From an uncultured Verrucomicrobia subdivision 3 bacterium (GTDB taxonomy: Bacteria > Verrucomicrobiota > Verrucomicrobiia > Limisphaerales > UBA11358): 35,341 bases of DNA. The stretch is taken from the NCBI GenBank assembly GCA_903835255.1, contig CAILMI010000045.1, positions 1-35,341 on the forward strand, written 5' to 3'. This document shows, piece by piece, positions 1 through 35,341 of this stretch; positions within the stretch are counted from its first letter, which is position 1, and the number at the start of each line of letters is the position of its first letter. The translations under genes were made by a program, and so were the position numbers. The notes under the pieces are model-generated. The model was not told the DNA's origin. It made no database searches and saw only the letters and a program-made list of their open reading frames with translations.

Positions 1-128
1 CCATCCACAACGACAATCTCATCCAAGTGCTGCGCCAGCGACCGGAGTGAGACCTCCAAGCGGCTCCAGTCATTATAGATCTGTAGGTAGCCCGTGATTC
101 CCTTATTCGAAGTTTTTTTAGTTGTCAT
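1..128 (-). CDS. Partial glycosyltransferase family 2-like protein (N-terminus only)
   Basis: Reading the minus strand from the ATG at 126-128 gives 42 codons that run off the left edge without a stop. The peptide contains GYLQIYNDWSRLEVSLRSL and ends in DEIVVVDG. The pattern of an N-terminal strand, a helix and then (D/E)xVVVDG is typical of the nucleotide-sugar-binding start of GT-A glycosyltransferases, so a family-2-like glycosyltransferase is inferred. The catalytic part lies outside the window. The leader upstream (129-427) is AT-rich and would hold its promoter. The assignment rests on a short stretch; another GT-A-like nucleotidyltransferase cannot be excluded. Confidence 0.55.
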   Translation of the reverse strand, partial: MTTKKTSNKGITGYLQIYNDWSRLEVSLRSLAQHLDEIVVVD

Positions 129-427
129 AGCTAACTTTATGCTAACTTTATGGCCTGCAGTGAAAACTTTATTGACTTATAAATCGTGTGAATAACTGAA
201 ATCGAATTTCAATGTATTAAATATTATTATTTTTTCACTCAATGTCTATATTGCATATTTGCATTTTGGCACTTAAGCGCCCGATGGCGTCCTTGGCGGT
301 TTAATTTCCTCTTCTGTCATTCCTGTTCCTTCGTTTCTCAGTTTTCGTCTGAATAATGGGGTGCAGCGTCACGCTGGCTTGGCGAATCATGCGGACTGCA
401 GGGGGCTGGCTAAGCAGAGTTGTTTGT
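129..427. other. AT-rich intergenic region
   Basis: No coding sequence is supported here. The stretch about 130-270 is strikingly AT-rich compared with the GC-rich genes around it, and is probably the promoter and leader region of the minus-strand glycosyltransferase. An 11-base unit, GCTAACTTTAT, is tandemly repeated at 130-140 and 141-151, directly upstream of that gene's ATG. A perfect inverted repeat CAGCGT-C-ACGCTG lies at 364-376, near the 3' end of the GH20 gene. Confidence 0.5.
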
Positions 428-2188
428 TTAGGAGCCCTGATAATCCTGAATCCGCCATTTCAAGAACGGCGAACAGTGTTTTGGCGTGCCTTTGTTCCGC
501 AATGGCCAGCAGGCATTGAAATCCTTATCCAGCTCTCGCAATTCCCTAATTCCGCGCTTCGCCATCTGTTTGGCCACGCTGGATTTCCCCTCCCGGACAG
601 CCTGTTGCCACAGCATGAACTGGCAGGATTGTTCCGCCATTCGCGCCGCCAGATCCAGTTCCCCAGTCAGTAATTTTCCCGAGCGGGAATACGGCTTGGC
701 TCGGTTCAGGGCGGCCCGTTGCTGCCGGATCTCCTTGAGTGTGGTCAGGATTTTTTGGGGGGAGATTTGGGCGGCCCATTTCAGCCCGTTCCGGCAAAAC
801 AGCTCGCGATCTTCGGGGCGGGGTGCGGCGAGAGCCGTGCCCAGAGGGGTTTCGTTTGGTGCCTTAATCCCCAGTCGACGATGGGCCAGGCCCAGCCGCC
901 AACCGGCGTCGGCCATCTGACCGGTGGGATCTTCGAATACATCGCGGCTTAAGGCGGCGCGGATCTTTTTTTCCTCCAGTGACTGGGAGTTCCAGGCCAG
1001 GGCGGCCCCCGCAGCAAACAGCGGCCAGCTCACGGCGAGCGGCTGGGGATGACCTCCGTCGCCCCAATCGGTGTTCAGATAGCCGAGGGCGCCCCCCTTT
1101 TTTCCGGCCTGGGCGGCCGCGCGCAGATTGGCCAGCGCGTTGTCATGCCGGCCAATCAACGTCTGCCACGTGGAGGTGCCAGGACAGACATAAAAGGGAA
1201 TCCCGGCCTTGGCAAATTGCGCGACCTCCTTTGCGAACGGATGATCTGCCTCATAACCCCAGTTCAATGCAATCACGCCCTGGGGCAGTTCCCTGACGAG
1301 TTTCGGATATTTCAGGAGGATATCTCCCCAGAACATCATTCGCTTTTTTCGGGTGGCAACCTGGCGATGAATTTTTTTTAGAAAGTCTAAATAGACGCGA
1401 CCCCTGCCTTTGGCGTCACACACTTTGCGGCTCTGGCCCTTGCCGAGGTCCCAGGTTTCGTCGCCGCCGATGTTAAAAAAATCGCTCGAGAAATTCGGGA
1501 GGAGCTCGTCGTAGAGCCCGCGCAGGAAGGGCAGGGTGCCGGGATGGGTCGGGGCCAGCGTGGTCGGTCGGCGCAGGAAATCTTTCGTCTCAGCCTCGTA
1601 GGGCTCGGACAATTCCCCCAGCTTTTTCAAGCGTGGATGTTCCAGGAACTGCCGGAGGTGGCCGAAGGAATTCTGGTTGGGGACCAGATCGATGCCGAGT
1701 TCACGGCAGCGCCGGTCGAGCGTCCGGATTTCGGCGCCTGTCAGTGCGCCCCAGCCCTTCCAGACGGACTTGAATTTTTTGTAGGCAAAGGTGTGTTCGG
1801 TGTAGAGCTGCAGCTCGTTTATTTTGAAATCGGCCAGCCGCTCGGCGAGATCCAGCAGAGTTTTCAGCGTGGGCACCCGGCCGCGCGAGATGTCCAGCAT
1901 CACGCCGCGGCGCGCAAAGTCTGGCCGGTCGCGGATCCACAGGCAGGGCAGGCGTCGGCCGTATTCGCGCAGCAATTGGCGCAGGGTTGCCGAGGCCGCC
2001 CGCAGGCCACCGGTTTCCCGGTAGGCAATCTCAATGCCGGTTTTTGAAATTGTCAGCGCATAGCCCTCGGGATGATTGGTCGCGGAAGCAGTGCGGACCA
2101 CTCGAATCGAGTCCAGCGGCCGGCGCCGTGGCAAAAGAAAAATCCCCGGGCGCCTCCGGAGCGAACGGGGGGTGGGAACCAAATTCAT
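428..2188 (-). CDS. Glycoside hydrolase family 20 (beta-N-acetylhexosaminidase-like)
   Basis: The 586-residue product is inferred to remove terminal GlcNAc/GalNAc-type sugars from glycans by the substrate-assisted mechanism of GH20. The N-terminal part (about 1-90) resembles the GH20b alpha/beta domain. The TIM barrel starts near RRGVMLDISRGRVPTL, and FNIGGDETWDLG carries the family's catalytic Asp-Glu pair at about residues 243-244. A later conserved tryptophan-rich barrel segment (MMFWGDILLKYP) is also visible. No signal peptide is evident, so it may act in the cytoplasm. The ATG at 2188 is preferred over an in-frame TTG at 2194. It starts about 9 bases after the leuD-like stop, so the two genes are probably cotranscribed, although their functions are unrelated. 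The exact substrate is not determined. Confidence 0.85.
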   Translation of the reverse strand: MNLVPTPRSLRRRPGIFLLPRRRPLDSIRVVRTASATNHPEGYALTISKTGIEIAYRETGGLRAASATLRQLLREYGRRLPCLWIRDRPDFARRGVMLDISRGRVPTLKTLLDLAERLADFKINELQLYTEHTFAYKKFKSVWKGWGALTGAEIRTLDRRCRELGIDLVPNQNSFGHLRQFLEHPRLKKLGELSEPYEAETKDFLRRPTTLAPTHPGTLPFLRGLYDELLPNFSSDFFNIGGDETWDLGKGQSRKVCDAKGRGRVYLDFLKKIHRQVATRKKRMMFWGDILLKYPKLVRELPQGVIALNWGYEADHPFAKEVAQFAKAGIPFYVCPGTSTWQTLIGRHDNALANLRAAAQAGKKGGALGYLNTDWGDGGHPQPLAVSWPLFAAGAALAWNSQSLEEKKIRAALSRDVFEDPTGQMADAGWRLGLAHRRLGIKAPNETPLGTALAAPRPEDRELFCRNGLKWAAQISPQKILTTLKEIRQQRAALNRAKPYSRSGKLLTGELDLAARMAEQSCQFMLWQQAVREGKSSVAKQMAKRGIRELRELDKDFNACWPLRNKGTPKHCSPFLKWRIQDYQGS

Positions 2189-2197
2189 GGGCAAAGA

Positions 2198-2746
2198 CTA
2201 CTTCGCGATCATCCCGCTCTGGCGCGCAAAGTTGAACAGACCGCCGGCGTCCACCACGGGTCGCACGTCCCCGAGCGGTTTGAAGGCGTATACCTTGCCG
2301 GTGGCTTGGGCGGTGACGGTGGCGGCATCGAGATCCACCGTGACCACATCCCCCGTCTTCAGGACGTCACAGAGGCGGTCGGCGATTTCGCAGGGATACA
2401 ATTCACCGGTGGCGACACAATTGCGGAAGAAGATGCGAGCGAAGCTCTCGGCCAGGACGAGTTGGCAGTTTGCTGAGCCCAAGGCAATGGGGGCATGTTC
2501 CCGCGAGCTGCCGCAGCCGAAATTCCTGCCGCCGACGAGGATCGGATAGTCGCTGTCGAGCTGGCCGTCCTTGACAAAGCGGACCGGATAGAGGGAGTGG
2601 GGTAATCCGTCCATTGCATGGCTGCCGAGCTTCTCGTATTCCTCGGGGATGGTGGGCACGAGGTTCAAAAACTGTGCGGAGATGATCTGGTCGGTGTCGA
2701 TGTTATCGCGCACGACGTAAACGGGGCCGGTGAATACACTTTGCAT
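2198..2746 (-). CDS. leuD: 3-isopropylmalate dehydratase small subunit-like protein
   Basis: This is the swivel-domain subunit of the aconitase superfamily. With a large [4Fe-4S] subunit it would isomerise isopropylmalate in leucine synthesis or a related hydroxyacid. The signatures NIDTDQIISAQFL near the start and GRNFGCGSSREHAP in the middle are diagnostic, followed by LAESFARIFFRN. Length (182 residues from the ATG at 2746) fits the stand-alone small subunit; an in-frame TTG at 2782 would add 12 residues. No large subunit (leuC) is present on either side. It precedes the GH20 gene and is divergent from the metal ATPase gene. Homoaconitase-like or dimethylmalate dehydratase-like small subunits share these motifs, so the substrate is uncertain. 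Confidence 0.85.
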   Translation of the reverse strand: MQSVFTGPVYVVRDNIDTDQIISAQFLNLVPTIPEEYEKLGSHAMDGLPHSLYPVRFVKDGQLDSDYPILVGGRNFGCGSSREHAPIALGSANCQLVLAESFARIFFRNCVATGELYPCEIADRLCDVLKTGDVVTVDLDAATVTAQATGKVYAFKPLGDVRPVVDAGGLFNFARQSGMIAK

Positions 2747-2930
2747 GGGGAGGATGTTGCCGCGTGTCGCGCGGGTTTTCAACCAGATTTCATCGTCAAC
2801 GCACGGGCTGGTTTGAACCGGCCACTGGGAGCCAGGGGCTTCGCTCGCTTTCCCGCCGTGGGCCTCGCCGGCGTCGCGCTTGTGCTGATACCTTGGCTGG
2901 GTTAATATTTTCCGCCAGGGCTTTGCTTAT

Positions 2931-5258
2931 ATGAACGTTAAATTCCAAAACAATACCGCCGCGCCCGGGACCTGCCTTGCGCGTTCGGTGCTGGAGGTGC
3001 TGAGCCGGGAGCCGACGCTTGAGGCCGTCAGCATCAATCCCGCGGAACAGAAGATTTCCGTTGCAACTTTGGGGCAGACTGACGTGGTGCGGCTCAGTCA
3101 GCAGCTGACAGAACGCTTGGAGTCGGCCCGGACGGCGCCCCCTGAATTGCGCTGCGCGTTGCTGGAAGGAGCGAGTCATTGCGGCGGTTGCTCCGCGCCA
3201 CTCACGCCGGAGGAATTGCGACGCATTGTCATCCGGCAGGAGGGGGCCATCACTACCATCGCGCGGGTCACTTGTCCGACCGCACCAAAATTCTGGCGCT
3301 GGCGTGATTTCCCGCTGCCCCGCATCCGGCCGCGCACCGTGGTGCTCGAGGAAACCGACGAGGCGCATGAGGGGGAATGGAAACTGCAGCTGGTCGCCGC
3401 TATCCTGTGCGGCGGGTTCGGGCTGCTCACTCTGGGGCTGCCGGAGCCGTTCAAGGTGCCGGCGTTTGTGGTCGCCTACCTTGCCGGCGGGTTTTATCCG
3501 GCGGAGGAGGTCTGGGAGCGCCTGAAAAAACGCGTGCTGGATGTGCACTTCCTCATGATCGCGGTGGCTGTGGGGGCGGCCTGTATCGGGGCGTGGGCGG
3601 AAGGCGCGACTCTGCTATTCCTCTTTTCATTTTCGGGGGCGCTGGAGCATTACGCGCTGGGACGCACGCAAAAGGAGATCCGCTCCCTGTTCCGCGCCGC
3701 GCCCAAAACCGCCACGGCCTTGGACGCCCACGGCAATGAAACCGAAATCGCTGTGGAAACGATCCGCTCCGGCGACCGCCTGATGATCAAGCCCGGCGCC
3801 CAGTTTCCGGTGGATGCGGAGATTGCCCGGGGCGCGACCGCCGCGGACGAATCCAACCTCACGGGCGAGGCCGCCCCGGTGGAGAAATCCGTCGGCGACA
3901 CCGCGCTGGCCGGCACCCTCAATCTGTGGGGTGCCGTGGAGGTCATCGTCACCCGGCCCGCCGCCGAAAGCGCGCTTCAAAAGATCATCACCCTCATCCG
4001 GGAGGCGCAGCAACAGAAGGCCCCCTCGCAGCAGTTTGCCGACAAGTTCAGCACCTATTACACCTACGGCGTTCTGGGGCTTTCGCTCGCCATGTTTTTT
4101 GTGTGGCATTACGCATTGAATCTCCCGGCGTTCACTTCCGCCGAGGGCGTGCAGAGCGCCTTTTATCGCACGATGACGCTGCTGGTCGTCTCCTCCCCCT
4201 GTGCCCTGGTGCTTTCCATCCCATCCGCTGTGCTGGCGGCCATTGCCTGGAGCGCGCGGCATGGGATCCTCTTTCGCGGTGGCGCAGCGGTGGAAAAACT
4301 GGCTGCCGTCGATGTGGTCTGTCTCGACAAGACCGGGACGCTGACCACGGGCGAGCTGCGCGTGGCGCAGGTGGAAAGTTTTCCGCCGGGCCGCGAAACG
4401 GAAATCGCCCAGTTGGCCTATTCGCTGGATAAATTCTCCACCCATCCACTCGCCCGCGCCATCACCCGCTATGGGAAACAGAGCGGGTTGCAGACCCTCC
4501 CGCTGACGGAATTTGAATCCGTCACCGGCATGGGGCTGCGCGCTCGGGAGGCAGGCGGGGAATGCCGGCTGGGCCGCCGCGAATGGCTGGCTCAGGGCGA
4601 CTGGACCGCAGTGATGAATGCCGTCCCCGCCACCGCCGCTGGCTTTTCTGAGGTGTGGACCGGCCGCGGAGACTTGCTGGGCCGGATTATTTTGCGCGAC
4701 GACATTCGGCCGCAGGCTGCCGGGGTGCTGGCCGCGCTGCGCGCCGAGGGCCTGCGCAGCGTGGTTCTCACAGGCGACCGCGCGGCAGCCGCGGAGCATC
4801 TCCGCCACGAATTGGGTTTGGAGGATGTGCGCGCCGAGTTAAAGCCGGAGGAAAAAGTGGCCGCCATCCGGGAGCTGACACGACAGGGGAAACGCGTCGC
4901 GATGGTGGGCGATGGAGTGAATGACGCCCCCAGCCTGGCGGTGGCCTACATCGGCGTGGCCATGGGAGCGCGGGGTTCTGACGCCGCCCTGGAACAGGCC
5001 GACGTGGTCCTCATGCATGACCGCCTGGAAAATTTTCTCGCCGCCTTCCGGCTGAGCCAGCGGGCGCAGCGGATTATCCGTCAGAATCTCGTTCTCTCTC
5101 TGGGCACCGTCGCCGTGTTGGTCGTGATGGCCCTGCTCGGAAAAATCCCGCTGACCCTCGGCGTCATTGGCCACGAAGGGAGCACCGTGGTGGTAGTGAT
5201 GAATAGCCTGCGGCTGCTGTTTGGTAAGAATGAAGTTTTCAAATCCAAGCCGTCCTGA
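2931..5258 (+). CDS. Heavy-metal-translocating P1B-type ATPase (SPC/HEG class)
   Basis: This 775-residue inner-membrane pump should export a divalent transition metal using ATP. Visible P-type landmarks are TGEA in the actuator domain (about 311), phosphorylation motif DKTGTLT (D466), THPLA of the nucleotide-binding domain (about 504-508) and GDGVNDAPSLA in the hinge. The ion-site motif is SPC (422-424) rather than CPC, and the last helices carry HEGST (about 748-752). That pair marks the P1B-4 (CoaT/ZosA-like) class, linked to Co, Zn, Fe or Cd. The N-terminus shows a weak ferredoxin-like domain and a CGGC pair (84-87) instead of the usual GMxCxxC. The start is the ATG at 2931, with no clear ribosome-binding site. 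No metal regulator is adjacent. Confidence 0.9.
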   Translation: MNVKFQNNTAAPGTCLARSVLEVLSREPTLEAVSINPAEQKISVATLGQTDVVRLSQQLTERLESARTAPPELRCALLEGASHCGGCSAPLTPEELRRIVIRQEGAITTIARVTCPTAPKFWRWRDFPLPRIRPRTVVLEETDEAHEGEWKLQLVAAILCGGFGLLTLGLPEPFKVPAFVVAYLAGGFYPAEEVWERLKKRVLDVHFLMIAVAVGAACIGAWAEGATLLFLFSFSGALEHYALGRTQKEIRSLFRAAPKTATALDAHGNETEIAVETIRSGDRLMIKPGAQFPVDAEIARGATAADESNLTGEAAPVEKSVGDTALAGTLNLWGAVEVIVTRPAAESALQKIITLIREAQQQKAPSQQFADKFSTYYTYGVLGLSLAMFFVWHYALNLPAFTSAEGVQSAFYRTMTLLVVSSPCALVLSIPSAVLAAIAWSARHGILFRGGAAVEKLAAVDVVCLDKTGTLTTGELRVAQVESFPPGRETEIAQLAYSLDKFSTHPLARAITRYGKQSGLQTLPLTEFESVTGMGLRAREAGGECRLGRREWLAQGDWTAVMNAVPATAAGFSEVWTGRGDLLGRIILRDDIRPQAAGVLAALRAEGLRSVVLTGDRAAAAEHLRHELGLEDVRAELKPEEKVAAIRELTRQGKRVAMVGDGVNDAPSLAVAYIGVAMGARGSDAALEQADVVLMHDRLENFLAAFRLSQRAQRIIRQNLVLSLGTVAVLVVMALLGKIPLTLGVIGHEGSTVVVVMNSLRLLFGKNEVFKSKPS

Positions 5259-5363
5259 TTCCCTTCCGAGGATCCATCGGTGTCGTAGAATATGCTCCCG
5301 ACACGGGGAGAGGCAGCCTGGTTTACCCCCTCCGGCTTGAACCCGAATTCCAAAATGAGGTAG

Positions 5364-5415
5364 GGACGGCAGCGCTGCGCCGTCCTCCGAGTCGCCGAGC
5401 GAAGCGCCAGGCGAC
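5364..5415. repeat. Two adjacent hairpins (REP-like element)
   Basis: GGACGGC at 5364-5370 pairs with GCCGTCC at 5379-5385 around the loop AGCGCTGC. GTCGCC at 5391-5396 pairs with GGCGAC at 5410-5415 around a 13-base loop. Two GC-rich hairpins side by side in an intergenic region resemble a bacterial interspersed extragenic palindromic element. Copies elsewhere in the genome would be needed to confirm a repeat family. Confidence 0.5.
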
Positions 5416-5541
5416 GAATCGCGTGGGGCAGCGCGTGAATCCGGGCATAATTGGTTCCTCTCCCTCCGCGCGGGCGGGGACAATGCAGCGCGCTATCCCT
5501 CTCCATTTTCCGCAACGACCCGCTTCGGGATTTGTCTTGAA

Positions 5542-5565
5542 CTCGCCCCTCCCCAGAAGGGCGAG
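5542..5565. repeat. GC-rich inverted repeat
   Basis: CTCGCCC at 5542-5548 pairs perfectly with GGGCGAG at 5559-5565 around a 10-base loop. It lies about 40 bases beyond the stop codon of the minus-strand AraC gene and could help end that transcript. It could equally belong to the hairpin cluster upstream. Confidence 0.4.
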
Positions 5566-5603
5566 GCGCCGTTCCGGAACGCCCCCGGGAAAGCGATTGT
5601 GTT

Positions 5604-6479
5604 TCAGGTTAGGATCGACTGCTCGCGATAGCGTGTGGGAGAAAGGCCCAGGATGCGCTTGAATACACGGTTGAAATGGGTCAGGGATTGGAATCCGGCT
5701 TCATAGGCGATTTCCGTCACGCGCAGATGCGGATTGAGCAGGAGGCTTTTGGCCCGCTCGATGCGGAGTCGGGACAGATAATCGGTGAAATTGATGCCGG
5801 TTCCCTTCTTAAATATTTTGCAGAAGTAAAACTTGCTGGTGTGGACCGATTTGGCGACCTGTTCCAGCGACAACTCCTCGCCCTGATGATCAGCGATATA
5901 TTGTTTGGCCTTGGTGATGAGCGGCGGTTCGCTGTGCTGACTTTGAACGACGAGTTGATTGCCTAGCAGGGACAGGTGCTCGGCAAAAATCGACAGGAGT
6001 TTCAATGCCGATTGATGCTGCCGTTCCGTCAGGACGCGCGTTCCAAAATAAGTGCGGCGCAGCGTGGCTTCATCAGACTCAACCCCCCAGCCCGCCACCA
6101 GTTTTCTAACGTGGGAAAACTGTGCCTCGGTCGGCTTTTTACAGAACACCTGGCCGGTTGTCAGAAAACCGATCAGCCGCTCGCCCAGCCGGACTGGCAC
6201 CGCGAAGTCGCAAATGCCGGTGGGGCTGGTGACGGATTGGGGGCCCCGCGTGGCGGTTTCCGAGAGCTGCTGCTGCGCTTGCAGAGACGCGGTGCAGGCG
6301 CCGCTTTTCTGTGTCACCAAGGCGCAGAACGGATTTTCAAAACGTTTTCCGTGAAAGGGGAGCTGCCAGGATTCCACCGGCCGCAACGCCACGGGCAGGC
6401 CGGTCATCTCGCTGTAGGCGCTCTCATATTCCTGATACAGCGTTGACTCAGCCAGGACTTCAATCAGTGTTTTGTTCAT
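5604..6479 (-). CDS. PocR-domain AraC-family transcriptional regulator
   Basis: The 291-residue protein has two parts. Residues about 5-165 look like a PocR sensory domain: a bacterial ligand-binding PAS-like fold with conserved cysteines in NPFCALVTQKSGACTASLQ and TGICDFAVPV, followed by GFLTTGQVF. The last 100 residues form an AraC/XylS double helix-turn-helix, with LSLEQVAKSVHTSKFYFCKI as the first and RVTEIAYEAGFQSLTHFNRV as the second. PocR domains are known from regulators of propanediol utilisation and related carbon use; the ligand here is unknown. The ATG at 6479 is chosen over an upstream GTG (6593), because the 38 extra residues are low-complexity and the domain begins just after the ATG. 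It follows the CNB-domain gene by about 150 bases on the same strand. Confidence 0.85.
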   Translation of the reverse strand: MNKTLIEVLAESTLYQEYESAYSEMTGLPVALRPVESWQLPFHGKRFENPFCALVTQKSGACTASLQAQQQLSETATRGPQSVTSPTGICDFAVPVRLGERLIGFLTTGQVFCKKPTEAQFSHVRKLVAGWGVESDEATLRRTYFGTRVLTERQHQSALKLLSIFAEHLSLLGNQLVVQSQHSEPPLITKAKQYIADHQGEELSLEQVAKSVHTSKFYFCKIFKKGTGINFTDYLSRLRIERAKSLLLNPHLRVTEIAYEAGFQSLTHFNRVFKRILGLSPTRYREQSILT

Positions 6480-6629
6480 ATGGTTGGTCCCTGCATTCCT
6501 CCCCGCTCCACGCGCGTTCCGACACGGTCTGTGGGGATGGCAGAATAGATGGGGGCGGGGCGGGGCGGCAATCCGTCGCGGGCCCGATTGCACCCCTGAT
6601 CATATGACTAGAGTGGCTAGTGGTAAGGC

Positions 6630-7118
6630 TTAGGGTGACGGGGTTCCGGCTTGTTTCAAAAGCTGCCGGCGAGTGGCCTGCAGGCGTTCGATTAGCACGG
6701 CGGTCGTCCGTTTCATCAGTTCGTAGCCGAGCGTGTGATCCTCCTCGCAGAGTTCGCGCACCCGCGTGCCATAAATGAAGATGCTTTGAGTGGGTTTCAC
6801 TGCGCGCGCATCGAAGCGCCAAAAATGCGGCGGGATCAGCCAGGACCAGCCTAGGACATCGCCGGCGCCGAGCGTCTGCACCCGGGTGGCGCCGCCCCCG
6901 TCCGTCCGGCTGGGAGATTCCAGCGCCACTTCTCCTTCGAGCAGGAGATAAAAGCGGTTGGCCAATTCCCCCTCGCGAAAGATGATCTGACCGGCGGGAA
7001 ATTCAATCGGCATGGCCTGGTGGGACAGCTGATCCAATTGAGGTTCGGACAACCCTTTGAAAAAGGGGTGCGCCGCGAGGAGGGGGGTGATGGTTTGCAT
7101 GTTTTTTCTCGTTGGCAT
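6630..7118 (-). CDS. Stand-alone cyclic nucleotide-binding domain protein (Crp-like, no HTH)
   Basis: The product of about 162 residues is essentially one CNB (Crp/Fnr-type) beta-roll. HPFFKGLSEPQLDQLSHQA begins the domain, followed by PAGQIIFREGELANRFYLLL, GEVAL, and LGAGDVLGWSWL in the ligand-pocket region. A helix follows, but there is no helix-turn-helix domain, so it is not a complete Crp-type regulator. It could be a small sensory or anchoring protein that responds to a nucleotide or redox signal. Two start codons are possible, ATG 7118 and ATG 7100. The open frame extends to 7535, but the upstream part has no recognisable protein character. It lies upstream of the AraC regulator and may be cotranscribed with it. 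Confidence 0.7.
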   Translation of the reverse strand: MPTRKNMQTITPLLAAHPFFKGLSEPQLDQLSHQAMPIEFPAGQIIFREGELANRFYLLLEGEVALESPSRTDGGGATRVQTLGAGDVLGWSWLIPPHFWRFDARAVKPTQSIFIYGTRVRELCEEDHTLGYELMKRTTAVLIERLQATRRQLLKQAGTPSP

Positions 7119-7614
7119 CTCACAGTCCCGCCGCGGGGCCTCTCCGCACCCCTCTCTCTGGAATCTTTGAAACAATCCCCCCAGGTGCTGCACGGTTTCC
7201 CCAAAAAATTCCCGGCAAACTGACTTCCTAATTGTTAAGAGAACGTGCCGGCCGGTTTTATATTGCCCCAGTGCCTCATCCGTCCAACTCGGTGAGGCTA
7301 GTTCGCTCCTGTTATGTCTGCCCGCCGTTTTTTGCCGGACCCACCTCATTTCTTGTCCACGCTGGGACGGAGAAGGCATCCGTCCGGCCGCGACAGGCGG
7401 ACAGCCTTCCGAGTTATCTCTTTCCTTGGAAGAGATTCGACCTGCTGAAATAATGACCTCCAAATGCACCCGTCCTTTTTTATGAAATGACGTGTGGGCT
7501 GGCCAGCGGGCGTCCTGCCGGGGTGTCGGAGTCAACTGACTAGGGATCGCAGAGCTCGGATTTTGCCTTATCTTTGCGCTTTGAACTTCCGCCGAGGGGT
7601 TCTAGCCTGATGCC
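7119..7614. other. Intergenic region between CNB-domain gene and hisA
   Basis: This gap separates two divergently transcribed genes and should hold both promoters. An open frame on the minus strand (7119-7535) continues upstream of the CNB-domain gene. Its product is Arg/Ser/Gly-rich with no recognisable domain, so I do not call it coding. A perfect hairpin, GGACGGA (7365-7371) with TCCGTCC (7379-7385), sits in the middle. No riboswitch class was recognised. Confidence 0.4.
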
Positions 7615-8370
7615 ATGTTTCGACCCTGCATTGACCTGCATGATGGCAAAGTGAAGCAAATCGTCGGAGGCACGCTGGGCGAGGCTGGCTTGCGCACGAA
7701 TTTTGTCTCGGAGAAGCCGGCGGCGTGGTTCGCCGATCGCTACAAACAGGACGGCCTTTACGGCGGACACGTCATCCGTCTGGGCCCGGGCAACGATGAT
7801 GAGGCGCGTTCGGCTTTGGCCGCGTTTCCTGGGGGGCTGCAAATCGGCGGAGGCATCACGGGCCAAAACGCCCGGGAATGGATCGAGGCCGGAGCGTCGC
7901 ACGTGATTGTCACGAGCTGGATTTTTAAGGACGGCGGTGTGGAGTGGCAGCGGCTGGAGACGCTGGTTCAGGCCATCGGCAAGGAGCGTCTGGTGGTGGA
8001 TTTGAGCTGTCGCCGGCGCGGCGGGCAGTCCTTCGTGGTCACCGACCGCTGGCAGAAATTCACCGACCTCGCCATCACCGCCGAAACGCTGGGCCGATTT
8101 TCCCGCAGCTGTGCCGAGTTCTTGGTTCATGCCGTGGATGTGGAGGGGCTTTGCCAGGGCATCGACCGCGAACTGGTTGAGCAGCTGGGGCAGGAGTCGC
8201 CTCTGCCCGTCACCTACGCTGGCGGGGCTAATGCCTTGTCCGATCTGGAGGAGGTCGCGCGCCTGGGGCAGGGGAGGGTGGATCTGACCATCGGTTCGGC
8301 GCTGGATATTTTCGGAGGGCGCGGGGTGCGCTATGCCGACTGCGTGGCCTTCAATCGTCGGCCCAAATAA
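7615..8370 (+). CDS. hisA: HisA, phosphoribosylformimino-AICAR-P isomerase, eukaryotic (HIS6) type
   Basis: The enzyme catalyses the Amadori isomerisation ProFAR to PRFAR, the fourth step of histidine synthesis, in the cytoplasm. The 251-residue (beta/alpha)8 barrel starts FRPCIDLHDGKVKQIVGG and continues with NFVSEKPA, DGLYGGHVIRLG, FPGGLQIGGGI, GASHVIVTSWIF, RLVVDLSC and VTDRWQKFTDL. These strings match yeast HIS6 and plant HISN3 much better than the usual bacterial HisA. The expected catalytic aspartates are D7 and D129 (VVDLS), and VTYAGGA is the C-terminal phosphate-binding loop. The gene stands alone, with no other his biosynthesis genes beside it, and its 3' end is 23 bases from the convergent Uma2 gene. 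The ATG at 7615 is the domain start. Confidence 0.9.
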   Translation: MFRPCIDLHDGKVKQIVGGTLGEAGLRTNFVSEKPAAWFADRYKQDGLYGGHVIRLGPGNDDEARSALAAFPGGLQIGGGITGQNAREWIEAGASHVIVTSWIFKDGGVEWQRLETLVQAIGKERLVVDLSCRRRGGQSFVVTDRWQKFTDLAITAETLGRFSRSCAEFLVHAVDVEGLCQGIDRELVEQLGQESPLPVTYAGGANALSDLEEVARLGQGRVDLTIGSALDIFGGRGVRYADCVAFNRRPK

Positions 8371-8393
8371 TGCGGGCTGGGGGGCGCTTGAGA

Positions 8394-8870
8394 TCAGGCG
8401 GGCTCGGCAAAAAGCTCGGCGACCACAAATTGAAATTCGGGGATCAGCTTCTCAGACAGCACTTCGCTCCCGGCCAGGATTCCCTTGAGCATGAGGCCAA
8501 AGGGAGTGCTGTGATAGATCTCCACGTTGTCGTAGCGGGGGTCGATCATCCAAAGCCGCGGCACGCGGGCCTGTTCGTAGATTTCTTTTTTGATGACGGT
8601 GTCGGCGTGGTGGTCGCCGGTGTGGACAATCTCCACCGCCAGCCAGAGCCGGCCGGTGGCGGCCGTGACCAGCGCCAAATCCGGACACAGCGTGGTGGAC
8701 TGAGCGACGACGACCTTGCTCCGCGGCGCCAGCAGCCGGGTGCTGCCCACGTTGGCCACCCCTGCCGTCATGGCGGTATGCAGTCGCCCGCAAATCAATT
8801 CATGGCGCGGGCCGGGTGCGGTGCGGGGGAGGGTTCCGCCGCCCACTGTCTCCAGATAGTCATGGCTCAC
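8394..8870 (-). CDS. Uma2-family (DUF820) restriction endonuclease-like protein
   Basis: The product of about 158 residues has the PD-(D/E)XK layout of Uma2/DUF820 proteins. SHDYLETVGGG...RHELICGRL is followed by CPDLALV (Asp), LAVEIVHTGDHHADTVIKK (the ExV acidic strand) and YEQARVPRLWMIDPR. The cellular role of Uma2 proteins is not settled; they are common as single, often multicopy genes. The GTG at 8870 is taken as start because the family motif begins there. An in-frame ATG at 8978 would give 194 residues but would abut the rpsP start on the opposite strand. Between 8870 and 8978 the frame stays open without known motifs. The K of the usual ExK is not obvious, so activity is uncertain. 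Confidence 0.75.
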   Translation of the reverse strand: MSHDYLETVGGGTLPRTAPGPRHELICGRLHTAMTAGVANVGSTRLLAPRSKVVVAQSTTLCPDLALVTAATGRLWLAVEIVHTGDHHADTVIKKEIYEQARVPRLWMIDPRYDNVEIYHSTPFGLMLKGILAGSEVLSEKLIPEFQFVVAELFAEPA

Positions 8871-8978
8871 ACCGCCAGCAAACCAGCGATCCGTCCTCCG
8901 GGCAAGCGGCGTTTTCTCTAAAACAAGGCTTGCCAAATGCGCGGCAACTGATAGTTTCCGCGCTCTTTTGAAAAACAT

Positions 8979-9236
8979 ATGGCAGTAAAAATCCGCATGA
9001 AGCGCGTCGGGACGAAAAATTCCCCGGTGTTTCGAATTATCGTAGCCGACGGCCGCAGCCCCCGCGATGGCAAGTTCATCGAGGAAATCGGTCTATACCA
9101 ACCCCTGAAGCCGGGCGACAATTTTACGCTCAAGCTGGATCGCGCCCAATACTGGATCAGTAAGGGCGCGCAACCGAGCGACACCGTGGCCAGCTTTATA
9201 AAGAAGCTGGGCAAGGTGGCGCCGGCTGCGGCGTAA
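8979..9236 (+). CDS. rpsP: 30S ribosomal protein S16
   Basis: The 85-residue protein matches S16 throughout. It begins MAVKIRMKRVGTKNSPVFRI, continues with VVADGRSPRDGKFIEEIGLYQP in the family style (IVADGRSPRDG here), and then DRAQYWISKGAQPSDTVAS. S16 binds 16S rRNA in the 5' domain and is needed for 30S assembly. It is the first gene of a compact translation operon with khpA, trmD and rplS. The ATG at 8979 directly abuts an opposite-strand ATG of the neighbouring Uma2 frame, so the promoter must lie within 8871-8978 or further upstream. No Shine-Dalgarno sequence is seen before the ATG. Confidence 0.97.
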   Translation: MAVKIRMKRVGTKNSPVFRIIVADGRSPRDGKFIEEIGLYQPLKPGDNFTLKLDRAQYWISKGAQPSDTVASFIKKLGKVAPAAA

Positions 9237-9246
9237 GGGTCCGCGC

Positions 9247-9501
9247 ATGCAGGCTTTCTTGGAATACGTCGTCAAGGCTCTCGTTCAAAATCCCGGCGCG
9301 GTGACGGTCACCCCGGTGGAACGCAGCGGCACAACGGTTTATGAATTGAGGCTCGACCCGCAGGACACGGGCAAAATCATCGGCCGGCAGGGGCTCACGA
9401 TCAATGCCATCCGATCTTTGATGCTCGCCGGCGGCGCTAAAAAAGGGTTGAGATGCGCCGTAGAGATTGTCGAGGAGGCACGTCCCCAAGGCAACTCCTA
9501 G
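9247..9501 (+). CDS. khpA: KH-domain RNA-binding protein KhpA (YlqC family)
   Basis: This 84-residue protein is a single type II KH domain. The RNA-binding GxxG loop is visible as IIGRQGLTINAIR (GRQG, residues 46-49), preceded by the beta strand YELRLDPQDTGK. KhpA proteins bind RNA broadly, often with the partner KhpB/Jag, and affect cell division and ribosome-related processes in Gram-positive bacteria. The gene sits in its conserved place between rpsP (10 bases upstream) and trmD (24 bases downstream). An AAGGG tract about 9 bases before the ATG is one of the few Shine-Dalgarno-like sites in the window. The C-terminal tail is short and polar. Confidence 0.92.
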   Translation: MQAFLEYVVKALVQNPGAVTVTPVERSGTTVYELRLDPQDTGKIIGRQGLTINAIRSLMLAGGAKKGLRCAVEIVEEARPQGNS

Positions 9502-9525
9502 GCCAGGATCGACTGCCGCCGGCGG

Positions 9526-10194
9526 ATGAAAATTGACGTGCTCACTTTGTTTCCGGGAATGTTCTCCGGGCCGCTGGATGAAAGCATTGTGAAACGGGCG
9601 AGGGCGACGGGGCTGTTGGATTTGAATATCCACAACCTGCGCGACTGGACTCATGACCGTCATCGGACGGTGGATGATCGTCCGTTCGGCGGCGGGCCGG
9701 GAATGCTGCTTAAGCCGGAACCGATCTTTGAGGCAGTGGAAAGTCTGCGTCGTGAAAAAACGCGGGTCATTTTATTGTCTCCTGCGGGGCGGAAATTTGA
9801 CCAAGCGGTCGCCCGCGAATTGGCTCAGCACGATGACCTGTTGCTGGTGAGCGGGAGCTATGAGGGTTTTGATGAGCGGGTGCGCGAGGCGCTGGCGGAC
9901 GATGATCTGTCCATCGGTGATTTTGTGGTGACCAACGGGGCATTGCCCGCAATGGTGATAATCGATGCAGTGACGCGGCTGCTGCCCGGCGTTTTGGGCG
10001 ACGACGCGAGTTCGCAGGATGAATCCTTCAGCCACGGGCTGCTGGAGTATCCTCAGTACACGCGGCCGGCGGAATTCCGCGGGATGAAAGTTCCGGAAGT
10101 GCTGATGTCCGGCAACCACGCCGAGATTGAGAAATGGCGAAGCCAGCAGGCGAAGGCGCGGACTGAAAAGCAGCGACCGGATCTGCTGAAATGA
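9526..10194 (+). CDS. trmD: tRNA (guanine-37-N1)-methyltransferase
   Basis: TrmD methylates G37 next to the anticodon using SAM, which prevents +1 frameshifting. The 222-residue protein shows the SPOUT-family sequence: MKIDVLTLFPGMFSGPLDES at the start, DDRPFGGGPGMLL, and YEGFDERV and SIGDFVVTNGALPAMV of the trefoil-knot SAM site. The C-terminal domain contains DDASSQDESF and SGNHAEIEKWR. Length is near normal (bacterial TrmD about 225-255), with a short C-terminus. The usual neighbour rimM is missing between khpA and trmD. Start is the ATG at 9526. Confidence 0.97.
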   Translation: MKIDVLTLFPGMFSGPLDESIVKRARATGLLDLNIHNLRDWTHDRHRTVDDRPFGGGPGMLLKPEPIFEAVESLRREKTRVILLSPAGRKFDQAVARELAQHDDLLLVSGSYEGFDERVREALADDDLSIGDFVVTNGALPAMVIIDAVTRLLPGVLGDDASSQDESFSHGLLEYPQYTRPAEFRGMKVPEVLMSGNHAEIEKWRSQQAKARTEKQRPDLLK

Positions 10195-10233
10195 AACTTT
10201 GACGGCCAACGGGGCTGGGAACCAATAAAATTT

Positions 10234-10605
10234 ATGAACCAGGCATTACAAGAAAAAATCGAATCAGAACAGTACCGCAAGGAAGCCGCAAAATTTGCGG
10301 TCGGCGACACCGTTAAAGTGCATACCAAGGTTGTCGAAGGGGACAAGGAACGCATCCAGATTTTTGCGGGCGTTGTCATCGGCAAGCGCGGGCATGGATT
10401 GAACGAGACGTTCAGCGTTCGGCGCATCAGCTACGGCGAGGGCGTGGAGCGGGTGTTCCCGCTGCATTCGCCGCGCGTGGACAAGATTGAAGTGGAGCGC
10501 CAAGGGGCCGTCCGCAGGGCCAAGCTCACCTACCTGCGCAAGCGGCTCGGCAAGGGTGCCACGCTGGTCAACGAAAAAAAGGAAAAGGCTGCTCCGGCCA
10601 AATAA
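10234..10605 (+). CDS. rplS: 50S ribosomal protein L19
   Basis: L19 lies at the 30S-50S interface and helps subunit contact. The 123-residue product contains [20 protein letters not shown], the conserved [38 protein letters not shown] and [10 protein letters not shown]. The C-terminus has a Lys/Ala-rich extension ([11 protein letters not shown]). It is the last gene of the rpsP-khpA-trmD-rplS operon and is followed after 17 bases by a strong intrinsic terminator. The start ATG at 10234 follows an A-rich leader. Confidence 0.97.
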
Positions 10606-10622
10606 AGTTTCCGTTCTATTTC

Positions 10623-10656
10623 AAAACGGCAGGGTTTCGGCCCTGCCGTTTTTTTT
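10623..10656 (+). terminator. Rho-independent terminator of the rpsP-rplS operon
   Basis: A perfect 12-base-pair stem (AAAACGGCAGGG with CCCTGCCGTTTT) closes a 6-base loop and runs directly into a T8 tract. It begins 17 bases after the rplS stop codon. The flanking A and T runs could also terminate transcripts from the opposite direction, such as hisS, which ends at 10740 on the minus strand. Confidence 0.95.
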
Positions 10657-10739
10657 AATGGGGTCCGACTTTTGTTCCGGAAATATTTTAAGGATACTGT
10701 TCTCATTTCTCCCCAAACGCGGCGGGTTTGCTCTGGTGG

Positions 10740-11987
10740 CTACCGCTTGAAGACCGTGTGATGGGCGACCTCCCCGATAGCCACCAGCACTTCCTCGCGG
10801 GATTTCAGGTTACGGATGCGGACCTGGGTTTCGCCCTCCAGTCGGGCCGTGAAGGCGGCTTTTAATTCCTGCGCCCGCTTGAATTGTTTGTCCGATTTTC
10901 CCGGGGTGAGCGGGTATTCCACGACCAGCCCGGACGACCGCAGGTCTTGAATGATTTTCAAGGACGGCGCGCGCAGGGCTTCGTCCTCGACCAGAACGAA
11001 AACGTCCACGTTGGCGTCAAAAGCTGGCAGCAGGCCGCGCGCCTTGAGCAGCTCCAGCAGCACCACATCGCCCATGCCAAACCCGAGCGCGGGCAGGGTC
11101 ACTTTCCCGCCGCTGATGAGCTTGATGAGGTTGTCGTAGCGGCCGCCGCCGGCCAGGGCCCGGAATTCGCCCTTGCGGTCGAAGGCCTCAAAGACGACGC
11201 CCGTGTAGTAGGCCAGACCGCGGATGACGCGGTAATCCACCCGGACAAAGTCGCGCAATCCTCGGGCGGCGAGGTTGTCGAGGATGCTCTGCAGCTCAGC
11301 GGTGGGAAGCCCTTGTTCGACGAACGTGTTGACGGCTGCTAGGGAAAAACCGAGGGCGCTGAGTTTCTGGTCGCTCTGTTCGGGAGCCTCGCGTTCCAGC
11401 TTGTCCACAATCTGGTAGAACGCGTATTCCTGTGCCGGGTCGCCGCCGCCGCGTTGGAAGAAGTCGTGCCAGGCATTCCGGCTGCTCAAGCGGATGACGA
11501 AATCCTCCGCGGTCAGTCCAAAAGCGCGCAAGGCGTCGATGAGCAGCGCGATCAGTTCCGCATCGGCGGCCGGGTCCGTTTCCCCGAGGATATCCGCATT
11601 CAGTTGGAAATGTTCCCGCAGGCGACCTTTCTGCTGTCGTTCGTAGCGGAACAGCTGGGGCAGGGCGAACCATTTAATGGGCTTCTTATAATTGCGCTCG
11701 TGCGCGGCAACCATGCGGGCCAGGGTGGGAGTCATTTCCGGGCGCAATGCGATGGCGCGTCCGCCCTTGTCCGCAAAGTTGTAGAGTTGCCCCACAATCT
11801 CCTCGCCGCTCTTAGTGGTGAAGAGTTCCAGGGGCTCGAGCGGCGGGCCGTCGTACTCCCGGAACGCATAGCGCCGGGCGGTCGCCCGCCATTTTTCGAA
11901 GATGTATTGGCGGGCGTCGGCGCTCCACACATCCACATGCGGCAGCGGTTCGGGATAAAAGTCTCGGAATCCGGGCAATCGTTCCAT
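10740..11987 (-). CDS. hisS: Histidyl-tRNA synthetase
   Basis: This class II aminoacyl-tRNA synthetase charges tRNA-His with histidine. The 415-residue protein starts LPGFRDFYPE and contains class II motif 2 around RYERQQKGRLREHFQLN. ALRPEMTPTLARMVA, the HisRS-specific RGLAYYTGVVFEAF (histidine A motif), GGGRYDNL and the motif-3 region ALGFGMGD follow. A C-terminal anticodon-binding domain has VEYPLTPGKSDKQFKRA. Length is typical. The ATG at 11987 has no Shine-Dalgarno sequence. The HU-like gene lies 59 bases upstream on the same strand and may be cotranscribed. It is convergent with rplS. Confidence 0.96.
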   Translation of the reverse strand: MERLPGFRDFYPEPLPHVDVWSADARQYIFEKWRATARRYAFREYDGPPLEPLELFTTKSGEEIVGQLYNFADKGGRAIALRPEMTPTLARMVAAHERNYKKPIKWFALPQLFRYERQQKGRLREHFQLNADILGETDPAADAELIALLIDALRAFGLTAEDFVIRLSSRNAWHDFFQRGGGDPAQEYAFYQIVDKLEREAPEQSDQKLSALGFSLAAVNTFVEQGLPTAELQSILDNLAARGLRDFVRVDYRVIRGLAYYTGVVFEAFDRKGEFRALAGGGRYDNLIKLISGGKVTLPALGFGMGDVVLLELLKARGLLPAFDANVDVFVLVEDEALRAPSLKIIQDLRSSGLVVEYPLTPGKSDKQFKRAQELKAAFTARLEGETQVRIRNLKSREEVLVAIGEVAHHTVFKR

Positions 11988-12046
11988 GCCGGAATGGTAG
12001 GGAAGATTTGGAATGAGGAAAACAGCAAATCAGGAAAATCCTGATT

Positions 12047-12358
12047 TTAAGGGAGGGGGCCGTCCGCTGCGGGCAATTTCATGACTTTCGCGCGCATTTC
12101 CTTGCCGGCCTTGAATTTGACCATCGAGCGGGCCGGGATGGGCACGTCGGTTTCCGGCTTGTTGGGATTGCGCCCCACGCGGGCTTTGCGCACCTTGACT
12201 TCAAAGACGCCGAATTTCCGCAATTCGACCTTGTCCCCTTTGGCCAGCGCTTCGGTGACATGATTCAGGGTCTTTTGAATCACGGAGAAAACTTCCTGCT
12301 GCCCGAGCCCGGTTTCTTCGCTGATACGGATGACAAGATCGCGTTTCGTGAGGGTCAT
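12047..12358 (-). CDS. HU/IHF-family DNA-binding protein
   Basis: The 103-residue product is a small nucleoid-associated protein that bends DNA as a dimer. MTLTKRDLVIRISEETGL forms the N-terminal helices, followed by GDKVELRKFGVFEVK, VGRNPNKPET with the DNA-minor-groove proline of the beta arm, and MVKFKAGKEMRAKV at the end. The VELRKFGVFEV and GRNPNKP strings lean toward the IHF side of the family, but HU and IHF cannot be separated here. A clear Shine-Dalgarno sequence (AAAGGAAA on the minus strand, 12364-12371) precedes the ATG at 12358, in contrast to most other genes in the window. hisS follows 59 bases downstream. Confidence 0.92.
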   Translation of the reverse strand: MTLTKRDLVIRISEETGLGQQEVFSVIQKTLNHVTEALAKGDKVELRKFGVFEVKVRKARVGRNPNKPETDVPIPARSMVKFKAGKEMRAKVMKLPAADGPLP

Positions 12359-12363
12359 GATGA

Positions 12364-12371
12364 TTTCCTTT
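12364..12371 (-). promoter_or_regulatory. Strong ribosome-binding site of the HU/IHF gene
   Basis: On the minus strand AAAGGAAA lies 5-6 bases before the ATG at 12358. It is the clearest Shine-Dalgarno sequence in the window and fixes the start. High translation fits an abundant nucleoid protein. Confidence 0.7.
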
Positions 12372-12434
12372 GGTTTAGCGGACGCTGTTCAGCGCGTGCT
12401 GCGAGACGATTGAAATCCGAACAAACAGGACCCC

Positions 12435-12452
12435 GAATCGATTCAGAGTCAA
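12435..12452 (-). promoter_or_regulatory. Possible -35 box and palindromic operator of the HU/IHF gene
   Basis: On the minus strand TTGACT (plus 12447-12452) is followed by the perfect palindrome GAATCGATTC (12435-12444), about 80 bases upstream of the start codon. No good -10 box is visible at 17 bases, so the promoter reading is tentative. Confidence 0.2.
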
Positions 12453-12608
12453 ACGGGGAGCCCGCTGAAATGAGGATAAGGTAAATGATATAGAAATCAT
12501 ACTTTAACGTGGAACTAACTGACTATCCGACGACAAGCCCCTTAGTGTCAACAAGATTTTATATTGCAGCGGAAATGTTATTCTTTCACCGGGATGCCTG
12601 TGTAGGGT

Positions 12609-12632
12609 GCCACCCATTCATCTAGGGGTGGC
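12609..12632. repeat. Inverted repeat at the truncated 3' end of the lutA-like pseudogene
   Basis: GCCACCC at 12609-12615 pairs perfectly with GGGTGGC at 12626-12632 around a 10-base loop. It spans the point where similarity to LutA is lost, so it may mark a deletion or insertion junction. Confidence 0.45.
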
Positions 12633-13166
12633 GGCGAACGTTCCGCCAAAACCGCAGCAGGTCTCCTCCCCAGCCATCTCGACCAGTTGCAAGCCCTGGA
12701 CCCGGCCCAGCAGCGTCCGTGGCGCCTGCTTCAGGCCGAGTTCGCGCAGGCCGTGGCAGCCGACGTGGAACGTGACCGGGTGCGGAAAGGCCGCGCCCAG
12801 ATCGGTCACCCCGAGCCGGCTGACCAAGAAGTCTGAGAATTCCTCGATGCGCGCGGCAACCTGTCCCGCCAGTGCGGCCTAGGGCGTTCCGGCTAAGAGC
12901 TCGGGATAGAATTATTTGACCGCGGCCCCGCAGGAGCCAGAGCCGATGACGACAGACTCGGCGTCCCGGAGCTGATTCAGGACCTTGGCGGCTACCGGTC
13001 GGTCGGCATTCCATTAGCCGGAGTTGAAGGGAGGCTGGCCGCAGCAGGAGATTTCCGGCGGGCAGAGCACCGTATGGCCCAGCCGCTCTCGTATTTGAAC
13101 CCTGCTGATGCCCGCGCGCGGGAACAGCGCGTCCGCAAAACAGGGGATGAAAAGGGTGGCGGTCAT
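12618..13166 (-). pseudogene. Decayed LutA/GlcF-like (Fe-S)-binding oxidoreductase subunit
   Basis: Read on the minus strand from an ATG at 13166, one continuous frame resembles LutA/YkgE (CCG-domain lactate/glycolate oxidation proteins). TATLFIPCFADALFPRAGIS, then CPPEISCCGQPPFNSG, and later VTFHVGCHGLREL and EETCCGFGGTFA carry the expected cysteines. Three in-frame stops interrupt it: TAA just after FNSG, TAA after GSGSCGAAVK, and TAG after FYPELLAGTP. The frame ends at a TGA soon after CCGFGGTFA, where intact homologues continue for tens of residues, so the 3' end is also lost. There is no frameshift, and the similarity is well preserved between the stops, suggesting recent inactivation. 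No lutB or lutC partners are nearby. Confidence 0.8.
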
Positions 13167-13290
13167 TCGACGCGCGCCATTGTTCCCGCACCGGGTCGGG
13201 GTATCACTCAACTTTTCCGCTCACCCTGGTTTTACTGGCATGGTTCTGACATTGCCAACCGAGCCGCCGCGTCTTAAAGTTTTCCAATTC

Positions 13291-14109
13291 ATGGCGGAAT
13301 ATAAAGTTCAATTCGAGGTCTTTGAGGGACCGCTTGACCTGCTCCTCTATCTCATCCGAAAGGAGGAGGTGGATATTTACGAGGTCAACCTGACCACGCT
13401 GGCCACCCAGTTCATCGCGCACATCGATCTCATGCGCGAGTTTGATCTGGAGATTGCCGGCGAATTCCTGGTGATGGCCTCCACGCTCATGTACATCAAG
13501 AGCCGCGAGCTGCTGCCCGTGGATCAGCAGGTCCTGGTCGAGGGGGAGGACGAGGGCGAGGATCCGCGCTGGGAACTCATACGCCAGCTGGTGGAATACA
13601 AGAAATTCAAGGACGCCGCCGCCCAGTTGCAAGTGCGCGAAGCCGCCCAGGAAAACATTTTTCCCCGGCTTCCCGGCAAAATTGAATTTGTTGCCGAGAC
13701 GCCTGCCATCCCGTCCGGGGTTTCCATCTTCGAGCTCCTCAACGCCGTCAATGTCGTGCTCCAGCGGTTGGCTAAAGTGGAAAGCGCGTCGCGCGAGATT
13801 TACGAGGATAAGTGGACGGTCAGCGAAAAGATCGAACACGTCCTGGCCGTCCTGAATTCGCGCCCCAGCGTGCGGTTCGACGAGCTGTTCGAGAACGCCT
13901 CCAGCCGCACGGAGGTCATCTGCACCTTCCTCGCCCTGCTCGAATTGATCCGCCTCAAGCAGCTTGCCTGTACCCAGCCGGAGCCGTTCGACGAAATTGA
14001 AATCTGCCGCGCCCCGGCCGTTGCCGCCCCCGCGCCGCCGTCCGGCGAATTGCCTTTCGTCCTTGAAAACCCTGCCCCCGCTAATACCACCCCTCCGCAC
14101 TCTGTTTAG
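13291..14109 (+). CDS. scpA: Segregation and condensation protein A (kleisin)
   Basis: ScpA is the kleisin that bridges the SMC dimer and, with ScpB, forms bacterial condensin for chromosome segregation. The 272-residue product begins MAEYKVQFEVFEGPLDLLLY, the family hallmark, followed by LIRKEEVDIYEVNLTTL and EFLVMASTLMYIKSRELLP. The C-terminal winged helix contains RTEVICTFLALLELIRLKQL, which binds SMC heads. It ends in an Ala/Pro-rich tail. The ATG at 13291 matches the conserved start; the frame is open further upstream without homology. The stop is one base before the scpB ATG, so the pair is translationally coupled. Confidence 0.96.
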   Translation: MAEYKVQFEVFEGPLDLLLYLIRKEEVDIYEVNLTTLATQFIAHIDLMREFDLEIAGEFLVMASTLMYIKSRELLPVDQQVLVEGEDEGEDPRWELIRQLVEYKKFKDAAAQLQVREAAQENIFPRLPGKIEFVAETPAIPSGVSIFELLNAVNVVLQRLAKVESASREIYEDKWTVSEKIEHVLAVLNSRPSVRFDELFENASSRTEVICTFLALLELIRLKQLACTQPEPFDEIEICRAPAVAAPAPPSGELPFVLENPAPANTTPPHSV

Positions 14110-14110
14110 T

Positions 14111-14797
14111 ATGGAACTTAAATTCATCCTGGAATCCCTCCTGTTCTCCGCTCAAAAACCCATGAGCGTGAAGGAGCTGCGCGATGTGTTCGCCACCGCC
14201 GCCGCGGCCGAGGAGGCGGAGGAGGCCGCCCAGGCGCTCAAGAAGGTCAAGGACGACGATGTGGTCGCCGCGCTCGAAATGCTGGCCAGCGAACATGAGG
14301 CTGCCGCGCGCAGTTACCGTCTGGTGTGCGTTGCCGGCTCGTGGCAGTTCGTCACCCAGCCGGAATTTTCCCCGTGGCTCAAGGCGTTCGTCGGCGTCAA
14401 AGTGCGTCCCTCCCGGCTCTCGCAGCCGGCGCTGGAAACGCTCGCCATCATTGCCTATCGCCAGCCGGTCACGCGCGCCGAGGTGGAGCAAATCCGCGGC
14501 GTCAACATCGACGGGACCCTGCAGACCCTGCTGGAGCGCAGCCTCGTCGAGTCCGTGGGCCGCGCCGAGGTCGTGGGCCGCCCGCAGATTTATAGCACCA
14601 CTCCCATTTTCCTCGAATATTTCGGGCTGCGCGGTTTGGAGGATCTTCCCGCCGCAGACGAGCTTCGCCGCATCGTCATTGAAAAACCGCCCGAGCCCCT
14701 CACTGTGGATCCGGGTCTGGCCACCGCGGCGCCGGAGCAGTTGATGCTGGAGAAAACGGAAGTCGGGGGGGGCGCTGCGGAAACTCCTCAATCTTGA
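14111..14797 (+). CDS. scpB: Segregation and condensation protein B
   Basis: ScpB dimers bind the ScpA middle region and complete the SMC-ScpAB condensin. The 228-residue protein starts MELKFILESLLFSAQKPMSV, typical of the first winged helix. It shows SYRLVCVAGSWQFVTQPEF and the family signature LSQPALETLAIIAYRQPVTR followed by AEVEQIRGVNIDGTLQTLLE. The segment GRPQIYSTTPIFLEYFGL closes the second winged helix. An acidic stretch, AAAEEAEEAAQALKKVKDDD, is inserted after the first helices. The C-terminal tail of about 45 residues is poorly conserved. The start is fixed by its position one base after the scpA stop. Confidence 0.96.
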   Translation: MELKFILESLLFSAQKPMSVKELRDVFATAAAAEEAEEAAQALKKVKDDDVVAALEMLASEHEAAARSYRLVCVAGSWQFVTQPEFSPWLKAFVGVKVRPSRLSQPALETLAIIAYRQPVTRAEVEQIRGVNIDGTLQTLLERSLVESVGRAEVVGRPQIYSTTPIFLEYFGLRGLEDLPAADELRRIVIEKPPEPLTVDPGLATAAPEQLMLEKTEVGGGAAETPQS

Positions 14798-14831
14798 TTC
14801 CCATTCCGGTTTACCCCATTCTTTTAACGCT

Positions 14832-15899
14832 TTGAATATTTCCGAACACCGCAAGGCGATTGACCAGCTCGACGGGAAAATCGTTCAGCTGCTCAACGAG
14901 CGCACCCGCCACGTCCTGGGCATCGGCGACATCAAACTCAAGGCGGGCGAGGAGATCTATGCCCCGCACCGCGAGCGCGTCGTATTCGACCGCGTGTGCG
15001 GACACAACGCCGGGCCCATCACCGACGAGCAGCTCCGCTCCATTTACCGCGAAATCATGTCCAGCGCCCTCGCGCTGGAAAAGACCATGACCATTGCGTA
15101 TTTCGGGCCGGAGGCGACCTTCACCCACCAGGCGGCCCTCCATAAATTCGGCGCCAGCCTGGCCTATTCCGCGCAGAAAACCATTGCCGACGTGTTCGCT
15201 GAGGTAGCCCGGAAAGGCGCGGATTACGGCGTGGTGCCGGTGGAGAACTCCACCGAGGGTGTCGTCACCCACACGCTCGACATGTTCGTGGACAGCGACC
15301 TGAAAATCGTTTCCCAGATTCTTTTGCGAATCCAGCAATGCCTGATGAGCAATGTGAAGCTGGCGCAGATCAAAAAGCTCTACGTTCACCCGCAGTCGCT
15401 CGCGCAATGCCGCGGCTGGCTGGCCAAGAATTTGCCGCGGGTGGAAATCATTGAGACTTCCTCCAATGCGCGTTCGGCGGAACTGGCCGCCCGGGAAAAA
15501 TTCGCCGCGGCGCTCGGCGGGGTTCTGGCGGCCGAAACTTACGGGCTGAAACTGCTGGCGCAGGACATCCAGGACAACGCCGTCAATGTCACGCGCTTCA
15601 TCGTGCTGGGCCGCCAGTGCAGTCCCCCCACCGGTGACGACCGCACCAGCCTGATGGTGAGCGTGGCTGACAAGGCGGGGGCCCTGCATGAAGCCATCGC
15701 CGCATTCCGCAAGCACAAGATCAACCTCACCAAGATCGAGTCCCGTCCCAGTAAGCGGAAGGCATGGGAATATTTCTTTTTCATCGATTGCGCCGGACAT
15801 TATCAGGATGCCAAGGTGGCCAAGGCCATTAAGCTGCTCGGCACCCACTGCCATTTTGTCAAAATTCTGGGGTCCTATCCCAACACGGAGTCCCTGTGA
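14832..15899 (+). CDS. pheA: Bifunctional chorismate mutase / prephenate dehydratase
   Basis: The enzyme converts chorismate to prephenate and then to phenylpyruvate, committing carbon to phenylalanine. Residues 1-85 are an AroQ-type chorismate mutase (EHRKAIDQLDGKIVQLLNER). About 88-262 is the prephenate dehydratase domain, with GPEATFTHQAA, VPVENSTEGVV and the catalytic TRF (254-256, in NVTRFIVLG). From about 272 an ACT domain with ESRPSK (303-308) should bind phenylalanine for feedback control. Length (355) is normal. The start is a TTG at 14832, because the mutase domain begins immediately after it and no ATG is in place. It follows scpB by 34 bases and overlaps the next gene by 4 bases (GTGA). 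Confidence 0.95.
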   Translation: MNISEHRKAIDQLDGKIVQLLNERTRHVLGIGDIKLKAGEEIYAPHRERVVFDRVCGHNAGPITDEQLRSIYREIMSSALALEKTMTIAYFGPEATFTHQAALHKFGASLAYSAQKTIADVFAEVARKGADYGVVPVENSTEGVVTHTLDMFVDSDLKIVSQILLRIQQCLMSNVKLAQIKKLYVHPQSLAQCRGWLAKNLPRVEIIETSSNARSAELAAREKFAAALGGVLAAETYGLKLLAQDIQDNAVNVTRFIVLGRQCSPPTGDDRTSLMVSVADKAGALHEAIAAFRKHKINLTKIESRPSKRKAWEYFFFIDCAGHYQDAKVAKAIKLLGTHCHFVKILGSYPNTESL

Positions 15900-16867
15900 G
15901 CCCGCTTGCTAAAGCCCGCGAAGTGTTCGACATCGAACTGACCGCCCTTAAGGCCGTTCGCGCCCAGCTGGATTCGTCTTTTTCCGCCGCTGTCGCCCTA
16001 GTCGTCGCCGCGCTGAAGCAGCGCGGTAAAATCGTTATCCTAGGCATCGGCAAGTCCGGCAACGTGGGCGCGAAAATTGCCGCCACTCTCACCAGCACCG
16101 GCTCCACCGCGGTCGTTCTCAACAGCGTGGACGCCCTGCACGGCGATCTGGGCATCCTCAATGACGGCGATGTGCTGCTGGCCCTGAGCTATTCCGGCGA
16201 GACGGAGGAACTGCTGAACCTGCTGCCCGCGATCAAGCGCTTTTCCGTCAAAATCATTTCCTTCACCGGCAACAGCAAATCCTCGCTCGCCCGGCACAGC
16301 GATGTGGCGCTGAGCGTCCGGGTTCCCAAGGAAGCCTGCCCCTTCAACCTCGCGCCCACCAGCAGCACCACGGCGATGCTCGTCCTGGGCGATGCGCTGG
16401 CCATGGCGGTGCTCGCCGCGCGCGGCTTCACCCAGAAAGATTTCGCCAAATATCATCCGAGCGGCGCCATCGGACGCGCCCTGCTCCTGCGGGTCGGCGA
16501 CATCATGCGCGCGGGGAACCGCAACGCCGTGGCGGCCGAAACGCTCTCGGTCCAGGAGGCGCTGCTGGTGATGACCCAAGCCCGATCGGGGAGCCTGGCG
16601 GTGGTTAGCGCGCGCGGCAAGTTAGTGGGGGTTTTCACCGATGGCGATTTCCGCCGGCACATGGCGGGCGGCGGATCCCTGCTCGCGCTGCCGCTGAAAA
16701 AAGTGATGACGCCCAAGCCTGTCTGCATTTCCGAGAACGCGCTCGCCGTCGAAGCGCTGAGAATCTTCAACGAGCGGAACATCGACGATCTTATCGTCGT
16801 GAATGCGAGGAACGAGCCGGTGGGACTGGTGGACTCCCAGGATCTGCCCAAGCTGAAGATTGTTTAG
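15896..16867 (+). CDS. kdsD: Arabinose-5-phosphate isomerase (SIS plus two CBS domains)
   Basis: KdsD/GutQ-type enzymes interconvert ribulose-5-phosphate and arabinose-5-phosphate, the first step toward KDO for lipopolysaccharide. The 323-residue protein has a SIS domain (ILGIGKSGNVGAKIAATL at about 48-65, LALSYSGETEELL at about 95-107, and the conserved KYHPSGAIGR near 186-194). Two CBS domains follow, the first from about 202 (VGDIMRAG) and the second from about 265 (KKVMTPKPVCI). The GTG start at 15896 overlaps the pheA TGA, indicating coupled translation. KDO synthesis implies a Gram-negative envelope. GutQ, the sugar-alcohol paralogue, cannot be ruled out by sequence alone. Confidence 0.93.
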   Translation: MSPLAKAREVFDIELTALKAVRAQLDSSFSAAVALVVAALKQRGKIVILGIGKSGNVGAKIAATLTSTGSTAVVLNSVDALHGDLGILNDGDVLLALSYSGETEELLNLLPAIKRFSVKIISFTGNSKSSLARHSDVALSVRVPKEACPFNLAPTSSTTAMLVLGDALAMAVLAARGFTQKDFAKYHPSGAIGRALLLRVGDIMRAGNRNAVAAETLSVQEALLVMTQARSGSLAVVSARGKLVGVFTDGDFRRHMAGGGSLLALPLKKVMTPKPVCISENALAVEALRIFNERNIDDLIVVNARNEPVGLVDSQDLPKLKIV

Positions 16868-17142
16868 TCGGAATCCGAAGCAGGGCCTGATCTTCATCTG
16901 ACGCCAAATGGAAGTGGATAACGTGCGGCGCAGTCTGCCCAGGGGGCGGCGGCCAGCGTAACGCTGGGGTCAATTTTAAAGCCGGGATATTATAGCGCGC
17001 ATTGGAGCGGATTTCTAATTCCTGTATTGCGGATTCCTATCATCCCGTTACGCTTTTCGCATGGATAAATGTGTTGCCATTTACCGGTTGAAAGTTCTTC
17101 TCCGGCTCGATTTCTTCAGGTACTGCTTCTGACTTCAAGCCG
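16868..17142. other. Intergenic region
   Basis: No gene is seen. A perfect 15-base inverted repeat with a single central base, CCAGCGTAACGCTGG, lies at 16953-16967 after the kdsD stop and may contribute to termination. A near-identical palindrome occurs at 364-376. The last 150 bases are more AT-rich and probably carry the promoter of the following membrane-protein gene. Confidence 0.4.
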
Positions 17143-18660
17143 ATGCGCGCCACATTAGATGATGTCCCCAGCGCGTCGCCGAAGCCGATCCTCTCCGAGT
17201 TCCCTTACTGGTTGACGATAGCGGGAATCATTTTTGCCGTAAAAGGTTTATTCTTTTGGGTTGATCCTGTTCCGATGTTTTTTCTCGGCGATTCACAGTC
17301 TTATCTTGAAACCGCTGTACATGGATGGATCCCGACCGATCGATCGTTCACCTATGGATATGTCATCCGGTTTTTTGCGGTCAACACTGGTTCGTTGGTC
17401 CCGCTTCTGGCGGCACAAATCATCGCCTCGGCGCTGGCAGCATTGTCTGCCACTTTCATCCTGCGCCGTTACTTGAATACCTCTCCGCTGCTAGCAGCCC
17501 TGATGGGGATCTTATGCGCGCTGGAACCATTGCAACTTATGTTCGAACGCTATGTGATGACTGAGCCGTTTTCTACGGGGTTATTCGCCTTGTTTGTGAC
17601 GATCGCGATCGGTTATTTGAAACATCCCTCGTGGGTGTGCATCGGGTTGCTGCAAATCACCGGGGTTTCACTCATCAGCTTTCGGATAGGTTTTCTGCCG
17701 GCGGTGCAAGCGGTCACATTGCTGCTGCCTTTGTTTGCCCTTTGGGGGAAATCTGAACCGCCGGAGCAGTTCGCCCGTTGTACTCTTTTCAGCCGGGAAC
17801 TGCGCTTTCCACGCAGGGGGGTGCGGGTCGCCTCCCATCTGATGCTTTCAATCATCCTATTTCTGGGACTTCACGCCGGATATAAGCGGGTTTTTGCCAG
17901 CCTAGTACAAAGGGGTTTGCCGAACGCCCAGCCGGCTTATAATTACAAGAACGGTTTTTTTCTTCTCAGCTTAGTAGGACCAATCGTTAAACCCTGCGAC
18001 TTTCCGGTTCCGGACAAGGTGAATGCGGTCTTTGACCAGCTGTCGTTCAGATTGGATGATTATCAAATGCGGAATCAACAGCTCTGGGTAAAAGGTGGAC
18101 TCATTGACAGATTGCAAGCGAACTGCTCGGATATTTTGGAAGCCAACCGGCTGGCTGAACTAACCGCGCAAAACGCGGTGAAGCGTAATCCGCTTGGGGA
18201 ACTTTCCCTGATCATGATTAGCTACGCGGATTGGTGGAATCCCGACCGGCTCCTGCCTTACATGAAACGTGACCGGGGCAACCGCGAACTCCCGCCAGAA
18301 CTCCTGACGATGCTAAAGGAAAATTTCAATTTGGACGGCGCGCCGCTTCCACACCTTTCGACGGTCACCAACCGATATTTTTTTTCGGCTTGGAGATGGT
18401 GTCTCGGACTGTTGTTGTTGCCTCTACCGGCTGGCTATCTGATATGGACATCCCCACGTAAAAATAAACCTCAATACATCCTGCTTTTCGGGTTCGTATT
18501 TCTTCAGATTGCGGTGGCCATCGTCTTGAGCGTTCAGCCTACCGTCCGGTTTCTCCATCCGATTGCCTGGCTCAGCACACTGGTTCTGGGTGCGGTGTTG
18601 CGCCAAGTTCAAATCGGGTCAGCCCCAGTCCAATTTGAGCCGGGTGAGCGCTCAGCCTGA
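17143..18660 (+). CDS. Polytopic membrane protein, GT-C glycosyltransferase-like, unassigned
   Basis: I do not recognise a named family for this 505-residue protein. It has many hydrophobic segments: about 23-45, 95-115, 120-135, 155-200, 225-245, and several in the last 120 residues. A soluble stretch lies at about 250-405. Just after the first helix comes FFLGDSQSYLETAVHGWIPT. An acidic residue in this first extracytoplasmic loop is the usual catalytic or metal site of GT-C transferases that use polyprenyl-phosphate sugars, so a glycosyltransferase role is inferred. Composition is visibly less GC-rich than the flanking housekeeping genes. It stands near a GT-C-like gene and an acyltransferase (19142-22515, opposite strand), suggesting a cell-surface glycan locus. 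Confidence 0.75.
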   Translation: MRATLDDVPSASPKPILSEFPYWLTIAGIIFAVKGLFFWVDPVPMFFLGDSQSYLETAVHGWIPTDRSFTYGYVIRFFAVNTGSLVPLLAAQIIASALAALSATFILRRYLNTSPLLAALMGILCALEPLQLMFERYVMTEPFSTGLFALFVTIAIGYLKHPSWVCIGLLQITGVSLISFRIGFLPAVQAVTLLLPLFALWGKSEPPEQFARCTLFSRELRFPRRGVRVASHLMLSIILFLGLHAGYKRVFASLVQRGLPNAQPAYNYKNGFFLLSLVGPIVKPCDFPVPDKVNAVFDQLSFRLDDYQMRNQQLWVKGGLIDRLQANCSDILEANRLAELTAQNAVKRNPLGELSLIMISYADWWNPDRLLPYMKRDRGNRELPPELLTMLKENFNLDGAPLPHLSTVTNRYFFSAWRWCLGLLLLPLPAGYLIWTSPRKNKPQYILLFGFVFLQIAVAIVLSVQPTVRFLHPIAWLSTLVLGAVLRQVQIGSAPVQFEPGERSA

Positions 18661-19141
18661 AAATCCCGAGAAAAATCAAATTTGTAAAAGAGATCCTCCA
18701 AAACGGACGGCAAAAATTATGATGAACACTACCGAAGTGGCTGGGTAAAGCCTATGGGACGAAGAGGATTTTCGGGAGCTGGTTTTAAATCCCAGATACC
18801 GCAATCTGGGGACAATCCGTATTCATATCGAGGATGCCGCGCGCCCATTTTATAGGGGCCGTTTTCTTTGCCAGCTGAGTATTGCCAGCGAATTTCCGAC
18901 ATCTACTATTTCCGAGGCCCTCTTAACGAATGCGGTTGAACCGTAATGCAACGGGTATCAGAGTTTCGCTTGGGGCTGTCCGCGCGGTCTGGATTGACCT
19001 CGTTTCGTTGATCCTCTGAGAGCCTGTCTGGAAAGGGAGAAGCTCAAACGCTGCCGTCAACTACGGGGGCAAGTTAAACCCGGCTGCACTTTGTTTTGGA
19101 AAAGATAACCGAGATAACTTCGGCGTTTGTGTGACACTGCA
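18661..19141. other. Gene-free stretch, possible decayed coding sequence
   Basis: No intact gene is present between the plus-strand membrane protein and the convergent acyltransferase. On the plus strand two adjacent frames look protein-like. One (about 18688-18840) reads KNYDEHYRSGWVKPMG. The next, from about 18752, reads LWDEEDFRELVLNPRYRNLG and stays open for about 64 codons to the TAA at about 18944. Neither has a start codon in a useful place. Joined by a frameshift, they could be the remains of one gene, faintly reminiscent of methyltransferase N-termini; that is speculation. Confidence 0.3.
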
Positions 19142-20332
19142 TCACGGGATCCCCGGGCCGTGGGGGGCGTCAGTGGGTGAGTGCGGACGGGTCCGAGGGG
19201 GAGGACTTGGTCGGGTGGGGGGCGACTTCGCTCGAAGCGGGAACCTTTCCCGCAATCTCATCATTGGCATTTCATAAAAAAAGTGGAGCACGCTGGCCAG
19301 GCCAAATGCTGCGATCCAAAATGCAAAAAATAGAAACAGGCTTTTGTCGGTGGGCGGCAGTTTGAGGCCTCTTTTTAGCAGGATAGCGATCAGATTGAAG
19401 AGGGAGTAGTTCACGAGATAGAGCGAATAGGAAATAGCGCTGATGAAGGTGATGGTCCGATACACCCTGCCGTTGCCTCCCTTCAAATCGCTCAAAAACG
19501 GGAGCAGGAAAAGAACGCCGATAGACACCGCGGATAGGGAAAAAACGCAGAGGTAGAGACCCAGGCCCGACAGAGCCATGATTTTATGTTCCAAAGCCAA
19601 AATCACCAAACCCACTATAAAAAGGGGGGTTTTGTACTTTTTCCACACCCGCGGATGATAATGTAATACCCAAGCGCCCAGCAGTCCGAACATCAAACTA
19701 TCCAGTCGTGAAATGAGCTCTTTGCGAATGAGGGAATCCCAATCCTTGCCAGTTTGAATCCAGCCGGCGGCATAGGTGTCATAGCGGGCCAGCGTGCTCG
19801 CGGCGATCAAGGTGACGGCAACGAGGAGCAAAGCGTTACGGACCGACATGCGCAGATTGCCCACCAGAAAGAAGAGGGTCAGGGGCACCAGAAAATAAAA
19901 CCACTCTTCCACGCACAGGCTCCAGGCTTCGGAAAAAAATGGAGGGCTGGGTTTGTTAAAGTTTTGCAGAAACAAAACATATTCGGTTGTCAGAAAGTTG
20001 CGGTCGTAAACGTGGTAACAAAGCACGCTCAGGAGGAGCAGAATTAAAAAGTAATTTGGCAGGGTTCTAAACCAGCGACGGATCCAGAAATGGAGCAGGG
20101 TGGCCATGGTGGCCCCGTCGCGCTCCAGCGCCCGAATCAGAATGCCGCCGATCAAAAACCCGCTTAAGACGAAAAACATGGAAACCCCATTGAGATTATA
20201 AGGGCTCAAAGCGGTCACAAAGGCCTGCGGAGCGTAGGGAAAAGAATGGCTCAAGAGAACGAACAAAATTGCCGCTGCGCGAAGTATATCCAGACCGAAA
20301 ATACGAGTGGAATCCGCTTTGTTGAAAGACAT
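19142..20332 (-). CDS. Acyltransferase 3 family (OafA/YrhL-type) membrane protein
   Basis: The 396-residue protein belongs to the integral-membrane acyltransferases that O-acetylate or otherwise acylate surface polysaccharides, peptidoglycan or lipids. Typical features are FGLDILRAAAILFVLLSHS at the N-terminus with the catalytic-type histidine, FFVLSGFLIGG, the RRWFRTLPNYF segment after it, and SLCVEEWFYFLVP. About ten hydrophobic helices follow. The C-terminus ends in a Pro/Arg-rich tail of about 30 residues (SPPTRPSPPPRTRPHS), unlike the family core. It starts at the ATG at 20332, 14 bases after the GT-C-like gene upstream, so the two form an operon. The acceptor is unknown. Confidence 0.9.
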   Translation of the reverse strand: MSFNKADSTRIFGLDILRAAAILFVLLSHSFPYAPQAFVTALSPYNLNGVSMFFVLSGFLIGGILIRALERDGATMATLLHFWIRRWFRTLPNYFLILLLLSVLCYHVYDRNFLTTEYVLFLQNFNKPSPPFFSEAWSLCVEEWFYFLVPLTLFFLVGNLRMSVRNALLLVAVTLIAASTLARYDTYAAGWIQTGKDWDSLIRKELISRLDSLMFGLLGAWVLHYHPRVWKKYKTPLFIVGLVILALEHKIMALSGLGLYLCVFSLSAVSIGVLFLLPFLSDLKGGNGRVYRTITFISAISYSLYLVNYSLFNLIAILLKRGLKLPPTDKSLFLFFAFWIAAFGLASVLHFFYEMPMMRLRERFPLRAKSPPTRPSPPPRTRPHSPTDAPHGPGIP

Positions 20333-20346
20333 AAGGATCGGTGAAG

Positions 20347-22515
20347 TTAAGGGGTGCTCAGTTCAAACAGGAGGTAATCCGGATCGCGCGCCACACTGCG
20401 GCTGGTCTCCTGCAAGTGGCGGTAGAATTCGGGATACGAGTCCAGCCACCAGAAGGCGACCGCCGGGATAAGGACGTAGCGTGCGCCTGACTTGCGGAGC
20501 GCTTCAAACTGGGCGATGGCGTCGGCGTCGTTTTCCGGGCGATAGGCGGCATAGGTGCCGTCCGTCTCCTGCGGAATAGGCCGGGCCACACGCCCGCTCA
20601 TCTGCAGCAGACTGTCCTCGCCCTCCGTGAACACCAGCAGGGTGGAGCCTGCCGGCACCAAGCGATTGACGGCTTTGTGAATGCGCTCCAGCTGTTTCTG
20701 GTATTCCTGATGGCCGTCGGTGAGGGAGGCCATGAATTCTTTCGCGGTCGGTGCGGAGCTGTAAGATCCCGGCTCGAAGGAGTAAAAGACTTGCCGTTGG
20801 TTTTGGCTCACCAGCGGAGTTGTGGTTCCGATGGCGGCTGCCAGCTGGGTTTCAAACTGGCGGTCCGGATAGCCCCAGCGATCGATATAGACCCCGCTGA
20901 AGCCGGTGTCTTTGAGTTTTTGAATCATCTCTCCCACAGGCAGTCCGGCTACTTTCTGCTGCCAGTCGTCCGTCGCACGGCCTTTCATCGCTCCGTAACT
21001 CCAGCGCAGGGTGTGAGAATGCAGGGAACCCCGAAACAGTTCGTAATCGGCCATTTTATTTTGATTCGGGCTTTCCGGGAACTGGACGGCGGGCAGCTGG
21101 AAAATCATGGAGCCGGCGGGGAGCGCTTTTTCGATGCGGCTTACAAAATCAGCATCGTTCTCCCAGCTTTTGGCGTACGGCTCGTATTGAGGGACAAAAT
21201 TTTTCTGGGTTTGATCCGCCAACCCGCCCAGGACCAGCCCGGCAAAGAGCAGGGTCATCCAGCCCCGCCAGCGCGTCCGCTGCGACAGCCAGTCCAGGCC
21301 GAGGGCGACCGCAAACAGGGCGAGAAACCCGATGAAAATGCTCATGCGATTGTAGCATCGGATAAGGGGAAGCAGGGTCGCCATCCAATAGCCCAGCCCG
21401 CCGCTCAAGGCCACCATCAAAGCGGCCAGGTTGAGCAGCCCCAGCCGTCGCCACAGCCTTCCGCGGGGATGTGTCTCCAGTGGACGGATCAGGGCCAAGA
21501 TCAAACCCAGAAATCCCGCCGTGCCGACAAGGCCCAAGGTGGCCCACTGGCCTTCGTTCTGATAGCGGGCCTGGGCCAGATATTTCTGTTTCAAGGTGGC
21601 TAGAATCGGAACCCGGTGATGATTGATTGGCAGGAGAAGCTCCGGTAGCCGTAGCGCATAAAAATCGGCTTCGATAGCCGATCGCTGGGCTACCTGAGGA
21701 TTGCGCCCCTGTTGTGACCAATAGCGGAGGGTGGGGGAGAGGTTGAGCAGCAATCCTAGGACCAGTGTCAGGATCAGTCCGCTAGAGAGGAGCAGCGGGC
21801 GCCAGGAACTCCGTTGCAGGGCGCCAATCAGGCCTCCCGCCAGCAGCAGGCAGCCAGTTAAATAAGCGTAGTAGATGCCGCCGGCCGAAATAAGCAGGCA
21901 AATCCCCGCCGCCGCCAGCAGACGCCGCCGACCCGCCCAACCCGAGTCGTCGCACAGCCACAGGCAGACCATGATCGCGAGCGGAATCAGATAATAACAG
22001 GACAAGAAGATGTGGCCTTGTCCGCGGTAGAAGTGGTAGGGCAGACAGCTGAAAAGCAGGCTGGCCACCAGTGCGGATCCGCGCGACACCTGGAAGTGAC
22101 GCAAAACATAAAAGGCGCCGAGGGCGGCCAGGGGAAACGTCGCTAAAAAGAGAAGATTCAAGCCCGCCGCAAAGTTCGGCTCCATCCACAGTATCACTTT
22201 TAAAAGGATGAGCGGAAGGTTTTCGTGGGTGGGCAAATCATACATCTCGAGTCCCCCTGGCGCGCCGATGGATGGGTTTTGAAGAGGCCAGCCATGGTCC
22301 AGCATGCCCTTGGTCAGCATCTCAAATAAAAGAAAGTCGCTTCCCTGATAGTAGATGGGAATCTGCCAGTGGGCCCGCCACAGCTGCAAAACAACCGTCA
22401 CCATCAGCAGGCTGCCCACGCCCGCGGCCAGATACCCGAAAAGCTCCCCGTATCGGGATTTTGAAACCATCGGTTTCCGATCCAACTTTGTTGATTCGCG
22501 CTGCTTGTTTTCCAT
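20347..22515 (-). CDS. Large polytopic membrane protein, GT-C/YfhO-like, unassigned
   Basis: The product of about 722 residues has a hydrophobic N-terminal half to two-thirds with ten or more helices and a C-terminal extracytoplasmic region of about 270 residues. After the first helix it has IYYQGSDFLLFEMLTKGMLD, where the aspartate sits in the first outer loop as in GT-C transferases. GAPGGLEMYDLPTHENLPL then precedes the second helix. This layout resembles bacterial YfhO-like and other GT-C membrane proteins used in cell-wall or exopolysaccharide glycosylation. The specific activity is unknown. ATG 22515 is preferred; the frame is open to 22629 without useful sequence, and ATG 22470 is also possible. 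It is followed closely by the acyltransferase. Confidence 0.75.
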   Translation of the reverse strand: MENKQRESTKLDRKPMVSKSRYGELFGYLAAGVGSLLMVTVVLQLWRAHWQIPIYYQGSDFLLFEMLTKGMLDHGWPLQNPSIGAPGGLEMYDLPTHENLPLILLKVILWMEPNFAAGLNLLFLATFPLAALGAFYVLRHFQVSRGSALVASLLFSCLPYHFYRGQGHIFLSCYYLIPLAIMVCLWLCDDSGWAGRRRLLAAAGICLLISAGGIYYAYLTGCLLLAGGLIGALQRSSWRPLLLSSGLILTLVLGLLLNLSPTLRYWSQQGRNPQVAQRSAIEADFYALRLPELLLPINHHRVPILATLKQKYLAQARYQNEGQWATLGLVGTAGFLGLILALIRPLETHPRGRLWRRLGLLNLAALMVALSGGLGYWMATLLPLIRCYNRMSIFIGFLALFAVALGLDWLSQRTRWRGWMTLLFAGLVLGGLADQTQKNFVPQYEPYAKSWENDADFVSRIEKALPAGSMIFQLPAVQFPESPNQNKMADYELFRGSLHSHTLRWSYGAMKGRATDDWQQKVAGLPVGEMIQKLKDTGFSGVYIDRWGYPDRQFETQLAAAIGTTTPLVSQNQRQVFYSFEPGSYSSAPTAKEFMASLTDGHQEYQKQLERIHKAVNRLVPAGSTLLVFTEGEDSLLQMSGRVARPIPQETDGTYAAYRPENDADAIAQFEALRKSGARYVLIPAVAFWWLDSYPEFYRHLQETSRSVARDPDYLLFELSTP

Positions 22516-22933
22516 GTAGCCATCAAAAATCTCAAAAATCCATCCCTGCAACAACTCTTTTGGTTGCCGTGTTTCCGTCGAGTGACTCCAACAAGTCTGC
22601 CCCCCTTTTTTGTCGGGATATAATGGCAACCCGTGGACAATATGGCGGCATTAGCAAAGACTCGGAAAGAACGGGAAGGATGGGGGCGGCTGGCGTGGTT
22701 TAGGAGAGAGGACGGACGCGGGTGCAGGCGGCGAAGCGGATGGAAGTGGGGTGCCGGCAGATCAAGCGATCTGGTGGCGGTGTCAGGCCGATGGGAACAC
22801 CGGGTGAGCGCTCGGCTGCGGCGGTCTGGGATTGGAGCAAGCAACTCGCTTGCGGGCCGGCGGCAAAGTTGTATTCTCCCCGCCGGGACCTCGGTGATAC
22901 GGTTAGCGCCTTGAAACCCAGTCGGCCGGGATT
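22516..22933. other. Divergent intergenic region
   Basis: This region separates the minus-strand GT-C-like gene from the plus-strand phosphatase gene and should carry both promoters. A hairpin, GCAAGC (22837-22842) with GCTTGC (22848-22853), lies about 80 bases before the phosphatase start. The open frames here are Arg-rich and unconvincing. No RNA gene was recognised. Confidence 0.4.
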
Positions 22934-24565
22934 ATGGAATCAGAATCGCTTAAATTTTTGTTCATTGGAAGTGACGCTCCGTTCGCGCAAGGGCTGGCCG
23001 GACTTTTGGACGGAGTGGGCGAGCTAGTCTCTGCGCCGACGCTGGCGGCCGCCGATTCCCGGCTGACGCGCCCCCCTGGATTGGGAGCCATTTTTTTTGC
23101 CGTGCCGGCGGCGGATAAAGATGCGTTGCTGCAGGTGGCCCTGTTGTCCGTCAAAAACCCGCGTTTGCCCATCTTGGTTTTTGGGCCCCCAGCCGATGAG
23201 TCGTTTGTCGCTGAGATCGTTCGGGCCGGGGCGCAGGATTATCTGGCCCAGGACGCGTTGGAGGCGCACCGGGTGCGTTGCGCCCTCCGCTGCGCGATTG
23301 AGCGCCAGGACGAACGCTCTTCCCTGATTGAGGAAAAGGACAACTATTACGGCGTGTTCGATCATCTCGTGGAGGGCATCTTCCGCACCACACCCGACGG
23401 CGGGTTTTTGCTGGCCAATGTCGCGCTCGCACGTATCTACGGCTATGAATCGCCGGTGGAATTAATGTCGAGCATCACCGACATCGCCCACCGGCTCTAT
23501 GTGGAGCCGGGCCGGCGCCAGGAATTCGTCCAGTTGATGCGGGCCAATGACACGATCATCGCCTTTGAGTCCAAAATCTATCGCAAGGACGAAACCATCA
23601 TCTGGATCTCCGAAAACTGCCGCGCGGTGCGCGATCCCCAAGGCAGCCTCATGTATTATGAGGGAACCGTGGAAGATATTACCGAGCGGAAGCACGCCGA
23701 GGATCAGATCCGGCGGACGACATCGGAACTCTCACGCAGCCGGGAGGAACTGCGGGTTAAAAACCAGATTCTCGAGGGCAACCTCCGCATGGCGCGCGAA
23801 ATCCAGACCGCCATGCTGCCGCAGCAATATCCCGTGTTTCCGCCCCTGATCGCTCCGGAACTCAGCGCTTTTCGGTTCAGTCACCGCTTTCAGCCCGCAG
23901 AGGGCGTCAGCGGGGATTTCTTCAGCGTGTCCGCCCTCTCCGATACCGAGGTGGGTGTTTTTATCTGCGATGTGGCCGGCCATGGCGTGCGCGCCGCGTT
24001 GGTCACCGCCATGATCCGCGCTCTAGCCGAGGAGCTGAAGCCGCTGGCGCGCGATCCAGGCCAGTTCCTGTTTAAATTGAATTCCGACCTGTGCGCCATC
24101 CTGAAAAGCACTGGGTCGCCGATGCTGACGACCGCCTTCTATATCGTGGCCGACTGCCAGACCGGCCGCATGCGTTTTTCCAATGCCGGGCATCCCAAGC
24201 CGCTGCTCGTGCGTCACGCTTCCCGGCGGATCGAACCGCTCGCCAACGATTCCGGGCGCAGCCAGCCGGCGCTGGGGCTCTTTGCCGACCCGCCTCCCTA
24301 CCAGAACACCGAGGTCCTTCTGGCCCCGGGCGATTTTCTGATGCTCTTCACGGACGGTCTCTATGAAGTCCAGGGGACGGATGAGGAGTTGTACACGCAG
24401 CAGCGGCTGATGGTGGATGTTCAGAATCTGTTCGGACTGCCTGCCGGGGTCTTGTTCGACCGGCTGCTGGAGACCATCCGCGCCTTCTCCTTCAACCGGG
24501 AATTTGAGGACGACGTCTGCCTGGTCGGGATGGAGTTTGCGGGTCCGACACAGCCCAAGGTTTGA
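22934..24565 (+). CDS. Pseudo-receiver / PAS / PP2C (RsbU-SpoIIE-type) serine phosphatase
   Basis: The 543-residue protein has three modules. Residues 1-125 fold like a response-regulator receiver (KFLFIGSDAPFAQGLAGLL; PILVFGPP; AGAQDYLAQDAL). However, the strand that should carry the phosphorylated Asp reads LGAIFFAV, and the usual Lys position reads YLAQ, so phosphotransfer is unlikely. About 138-255 is a PAS domain (YYGVFDHLVEGIFRTTPDG to YYEGTVEDITERKHAE). A coiled-coil-like linker leads to a PPM/SpoIIE phosphatase at about 285-535, with GVSGDFF, FICDVAGHGVRAAL, FSNAGHPKPLL and FEDDVCLVGMEF, which retain the metal-binding aspartates. Such proteins usually dephosphorylate anti-sigma-factor antagonists. 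No antagonist or anti-sigma gene is adjacent. A shared hairpin follows the stop codon. Confidence 0.88.
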   Translation: MESESLKFLFIGSDAPFAQGLAGLLDGVGELVSAPTLAAADSRLTRPPGLGAIFFAVPAADKDALLQVALLSVKNPRLPILVFGPPADESFVAEIVRAGAQDYLAQDALEAHRVRCALRCAIERQDERSSLIEEKDNYYGVFDHLVEGIFRTTPDGGFLLANVALARIYGYESPVELMSSITDIAHRLYVEPGRRQEFVQLMRANDTIIAFESKIYRKDETIIWISENCRAVRDPQGSLMYYEGTVEDITERKHAEDQIRRTTSELSRSREELRVKNQILEGNLRMAREIQTAMLPQQYPVFPPLIAPELSAFRFSHRFQPAEGVSGDFFSVSALSDTEVGVFICDVAGHGVRAALVTAMIRALAEELKPLARDPGQFLFKLNSDLCAILKSTGSPMLTTAFYIVADCQTGRMRFSNAGHPKPLLVRHASRRIEPLANDSGRSQPALGLFADPPPYQNTEVLLAPGDFLMLFTDGLYEVQGTDEELYTQQRLMVDVQNLFGLPAGVLFDRLLETIRAFSFNREFEDDVCLVGMEFAGPTQPKV

Positions 24566-24573
24566 CGCGGCAA

Positions 24574-24609
24574 CTCAAAAGCCTCTTCCGGTTGGAAGAG
24601 GCTTTTGAG
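24574..24609. terminator. Bidirectional terminator hairpin between the PP2C gene and typA
   Basis: A perfect 16-base-pair stem (CTCAAAAGCCTCTTCC with GGAAGAGGCTTTTGAG) encloses a 4-base loop. It lies between the convergent phosphatase (stop 24565) and typA (stop 24628) genes. The A4/T4 runs inside the stem make it usable from both strands, although no longer T tract follows. Confidence 0.8.
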
Positions 24610-24627
24610 ATTGAAAGGCGGGAAGGA

Positions 24628-26463
24628 TTATTCCTGAACGAACTTGATCACCCGGGATTTTTCGGAGCGCTTGCGCTTGTTTTCGTCGAGCTCCTTCTTC
24701 CGCAGCCGGAGGTTCTTGGGCGTCGCCTCCACAAACTCGTCCACGTCGATGTATTCCAAGGCGCGCTCCAGCGAGAGTTTCATGGGGGGCGCGAGCTGGA
24801 CGCCTTTGCCGTCGCCCTGGGACCGCATATTGGTCAGGCGCTTTTCCTTTACCGGGTTGACGGGGATGTCGTTCTCGCGGGTGTTTTCGCCCACAATCAT
24901 GCCGATGTAGACCTGTTCTCCCGGTTCCACCATCAGGCGGCCGCGTTCCTGCACCATGTTGAGGGCGTAACTGGTGGCCTCGCCGGAGTCCATCGACACG
25001 AGCGAGCCGTTTTTGCGGGCGGCGATCTCGCCGGAGTCCGGACCGTATTCGTGGAACAGATGGCTCATCACGCCCATGCCCTTGGTCGAATTGACGAGGT
25101 CGGTCTCAAACCCGATCAGGCCGCGCATCGGTACGAGCGCCTCCACGGAGACTTGAGTTCCCACATGGTTCATATTGGTGATCTGCGCCTTGCGGTTCGC
25201 CAGATTCTCCATGATGGATCCTAGGTTCTCGCTGGGAATTTCCACAAACAATTTCTCAATCGGTTCGAGCAGGCTGCCGTCGGGTGCTTTTTTCCAGAGC
25301 ACTTCCGGACGGGACACTAGGACTTCGTAGCCTTCCCGCCGCATCTGTTCCACCAGAATCGCAATCTGCATCTCGCCGCGGCCGCTGACCGCGAACACCT
25401 TGGGATCGGAGGTCTGGGCGATGCGAAGGGCTACGTTGGTGCGGATTTCCTTGACCAGACGGTCCCAGATGTGGCGAGCGGTCACCAGCTTGCCGTCCTG
25501 CCCGGCGAGCGGCCCGTCATTCACGGCAAATTCCATCTGGATCGTCGGCGGATCAATCGGGATATAGGGCAGGGCGGTCCGCGCCTCGGAATCGCAAATC
25601 GTTTCGCCAATGAACACCTCCTCAAACCCGGCCAGTCCCACGATGTCGCCGGCATGCGCCTCCTGGATTTCGATGCGCTTCATGCCCTCGAAATGATAGA
25701 TCATCGTGATCTTGTTCTTAGTGATCTTGCCGTTGCCGTGGCGGCAGATGGCGGGGTCGCCCACCTTCACCTTGCCCTCCACGATTTTGCCAAACGCAAT
25801 CCGGCCCACGTAGTCGTTGTAGTCGAGGTTGGAAACCAGCACTTGAAAGCCGTCGCCCGCCTTGGCCCGCGGGGAGGGGATATACTTCACGATCGCGTCG
25901 AACAGCGGTTCCATCGTACCGCTGACGTGCTCGAGCTCGGTCTTGGCGTAGCCCTGCTTGGCGGAGGCGTAGATGAACGGGAAATCCAGCTGCTCGTCAG
26001 TGGCGTTGAGTGAAACGAATAGTTCAAACACGAGGTCCAAAACTTTTTTGGGGTTGGCGTTCTCGCGGTCAATCTTGTTGATGACCACGATCGGCTTGGC
26101 GCCGGCCTCGAGCGCCTTGCGCAGCACAAAGCGCGTCTGCGCCTGCGGGCCCTCGGCGGAATCCACCACCAGCAGCACGCCGTCAATCATGTTCATGATC
26201 CGCTCCACTTCGCCGCCAAAGTCGGCGTGTCCGGGCGTGTCCACGATGTTGATGCTGTAATCCTTATATTTGAAGGCGGCGTTCTTGGCGCGGATGGTGA
26301 TGCCCTTTTCCTTCTCCAGATCCATCGAGTCCATCAGGCGCTCTTCCTTGGATTCGTGCTGGTTTTCGCGGAAGGTGCCGGACTGTTTGAGCAGACAATC
26401 CACCAGCGTGGTTTTGCCGTGGTCGACGTGCGCGATGATGGCGATGTTTCGTATGTGCAACAT
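24628..26463 (-). CDS. typA: Ribosome-associated GTPase TypA/BipA
   Basis: TypA is a translational GTPase of the EF-G type that aids 50S assembly and stress or cold adaptation. The 611-residue length matches the family. G1 is AHVDHGKT (11-18), G2 GITI (54-57), G3 DTPGH (75-79) and G4 NKID (129-132). Then come a beta-barrel domain and EF-G-like domains III and V, with the BipA-specific C-terminal region (AYSL-type segment [44 protein letters not shown]). The C-terminus is Lys/Arg-rich. The ATG at 26463 has no Shine-Dalgarno sequence. It is divergent from aroC across about 300 bases. Confidence 0.97.
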
Positions 26464-26762
26464 AGATTCTAAAATAGTCGAACATCATGCCTTTTATGCC
26501 GCCAAGGTCAAGCCGCGTGTTGCAGGAATCATTCGGCGGCGCATTGCGGGCTGGCCGGCGGGGCATCCTCCGCGTGCCGGACGGATTTTTTCTGGGGGGA
26601 AAGCGAATAGGCGGTCGAGACCTTCCGGGCAATTCTAATTTTGCCGAGGGCAAGGGCGGCTCGGCCCGGCGCAGTGGGTTCTTGGCTCCGCGCTGCGGAT
26701 GAGGCCCCGCCATCCTTCACGCCGCATTTGACCGCACGCCGTTTTTTTTGCACACTGCACCC
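26464..26762. other. Divergent intergenic region typA-aroC
   Basis: About 300 bases between two genes transcribed away from each other; both promoters should be here. I see no further gene, RNA or strong hairpin. The open frames crossing it are overlaps of neighbouring genes in other frames. Confidence 0.4.
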
Positions 26763-27845
26763 ATGGCAAGCAGCTTTGGTCAGTTGTTCCGCATTACCAC
26801 CTGGGGCGAATCGCATGGCGGTGGCGTGGGCGTGGTCGTGGACGGCTGTCCGCCCCGCCTCAAACTTTCCGAGGCCGACCTTCAGCCCGACCTCGACCGG
26901 CGCCGGCCCGGCCAGTCCAAAATCGTCACCCCGCGCAAGGAATCGGACACGATTCAAATCCTCTCCGGGATTTCCTCGACCGGCCTGACGCTCGGCACAC
27001 CCATTTCCATGTGGGTTAAAAACGAGGACCAGCGTTCCGAGGCTTACAGCGAGATGAAGGACAAGTTCCGCCCGTCGCATGCGGACTTCACCTATGCGGC
27101 CAAATACGGCATCCGCGCCTGGCAGGGCGGGGGGCGGGCCAGCGCGCGGGAGACAGTGGGCCGGGTGGCCGCCGGCGCGATTGCTAAGAAGATTTTGCGC
27201 GAGCAGTTCGGCGTGGAAATCCTCGCCTACGTCAAGCAGGTCCAGAAAATCATCGGCACCGTGAATCCCGACAAGGTCCGTTTCAAGGACGTCGAGGCGA
27301 ACATCGTCCGCTGCCCTGACGCGACCGCGGCGGCGCGCATGATCCGGCTGATCGAGAAGATGCGCCGGGAAGGCAACACCGTCGGCGGCATCGTGGAGGG
27401 CATCGCCCGTGGCGTGCCGGCCGGCTGGGGCGAGCCGGTGTTTGACAAGCTGGAGGCCGACCTGGCTAAGGCGATGTTGAGCCTGCCCGCATCCAAGGCG
27501 TTTGAGGTCGGATCCGGCTTCGGTGGGATTTTGCTGACCGGCCGCGAGCACAACGATGCCTTCCGCGCGCGCGCCGGCAAAGTCTTCACTCCCACGAACC
27601 GTTCCGGCGGCATCCAGGGCGGCATCTCCAACGGCGAAACCCTATTTTTCCGGACCGCGTTCAAGCCCGTTGCCACCGTCATGCACGAGCAGGACACGGT
27701 GGACGAATCCTTTCACAACACCACGCTCAAGGGCCGCGGCCGGCACGATCCCTGCGTGTTGCCGCGCGCCGTGCCGATGGTCGAGGCGATGACCGCGCTT
27801 GTCCTGGTAGATCATGCGTTGCGGCATCGCGCGCAGTGCGGGTGA
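26763..27845 (+). CDS. aroC: Chorismate synthase
   Basis: AroC converts EPSP to chorismate, the last step of the shikimate pathway, using reduced FMN. The 360-residue protein shows the three family signatures. These are [17 protein letters not shown] near the start, a central [22 protein letters not shown], and the C-terminal [19 protein letters not shown]. The FMN/substrate segment [14 protein letters not shown] is also present. The start is taken at ATG 26763, where homology begins; an upstream start at 26748 would add five residues. It feeds the PheA reaction encoded at 14832-15899, but the genes are not linked. The stop codon lies within a 13-base tandem duplication. Confidence 0.97.
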
Positions 27846-27865
27846 GCGGCGCGGGTGAGCGGCGC
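27840..27865 (+). repeat. 13-base tandem duplication at the aroC stop codon
   Basis: GGGTGAGCGGCGC occurs twice in direct succession (27840-27852 and 27853-27865). The aroC TGA at 27843-27845 is inside the first copy. This looks like replication slippage and leaves the protein end unchanged. A bulged hairpin built on GTCCGG...CGA / TCGCCGGAC follows within about 30 bases and might end the aroC transcript. Confidence 0.7.
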
Positions 27866-27995
27866 GGAGGGTCCGGGGCGATCTCAGGTCGCCGGACGGA
27901 GACGCAGTCGGGCGGCCGAATCGGTGGGGGATTAATTTAAAAATCGTGTTCGGAGGTTTTGGGTGGCAATTCTTGGGTGGGGATTGGAAAATATT

Positions 27996-29408
27996 ATGGC
28001 CGAAAAAAATATAAGTGAAATCGCGCGGGATGCCCGGACCCTTTACAGTAAGGGGGTGGAGGCGGCGCAGCGGGAAAACACCGACTACGCCATTGCCCTC
28101 TTTAATCAGGTCTTGGAAAAGGAGCCCGCCTTTTACGAATGCCGCCAGGCCCTGCGCACGGCTCAGTTCAAAAAAGCCGGCGGCGGCGGCACTGGTTTTT
28201 TTAAAAAAATGCTGAGCGGCGCGGGTTCCTCCCCGCAGATTGCTAAGGCCAGAATGGTGCTGGGCAAAAACCCAGGCGAGGCTCTGGTCATCGCCGAGCA
28301 GATTCTCAACGTCGACCCGAACAATGCCACCGCCCACCGCATCGTTGTCGATGCCGCGCGCGCCCTGGAACTGCCGCGCACGGCGGTCCTGTCCTACGAA
28401 ACCCTCGTCCGGCAGGCGCCCAAGGACCGGGATCTGGCGATTGATTTCGCTCAGGCGCTGGCGGCGGCGGGGGACATCAGCGAGGGGGAGCACAATCGCG
28501 GCGAAAAAATCCTCATGGAACTGCTGCGCGAGAATCCGCACGACAGCGATCTGGGCAAGGCGCTCAAAAACTTGTCTGCGCGCAAAACCATGGATGAGGG
28601 CGGCTATGGCGCGCTCGAGGGCGGCGAGGGGTCGTACCGCGATATCCTCAAGGACAAAAAGGAGTCGGCCTCGCTGGAGCAGGAAAAGCGGGTTGTGAAG
28701 ACGGAGGACGTCACCGAGCGGCTGATCGCCGAATACGAGGCGCGGCTGGAATCCGAATCCGGCAATCTCAAGCTGGTGCGATCGCTGGCGGAATTGTACA
28801 CGCAGAAAAAACAGTTCGCCCGCGCGCTGGAATATTACGATCGCATCAAACAGTCCGGCATGGGCCTGGACCCCTCGCTCGACACCGCCATCGCGAACAC
28901 CTTGGTTCGCCGATTTGATCATCAGATCGCCGAGTTGAACCCGTCCGACGCCGGTCACGCAGAGCGGGTGGCGGCCCTGCAGGCGGAGAAACTCGCGTTT
29001 CAACTGGAGGAATGCCAGAAGCGGGTGGAGAAATTCCCCACCGACCTCGCTATCCGGTTTGAGATGGGGGCGCTGCATTTCCAGGCCGGAAAAATCGGCG
29101 AGGCGATCCAGGAATTTCAGAAGGCGCAGGGCAATCCCCACAAGCGCATCGCCGCGATGGGCTACCTCGCGCACTGTTACGCCCGCCGCAAGATGTTCGA
29201 CCTAGCGGCGCGCACTCTGCAAAATGCCATCAAGGAAAAACCCGTCTTCGACGATGAGAAAAAAGAGCTGACCTATCAGCTCGGCTGCGTGCTGGAAAAC
29301 ATGGCCAAGAAAGAGGAAGCCATGGAACAGTTCAAGCTCATCTACGAGATGGATATCGGCTACAAGGATGTCGCCGCCAAGGTGGATGCCTTTTACGCGG
29401 CTCAGTGA
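27996..29408 (+). CDS. Tetratricopeptide-repeat protein of unknown function
   Basis: The product of about 470 residues is built mostly of TPR-like helical pairs. Examples are ARTLYSKGVEAAQRENTDYA and ALFNQVLEKEPAF near the start, ALVIAEQILNVDPNNATAH, SLAELYTQKKQFARALEYYD, EMGALHFQAGKIGEAIQEFQ and YQLGCVLENMAKKEEAMEQF at the end. A Gly-rich hinge (KKAGGGGTGFFKKM) at about 56-70 and a charged, Gly/Glu-rich linker at about 190-230 break the array into two solenoids. There is no signal peptide, so it is probably cytoplasmic and acts as a protein-interaction scaffold. The ATG at 27996 is preferred over the GTG at 27963. It is downstream of aroC with about 150 bases between; no functional link is evident. 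Confidence 0.88.
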   Translation: MAEKNISEIARDARTLYSKGVEAAQRENTDYAIALFNQVLEKEPAFYECRQALRTAQFKKAGGGGTGFFKKMLSGAGSSPQIAKARMVLGKNPGEALVIAEQILNVDPNNATAHRIVVDAARALELPRTAVLSYETLVRQAPKDRDLAIDFAQALAAAGDISEGEHNRGEKILMELLRENPHDSDLGKALKNLSARKTMDEGGYGALEGGEGSYRDILKDKKESASLEQEKRVVKTEDVTERLIAEYEARLESESGNLKLVRSLAELYTQKKQFARALEYYDRIKQSGMGLDPSLDTAIANTLVRRFDHQIAELNPSDAGHAERVAALQAEKLAFQLEECQKRVEKFPTDLAIRFEMGALHFQAGKIGEAIQEFQKAQGNPHKRIAAMGYLAHCYARRKMFDLAARTLQNAIKEKPVFDDEKKELTYQLGCVLENMAKKEEAMEQFKLIYEMDIGYKDVAAKVDAFYAAQ

Positions 29409-29676
29409 CCCTGCGCCTCCAGTGAGTCTTTCCATTGGCACGGGCAATCCCCCCGTCGCGCACTCCGACTTCCCTGTGTCGGCGTTGACAGCAAAGCGCG
29501 GATGGCGCCCGCGCTGCGCTCAATGGCCTGATTCGCCTTGAGGTGCTGTGATAAATCCGAACTCCGAAATAGGAGTTTGCGTCAGGGTGATAGGGTCAGC
29601 GCTGCGATGACCACGCTCGCGCCATGCAGGCCCAGTAAAAGACATGGCTTCCGATCTTGGCTCGCAGGGTTACTCC

Positions 29677-29732
29677 TGACCCTCCCCCCCCGCTAATGTT
29701 TTCGCGTGGCAAGGGAGGGCCTGCGCGAGATT
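29677..29732. repeat. Palindromic intergenic repeat, copy 1
   Basis: About 55 bases running from TGACCCTCCCC through GCTAATGTTTTCGCGTGGCA to GCCTGCGCGAGAT. The ends CCCTCCC and GGGAGGG can pair. It is nearly identical to copy 2 at 29876-29929, differing by a few C or G counts in the homopolymer runs and one T/C change. Confidence 0.75.
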
Positions 29733-29830
29733 GTGGCCTGCCTTGTTTGGCCGGTGAAAGGTGTTCATTTCAAACTCAATTCTTGTGTTGAGCTTGGAAT
29801 GAAGTGACGTGGTTCGATTGCCTTTTCTCC

Positions 29831-29858
29831 CTCTCTTCCATGAAAATGGAGGAGAGGG
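29831..29858. repeat. Hairpin with one wobble pair
   Basis: CCCTCTCTTCCAT and ATGGAGGAGAGGG pair around a short AAA-rich loop, with one G-T wobble. It lies between the two palindromic repeat copies and may be part of one composite element. Confidence 0.6.
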
Positions 29859-29875
29859 CCGGGGAGAGGAGGCGC

Positions 29876-29929
29876 TGACCCTCCCCCCGCTAATGCTTTC
29901 GCGTGGCAAGGGGAGGGCCTGCGCGAGAT
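29876..29929. repeat. Palindromic intergenic repeat, copy 2
   Basis: This is the second copy of the element at 29677-29732, in the same orientation, with the core GCTAATGCTTTCGCGTGGCA and the same pairing ends. It ends about 12 bases before the stop codon of the minus-strand DUF5069 gene and might affect that transcript's 3' end. Confidence 0.75.
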
Positions 29930-29940
29930 CGGATTCCGGG

Positions 29941-30366
29941 TTAAATCCGTTTTTCGTCGGCGTCCAACATGTCCACGAAGCAGCGAATGTCGGCGCGATC
30001 CCCGAGGCCGGCCTGTTGTTTGCGCATCTCCAGCCGTTCCACCGCAGTGGCATCCTCCGCTTGCGGACGGCTCAGAAGATCCTTCCAGCTGGCCTCCTTT
30101 TCAGCCGAGGTTTTCTTCACGTTCTGGCGCATCCAGTCGCAAACCTCGCCGTCAGTGACGGACTTTTTCACAACTGCCACGAAGGCCTCGTGGGTGAGGC
30201 CAGCGGCCTTCAGCCACATCCCGTCAAACCCTTTGCCGAGATTTTCCTGGTAGTCGGCGTGGAGTTTGCCGGCCAGATGCAGTCGGATCTTGTCAATGTA
30301 GCGGGGCAAGTAATGCCAGCCATCCATGGTTTCACGCGGGCTGCGGGGATATATTAATTCGCTCAC
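29941..30366 (-). CDS. DUF5069-family protein
   Basis: The conserved core reads YPRSPRETMDGWHYLPRYID, then KIRLHLAGKLHADY, LGKGFDGMWLKAAG, and a later TDGEVCDWMRQNV. These fit the small DUF5069 family, whose function is unknown to me. A GTG at 30366 is chosen because the family motif begins a few residues later, giving 141 residues. An in-frame TTG at 30468 would add 34 residues including a hydrophobic segment (SILALLLAWLGSAAVLAGSF) that could be a membrane anchor or signal peptide, but the known core appears cytoplasmic. It is divergent from the alpha/beta hydrolase. The C-terminal 40 residues are charged and end in DEKRI. Confidence 0.75.
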   Translation of the reverse strand: MSELIYPRSPRETMDGWHYLPRYIDKIRLHLAGKLHADYQENLGKGFDGMWLKAAGLTHEAFVAVVKKSVTDGEVCDWMRQNVKKTSAEKEASWKDLLSRPQAEDATAVERLEMRKQQAGLGDRADIRCFVDMLDADEKRI

Positions 30367-30532
30367 CCGCTCAAGATGCGGTCGGCCAGCAGGCGCCGCA
30401 ATCAAAAAGGAGCCAGCCAGCACCGCCGCAGACCCAAGCCAAGCCAGGAGAAGAGCTAGGATGGACAAGTCGCCGCCGGAATCCTAAATTGAAACATCGA
30501 CGAAAACGCAAATTTGTAATTTTACCTGTGGC

Positions 30533-31300
30533 ATGAGATTTCAACGTGATTTTGTTTCTGTGAATCAGATTCGCTGTGCGGTTTTAAGCGCCGGCAGCGG
30601 CACTCCGTTGCTGTTTTTACACGGCGGCGGCACCTGGCATGGCTTCGATTTCGCCCTCCCTTGGGCCGCCACCCATCGTCTCCTGATCCCCTTGCATCCG
30701 GGCTGGGGCGATTCCGGCGATGACCCGGCGATGACCTCGATCCAGGATTACGTCCTGCATTATCTGGAGTTTCTAGATCAGCTGGGGCTGCCGGAAGTGG
30801 ATCTGGTCGGCTTCTCGATGGGAGGCCGAATGGCCGCGCAGTTCGCCGCGCAGCACCGCTCCCGCGTCCGCCGGCTTGTGCTCGTCGCGCCCGCCGGCCT
30901 CAACGCGCCCGGCCATCCGCTCGCGGATCTCTCCAAGGTTCCTCCCGATCAGATCCTGGGTTACCTCACCGAAAATCCCGCGCGAATTCTGGCGCAGGCC
31001 ACGCAGGCTCCGGATCCGCGCGAGGGGCAAAGCTTCGGCCGTTTGCTTCCGGACCTGCTCGATCGCAAGTTCGCCCGCTGGCTGCATCGCCTGAACCAGC
31101 CCTCGATGCTGGTGTGGGGTGAAAAGGATCGCATCACTCCCCTCCAGCAGGCGGATGAGTGGCTGCGCTATGTGCCGGGCCTGCAATTGCATCGGGTTCC
31201 CAACGCCGGTCATCTGGTGTTGGATGAGATGCCCCAAGCGGTCAAGGCTATCGGCAATTTTCTCACTCGCCCGGAAGCCGGCTATGGCAGTCCCACTTAA
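30533..31300 (+). CDS. Alpha/beta-fold hydrolase
   Basis: The 255-residue protein has the classical alpha/beta hydrolase arrangement: PLLFLHGGGTWHGFDF for the oxyanion loop, nucleophile elbow VGFSMGGRM with Ser95, the acid in VWGEKDRITP (Asp199) and the base in VPNAGHLVLDEMP (His227). The cap region is short. The substrate cannot be read from sequence; esterase, lactonase or C-C hydrolase activities all occur in this family. It starts at ATG 30533 without a Shine-Dalgarno sequence, is divergent from the DUF5069 gene, and is followed by a repeat-rich gap. No signal peptide is seen. Confidence 0.92.
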   Translation: MRFQRDFVSVNQIRCAVLSAGSGTPLLFLHGGGTWHGFDFALPWAATHRLLIPLHPGWGDSGDDPAMTSIQDYVLHYLEFLDQLGLPEVDLVGFSMGGRMAAQFAAQHRSRVRRLVLVAPAGLNAPGHPLADLSKVPPDQILGYLTENPARILAQATQAPDPREGQSFGRLLPDLLDRKFARWLHRLNQPSMLVWGEKDRITPLQQADEWLRYVPGLQLHRVPNAGHLVLDEMPQAVKAIGNFLTRPEAGYGSPT

Positions 31301-31313
31301 CCTTGGGACAGTG

Positions 31314-31352
31314 GCGGGTAGGGCGGGCAGTCCCTTGCCCGCCGCGGCTGCC
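31314..31352. repeat. GC-rich intergenic repeat, copy 1
   Basis: The unit runs from GCGGGTAGGGCGGGCAGTCC to the CTGCC at 31352. GGCGGGCA (31322-31329) pairs perfectly with TGCCCGCC (31336-31343). It aligns without gaps to copy 2 at 31553-31591 with a handful of substitutions. Confidence 0.7.
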
Positions 31353-31379
31353 AACCCGCGTTTTCTTATACCCCGGGGC

Positions 31380-31401
31380 GGCGCGCACGGAGTGACGCGC
31401 C
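31380..31401. repeat. Hairpin GGCGCG/CGCGCC
   Basis: GGCGCG (31380-31385) pairs with CGCGCC (31396-31401) around a 10-base loop (CACGGAGTGA). The pattern recalls extragenic palindromes I associate with Verrucomicrobiota; that recollection is unverified. Confidence 0.5.
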
Positions 31402-31552
31402 CTACCTAGCAGCGATTCAGCGTGGGCGGTAGCCGGTCCTTGGGTCGGTAAATTCGGATCCAGGCATCCTTCATCCACCCGAATGTATCCGGTCTGCTCT
31501 GGCTACTGAAGCCGGGGTAATAACAAAGCGATCCGCTTGCGCAAAAAAGTCC

Positions 31553-31591
31553 GCGGGTAGGGCAGGCAGTCCTCGGCCCGCCGCCGTTGCC
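31553..31591. repeat. GC-rich intergenic repeat, copy 2
   Basis: This is the second copy of the element at 31314-31352, same orientation, about 240 bases downstream. The hairpin arms are less perfect than in copy 1, consistent with drift. Confidence 0.7.
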
Positions 31592-31743
31592 CATCTACGC
31601 GTGCGAGCTAACCGAGGCGCATTTTGTTCGGCGCACGGAAGGGGAACTATTGGCCTTGGCAGCGGAACACGAGTGGACGCGGGCGATTGTAAAATTACGA
31701 ACCCACTGGATGGAGAGCGGGGATGCGGAGGCCATCCCTCGCA

Positions 31744-32679
31744 TCACCTCGACCTTCCGCGCGCGAGCTGGTCCACGGAGACGGCCACGACGATGATGAC
31801 CCCGATGACGATGAGTTGGACGTTGGTGGAAATCCCCACCAGCGTGCAGCCATTGCGGAGAAAGCTGATCAGCAGAGTGCCGATCATTGTGCCCAGAACG
31901 GTGCCCCGTCCGCCGTTCAAGCTGGCCCCGCCGATGACCACCGCAGCGATAATGTCGAGCTCCAGGCCGATGCCGGCGGTCGGCTGTGCGGAGACCGTGC
32001 GGCTGGTGGCAATCATGGAGGCGATGCCCACCAGCAGGCCGGCCAGCGTGTAAATGAGGACGAGGTTGCGGGTGACGTTCACGCCAGAATACAGCGTGGC
32101 GGTGCGATTGGCGCCGATGGCGTAGGTGTAGCGGCCGAGCGTGGTGCGGTTGAGGATCAGGATCGCAATCAGGACAATAGCCCCGGCGATAATAATGGAA
32201 ATGGGCACACCGCCGATTTGTCCGTTGCCTAGAAATTTGTAGCCGGGCACGTTGTAGGGCTGTCCGTCGTTCATCACGTAGGCGATCCCGCGGAAGGCGC
32301 TCATCGTTCCCAGCGTGAGAATGAAGGGTGGCAGCTTGAGTCCGTTGATCAGAGCGCCATTCAAAAAGCCGGCCAGCGTTCCGATTGCCATGCCGGCGAA
32401 GGTCCCGAGCCACATCGCCTGAGGGGTGCCGCCAAAGTGATTTATCGTCCAGGCGCCGACCATGCCCGCGAGGGCCATCATCGAGCCGACTGAGAGATCG
32501 ATGCCGCCGGAAATGATGATTGCCGTCATGCCCACGGCGATGATGGCATTCACACTCGAACGCCGGAAGATATTCAGGAAATTGTCGGCGGTCAGAAATT
32601 TATCCGGCACCAGCATCGACAGGGCGATGAGGATTAACAGCAGGCTGGCGAAGGGCAGCAGTTGGCGGAGGAGTCTCAT
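31744..32679 (-). CDS. Sugar ABC transporter permease (RbsC/AraH family)
   Basis: The 311-residue inner-membrane protein has the hydrophobic pattern of the BPD_transp_2 permeases that import ribose, arabinose, xylose or similar sugars. Typical segments are NIFRRSSVNAIIAVGMTAIIISGGIDLSVGS in shortened form (GMTAIIISGGIDLSVGSMMA), LINGLKLPPFILTLGTMSAF, TTLGRYTYAIGANRTATLYS and VVIGGASLNGGRGTVLGTMI. In homologues the permease dimer pairs with a double ATPase (RbsA-type) and a periplasmic binding protein. Here it follows two binding-protein genes (108-base gap) and no ATPase gene lies downstream, only repeats. The ATG at 32679 has no clear Shine-Dalgarno sequence. Confidence 0.93.
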   Translation of the reverse strand: MRLLRQLLPFASLLLILIALSMLVPDKFLTADNFLNIFRRSSVNAIIAVGMTAIIISGGIDLSVGSMMALAGMVGAWTINHFGGTPQAMWLGTFAGMAIGTLAGFLNGALINGLKLPPFILTLGTMSAFRGIAYVMNDGQPYNVPGYKFLGNGQIGGVPISIIIAGAIVLIAILILNRTTLGRYTYAIGANRTATLYSGVNVTRNLVLIYTLAGLLVGIASMIATSRTVSAQPTAGIGLELDIIAAVVIGGASLNGGRGTVLGTMIGTLLISFLRNGCTLVGISTNVQLIVIGVIIVVAVSVDQLARGRSR

Positions 32680-32787
32680 AACGATTGCGGGGAGTTTTTT
32701 ATAATAGGAGGACTCAGGGAAAACAGGGAGCTGCCTCCCATTTCATGGATTGGAAATATCACAGTCCGCCGGTGCTGGCTCAATCAT

Positions 32788-33759
32788 TCAGGGGATGTTC
32801 AGCAGCGCCTTGACGTCCGGTTTGTCGAGCGCGTCTCGGGTGACGAGGGTGACGCCGGTGTCGATTTTCTTTTCCACCGGTTTGCCACGGATGGCCTGAG
32901 CGACCGCCTTGACGCCTTCATAGCCCATCTTGTAGGGGTTCTGCACAACCAGCGCGTCAATCGCCCCGGCTTTTAACCCGTCCAAAAGGGCGGGGGAGGC
33001 ATCAAAGCCGACCATTTTGATTTCCGTGCGGTGCTGGCTTTGCAGGGCCTGCAAGGTTCCGATAGCGGTGGATTCGTTGCAGGCAAAAAACCCCTGCACA
33101 TCCGTGTTGCGCGTTAAGATGTCCTCGGCGGCCTGCAGAGCCGTCTCGACCGTGTCCTGTCCGTATTTGCTATCGGCGATTTTTATTCCGGGGAATTCTT
33201 TTTGCGTGGTTTCGATGAAGCCGTTTTCCCGGTCGGTGGTGGAAGCGGATCCCGGGGCGTATTTCATCACCAGCACATTTCCCCTGCCGTTGAGGATTTT
33301 CCCCATGCGCCGCGCGGCCAGCACGCCGCCCAGATAATTGTCGGTCGCCGCATAGGTGAGATAGTTGTCGGAAGCGACGGCCGAGTCCACTATAGCGCAG
33401 GGGATTTTCAGGCTGGCGAGTTTTTCAACCGAGGGCGCAAGGGATTCCCGGTCCAGCGGCGCCAGAATGACGCCATCCACTTTTTGCGCGATGACATCCT
33501 CGATGATTTGAATCTGCCGCTCGCGATCCCCCTCCCGCTCTGGGCCGATCCACTGGATGTTGCAGCCAAATTCGCTGCCAGCCTTCTCCGCCCCGGACTT
33601 GAGCGATTGCCAATAGACGTGGGTCGTGCCTTTGGGAATGACGGCAAGGGTGGGCTTGGTTTCTGCTATGGCAGATTTTTGGGCGTGCTCATTGCCGCAG
33701 CCGGTTAAAAAGACCAGGCCGATAAGTGCGGAGACAATGGTGGGATATTTTTTTTCCAT
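32788..33759 (-). CDS. Sugar ABC transporter substrate-binding lipoprotein, copy 1 (RbsB-like)
   Basis: The 323-residue protein starts with a lipoprotein signal, LIGLVFLTGC with Cys21, and would be anchored outside the inner membrane. The mature part is a Peripla_BP_4-type sugar-binding protein: AVIPKGTTHVYWQSLKSG, DVIAQKVDGVILAPLD, DNYLGGVLAARRMG, GSASTTDRENGF, and ALVVQNPYKMGYEGVKAVA. It is about three-quarters identical by eye to the neighbouring copy 2, including a 64-base DNA stretch that is exactly the same (32900-32963 and 33886-33949). The copies are 14 bases apart. The ligand is unknown; the adjacent isomerase-like gene suggests a pentose or 6-deoxyhexose. Confidence 0.93.
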   Translation of the reverse strand: MEKKYPTIVSALIGLVFLTGCGNEHAQKSAIAETKPTLAVIPKGTTHVYWQSLKSGAEKAGSEFGCNIQWIGPEREGDRERQIQIIEDVIAQKVDGVILAPLDRESLAPSVEKLASLKIPCAIVDSAVASDNYLTYAATDNYLGGVLAARRMGKILNGRGNVLVMKYAPGSASTTDRENGFIETTQKEFPGIKIADSKYGQDTVETALQAAEDILTRNTDVQGFFACNESTAIGTLQALQSQHRTEIKMVGFDASPALLDGLKAGAIDALVVQNPYKMGYEGVKAVAQAIRGKPVEKKIDTGVTLVTRDALDKPDVKALLNIP

Positions 33760-33773
33760 GGGGGACAGAAATC

Positions 33774-34754
33774 TTACTGGATGTTGAGCAGGGTTTTGAT
33801 TTCAGGTCTGTCGAGCGCGGGACGGGTGACAACTTCCACGCCGGTGTCGATCTTCTTTTCCACCGGCCGGCCTTGGATGGCTTGGGCGACCGCCTTGACG
33901 CCTTCATAGCCCATCTTGTAGGGGTTCTGCACAACCAGCGCGTCAATCGACCCGGCCTGCAACCCGTCCAACAAAGCCTTTTCCGCATCGAAGCCGACCA
34001 TCTTGATCTCGGGCCGGTTCTGGCTTTGCAGCGCCTGGAACGCAGCGACGGCGGTGGGGGCGTTGCAGGCATAAAAGCCCTGCACGTTCTTGTTCTTGGT
34101 CAGCATGTCCTCGGCAGCCTGGAGCGCCGTCTCCACTGTGTCCTGCCCGTATTTGCTGTCCACAATCGTCATCCCGGGGAATTCCTTCTGGATCGTTTCG
34201 ATGAACCCATTCTCGCGGTCGGTGGTGGAGGCCGAGCCGGGAACGTATTTGAGGACAAGGAGGTTTCCCTTGCCGCCCAGAATTTCGCCCATGCGCCGCG
34301 CGGCCAGCACGCCGCCCTGGTAATTGTCGGTGGCCGCAAAGGTGGTGTATTTGTCCGTGGCCACCGCTGAATCGATGATGGCGCAGGGAATGTTCATGCT
34401 GGCCAGCTTTTCCACTGACGGCACGAGCGCATTCTTGTCCAGGGGCGCGAGCACCAAGCCGTCCACTTTTTGCACGATGAAATCCTCCACGATCTGGATC
34501 TGGCGTTCGCGGTCGGTCTCGCGCTCCGGGCCGTTCCATTGGATCTGGTAGCCGAATTCCTTGCCGGCGGCTTCGGCGCCCGCCTTGACGGATTGCCAGT
34601 AAATATGCGTGGTGCCCTTGGGGATGACCGCAATGGTGTGTTGGACCGGCGCGGCGGGCGCGCTTTCGGAAGGCTTTTGATTGCAGCCGGTGCCGAGCGC
34701 TAGGCCAATGACGATGAACGCATTCGCCTGAAGTAATTTGATGGATTTGGTCAT
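33774..34754 (-). CDS. Sugar ABC transporter substrate-binding protein, copy 2 (RbsB-like)
   Basis: The 326-residue product is the first gene of the minus-strand transport cluster. Its N-terminus has a signal-like hydrophobic run, NAFIVIGLALGTGC, with a probable lipid-attachment cysteine at 24; the lipobox is slightly off, having Gly at -3. The mature domain has the same motifs as copy 1 (VIPKGTTHIYWQSVKAGAEA, DGLVLAPLDKNALVPS, DNYQGGVLAARRMG) and differs mainly in surface positions and at ligand-facing stretches such as CNAPTAVAAFQAL versus CNESTAIGTLQAL. The ATG at 34754 is chosen because the signal sequence begins there; the frame is open to 34844. Tandem duplication is the simplest origin. 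Confidence 0.92.
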   Translation of the reverse strand: MTKSIKLLQANAFIVIGLALGTGCNQKPSESAPAAPVQHTIAVIPKGTTHIYWQSVKAGAEAAGKEFGYQIQWNGPERETDRERQIQIVEDFIVQKVDGLVLAPLDKNALVPSVEKLASMNIPCAIIDSAVATDKYTTFAATDNYQGGVLAARRMGEILGGKGNLLVLKYVPGSASTTDRENGFIETIQKEFPGMTIVDSKYGQDTVETALQAAEDMLTKNKNVQGFYACNAPTAVAAFQALQSQNRPEIKMVGFDAEKALLDGLQAGSIDALVVQNPYKMGYEGVKAVAQAIQGRPVEKKIDTGVEVVTRPALDRPEIKTLLNIQ

Positions 34755-34868
34755 GGGGCGATTATGAATTTTTACATTGCGGTTGGCAATTTTTAACTCC
34801 GGAATTGCGATGAGTACCCCTCCTCTGTTAAAAAACATTCCCATGTCCCGGAATCCTCATCCCAAAGT
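34755..34868. promoter_or_regulatory. Divergent promoter region of the sugar uptake cluster and isomerase gene
   Basis: This AT-richer 114-base spacer must hold the promoters of copy 2 of the binding protein (minus) and the isomerase-like gene (plus). An inverted repeat ATTGC-GGTTG-GCAAT lies at 34776-34790, and ATTGC recurs in GGAATTGCGATG just downstream. A shared operator for a sugar-responsive repressor is possible, but no regulator gene is seen in the window. Confidence 0.35.
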
Positions 34869-35341
34869 ATGAAGCGCCCGCTCCGCATCGGCCTGTTCGG
34901 CATCGGCCTCGATACTTACTGGCCCCAGTTCAAGGGGCTCAAGCCGCGCCTGGAAGGCTATGTCCGCACCGTCCAGAAAAAGCTCGAACGCCCGGGCGTG
35001 GAGGTCGTCAACCTTGGATTGATCGACAATCCGGTGAAGGCCCTGGAGGCCGGACACGCCTTCCGCGCAGCGGATGTGGATGTCCTATTCCTGCATGTGA
35101 CGACCTATGCGCTGTCCTCGACCGTGCTGCCGGTGGTGCAGCGCGCTAAAGTGCCGGTCCTCCTTCTGAACCTTCAGCCTGAAGCGGCGCTGGATTATAA
35201 AAAGTTTAATGCCATGGGCGATCGCACGGCGATGACGGGCGACTGGCTGGCCTATTGCGCCGCCTGTCCGGTGCCGGAGATTGCCAATGTGTTCACCCGG
35301 GCGGGCATCGATTTTCACCAGGTGACCGGGGTGCTGGAGGA
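34869..35341 (+). CDS. Partial arabinose/fucose isomerase-like protein (N-terminal part)
   Basis: The reading frame from the ATG at 34869 stays open for 157 codons to the right edge. The peptide begins MKRPLRIGLFGIGLDTYWPQ and contains GVEVVNLGLIDNPVKALEAG, DVLFLHVTTYALSSTVLPV and LLLNLQPEAALDYKKFNAMG. This is the N-terminal Rossmann-like domain of the L-fucose/L-arabinose isomerase superfamily, in which the metal ligands lie further downstream, outside the window. Such proteins interconvert aldoses and ketoses, often of arabinose, fucose or rhamnose type. It is divergent from the sugar-uptake cluster, which fits uptake followed by isomerisation of the same sugar. Confidence 0.85.
   Translation, partial: MKRPLRIGLFGIGLDTYWPQFKGLKPRLEGYVRTVQKKLERPGVEVVNLGLIDNPVKALEAGHAFRAADVDVLFLHVTTYALSSTVLPVVQRAKVPVLLLNLQPEAALDYKKFNAMGDRTAMTGDWLAYCAACPVPEIANVFTRAGIDFHQVTGVLE

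Follow-up and report, generated by a model that had tools for sequence, protein, structure and literature searches.

The gene at positions 7615-8370 of the window (the whole stretch of 35,341 nucleotides that was analysed, from an uncultured Verrucomicrobia subdivision 3 bacterium) is predicted to encode a HisA of the eukaryotic (HIS6/HISN3) type, here called hisA_euk, and there is nothing unusual about its membership of this family, which is widespread in bacteria. It is very probable that this is the only 5'-ProFAR isomerase of the organism, and that the gene replaces canonical hisA and has been inherited within its order. For the eukaryotic enzymes themselves, the leading reading of the sequences would be a bacterial source of the gene, at least in the case of yeast HIS6.

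The family assignment of the protein is confirmed far beyond chance. The open reading frame has an ATG start and a product of 251 amino acids, which scores 369.6 bits against the NCBIfam model TIGR02129 hisA_euk (curated cut-off 229.3), residues 2-248 covering positions 3-255 of the 255 of the profile and hence its full length. It fails the models of canonical hisA (TIGR00007; 72.2 bits vs a cut-off of 228.95) and of hisF (TIGR00735; 26.8 bits vs 294.55), and in Pfam it is a His_biosynth protein. Among PDB sequences searched with phmmer, the top match is Medicago HISN3 (9fcf/9fcg; 3.7e-82) and the second distinct sequence is yeast HIS6 (2agk; 4.5e-72), the third reaching only 3.5e-13. Similarly, the predicted structure (mean pLDDT 93.7) is closest to 9fcg (Z 40.6), 9fcf (39.8) and 2agk (34.4), and the next chain stands at 27.2. 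A preliminary description made from the letters alone had assigned the protein to the HIS6/HISN3 family on three strings, VTDRWQKF among them; all three are present in the translation, and the best matches do not lie with ordinary bacterial HisA or HisF, both of which remain far under cut-off. The coordinates of the gene, of its diagnostic codons and of one neighbour are collected in Table 1.

Table 1. Positions in the window of the predicted hisA_euk gene, its diagnostic codons and the adjacent gene.
Feature	Position	Strand	Basis and remarks
Predicted hisA, eukaryotic (HIS6/HISN3) type; putative ProFAR isomerase, EC 5.3.1.16	7615..8370	+	Profile, PDB match, predicted fold
Asp7 codon	7633..7635	+	In alignment, matches catalytic Asp7 of E. 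coli HisA as well as the D57N site of 9fcf
Asp129-Leu130-Ser131 (DLS) codons	7999..8007	+	Ser at canonical Asp129; Asp two residues earlier
VTDRW subtype motif	8038..8052	+	Common to Medicago HISN3; alignment
His172 codon	8128..8130	+	At canonical Thr171; H in 90/90 of the type, T in 10/10 canonical
Glu177 codon	8143..8145	+	At canonical Asp176; E in 90/90 of the type, D in 10/10 canonical
Uma2-family putative endonuclease gene	8394-8978	-	Pfam; separates hisA from the rpsP-trmD cluster and is oppositely oriented

Of the positions that matter in canonical HisA, namely D7, D129, T171 and D176, the type keeps the first and differs at the other three. D7N and D176A mutants of canonical HisA are named in PDB titles. 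In an alignment of 90 type members with a small canonical set of ten proteins (E. coli HisA and nine from the source's phylum), Asp7 is kept in 89 of the 90 and in all ten, the exception being Medicago 9fcf, in which PDB titles name an engineered D57N. D129 and S131 occur in 90/90 type members vs A/G/S and D, respectively, in 10/10 canonical HisA. The pairing of E. coli D129/T171/D176 with S131/H172/E177 is the same in three MAFFT modes, and the register of the DLS residues agrees in phmmer and hhalign. The full set of D7, D129, S131, H172 and E177 is found in the protein described here, in yeast HIS6 and, except for the engineered D57N, in Medicago HISN3.

The family is a branch of the HisA/HisF (beta-alpha)8 barrels, and the protein would act at the fourth step of histidine biosynthesis, in which the aminoaldose ring of ProFAR would be opened and tautomerised to PrFAR by an Amadori rearrangement, with Asp7 as a probable catalytic residue. 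At the remaining canonical active-site positions a fixed set, Asp129/Ser131, His172 and Glu177, would have taken over with presumably catalytic roles, of which that of Glu177 as general acid is a guess. PrFAR would then pass to a separate HisF/HisH synthase, HisH being presumed present. The fixed differences allow a clean comparison of two ways in which a single fold carries out this Amadori rearrangement.

Gene order bears on this function as well. In a survey by tblastn with the E. coli His proteins and the organism's own HisF, another his gene was found near hisA_euk at 7 of 82 loci (80 from GTDB and 2 viral), some of them truncated where the contig stops. At four of the 82, in a Paenibacillus MAG, two Cohnella and one Bacillota MAG, hisA_euk is part of a his cluster and is flanked there by hisH and hisF, an interval that is also the position of canonical hisA in E. 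coli, and at 3 of the 7 his-linked loci a HisC-like aminotransferase is the only his gene nearby. No other his gene was seen at 75 of the 82, some of which end at contig ends, and the cluster support thus comes from four Bacillota records only. In Roseburia, according to one report, hisA is separated from the rest of the his genes and neighbours glutamine synthetase (PMC7478625). The position between hisH and hisF, together with the mutual exclusion of hisA_euk and canonical hisA described below, suggests that hisA_euk does the HisA step. The three altered active-site positions might instead be taken as the mark of a paralogue with another function in an organism without a ProFAR isomerase; this is very improbable, since the same residues occur in yeast HIS6 and in Medicago HISN3, the latter crystallised with ProFAR and PrFAR according to the titles of 9fcf and 9fcg, and since both the mutual exclusion and the four his-cluster positions speak against it.

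In the window, the neighbours of hisA_euk are genes for an AraC-type regulator, a weakly Crp-like regulator and a Uma2-family protein, and rpsP, trmD and hisS. It is thus not part of a his cluster, as the earlier term "lone gene" implied. Elsewhere in the window, at 32788-34844 on the minus strand, two clearly similar adjacent substrate-binding proteins of a sugar-type ABC system (named by eye) lie beside a permease and are likely a tandem duplication. The genome assembly consists of 70 contigs and is 97.5% complete with 0.08% contamination. A canonical hisA elsewhere in it, for which the preliminary description had proposed a search, was not found over the TIGR00007 cut-off in this 97.5% complete assembly; the stronger of the two TIGR00007 matches is HisF (TIGR00735, 357 bits, over cut-off), a separate gene. 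No further his gene was recognised by eye among open reading frames of at least 150 amino acids within about 4 kb on each side of this hisF, and hisD is present over cut-off. With no canonical hisA over cut-off and with hisF and hisD present, the organism most likely has no ProFAR isomerase gene other than that at 7615-8370, as judged from its sequence.

The same exclusion holds across the source's phylum, of which 387 genomes were sampled: hisA_euk passes its cut-off in 159 and canonical hisA in 196 (205 at E < 1e-50). In hand-compiled lists of 159 genomes with hisA_euk and 205 with canonical hisA at E < 1e-50, none of the 387 carried both, whereas about 80 would be expected to do so by chance from the cut-off counts. 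This pattern suggests that hisA_euk replaces canonical hisA rather than adds to it; the presence of one type does not account for every absence of the other, 23 of the 387 genomes having neither. Both types occur within single families (11 hisA_euk and 25 canonical in f5; 30 and 4 in f3) and even within genera: in g17, hisA_euk is found in G140 and G292 and canonical hisA in G085 and G260, and in g3 four genomes (G051, G184, G286 and G298) have the canonical gene and other genomes hisA_euk. Such mixtures point to replacement of one type by the other, or to sorting of an old pair, several times. One genome of the phylum (G157:C42:48040-50726) carries two equal-scoring hisA_euk copies about 1.2 kb apart.

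Within the source's order, 51 of 52 genomes (the organism's own, 7 of the same genus and 43 others of the order) have a match to yeast HIS6 at E <= 1e-40, the same-order genome G537 being the exception, a count which assumes that the 155 other non-matching genomes belong to other orders, as their sorting suggests. hisA_euk thus appears to be the normal hisA of the order. That this verrucomicrobium recently acquired the gene from a fungus or plant might seem to be favoured by the eukaryotic identity of the best solved-structure matches and by the isolated position of the gene. The only members of the type that the search of solved structures found are two eukaryotic proteins, however, so the best structure match had to be eukaryotic. 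Furthermore, the nearest sequences in the trees are bacteria of the same genus and order, at least 583 GTDB contig stretches encode relatives (of which the best 80 were examined), and the order carries the gene almost throughout; recent transfer from a eukaryote is thereby ruled out for practical purposes and we give it next to no credence. In the 90-row tree, which includes HIS6, HISN3 and Fibrobacter-type rows, the protein is joined to the same-genus sequence L139 at 100/94, its identity to any tree relative reaches 72% at best (L153), and in the first tree the named records that group closest with it are a Verrucomicrobiae MAG and a Verrucomicrobiales MAG (96/87), on which basis the source's class is taken to be Verrucomicrobiae. 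Inheritance within the order, probably vertical, would account for these observations.

The family extends well beyond this phylum. A scan of GTDB contigs gave at least 595 stretches, of which at least 583 encode relatives, and the best 80 of these, ranked by likeness to Medicago HISN3 and with taxa read from record titles or NCBI ranks, include Desulfobacterota, Armatimonadota, Latescibacterota, Gemmatimonadota, Lachnospiraceae, Paenibacillaceae, Endozoicomonas, Scalindua, Nitrospina, Nitrospirota, Myxococcota and Fibrobacterota. Of 80 genomes from the phylum to which the Fibrobacteria genome G585 belongs, 73 pass the hisA_euk cut-off and a single one, without a hisA_euk match, passes that of canonical hisA. 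Coverage is sparser in the order of Kineothrix (11 of 116 genomes) and in the phylum of Desulfobacter (15 of 198). Among 42 records of named loci with hisA_euk (40 genomes and 2 viral), canonical hisA accompanies it in one, the Nitrospina MAG G581, which may be a binning artefact. Second copies were seen in G585 (Fibrobacteria GUT77), and in G978, where the second copy has one TAG inside.

Plasmid and viral-contig records gave no sign of a general mobile vehicle, with one hisA_euk record among 72,556 plasmids (NZ_CP054609.1:434684-435421, a 509 kb plasmid of Paenibacillus cellulosilyticus) and two confirmed viral-contig records. The first of these, a 14 kb IMG/VR contig (L127:4992-5768), holds a Fibrobacter-like hisA_euk amid mutually similar open reading frames of about 100-130 amino acids, many of which begin with MI and end with LP; four that were tested have no Pfam match, and the contig is either a host stretch called viral or carries a phage metabolic gene. 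On the second, a 72 kb IMG/VR contig (L128:3377-5741), groEL is directly followed by hisA_euk and a lytic transglycosylase gene, and this hisA_euk groups with the Fibrobacter-type rows in the 90-row tree.

The comment to TIGR02129 reportedly calls the type rare in bacteria and attributes a Fibrobacter example to lateral transfer. Given the 159 of 387 and 73 of 80 genomes above and the many further phyla, the rarity that the preliminary description had repeated no longer holds, and the wider bacterial clade on which it had speculated exists; the view of hisA_euk as a rare bacterial oddity is out of date. The family name and that comment suggest an odd eukaryotic gene in a bacterium, and the data reverse that. 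In practice, annotators whose searches are limited to canonical hisA could take organisms for histidine auxotrophs that are not. In the accessible open-access literature no naming of hisA_euk as widespread in bacteria was found, and the parts available of four papers (PMC7478625, PMC1963479, PMC10138114 and PMC7284861) do not describe the bacterial group as such.

The relationship of the bacterial and eukaryotic proteins was examined in trees built from overlapping samples. A starting set of 127 sequences was thinned at 80% identity to 113, and 14 alternate Bacillota rows were dropped for the first tree, in which the canonical HisA and HisF outgroup branches are very long and whose root was not used. 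Ten outgroup rows were then exchanged for eight others (97-row tree), ten Fibrobacterota rows were added (107-row alignment), and 17 rows were removed, namely three near-copies, ten Bacillota, L052, L024, L011 and L029 (90-row tree); bootstrap values were not fully settled in the 97-row and 90-row trees. Sequences from outside the phylum were chosen by likeness to Medicago, and eukaryotes are represented by two PDB sequences, yeast HIS6 and Medicago HISN3. Paenibacillaceae rows were lost in thinning, and two were restored in a quick tree without the diagnostic columns, from which L128 was omitted.

Yeast HIS6 is repeatedly found among bacteria of the source's class. It is 58.8% identical to L007 (family f2), Medicago HISN3 is 60% identical to several bacteria, and the two eukaryotic proteins share 45% identity, which is below the best bacterial identity of either. 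In the first tree, when rooted, yeast and the two virus-labelled contigs form a 20-row set with f2, f3, f5, f8 and f20 at a support of 100/99, and the 22-row counterpart in the 97-row tree has 99/94. The 90-row tree places yeast with f2, f3, f5 and f20 in a set of 15 rows (95/92), within a 27-row set that adds f8, the Fibrobacter-type rows and the two virus-labelled contigs (99/90). Yeast has a one-residue insert in the loop after LF that recurs in 18 of the 106 other rows, each of them from f2, f3, f5, f8 or f20; L026 is an f3 row without it. The motif VAMN(R/K)W or a close variant (VAMDRW, VATNRW) occurs, besides yeast, in 20 of 132 proteins, all from the same five families; four of the 132 sequences fit no motif class. 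In the Fibrobacter-type rows the motif takes a related form (IATNRW, IAINRW or IAVNRW), and the protein described here belongs to the other subtype, with VTDRW and no insert. The insert and motif were noticed after the first tree, so they count as support and not as a test made blind; once the columns that hold them are taken out, yeast still falls in the same 15-row set at SH-aLRT 93, where 95 is the threshold for a star.

These results favour a bacterial source at least for HIS6, in part as the preliminary description had suggested: the nesting of yeast, the insert and the motif support it, and the placement of HISN3 varies. Medicago stands beside a set of Armatimonadota, Latescibacterota and Desulfobacter, or with that set and L086 and L118, at 81/26, 82/64 and 90/78 in three trees, and it moved to another place in the quick tree from which the diagnostic columns were left out. 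A single clade of yeast and Medicago is rejected (AU p = 0.0041 without outgroup; p = 0.043 with the distant outgroup) in a test that was chosen after the first tree, the group itself being a natural one. Vertical descent from one ancient paralogue, with a eukaryotic common ancestor and no bacterial donor for fungi, is consistent with the breadth of the family, the unfixed root on very long outgroup branches, the two eukaryotic sequences sampled and the missing star for the yeast set once the diagnostic columns are removed. It is an unlikely account, though one with some standing, against which weigh both rejections of the yeast-Medicago clade, the insert and VAMN(R/K)W motif common to yeast and source-class families, and the recovery of the same set without those columns.

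The opposite direction, from an early fungus to the bacteria of f2, f3, f5, f8 and f20 (families of the source's class and not of its order), would gain from the facts that a single fungal sequence cannot show direction and that yeast stands beside f3 at only 81/73. We consider it distinctly improbable, for f93 (of the source's order), the Fibrobacter-type rows and f8 all fall outside the 15-row yeast set under a midpoint root, which places yeast as nested among bacteria. The direction of transfer nevertheless depends on this nesting in midpoint-rooted trees with one fungal sequence, which could mislead. The suggestion that the Fibrobacter gene came from plants was rejected, as a tree that unites Medicago with seven Fibrobacter-type rows and the two virus-labelled contigs in one clade is rejected (p = 0.0083); the Fibrobacter example of the preliminary description thus does not group with the plant enzyme in the rows taken to be Fibrobacter. 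These seven rows come from the Fibrobacteria phylum, their genus being deduced from very high model scores. The named Fibrobacterota rows L086 and L118 do share the weak set with Medicago (90/78, 90-row tree), and for them a plant link is possible.

Returning to a bacterial source, fungal HIS6 and plant HISN3 may have come from separate bacteria. The fuller account, in which HIS6 derives from a Verrucomicrobiae-type bacterium and HISN3 from a different branch, the Ser131/His172/Glu177 enzyme being a bacterial invention that repeatedly swapped with canonical hisA, even within genera, is put forward tentatively, at a little under an even chance. If true, eukaryotes would have obtained their enzyme for step 4 of histidine synthesis from bacteria on two or more occasions. 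No link of yeast HIS6 to Verrucomicrobia was found in the accessible open-access literature. A 2024 paper on the structure of plant HISN3 and a 2012 study of non-cyanobacterial plastid amino-acid enzymes may already cover part of this ground.

Compared with known systems, the protein is most like HISN3 of Medicago truncatula (9fcf, 9fcg), with 55% identity over the full length, a predicted model that superposes at Z about 40 and 1.2 A, the VTDRW subtype, no insert after LF and the same active-site set. Plant HISN3 proteins are plastid-targeted, and the Medicago enzyme is longer by about 4 residues following position 20 and by 2 around position 60. HIS6 of Saccharomyces cerevisiae (2agk) shares the family and the active-site set at Z 34.4 and differs in VAMNKW and the one-residue insert, as do other families of the source's class. 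The Fibrobacter-type enzymes (genus deduced) belong to the same family and lie on the yeast side of the tree rather than with the plant enzyme, whereas they differ from the present protein in IATNRW, IAINRW or IAVNRW and in about 5-7 extra residues before the motif. Canonical E. coli HisA (TIGR00007) has the same barrel and the conserved Asp7, but it is only about 20% identical by hhalign and carries D129, T171 and D176 where the protein described here has S131, H172 and E177.
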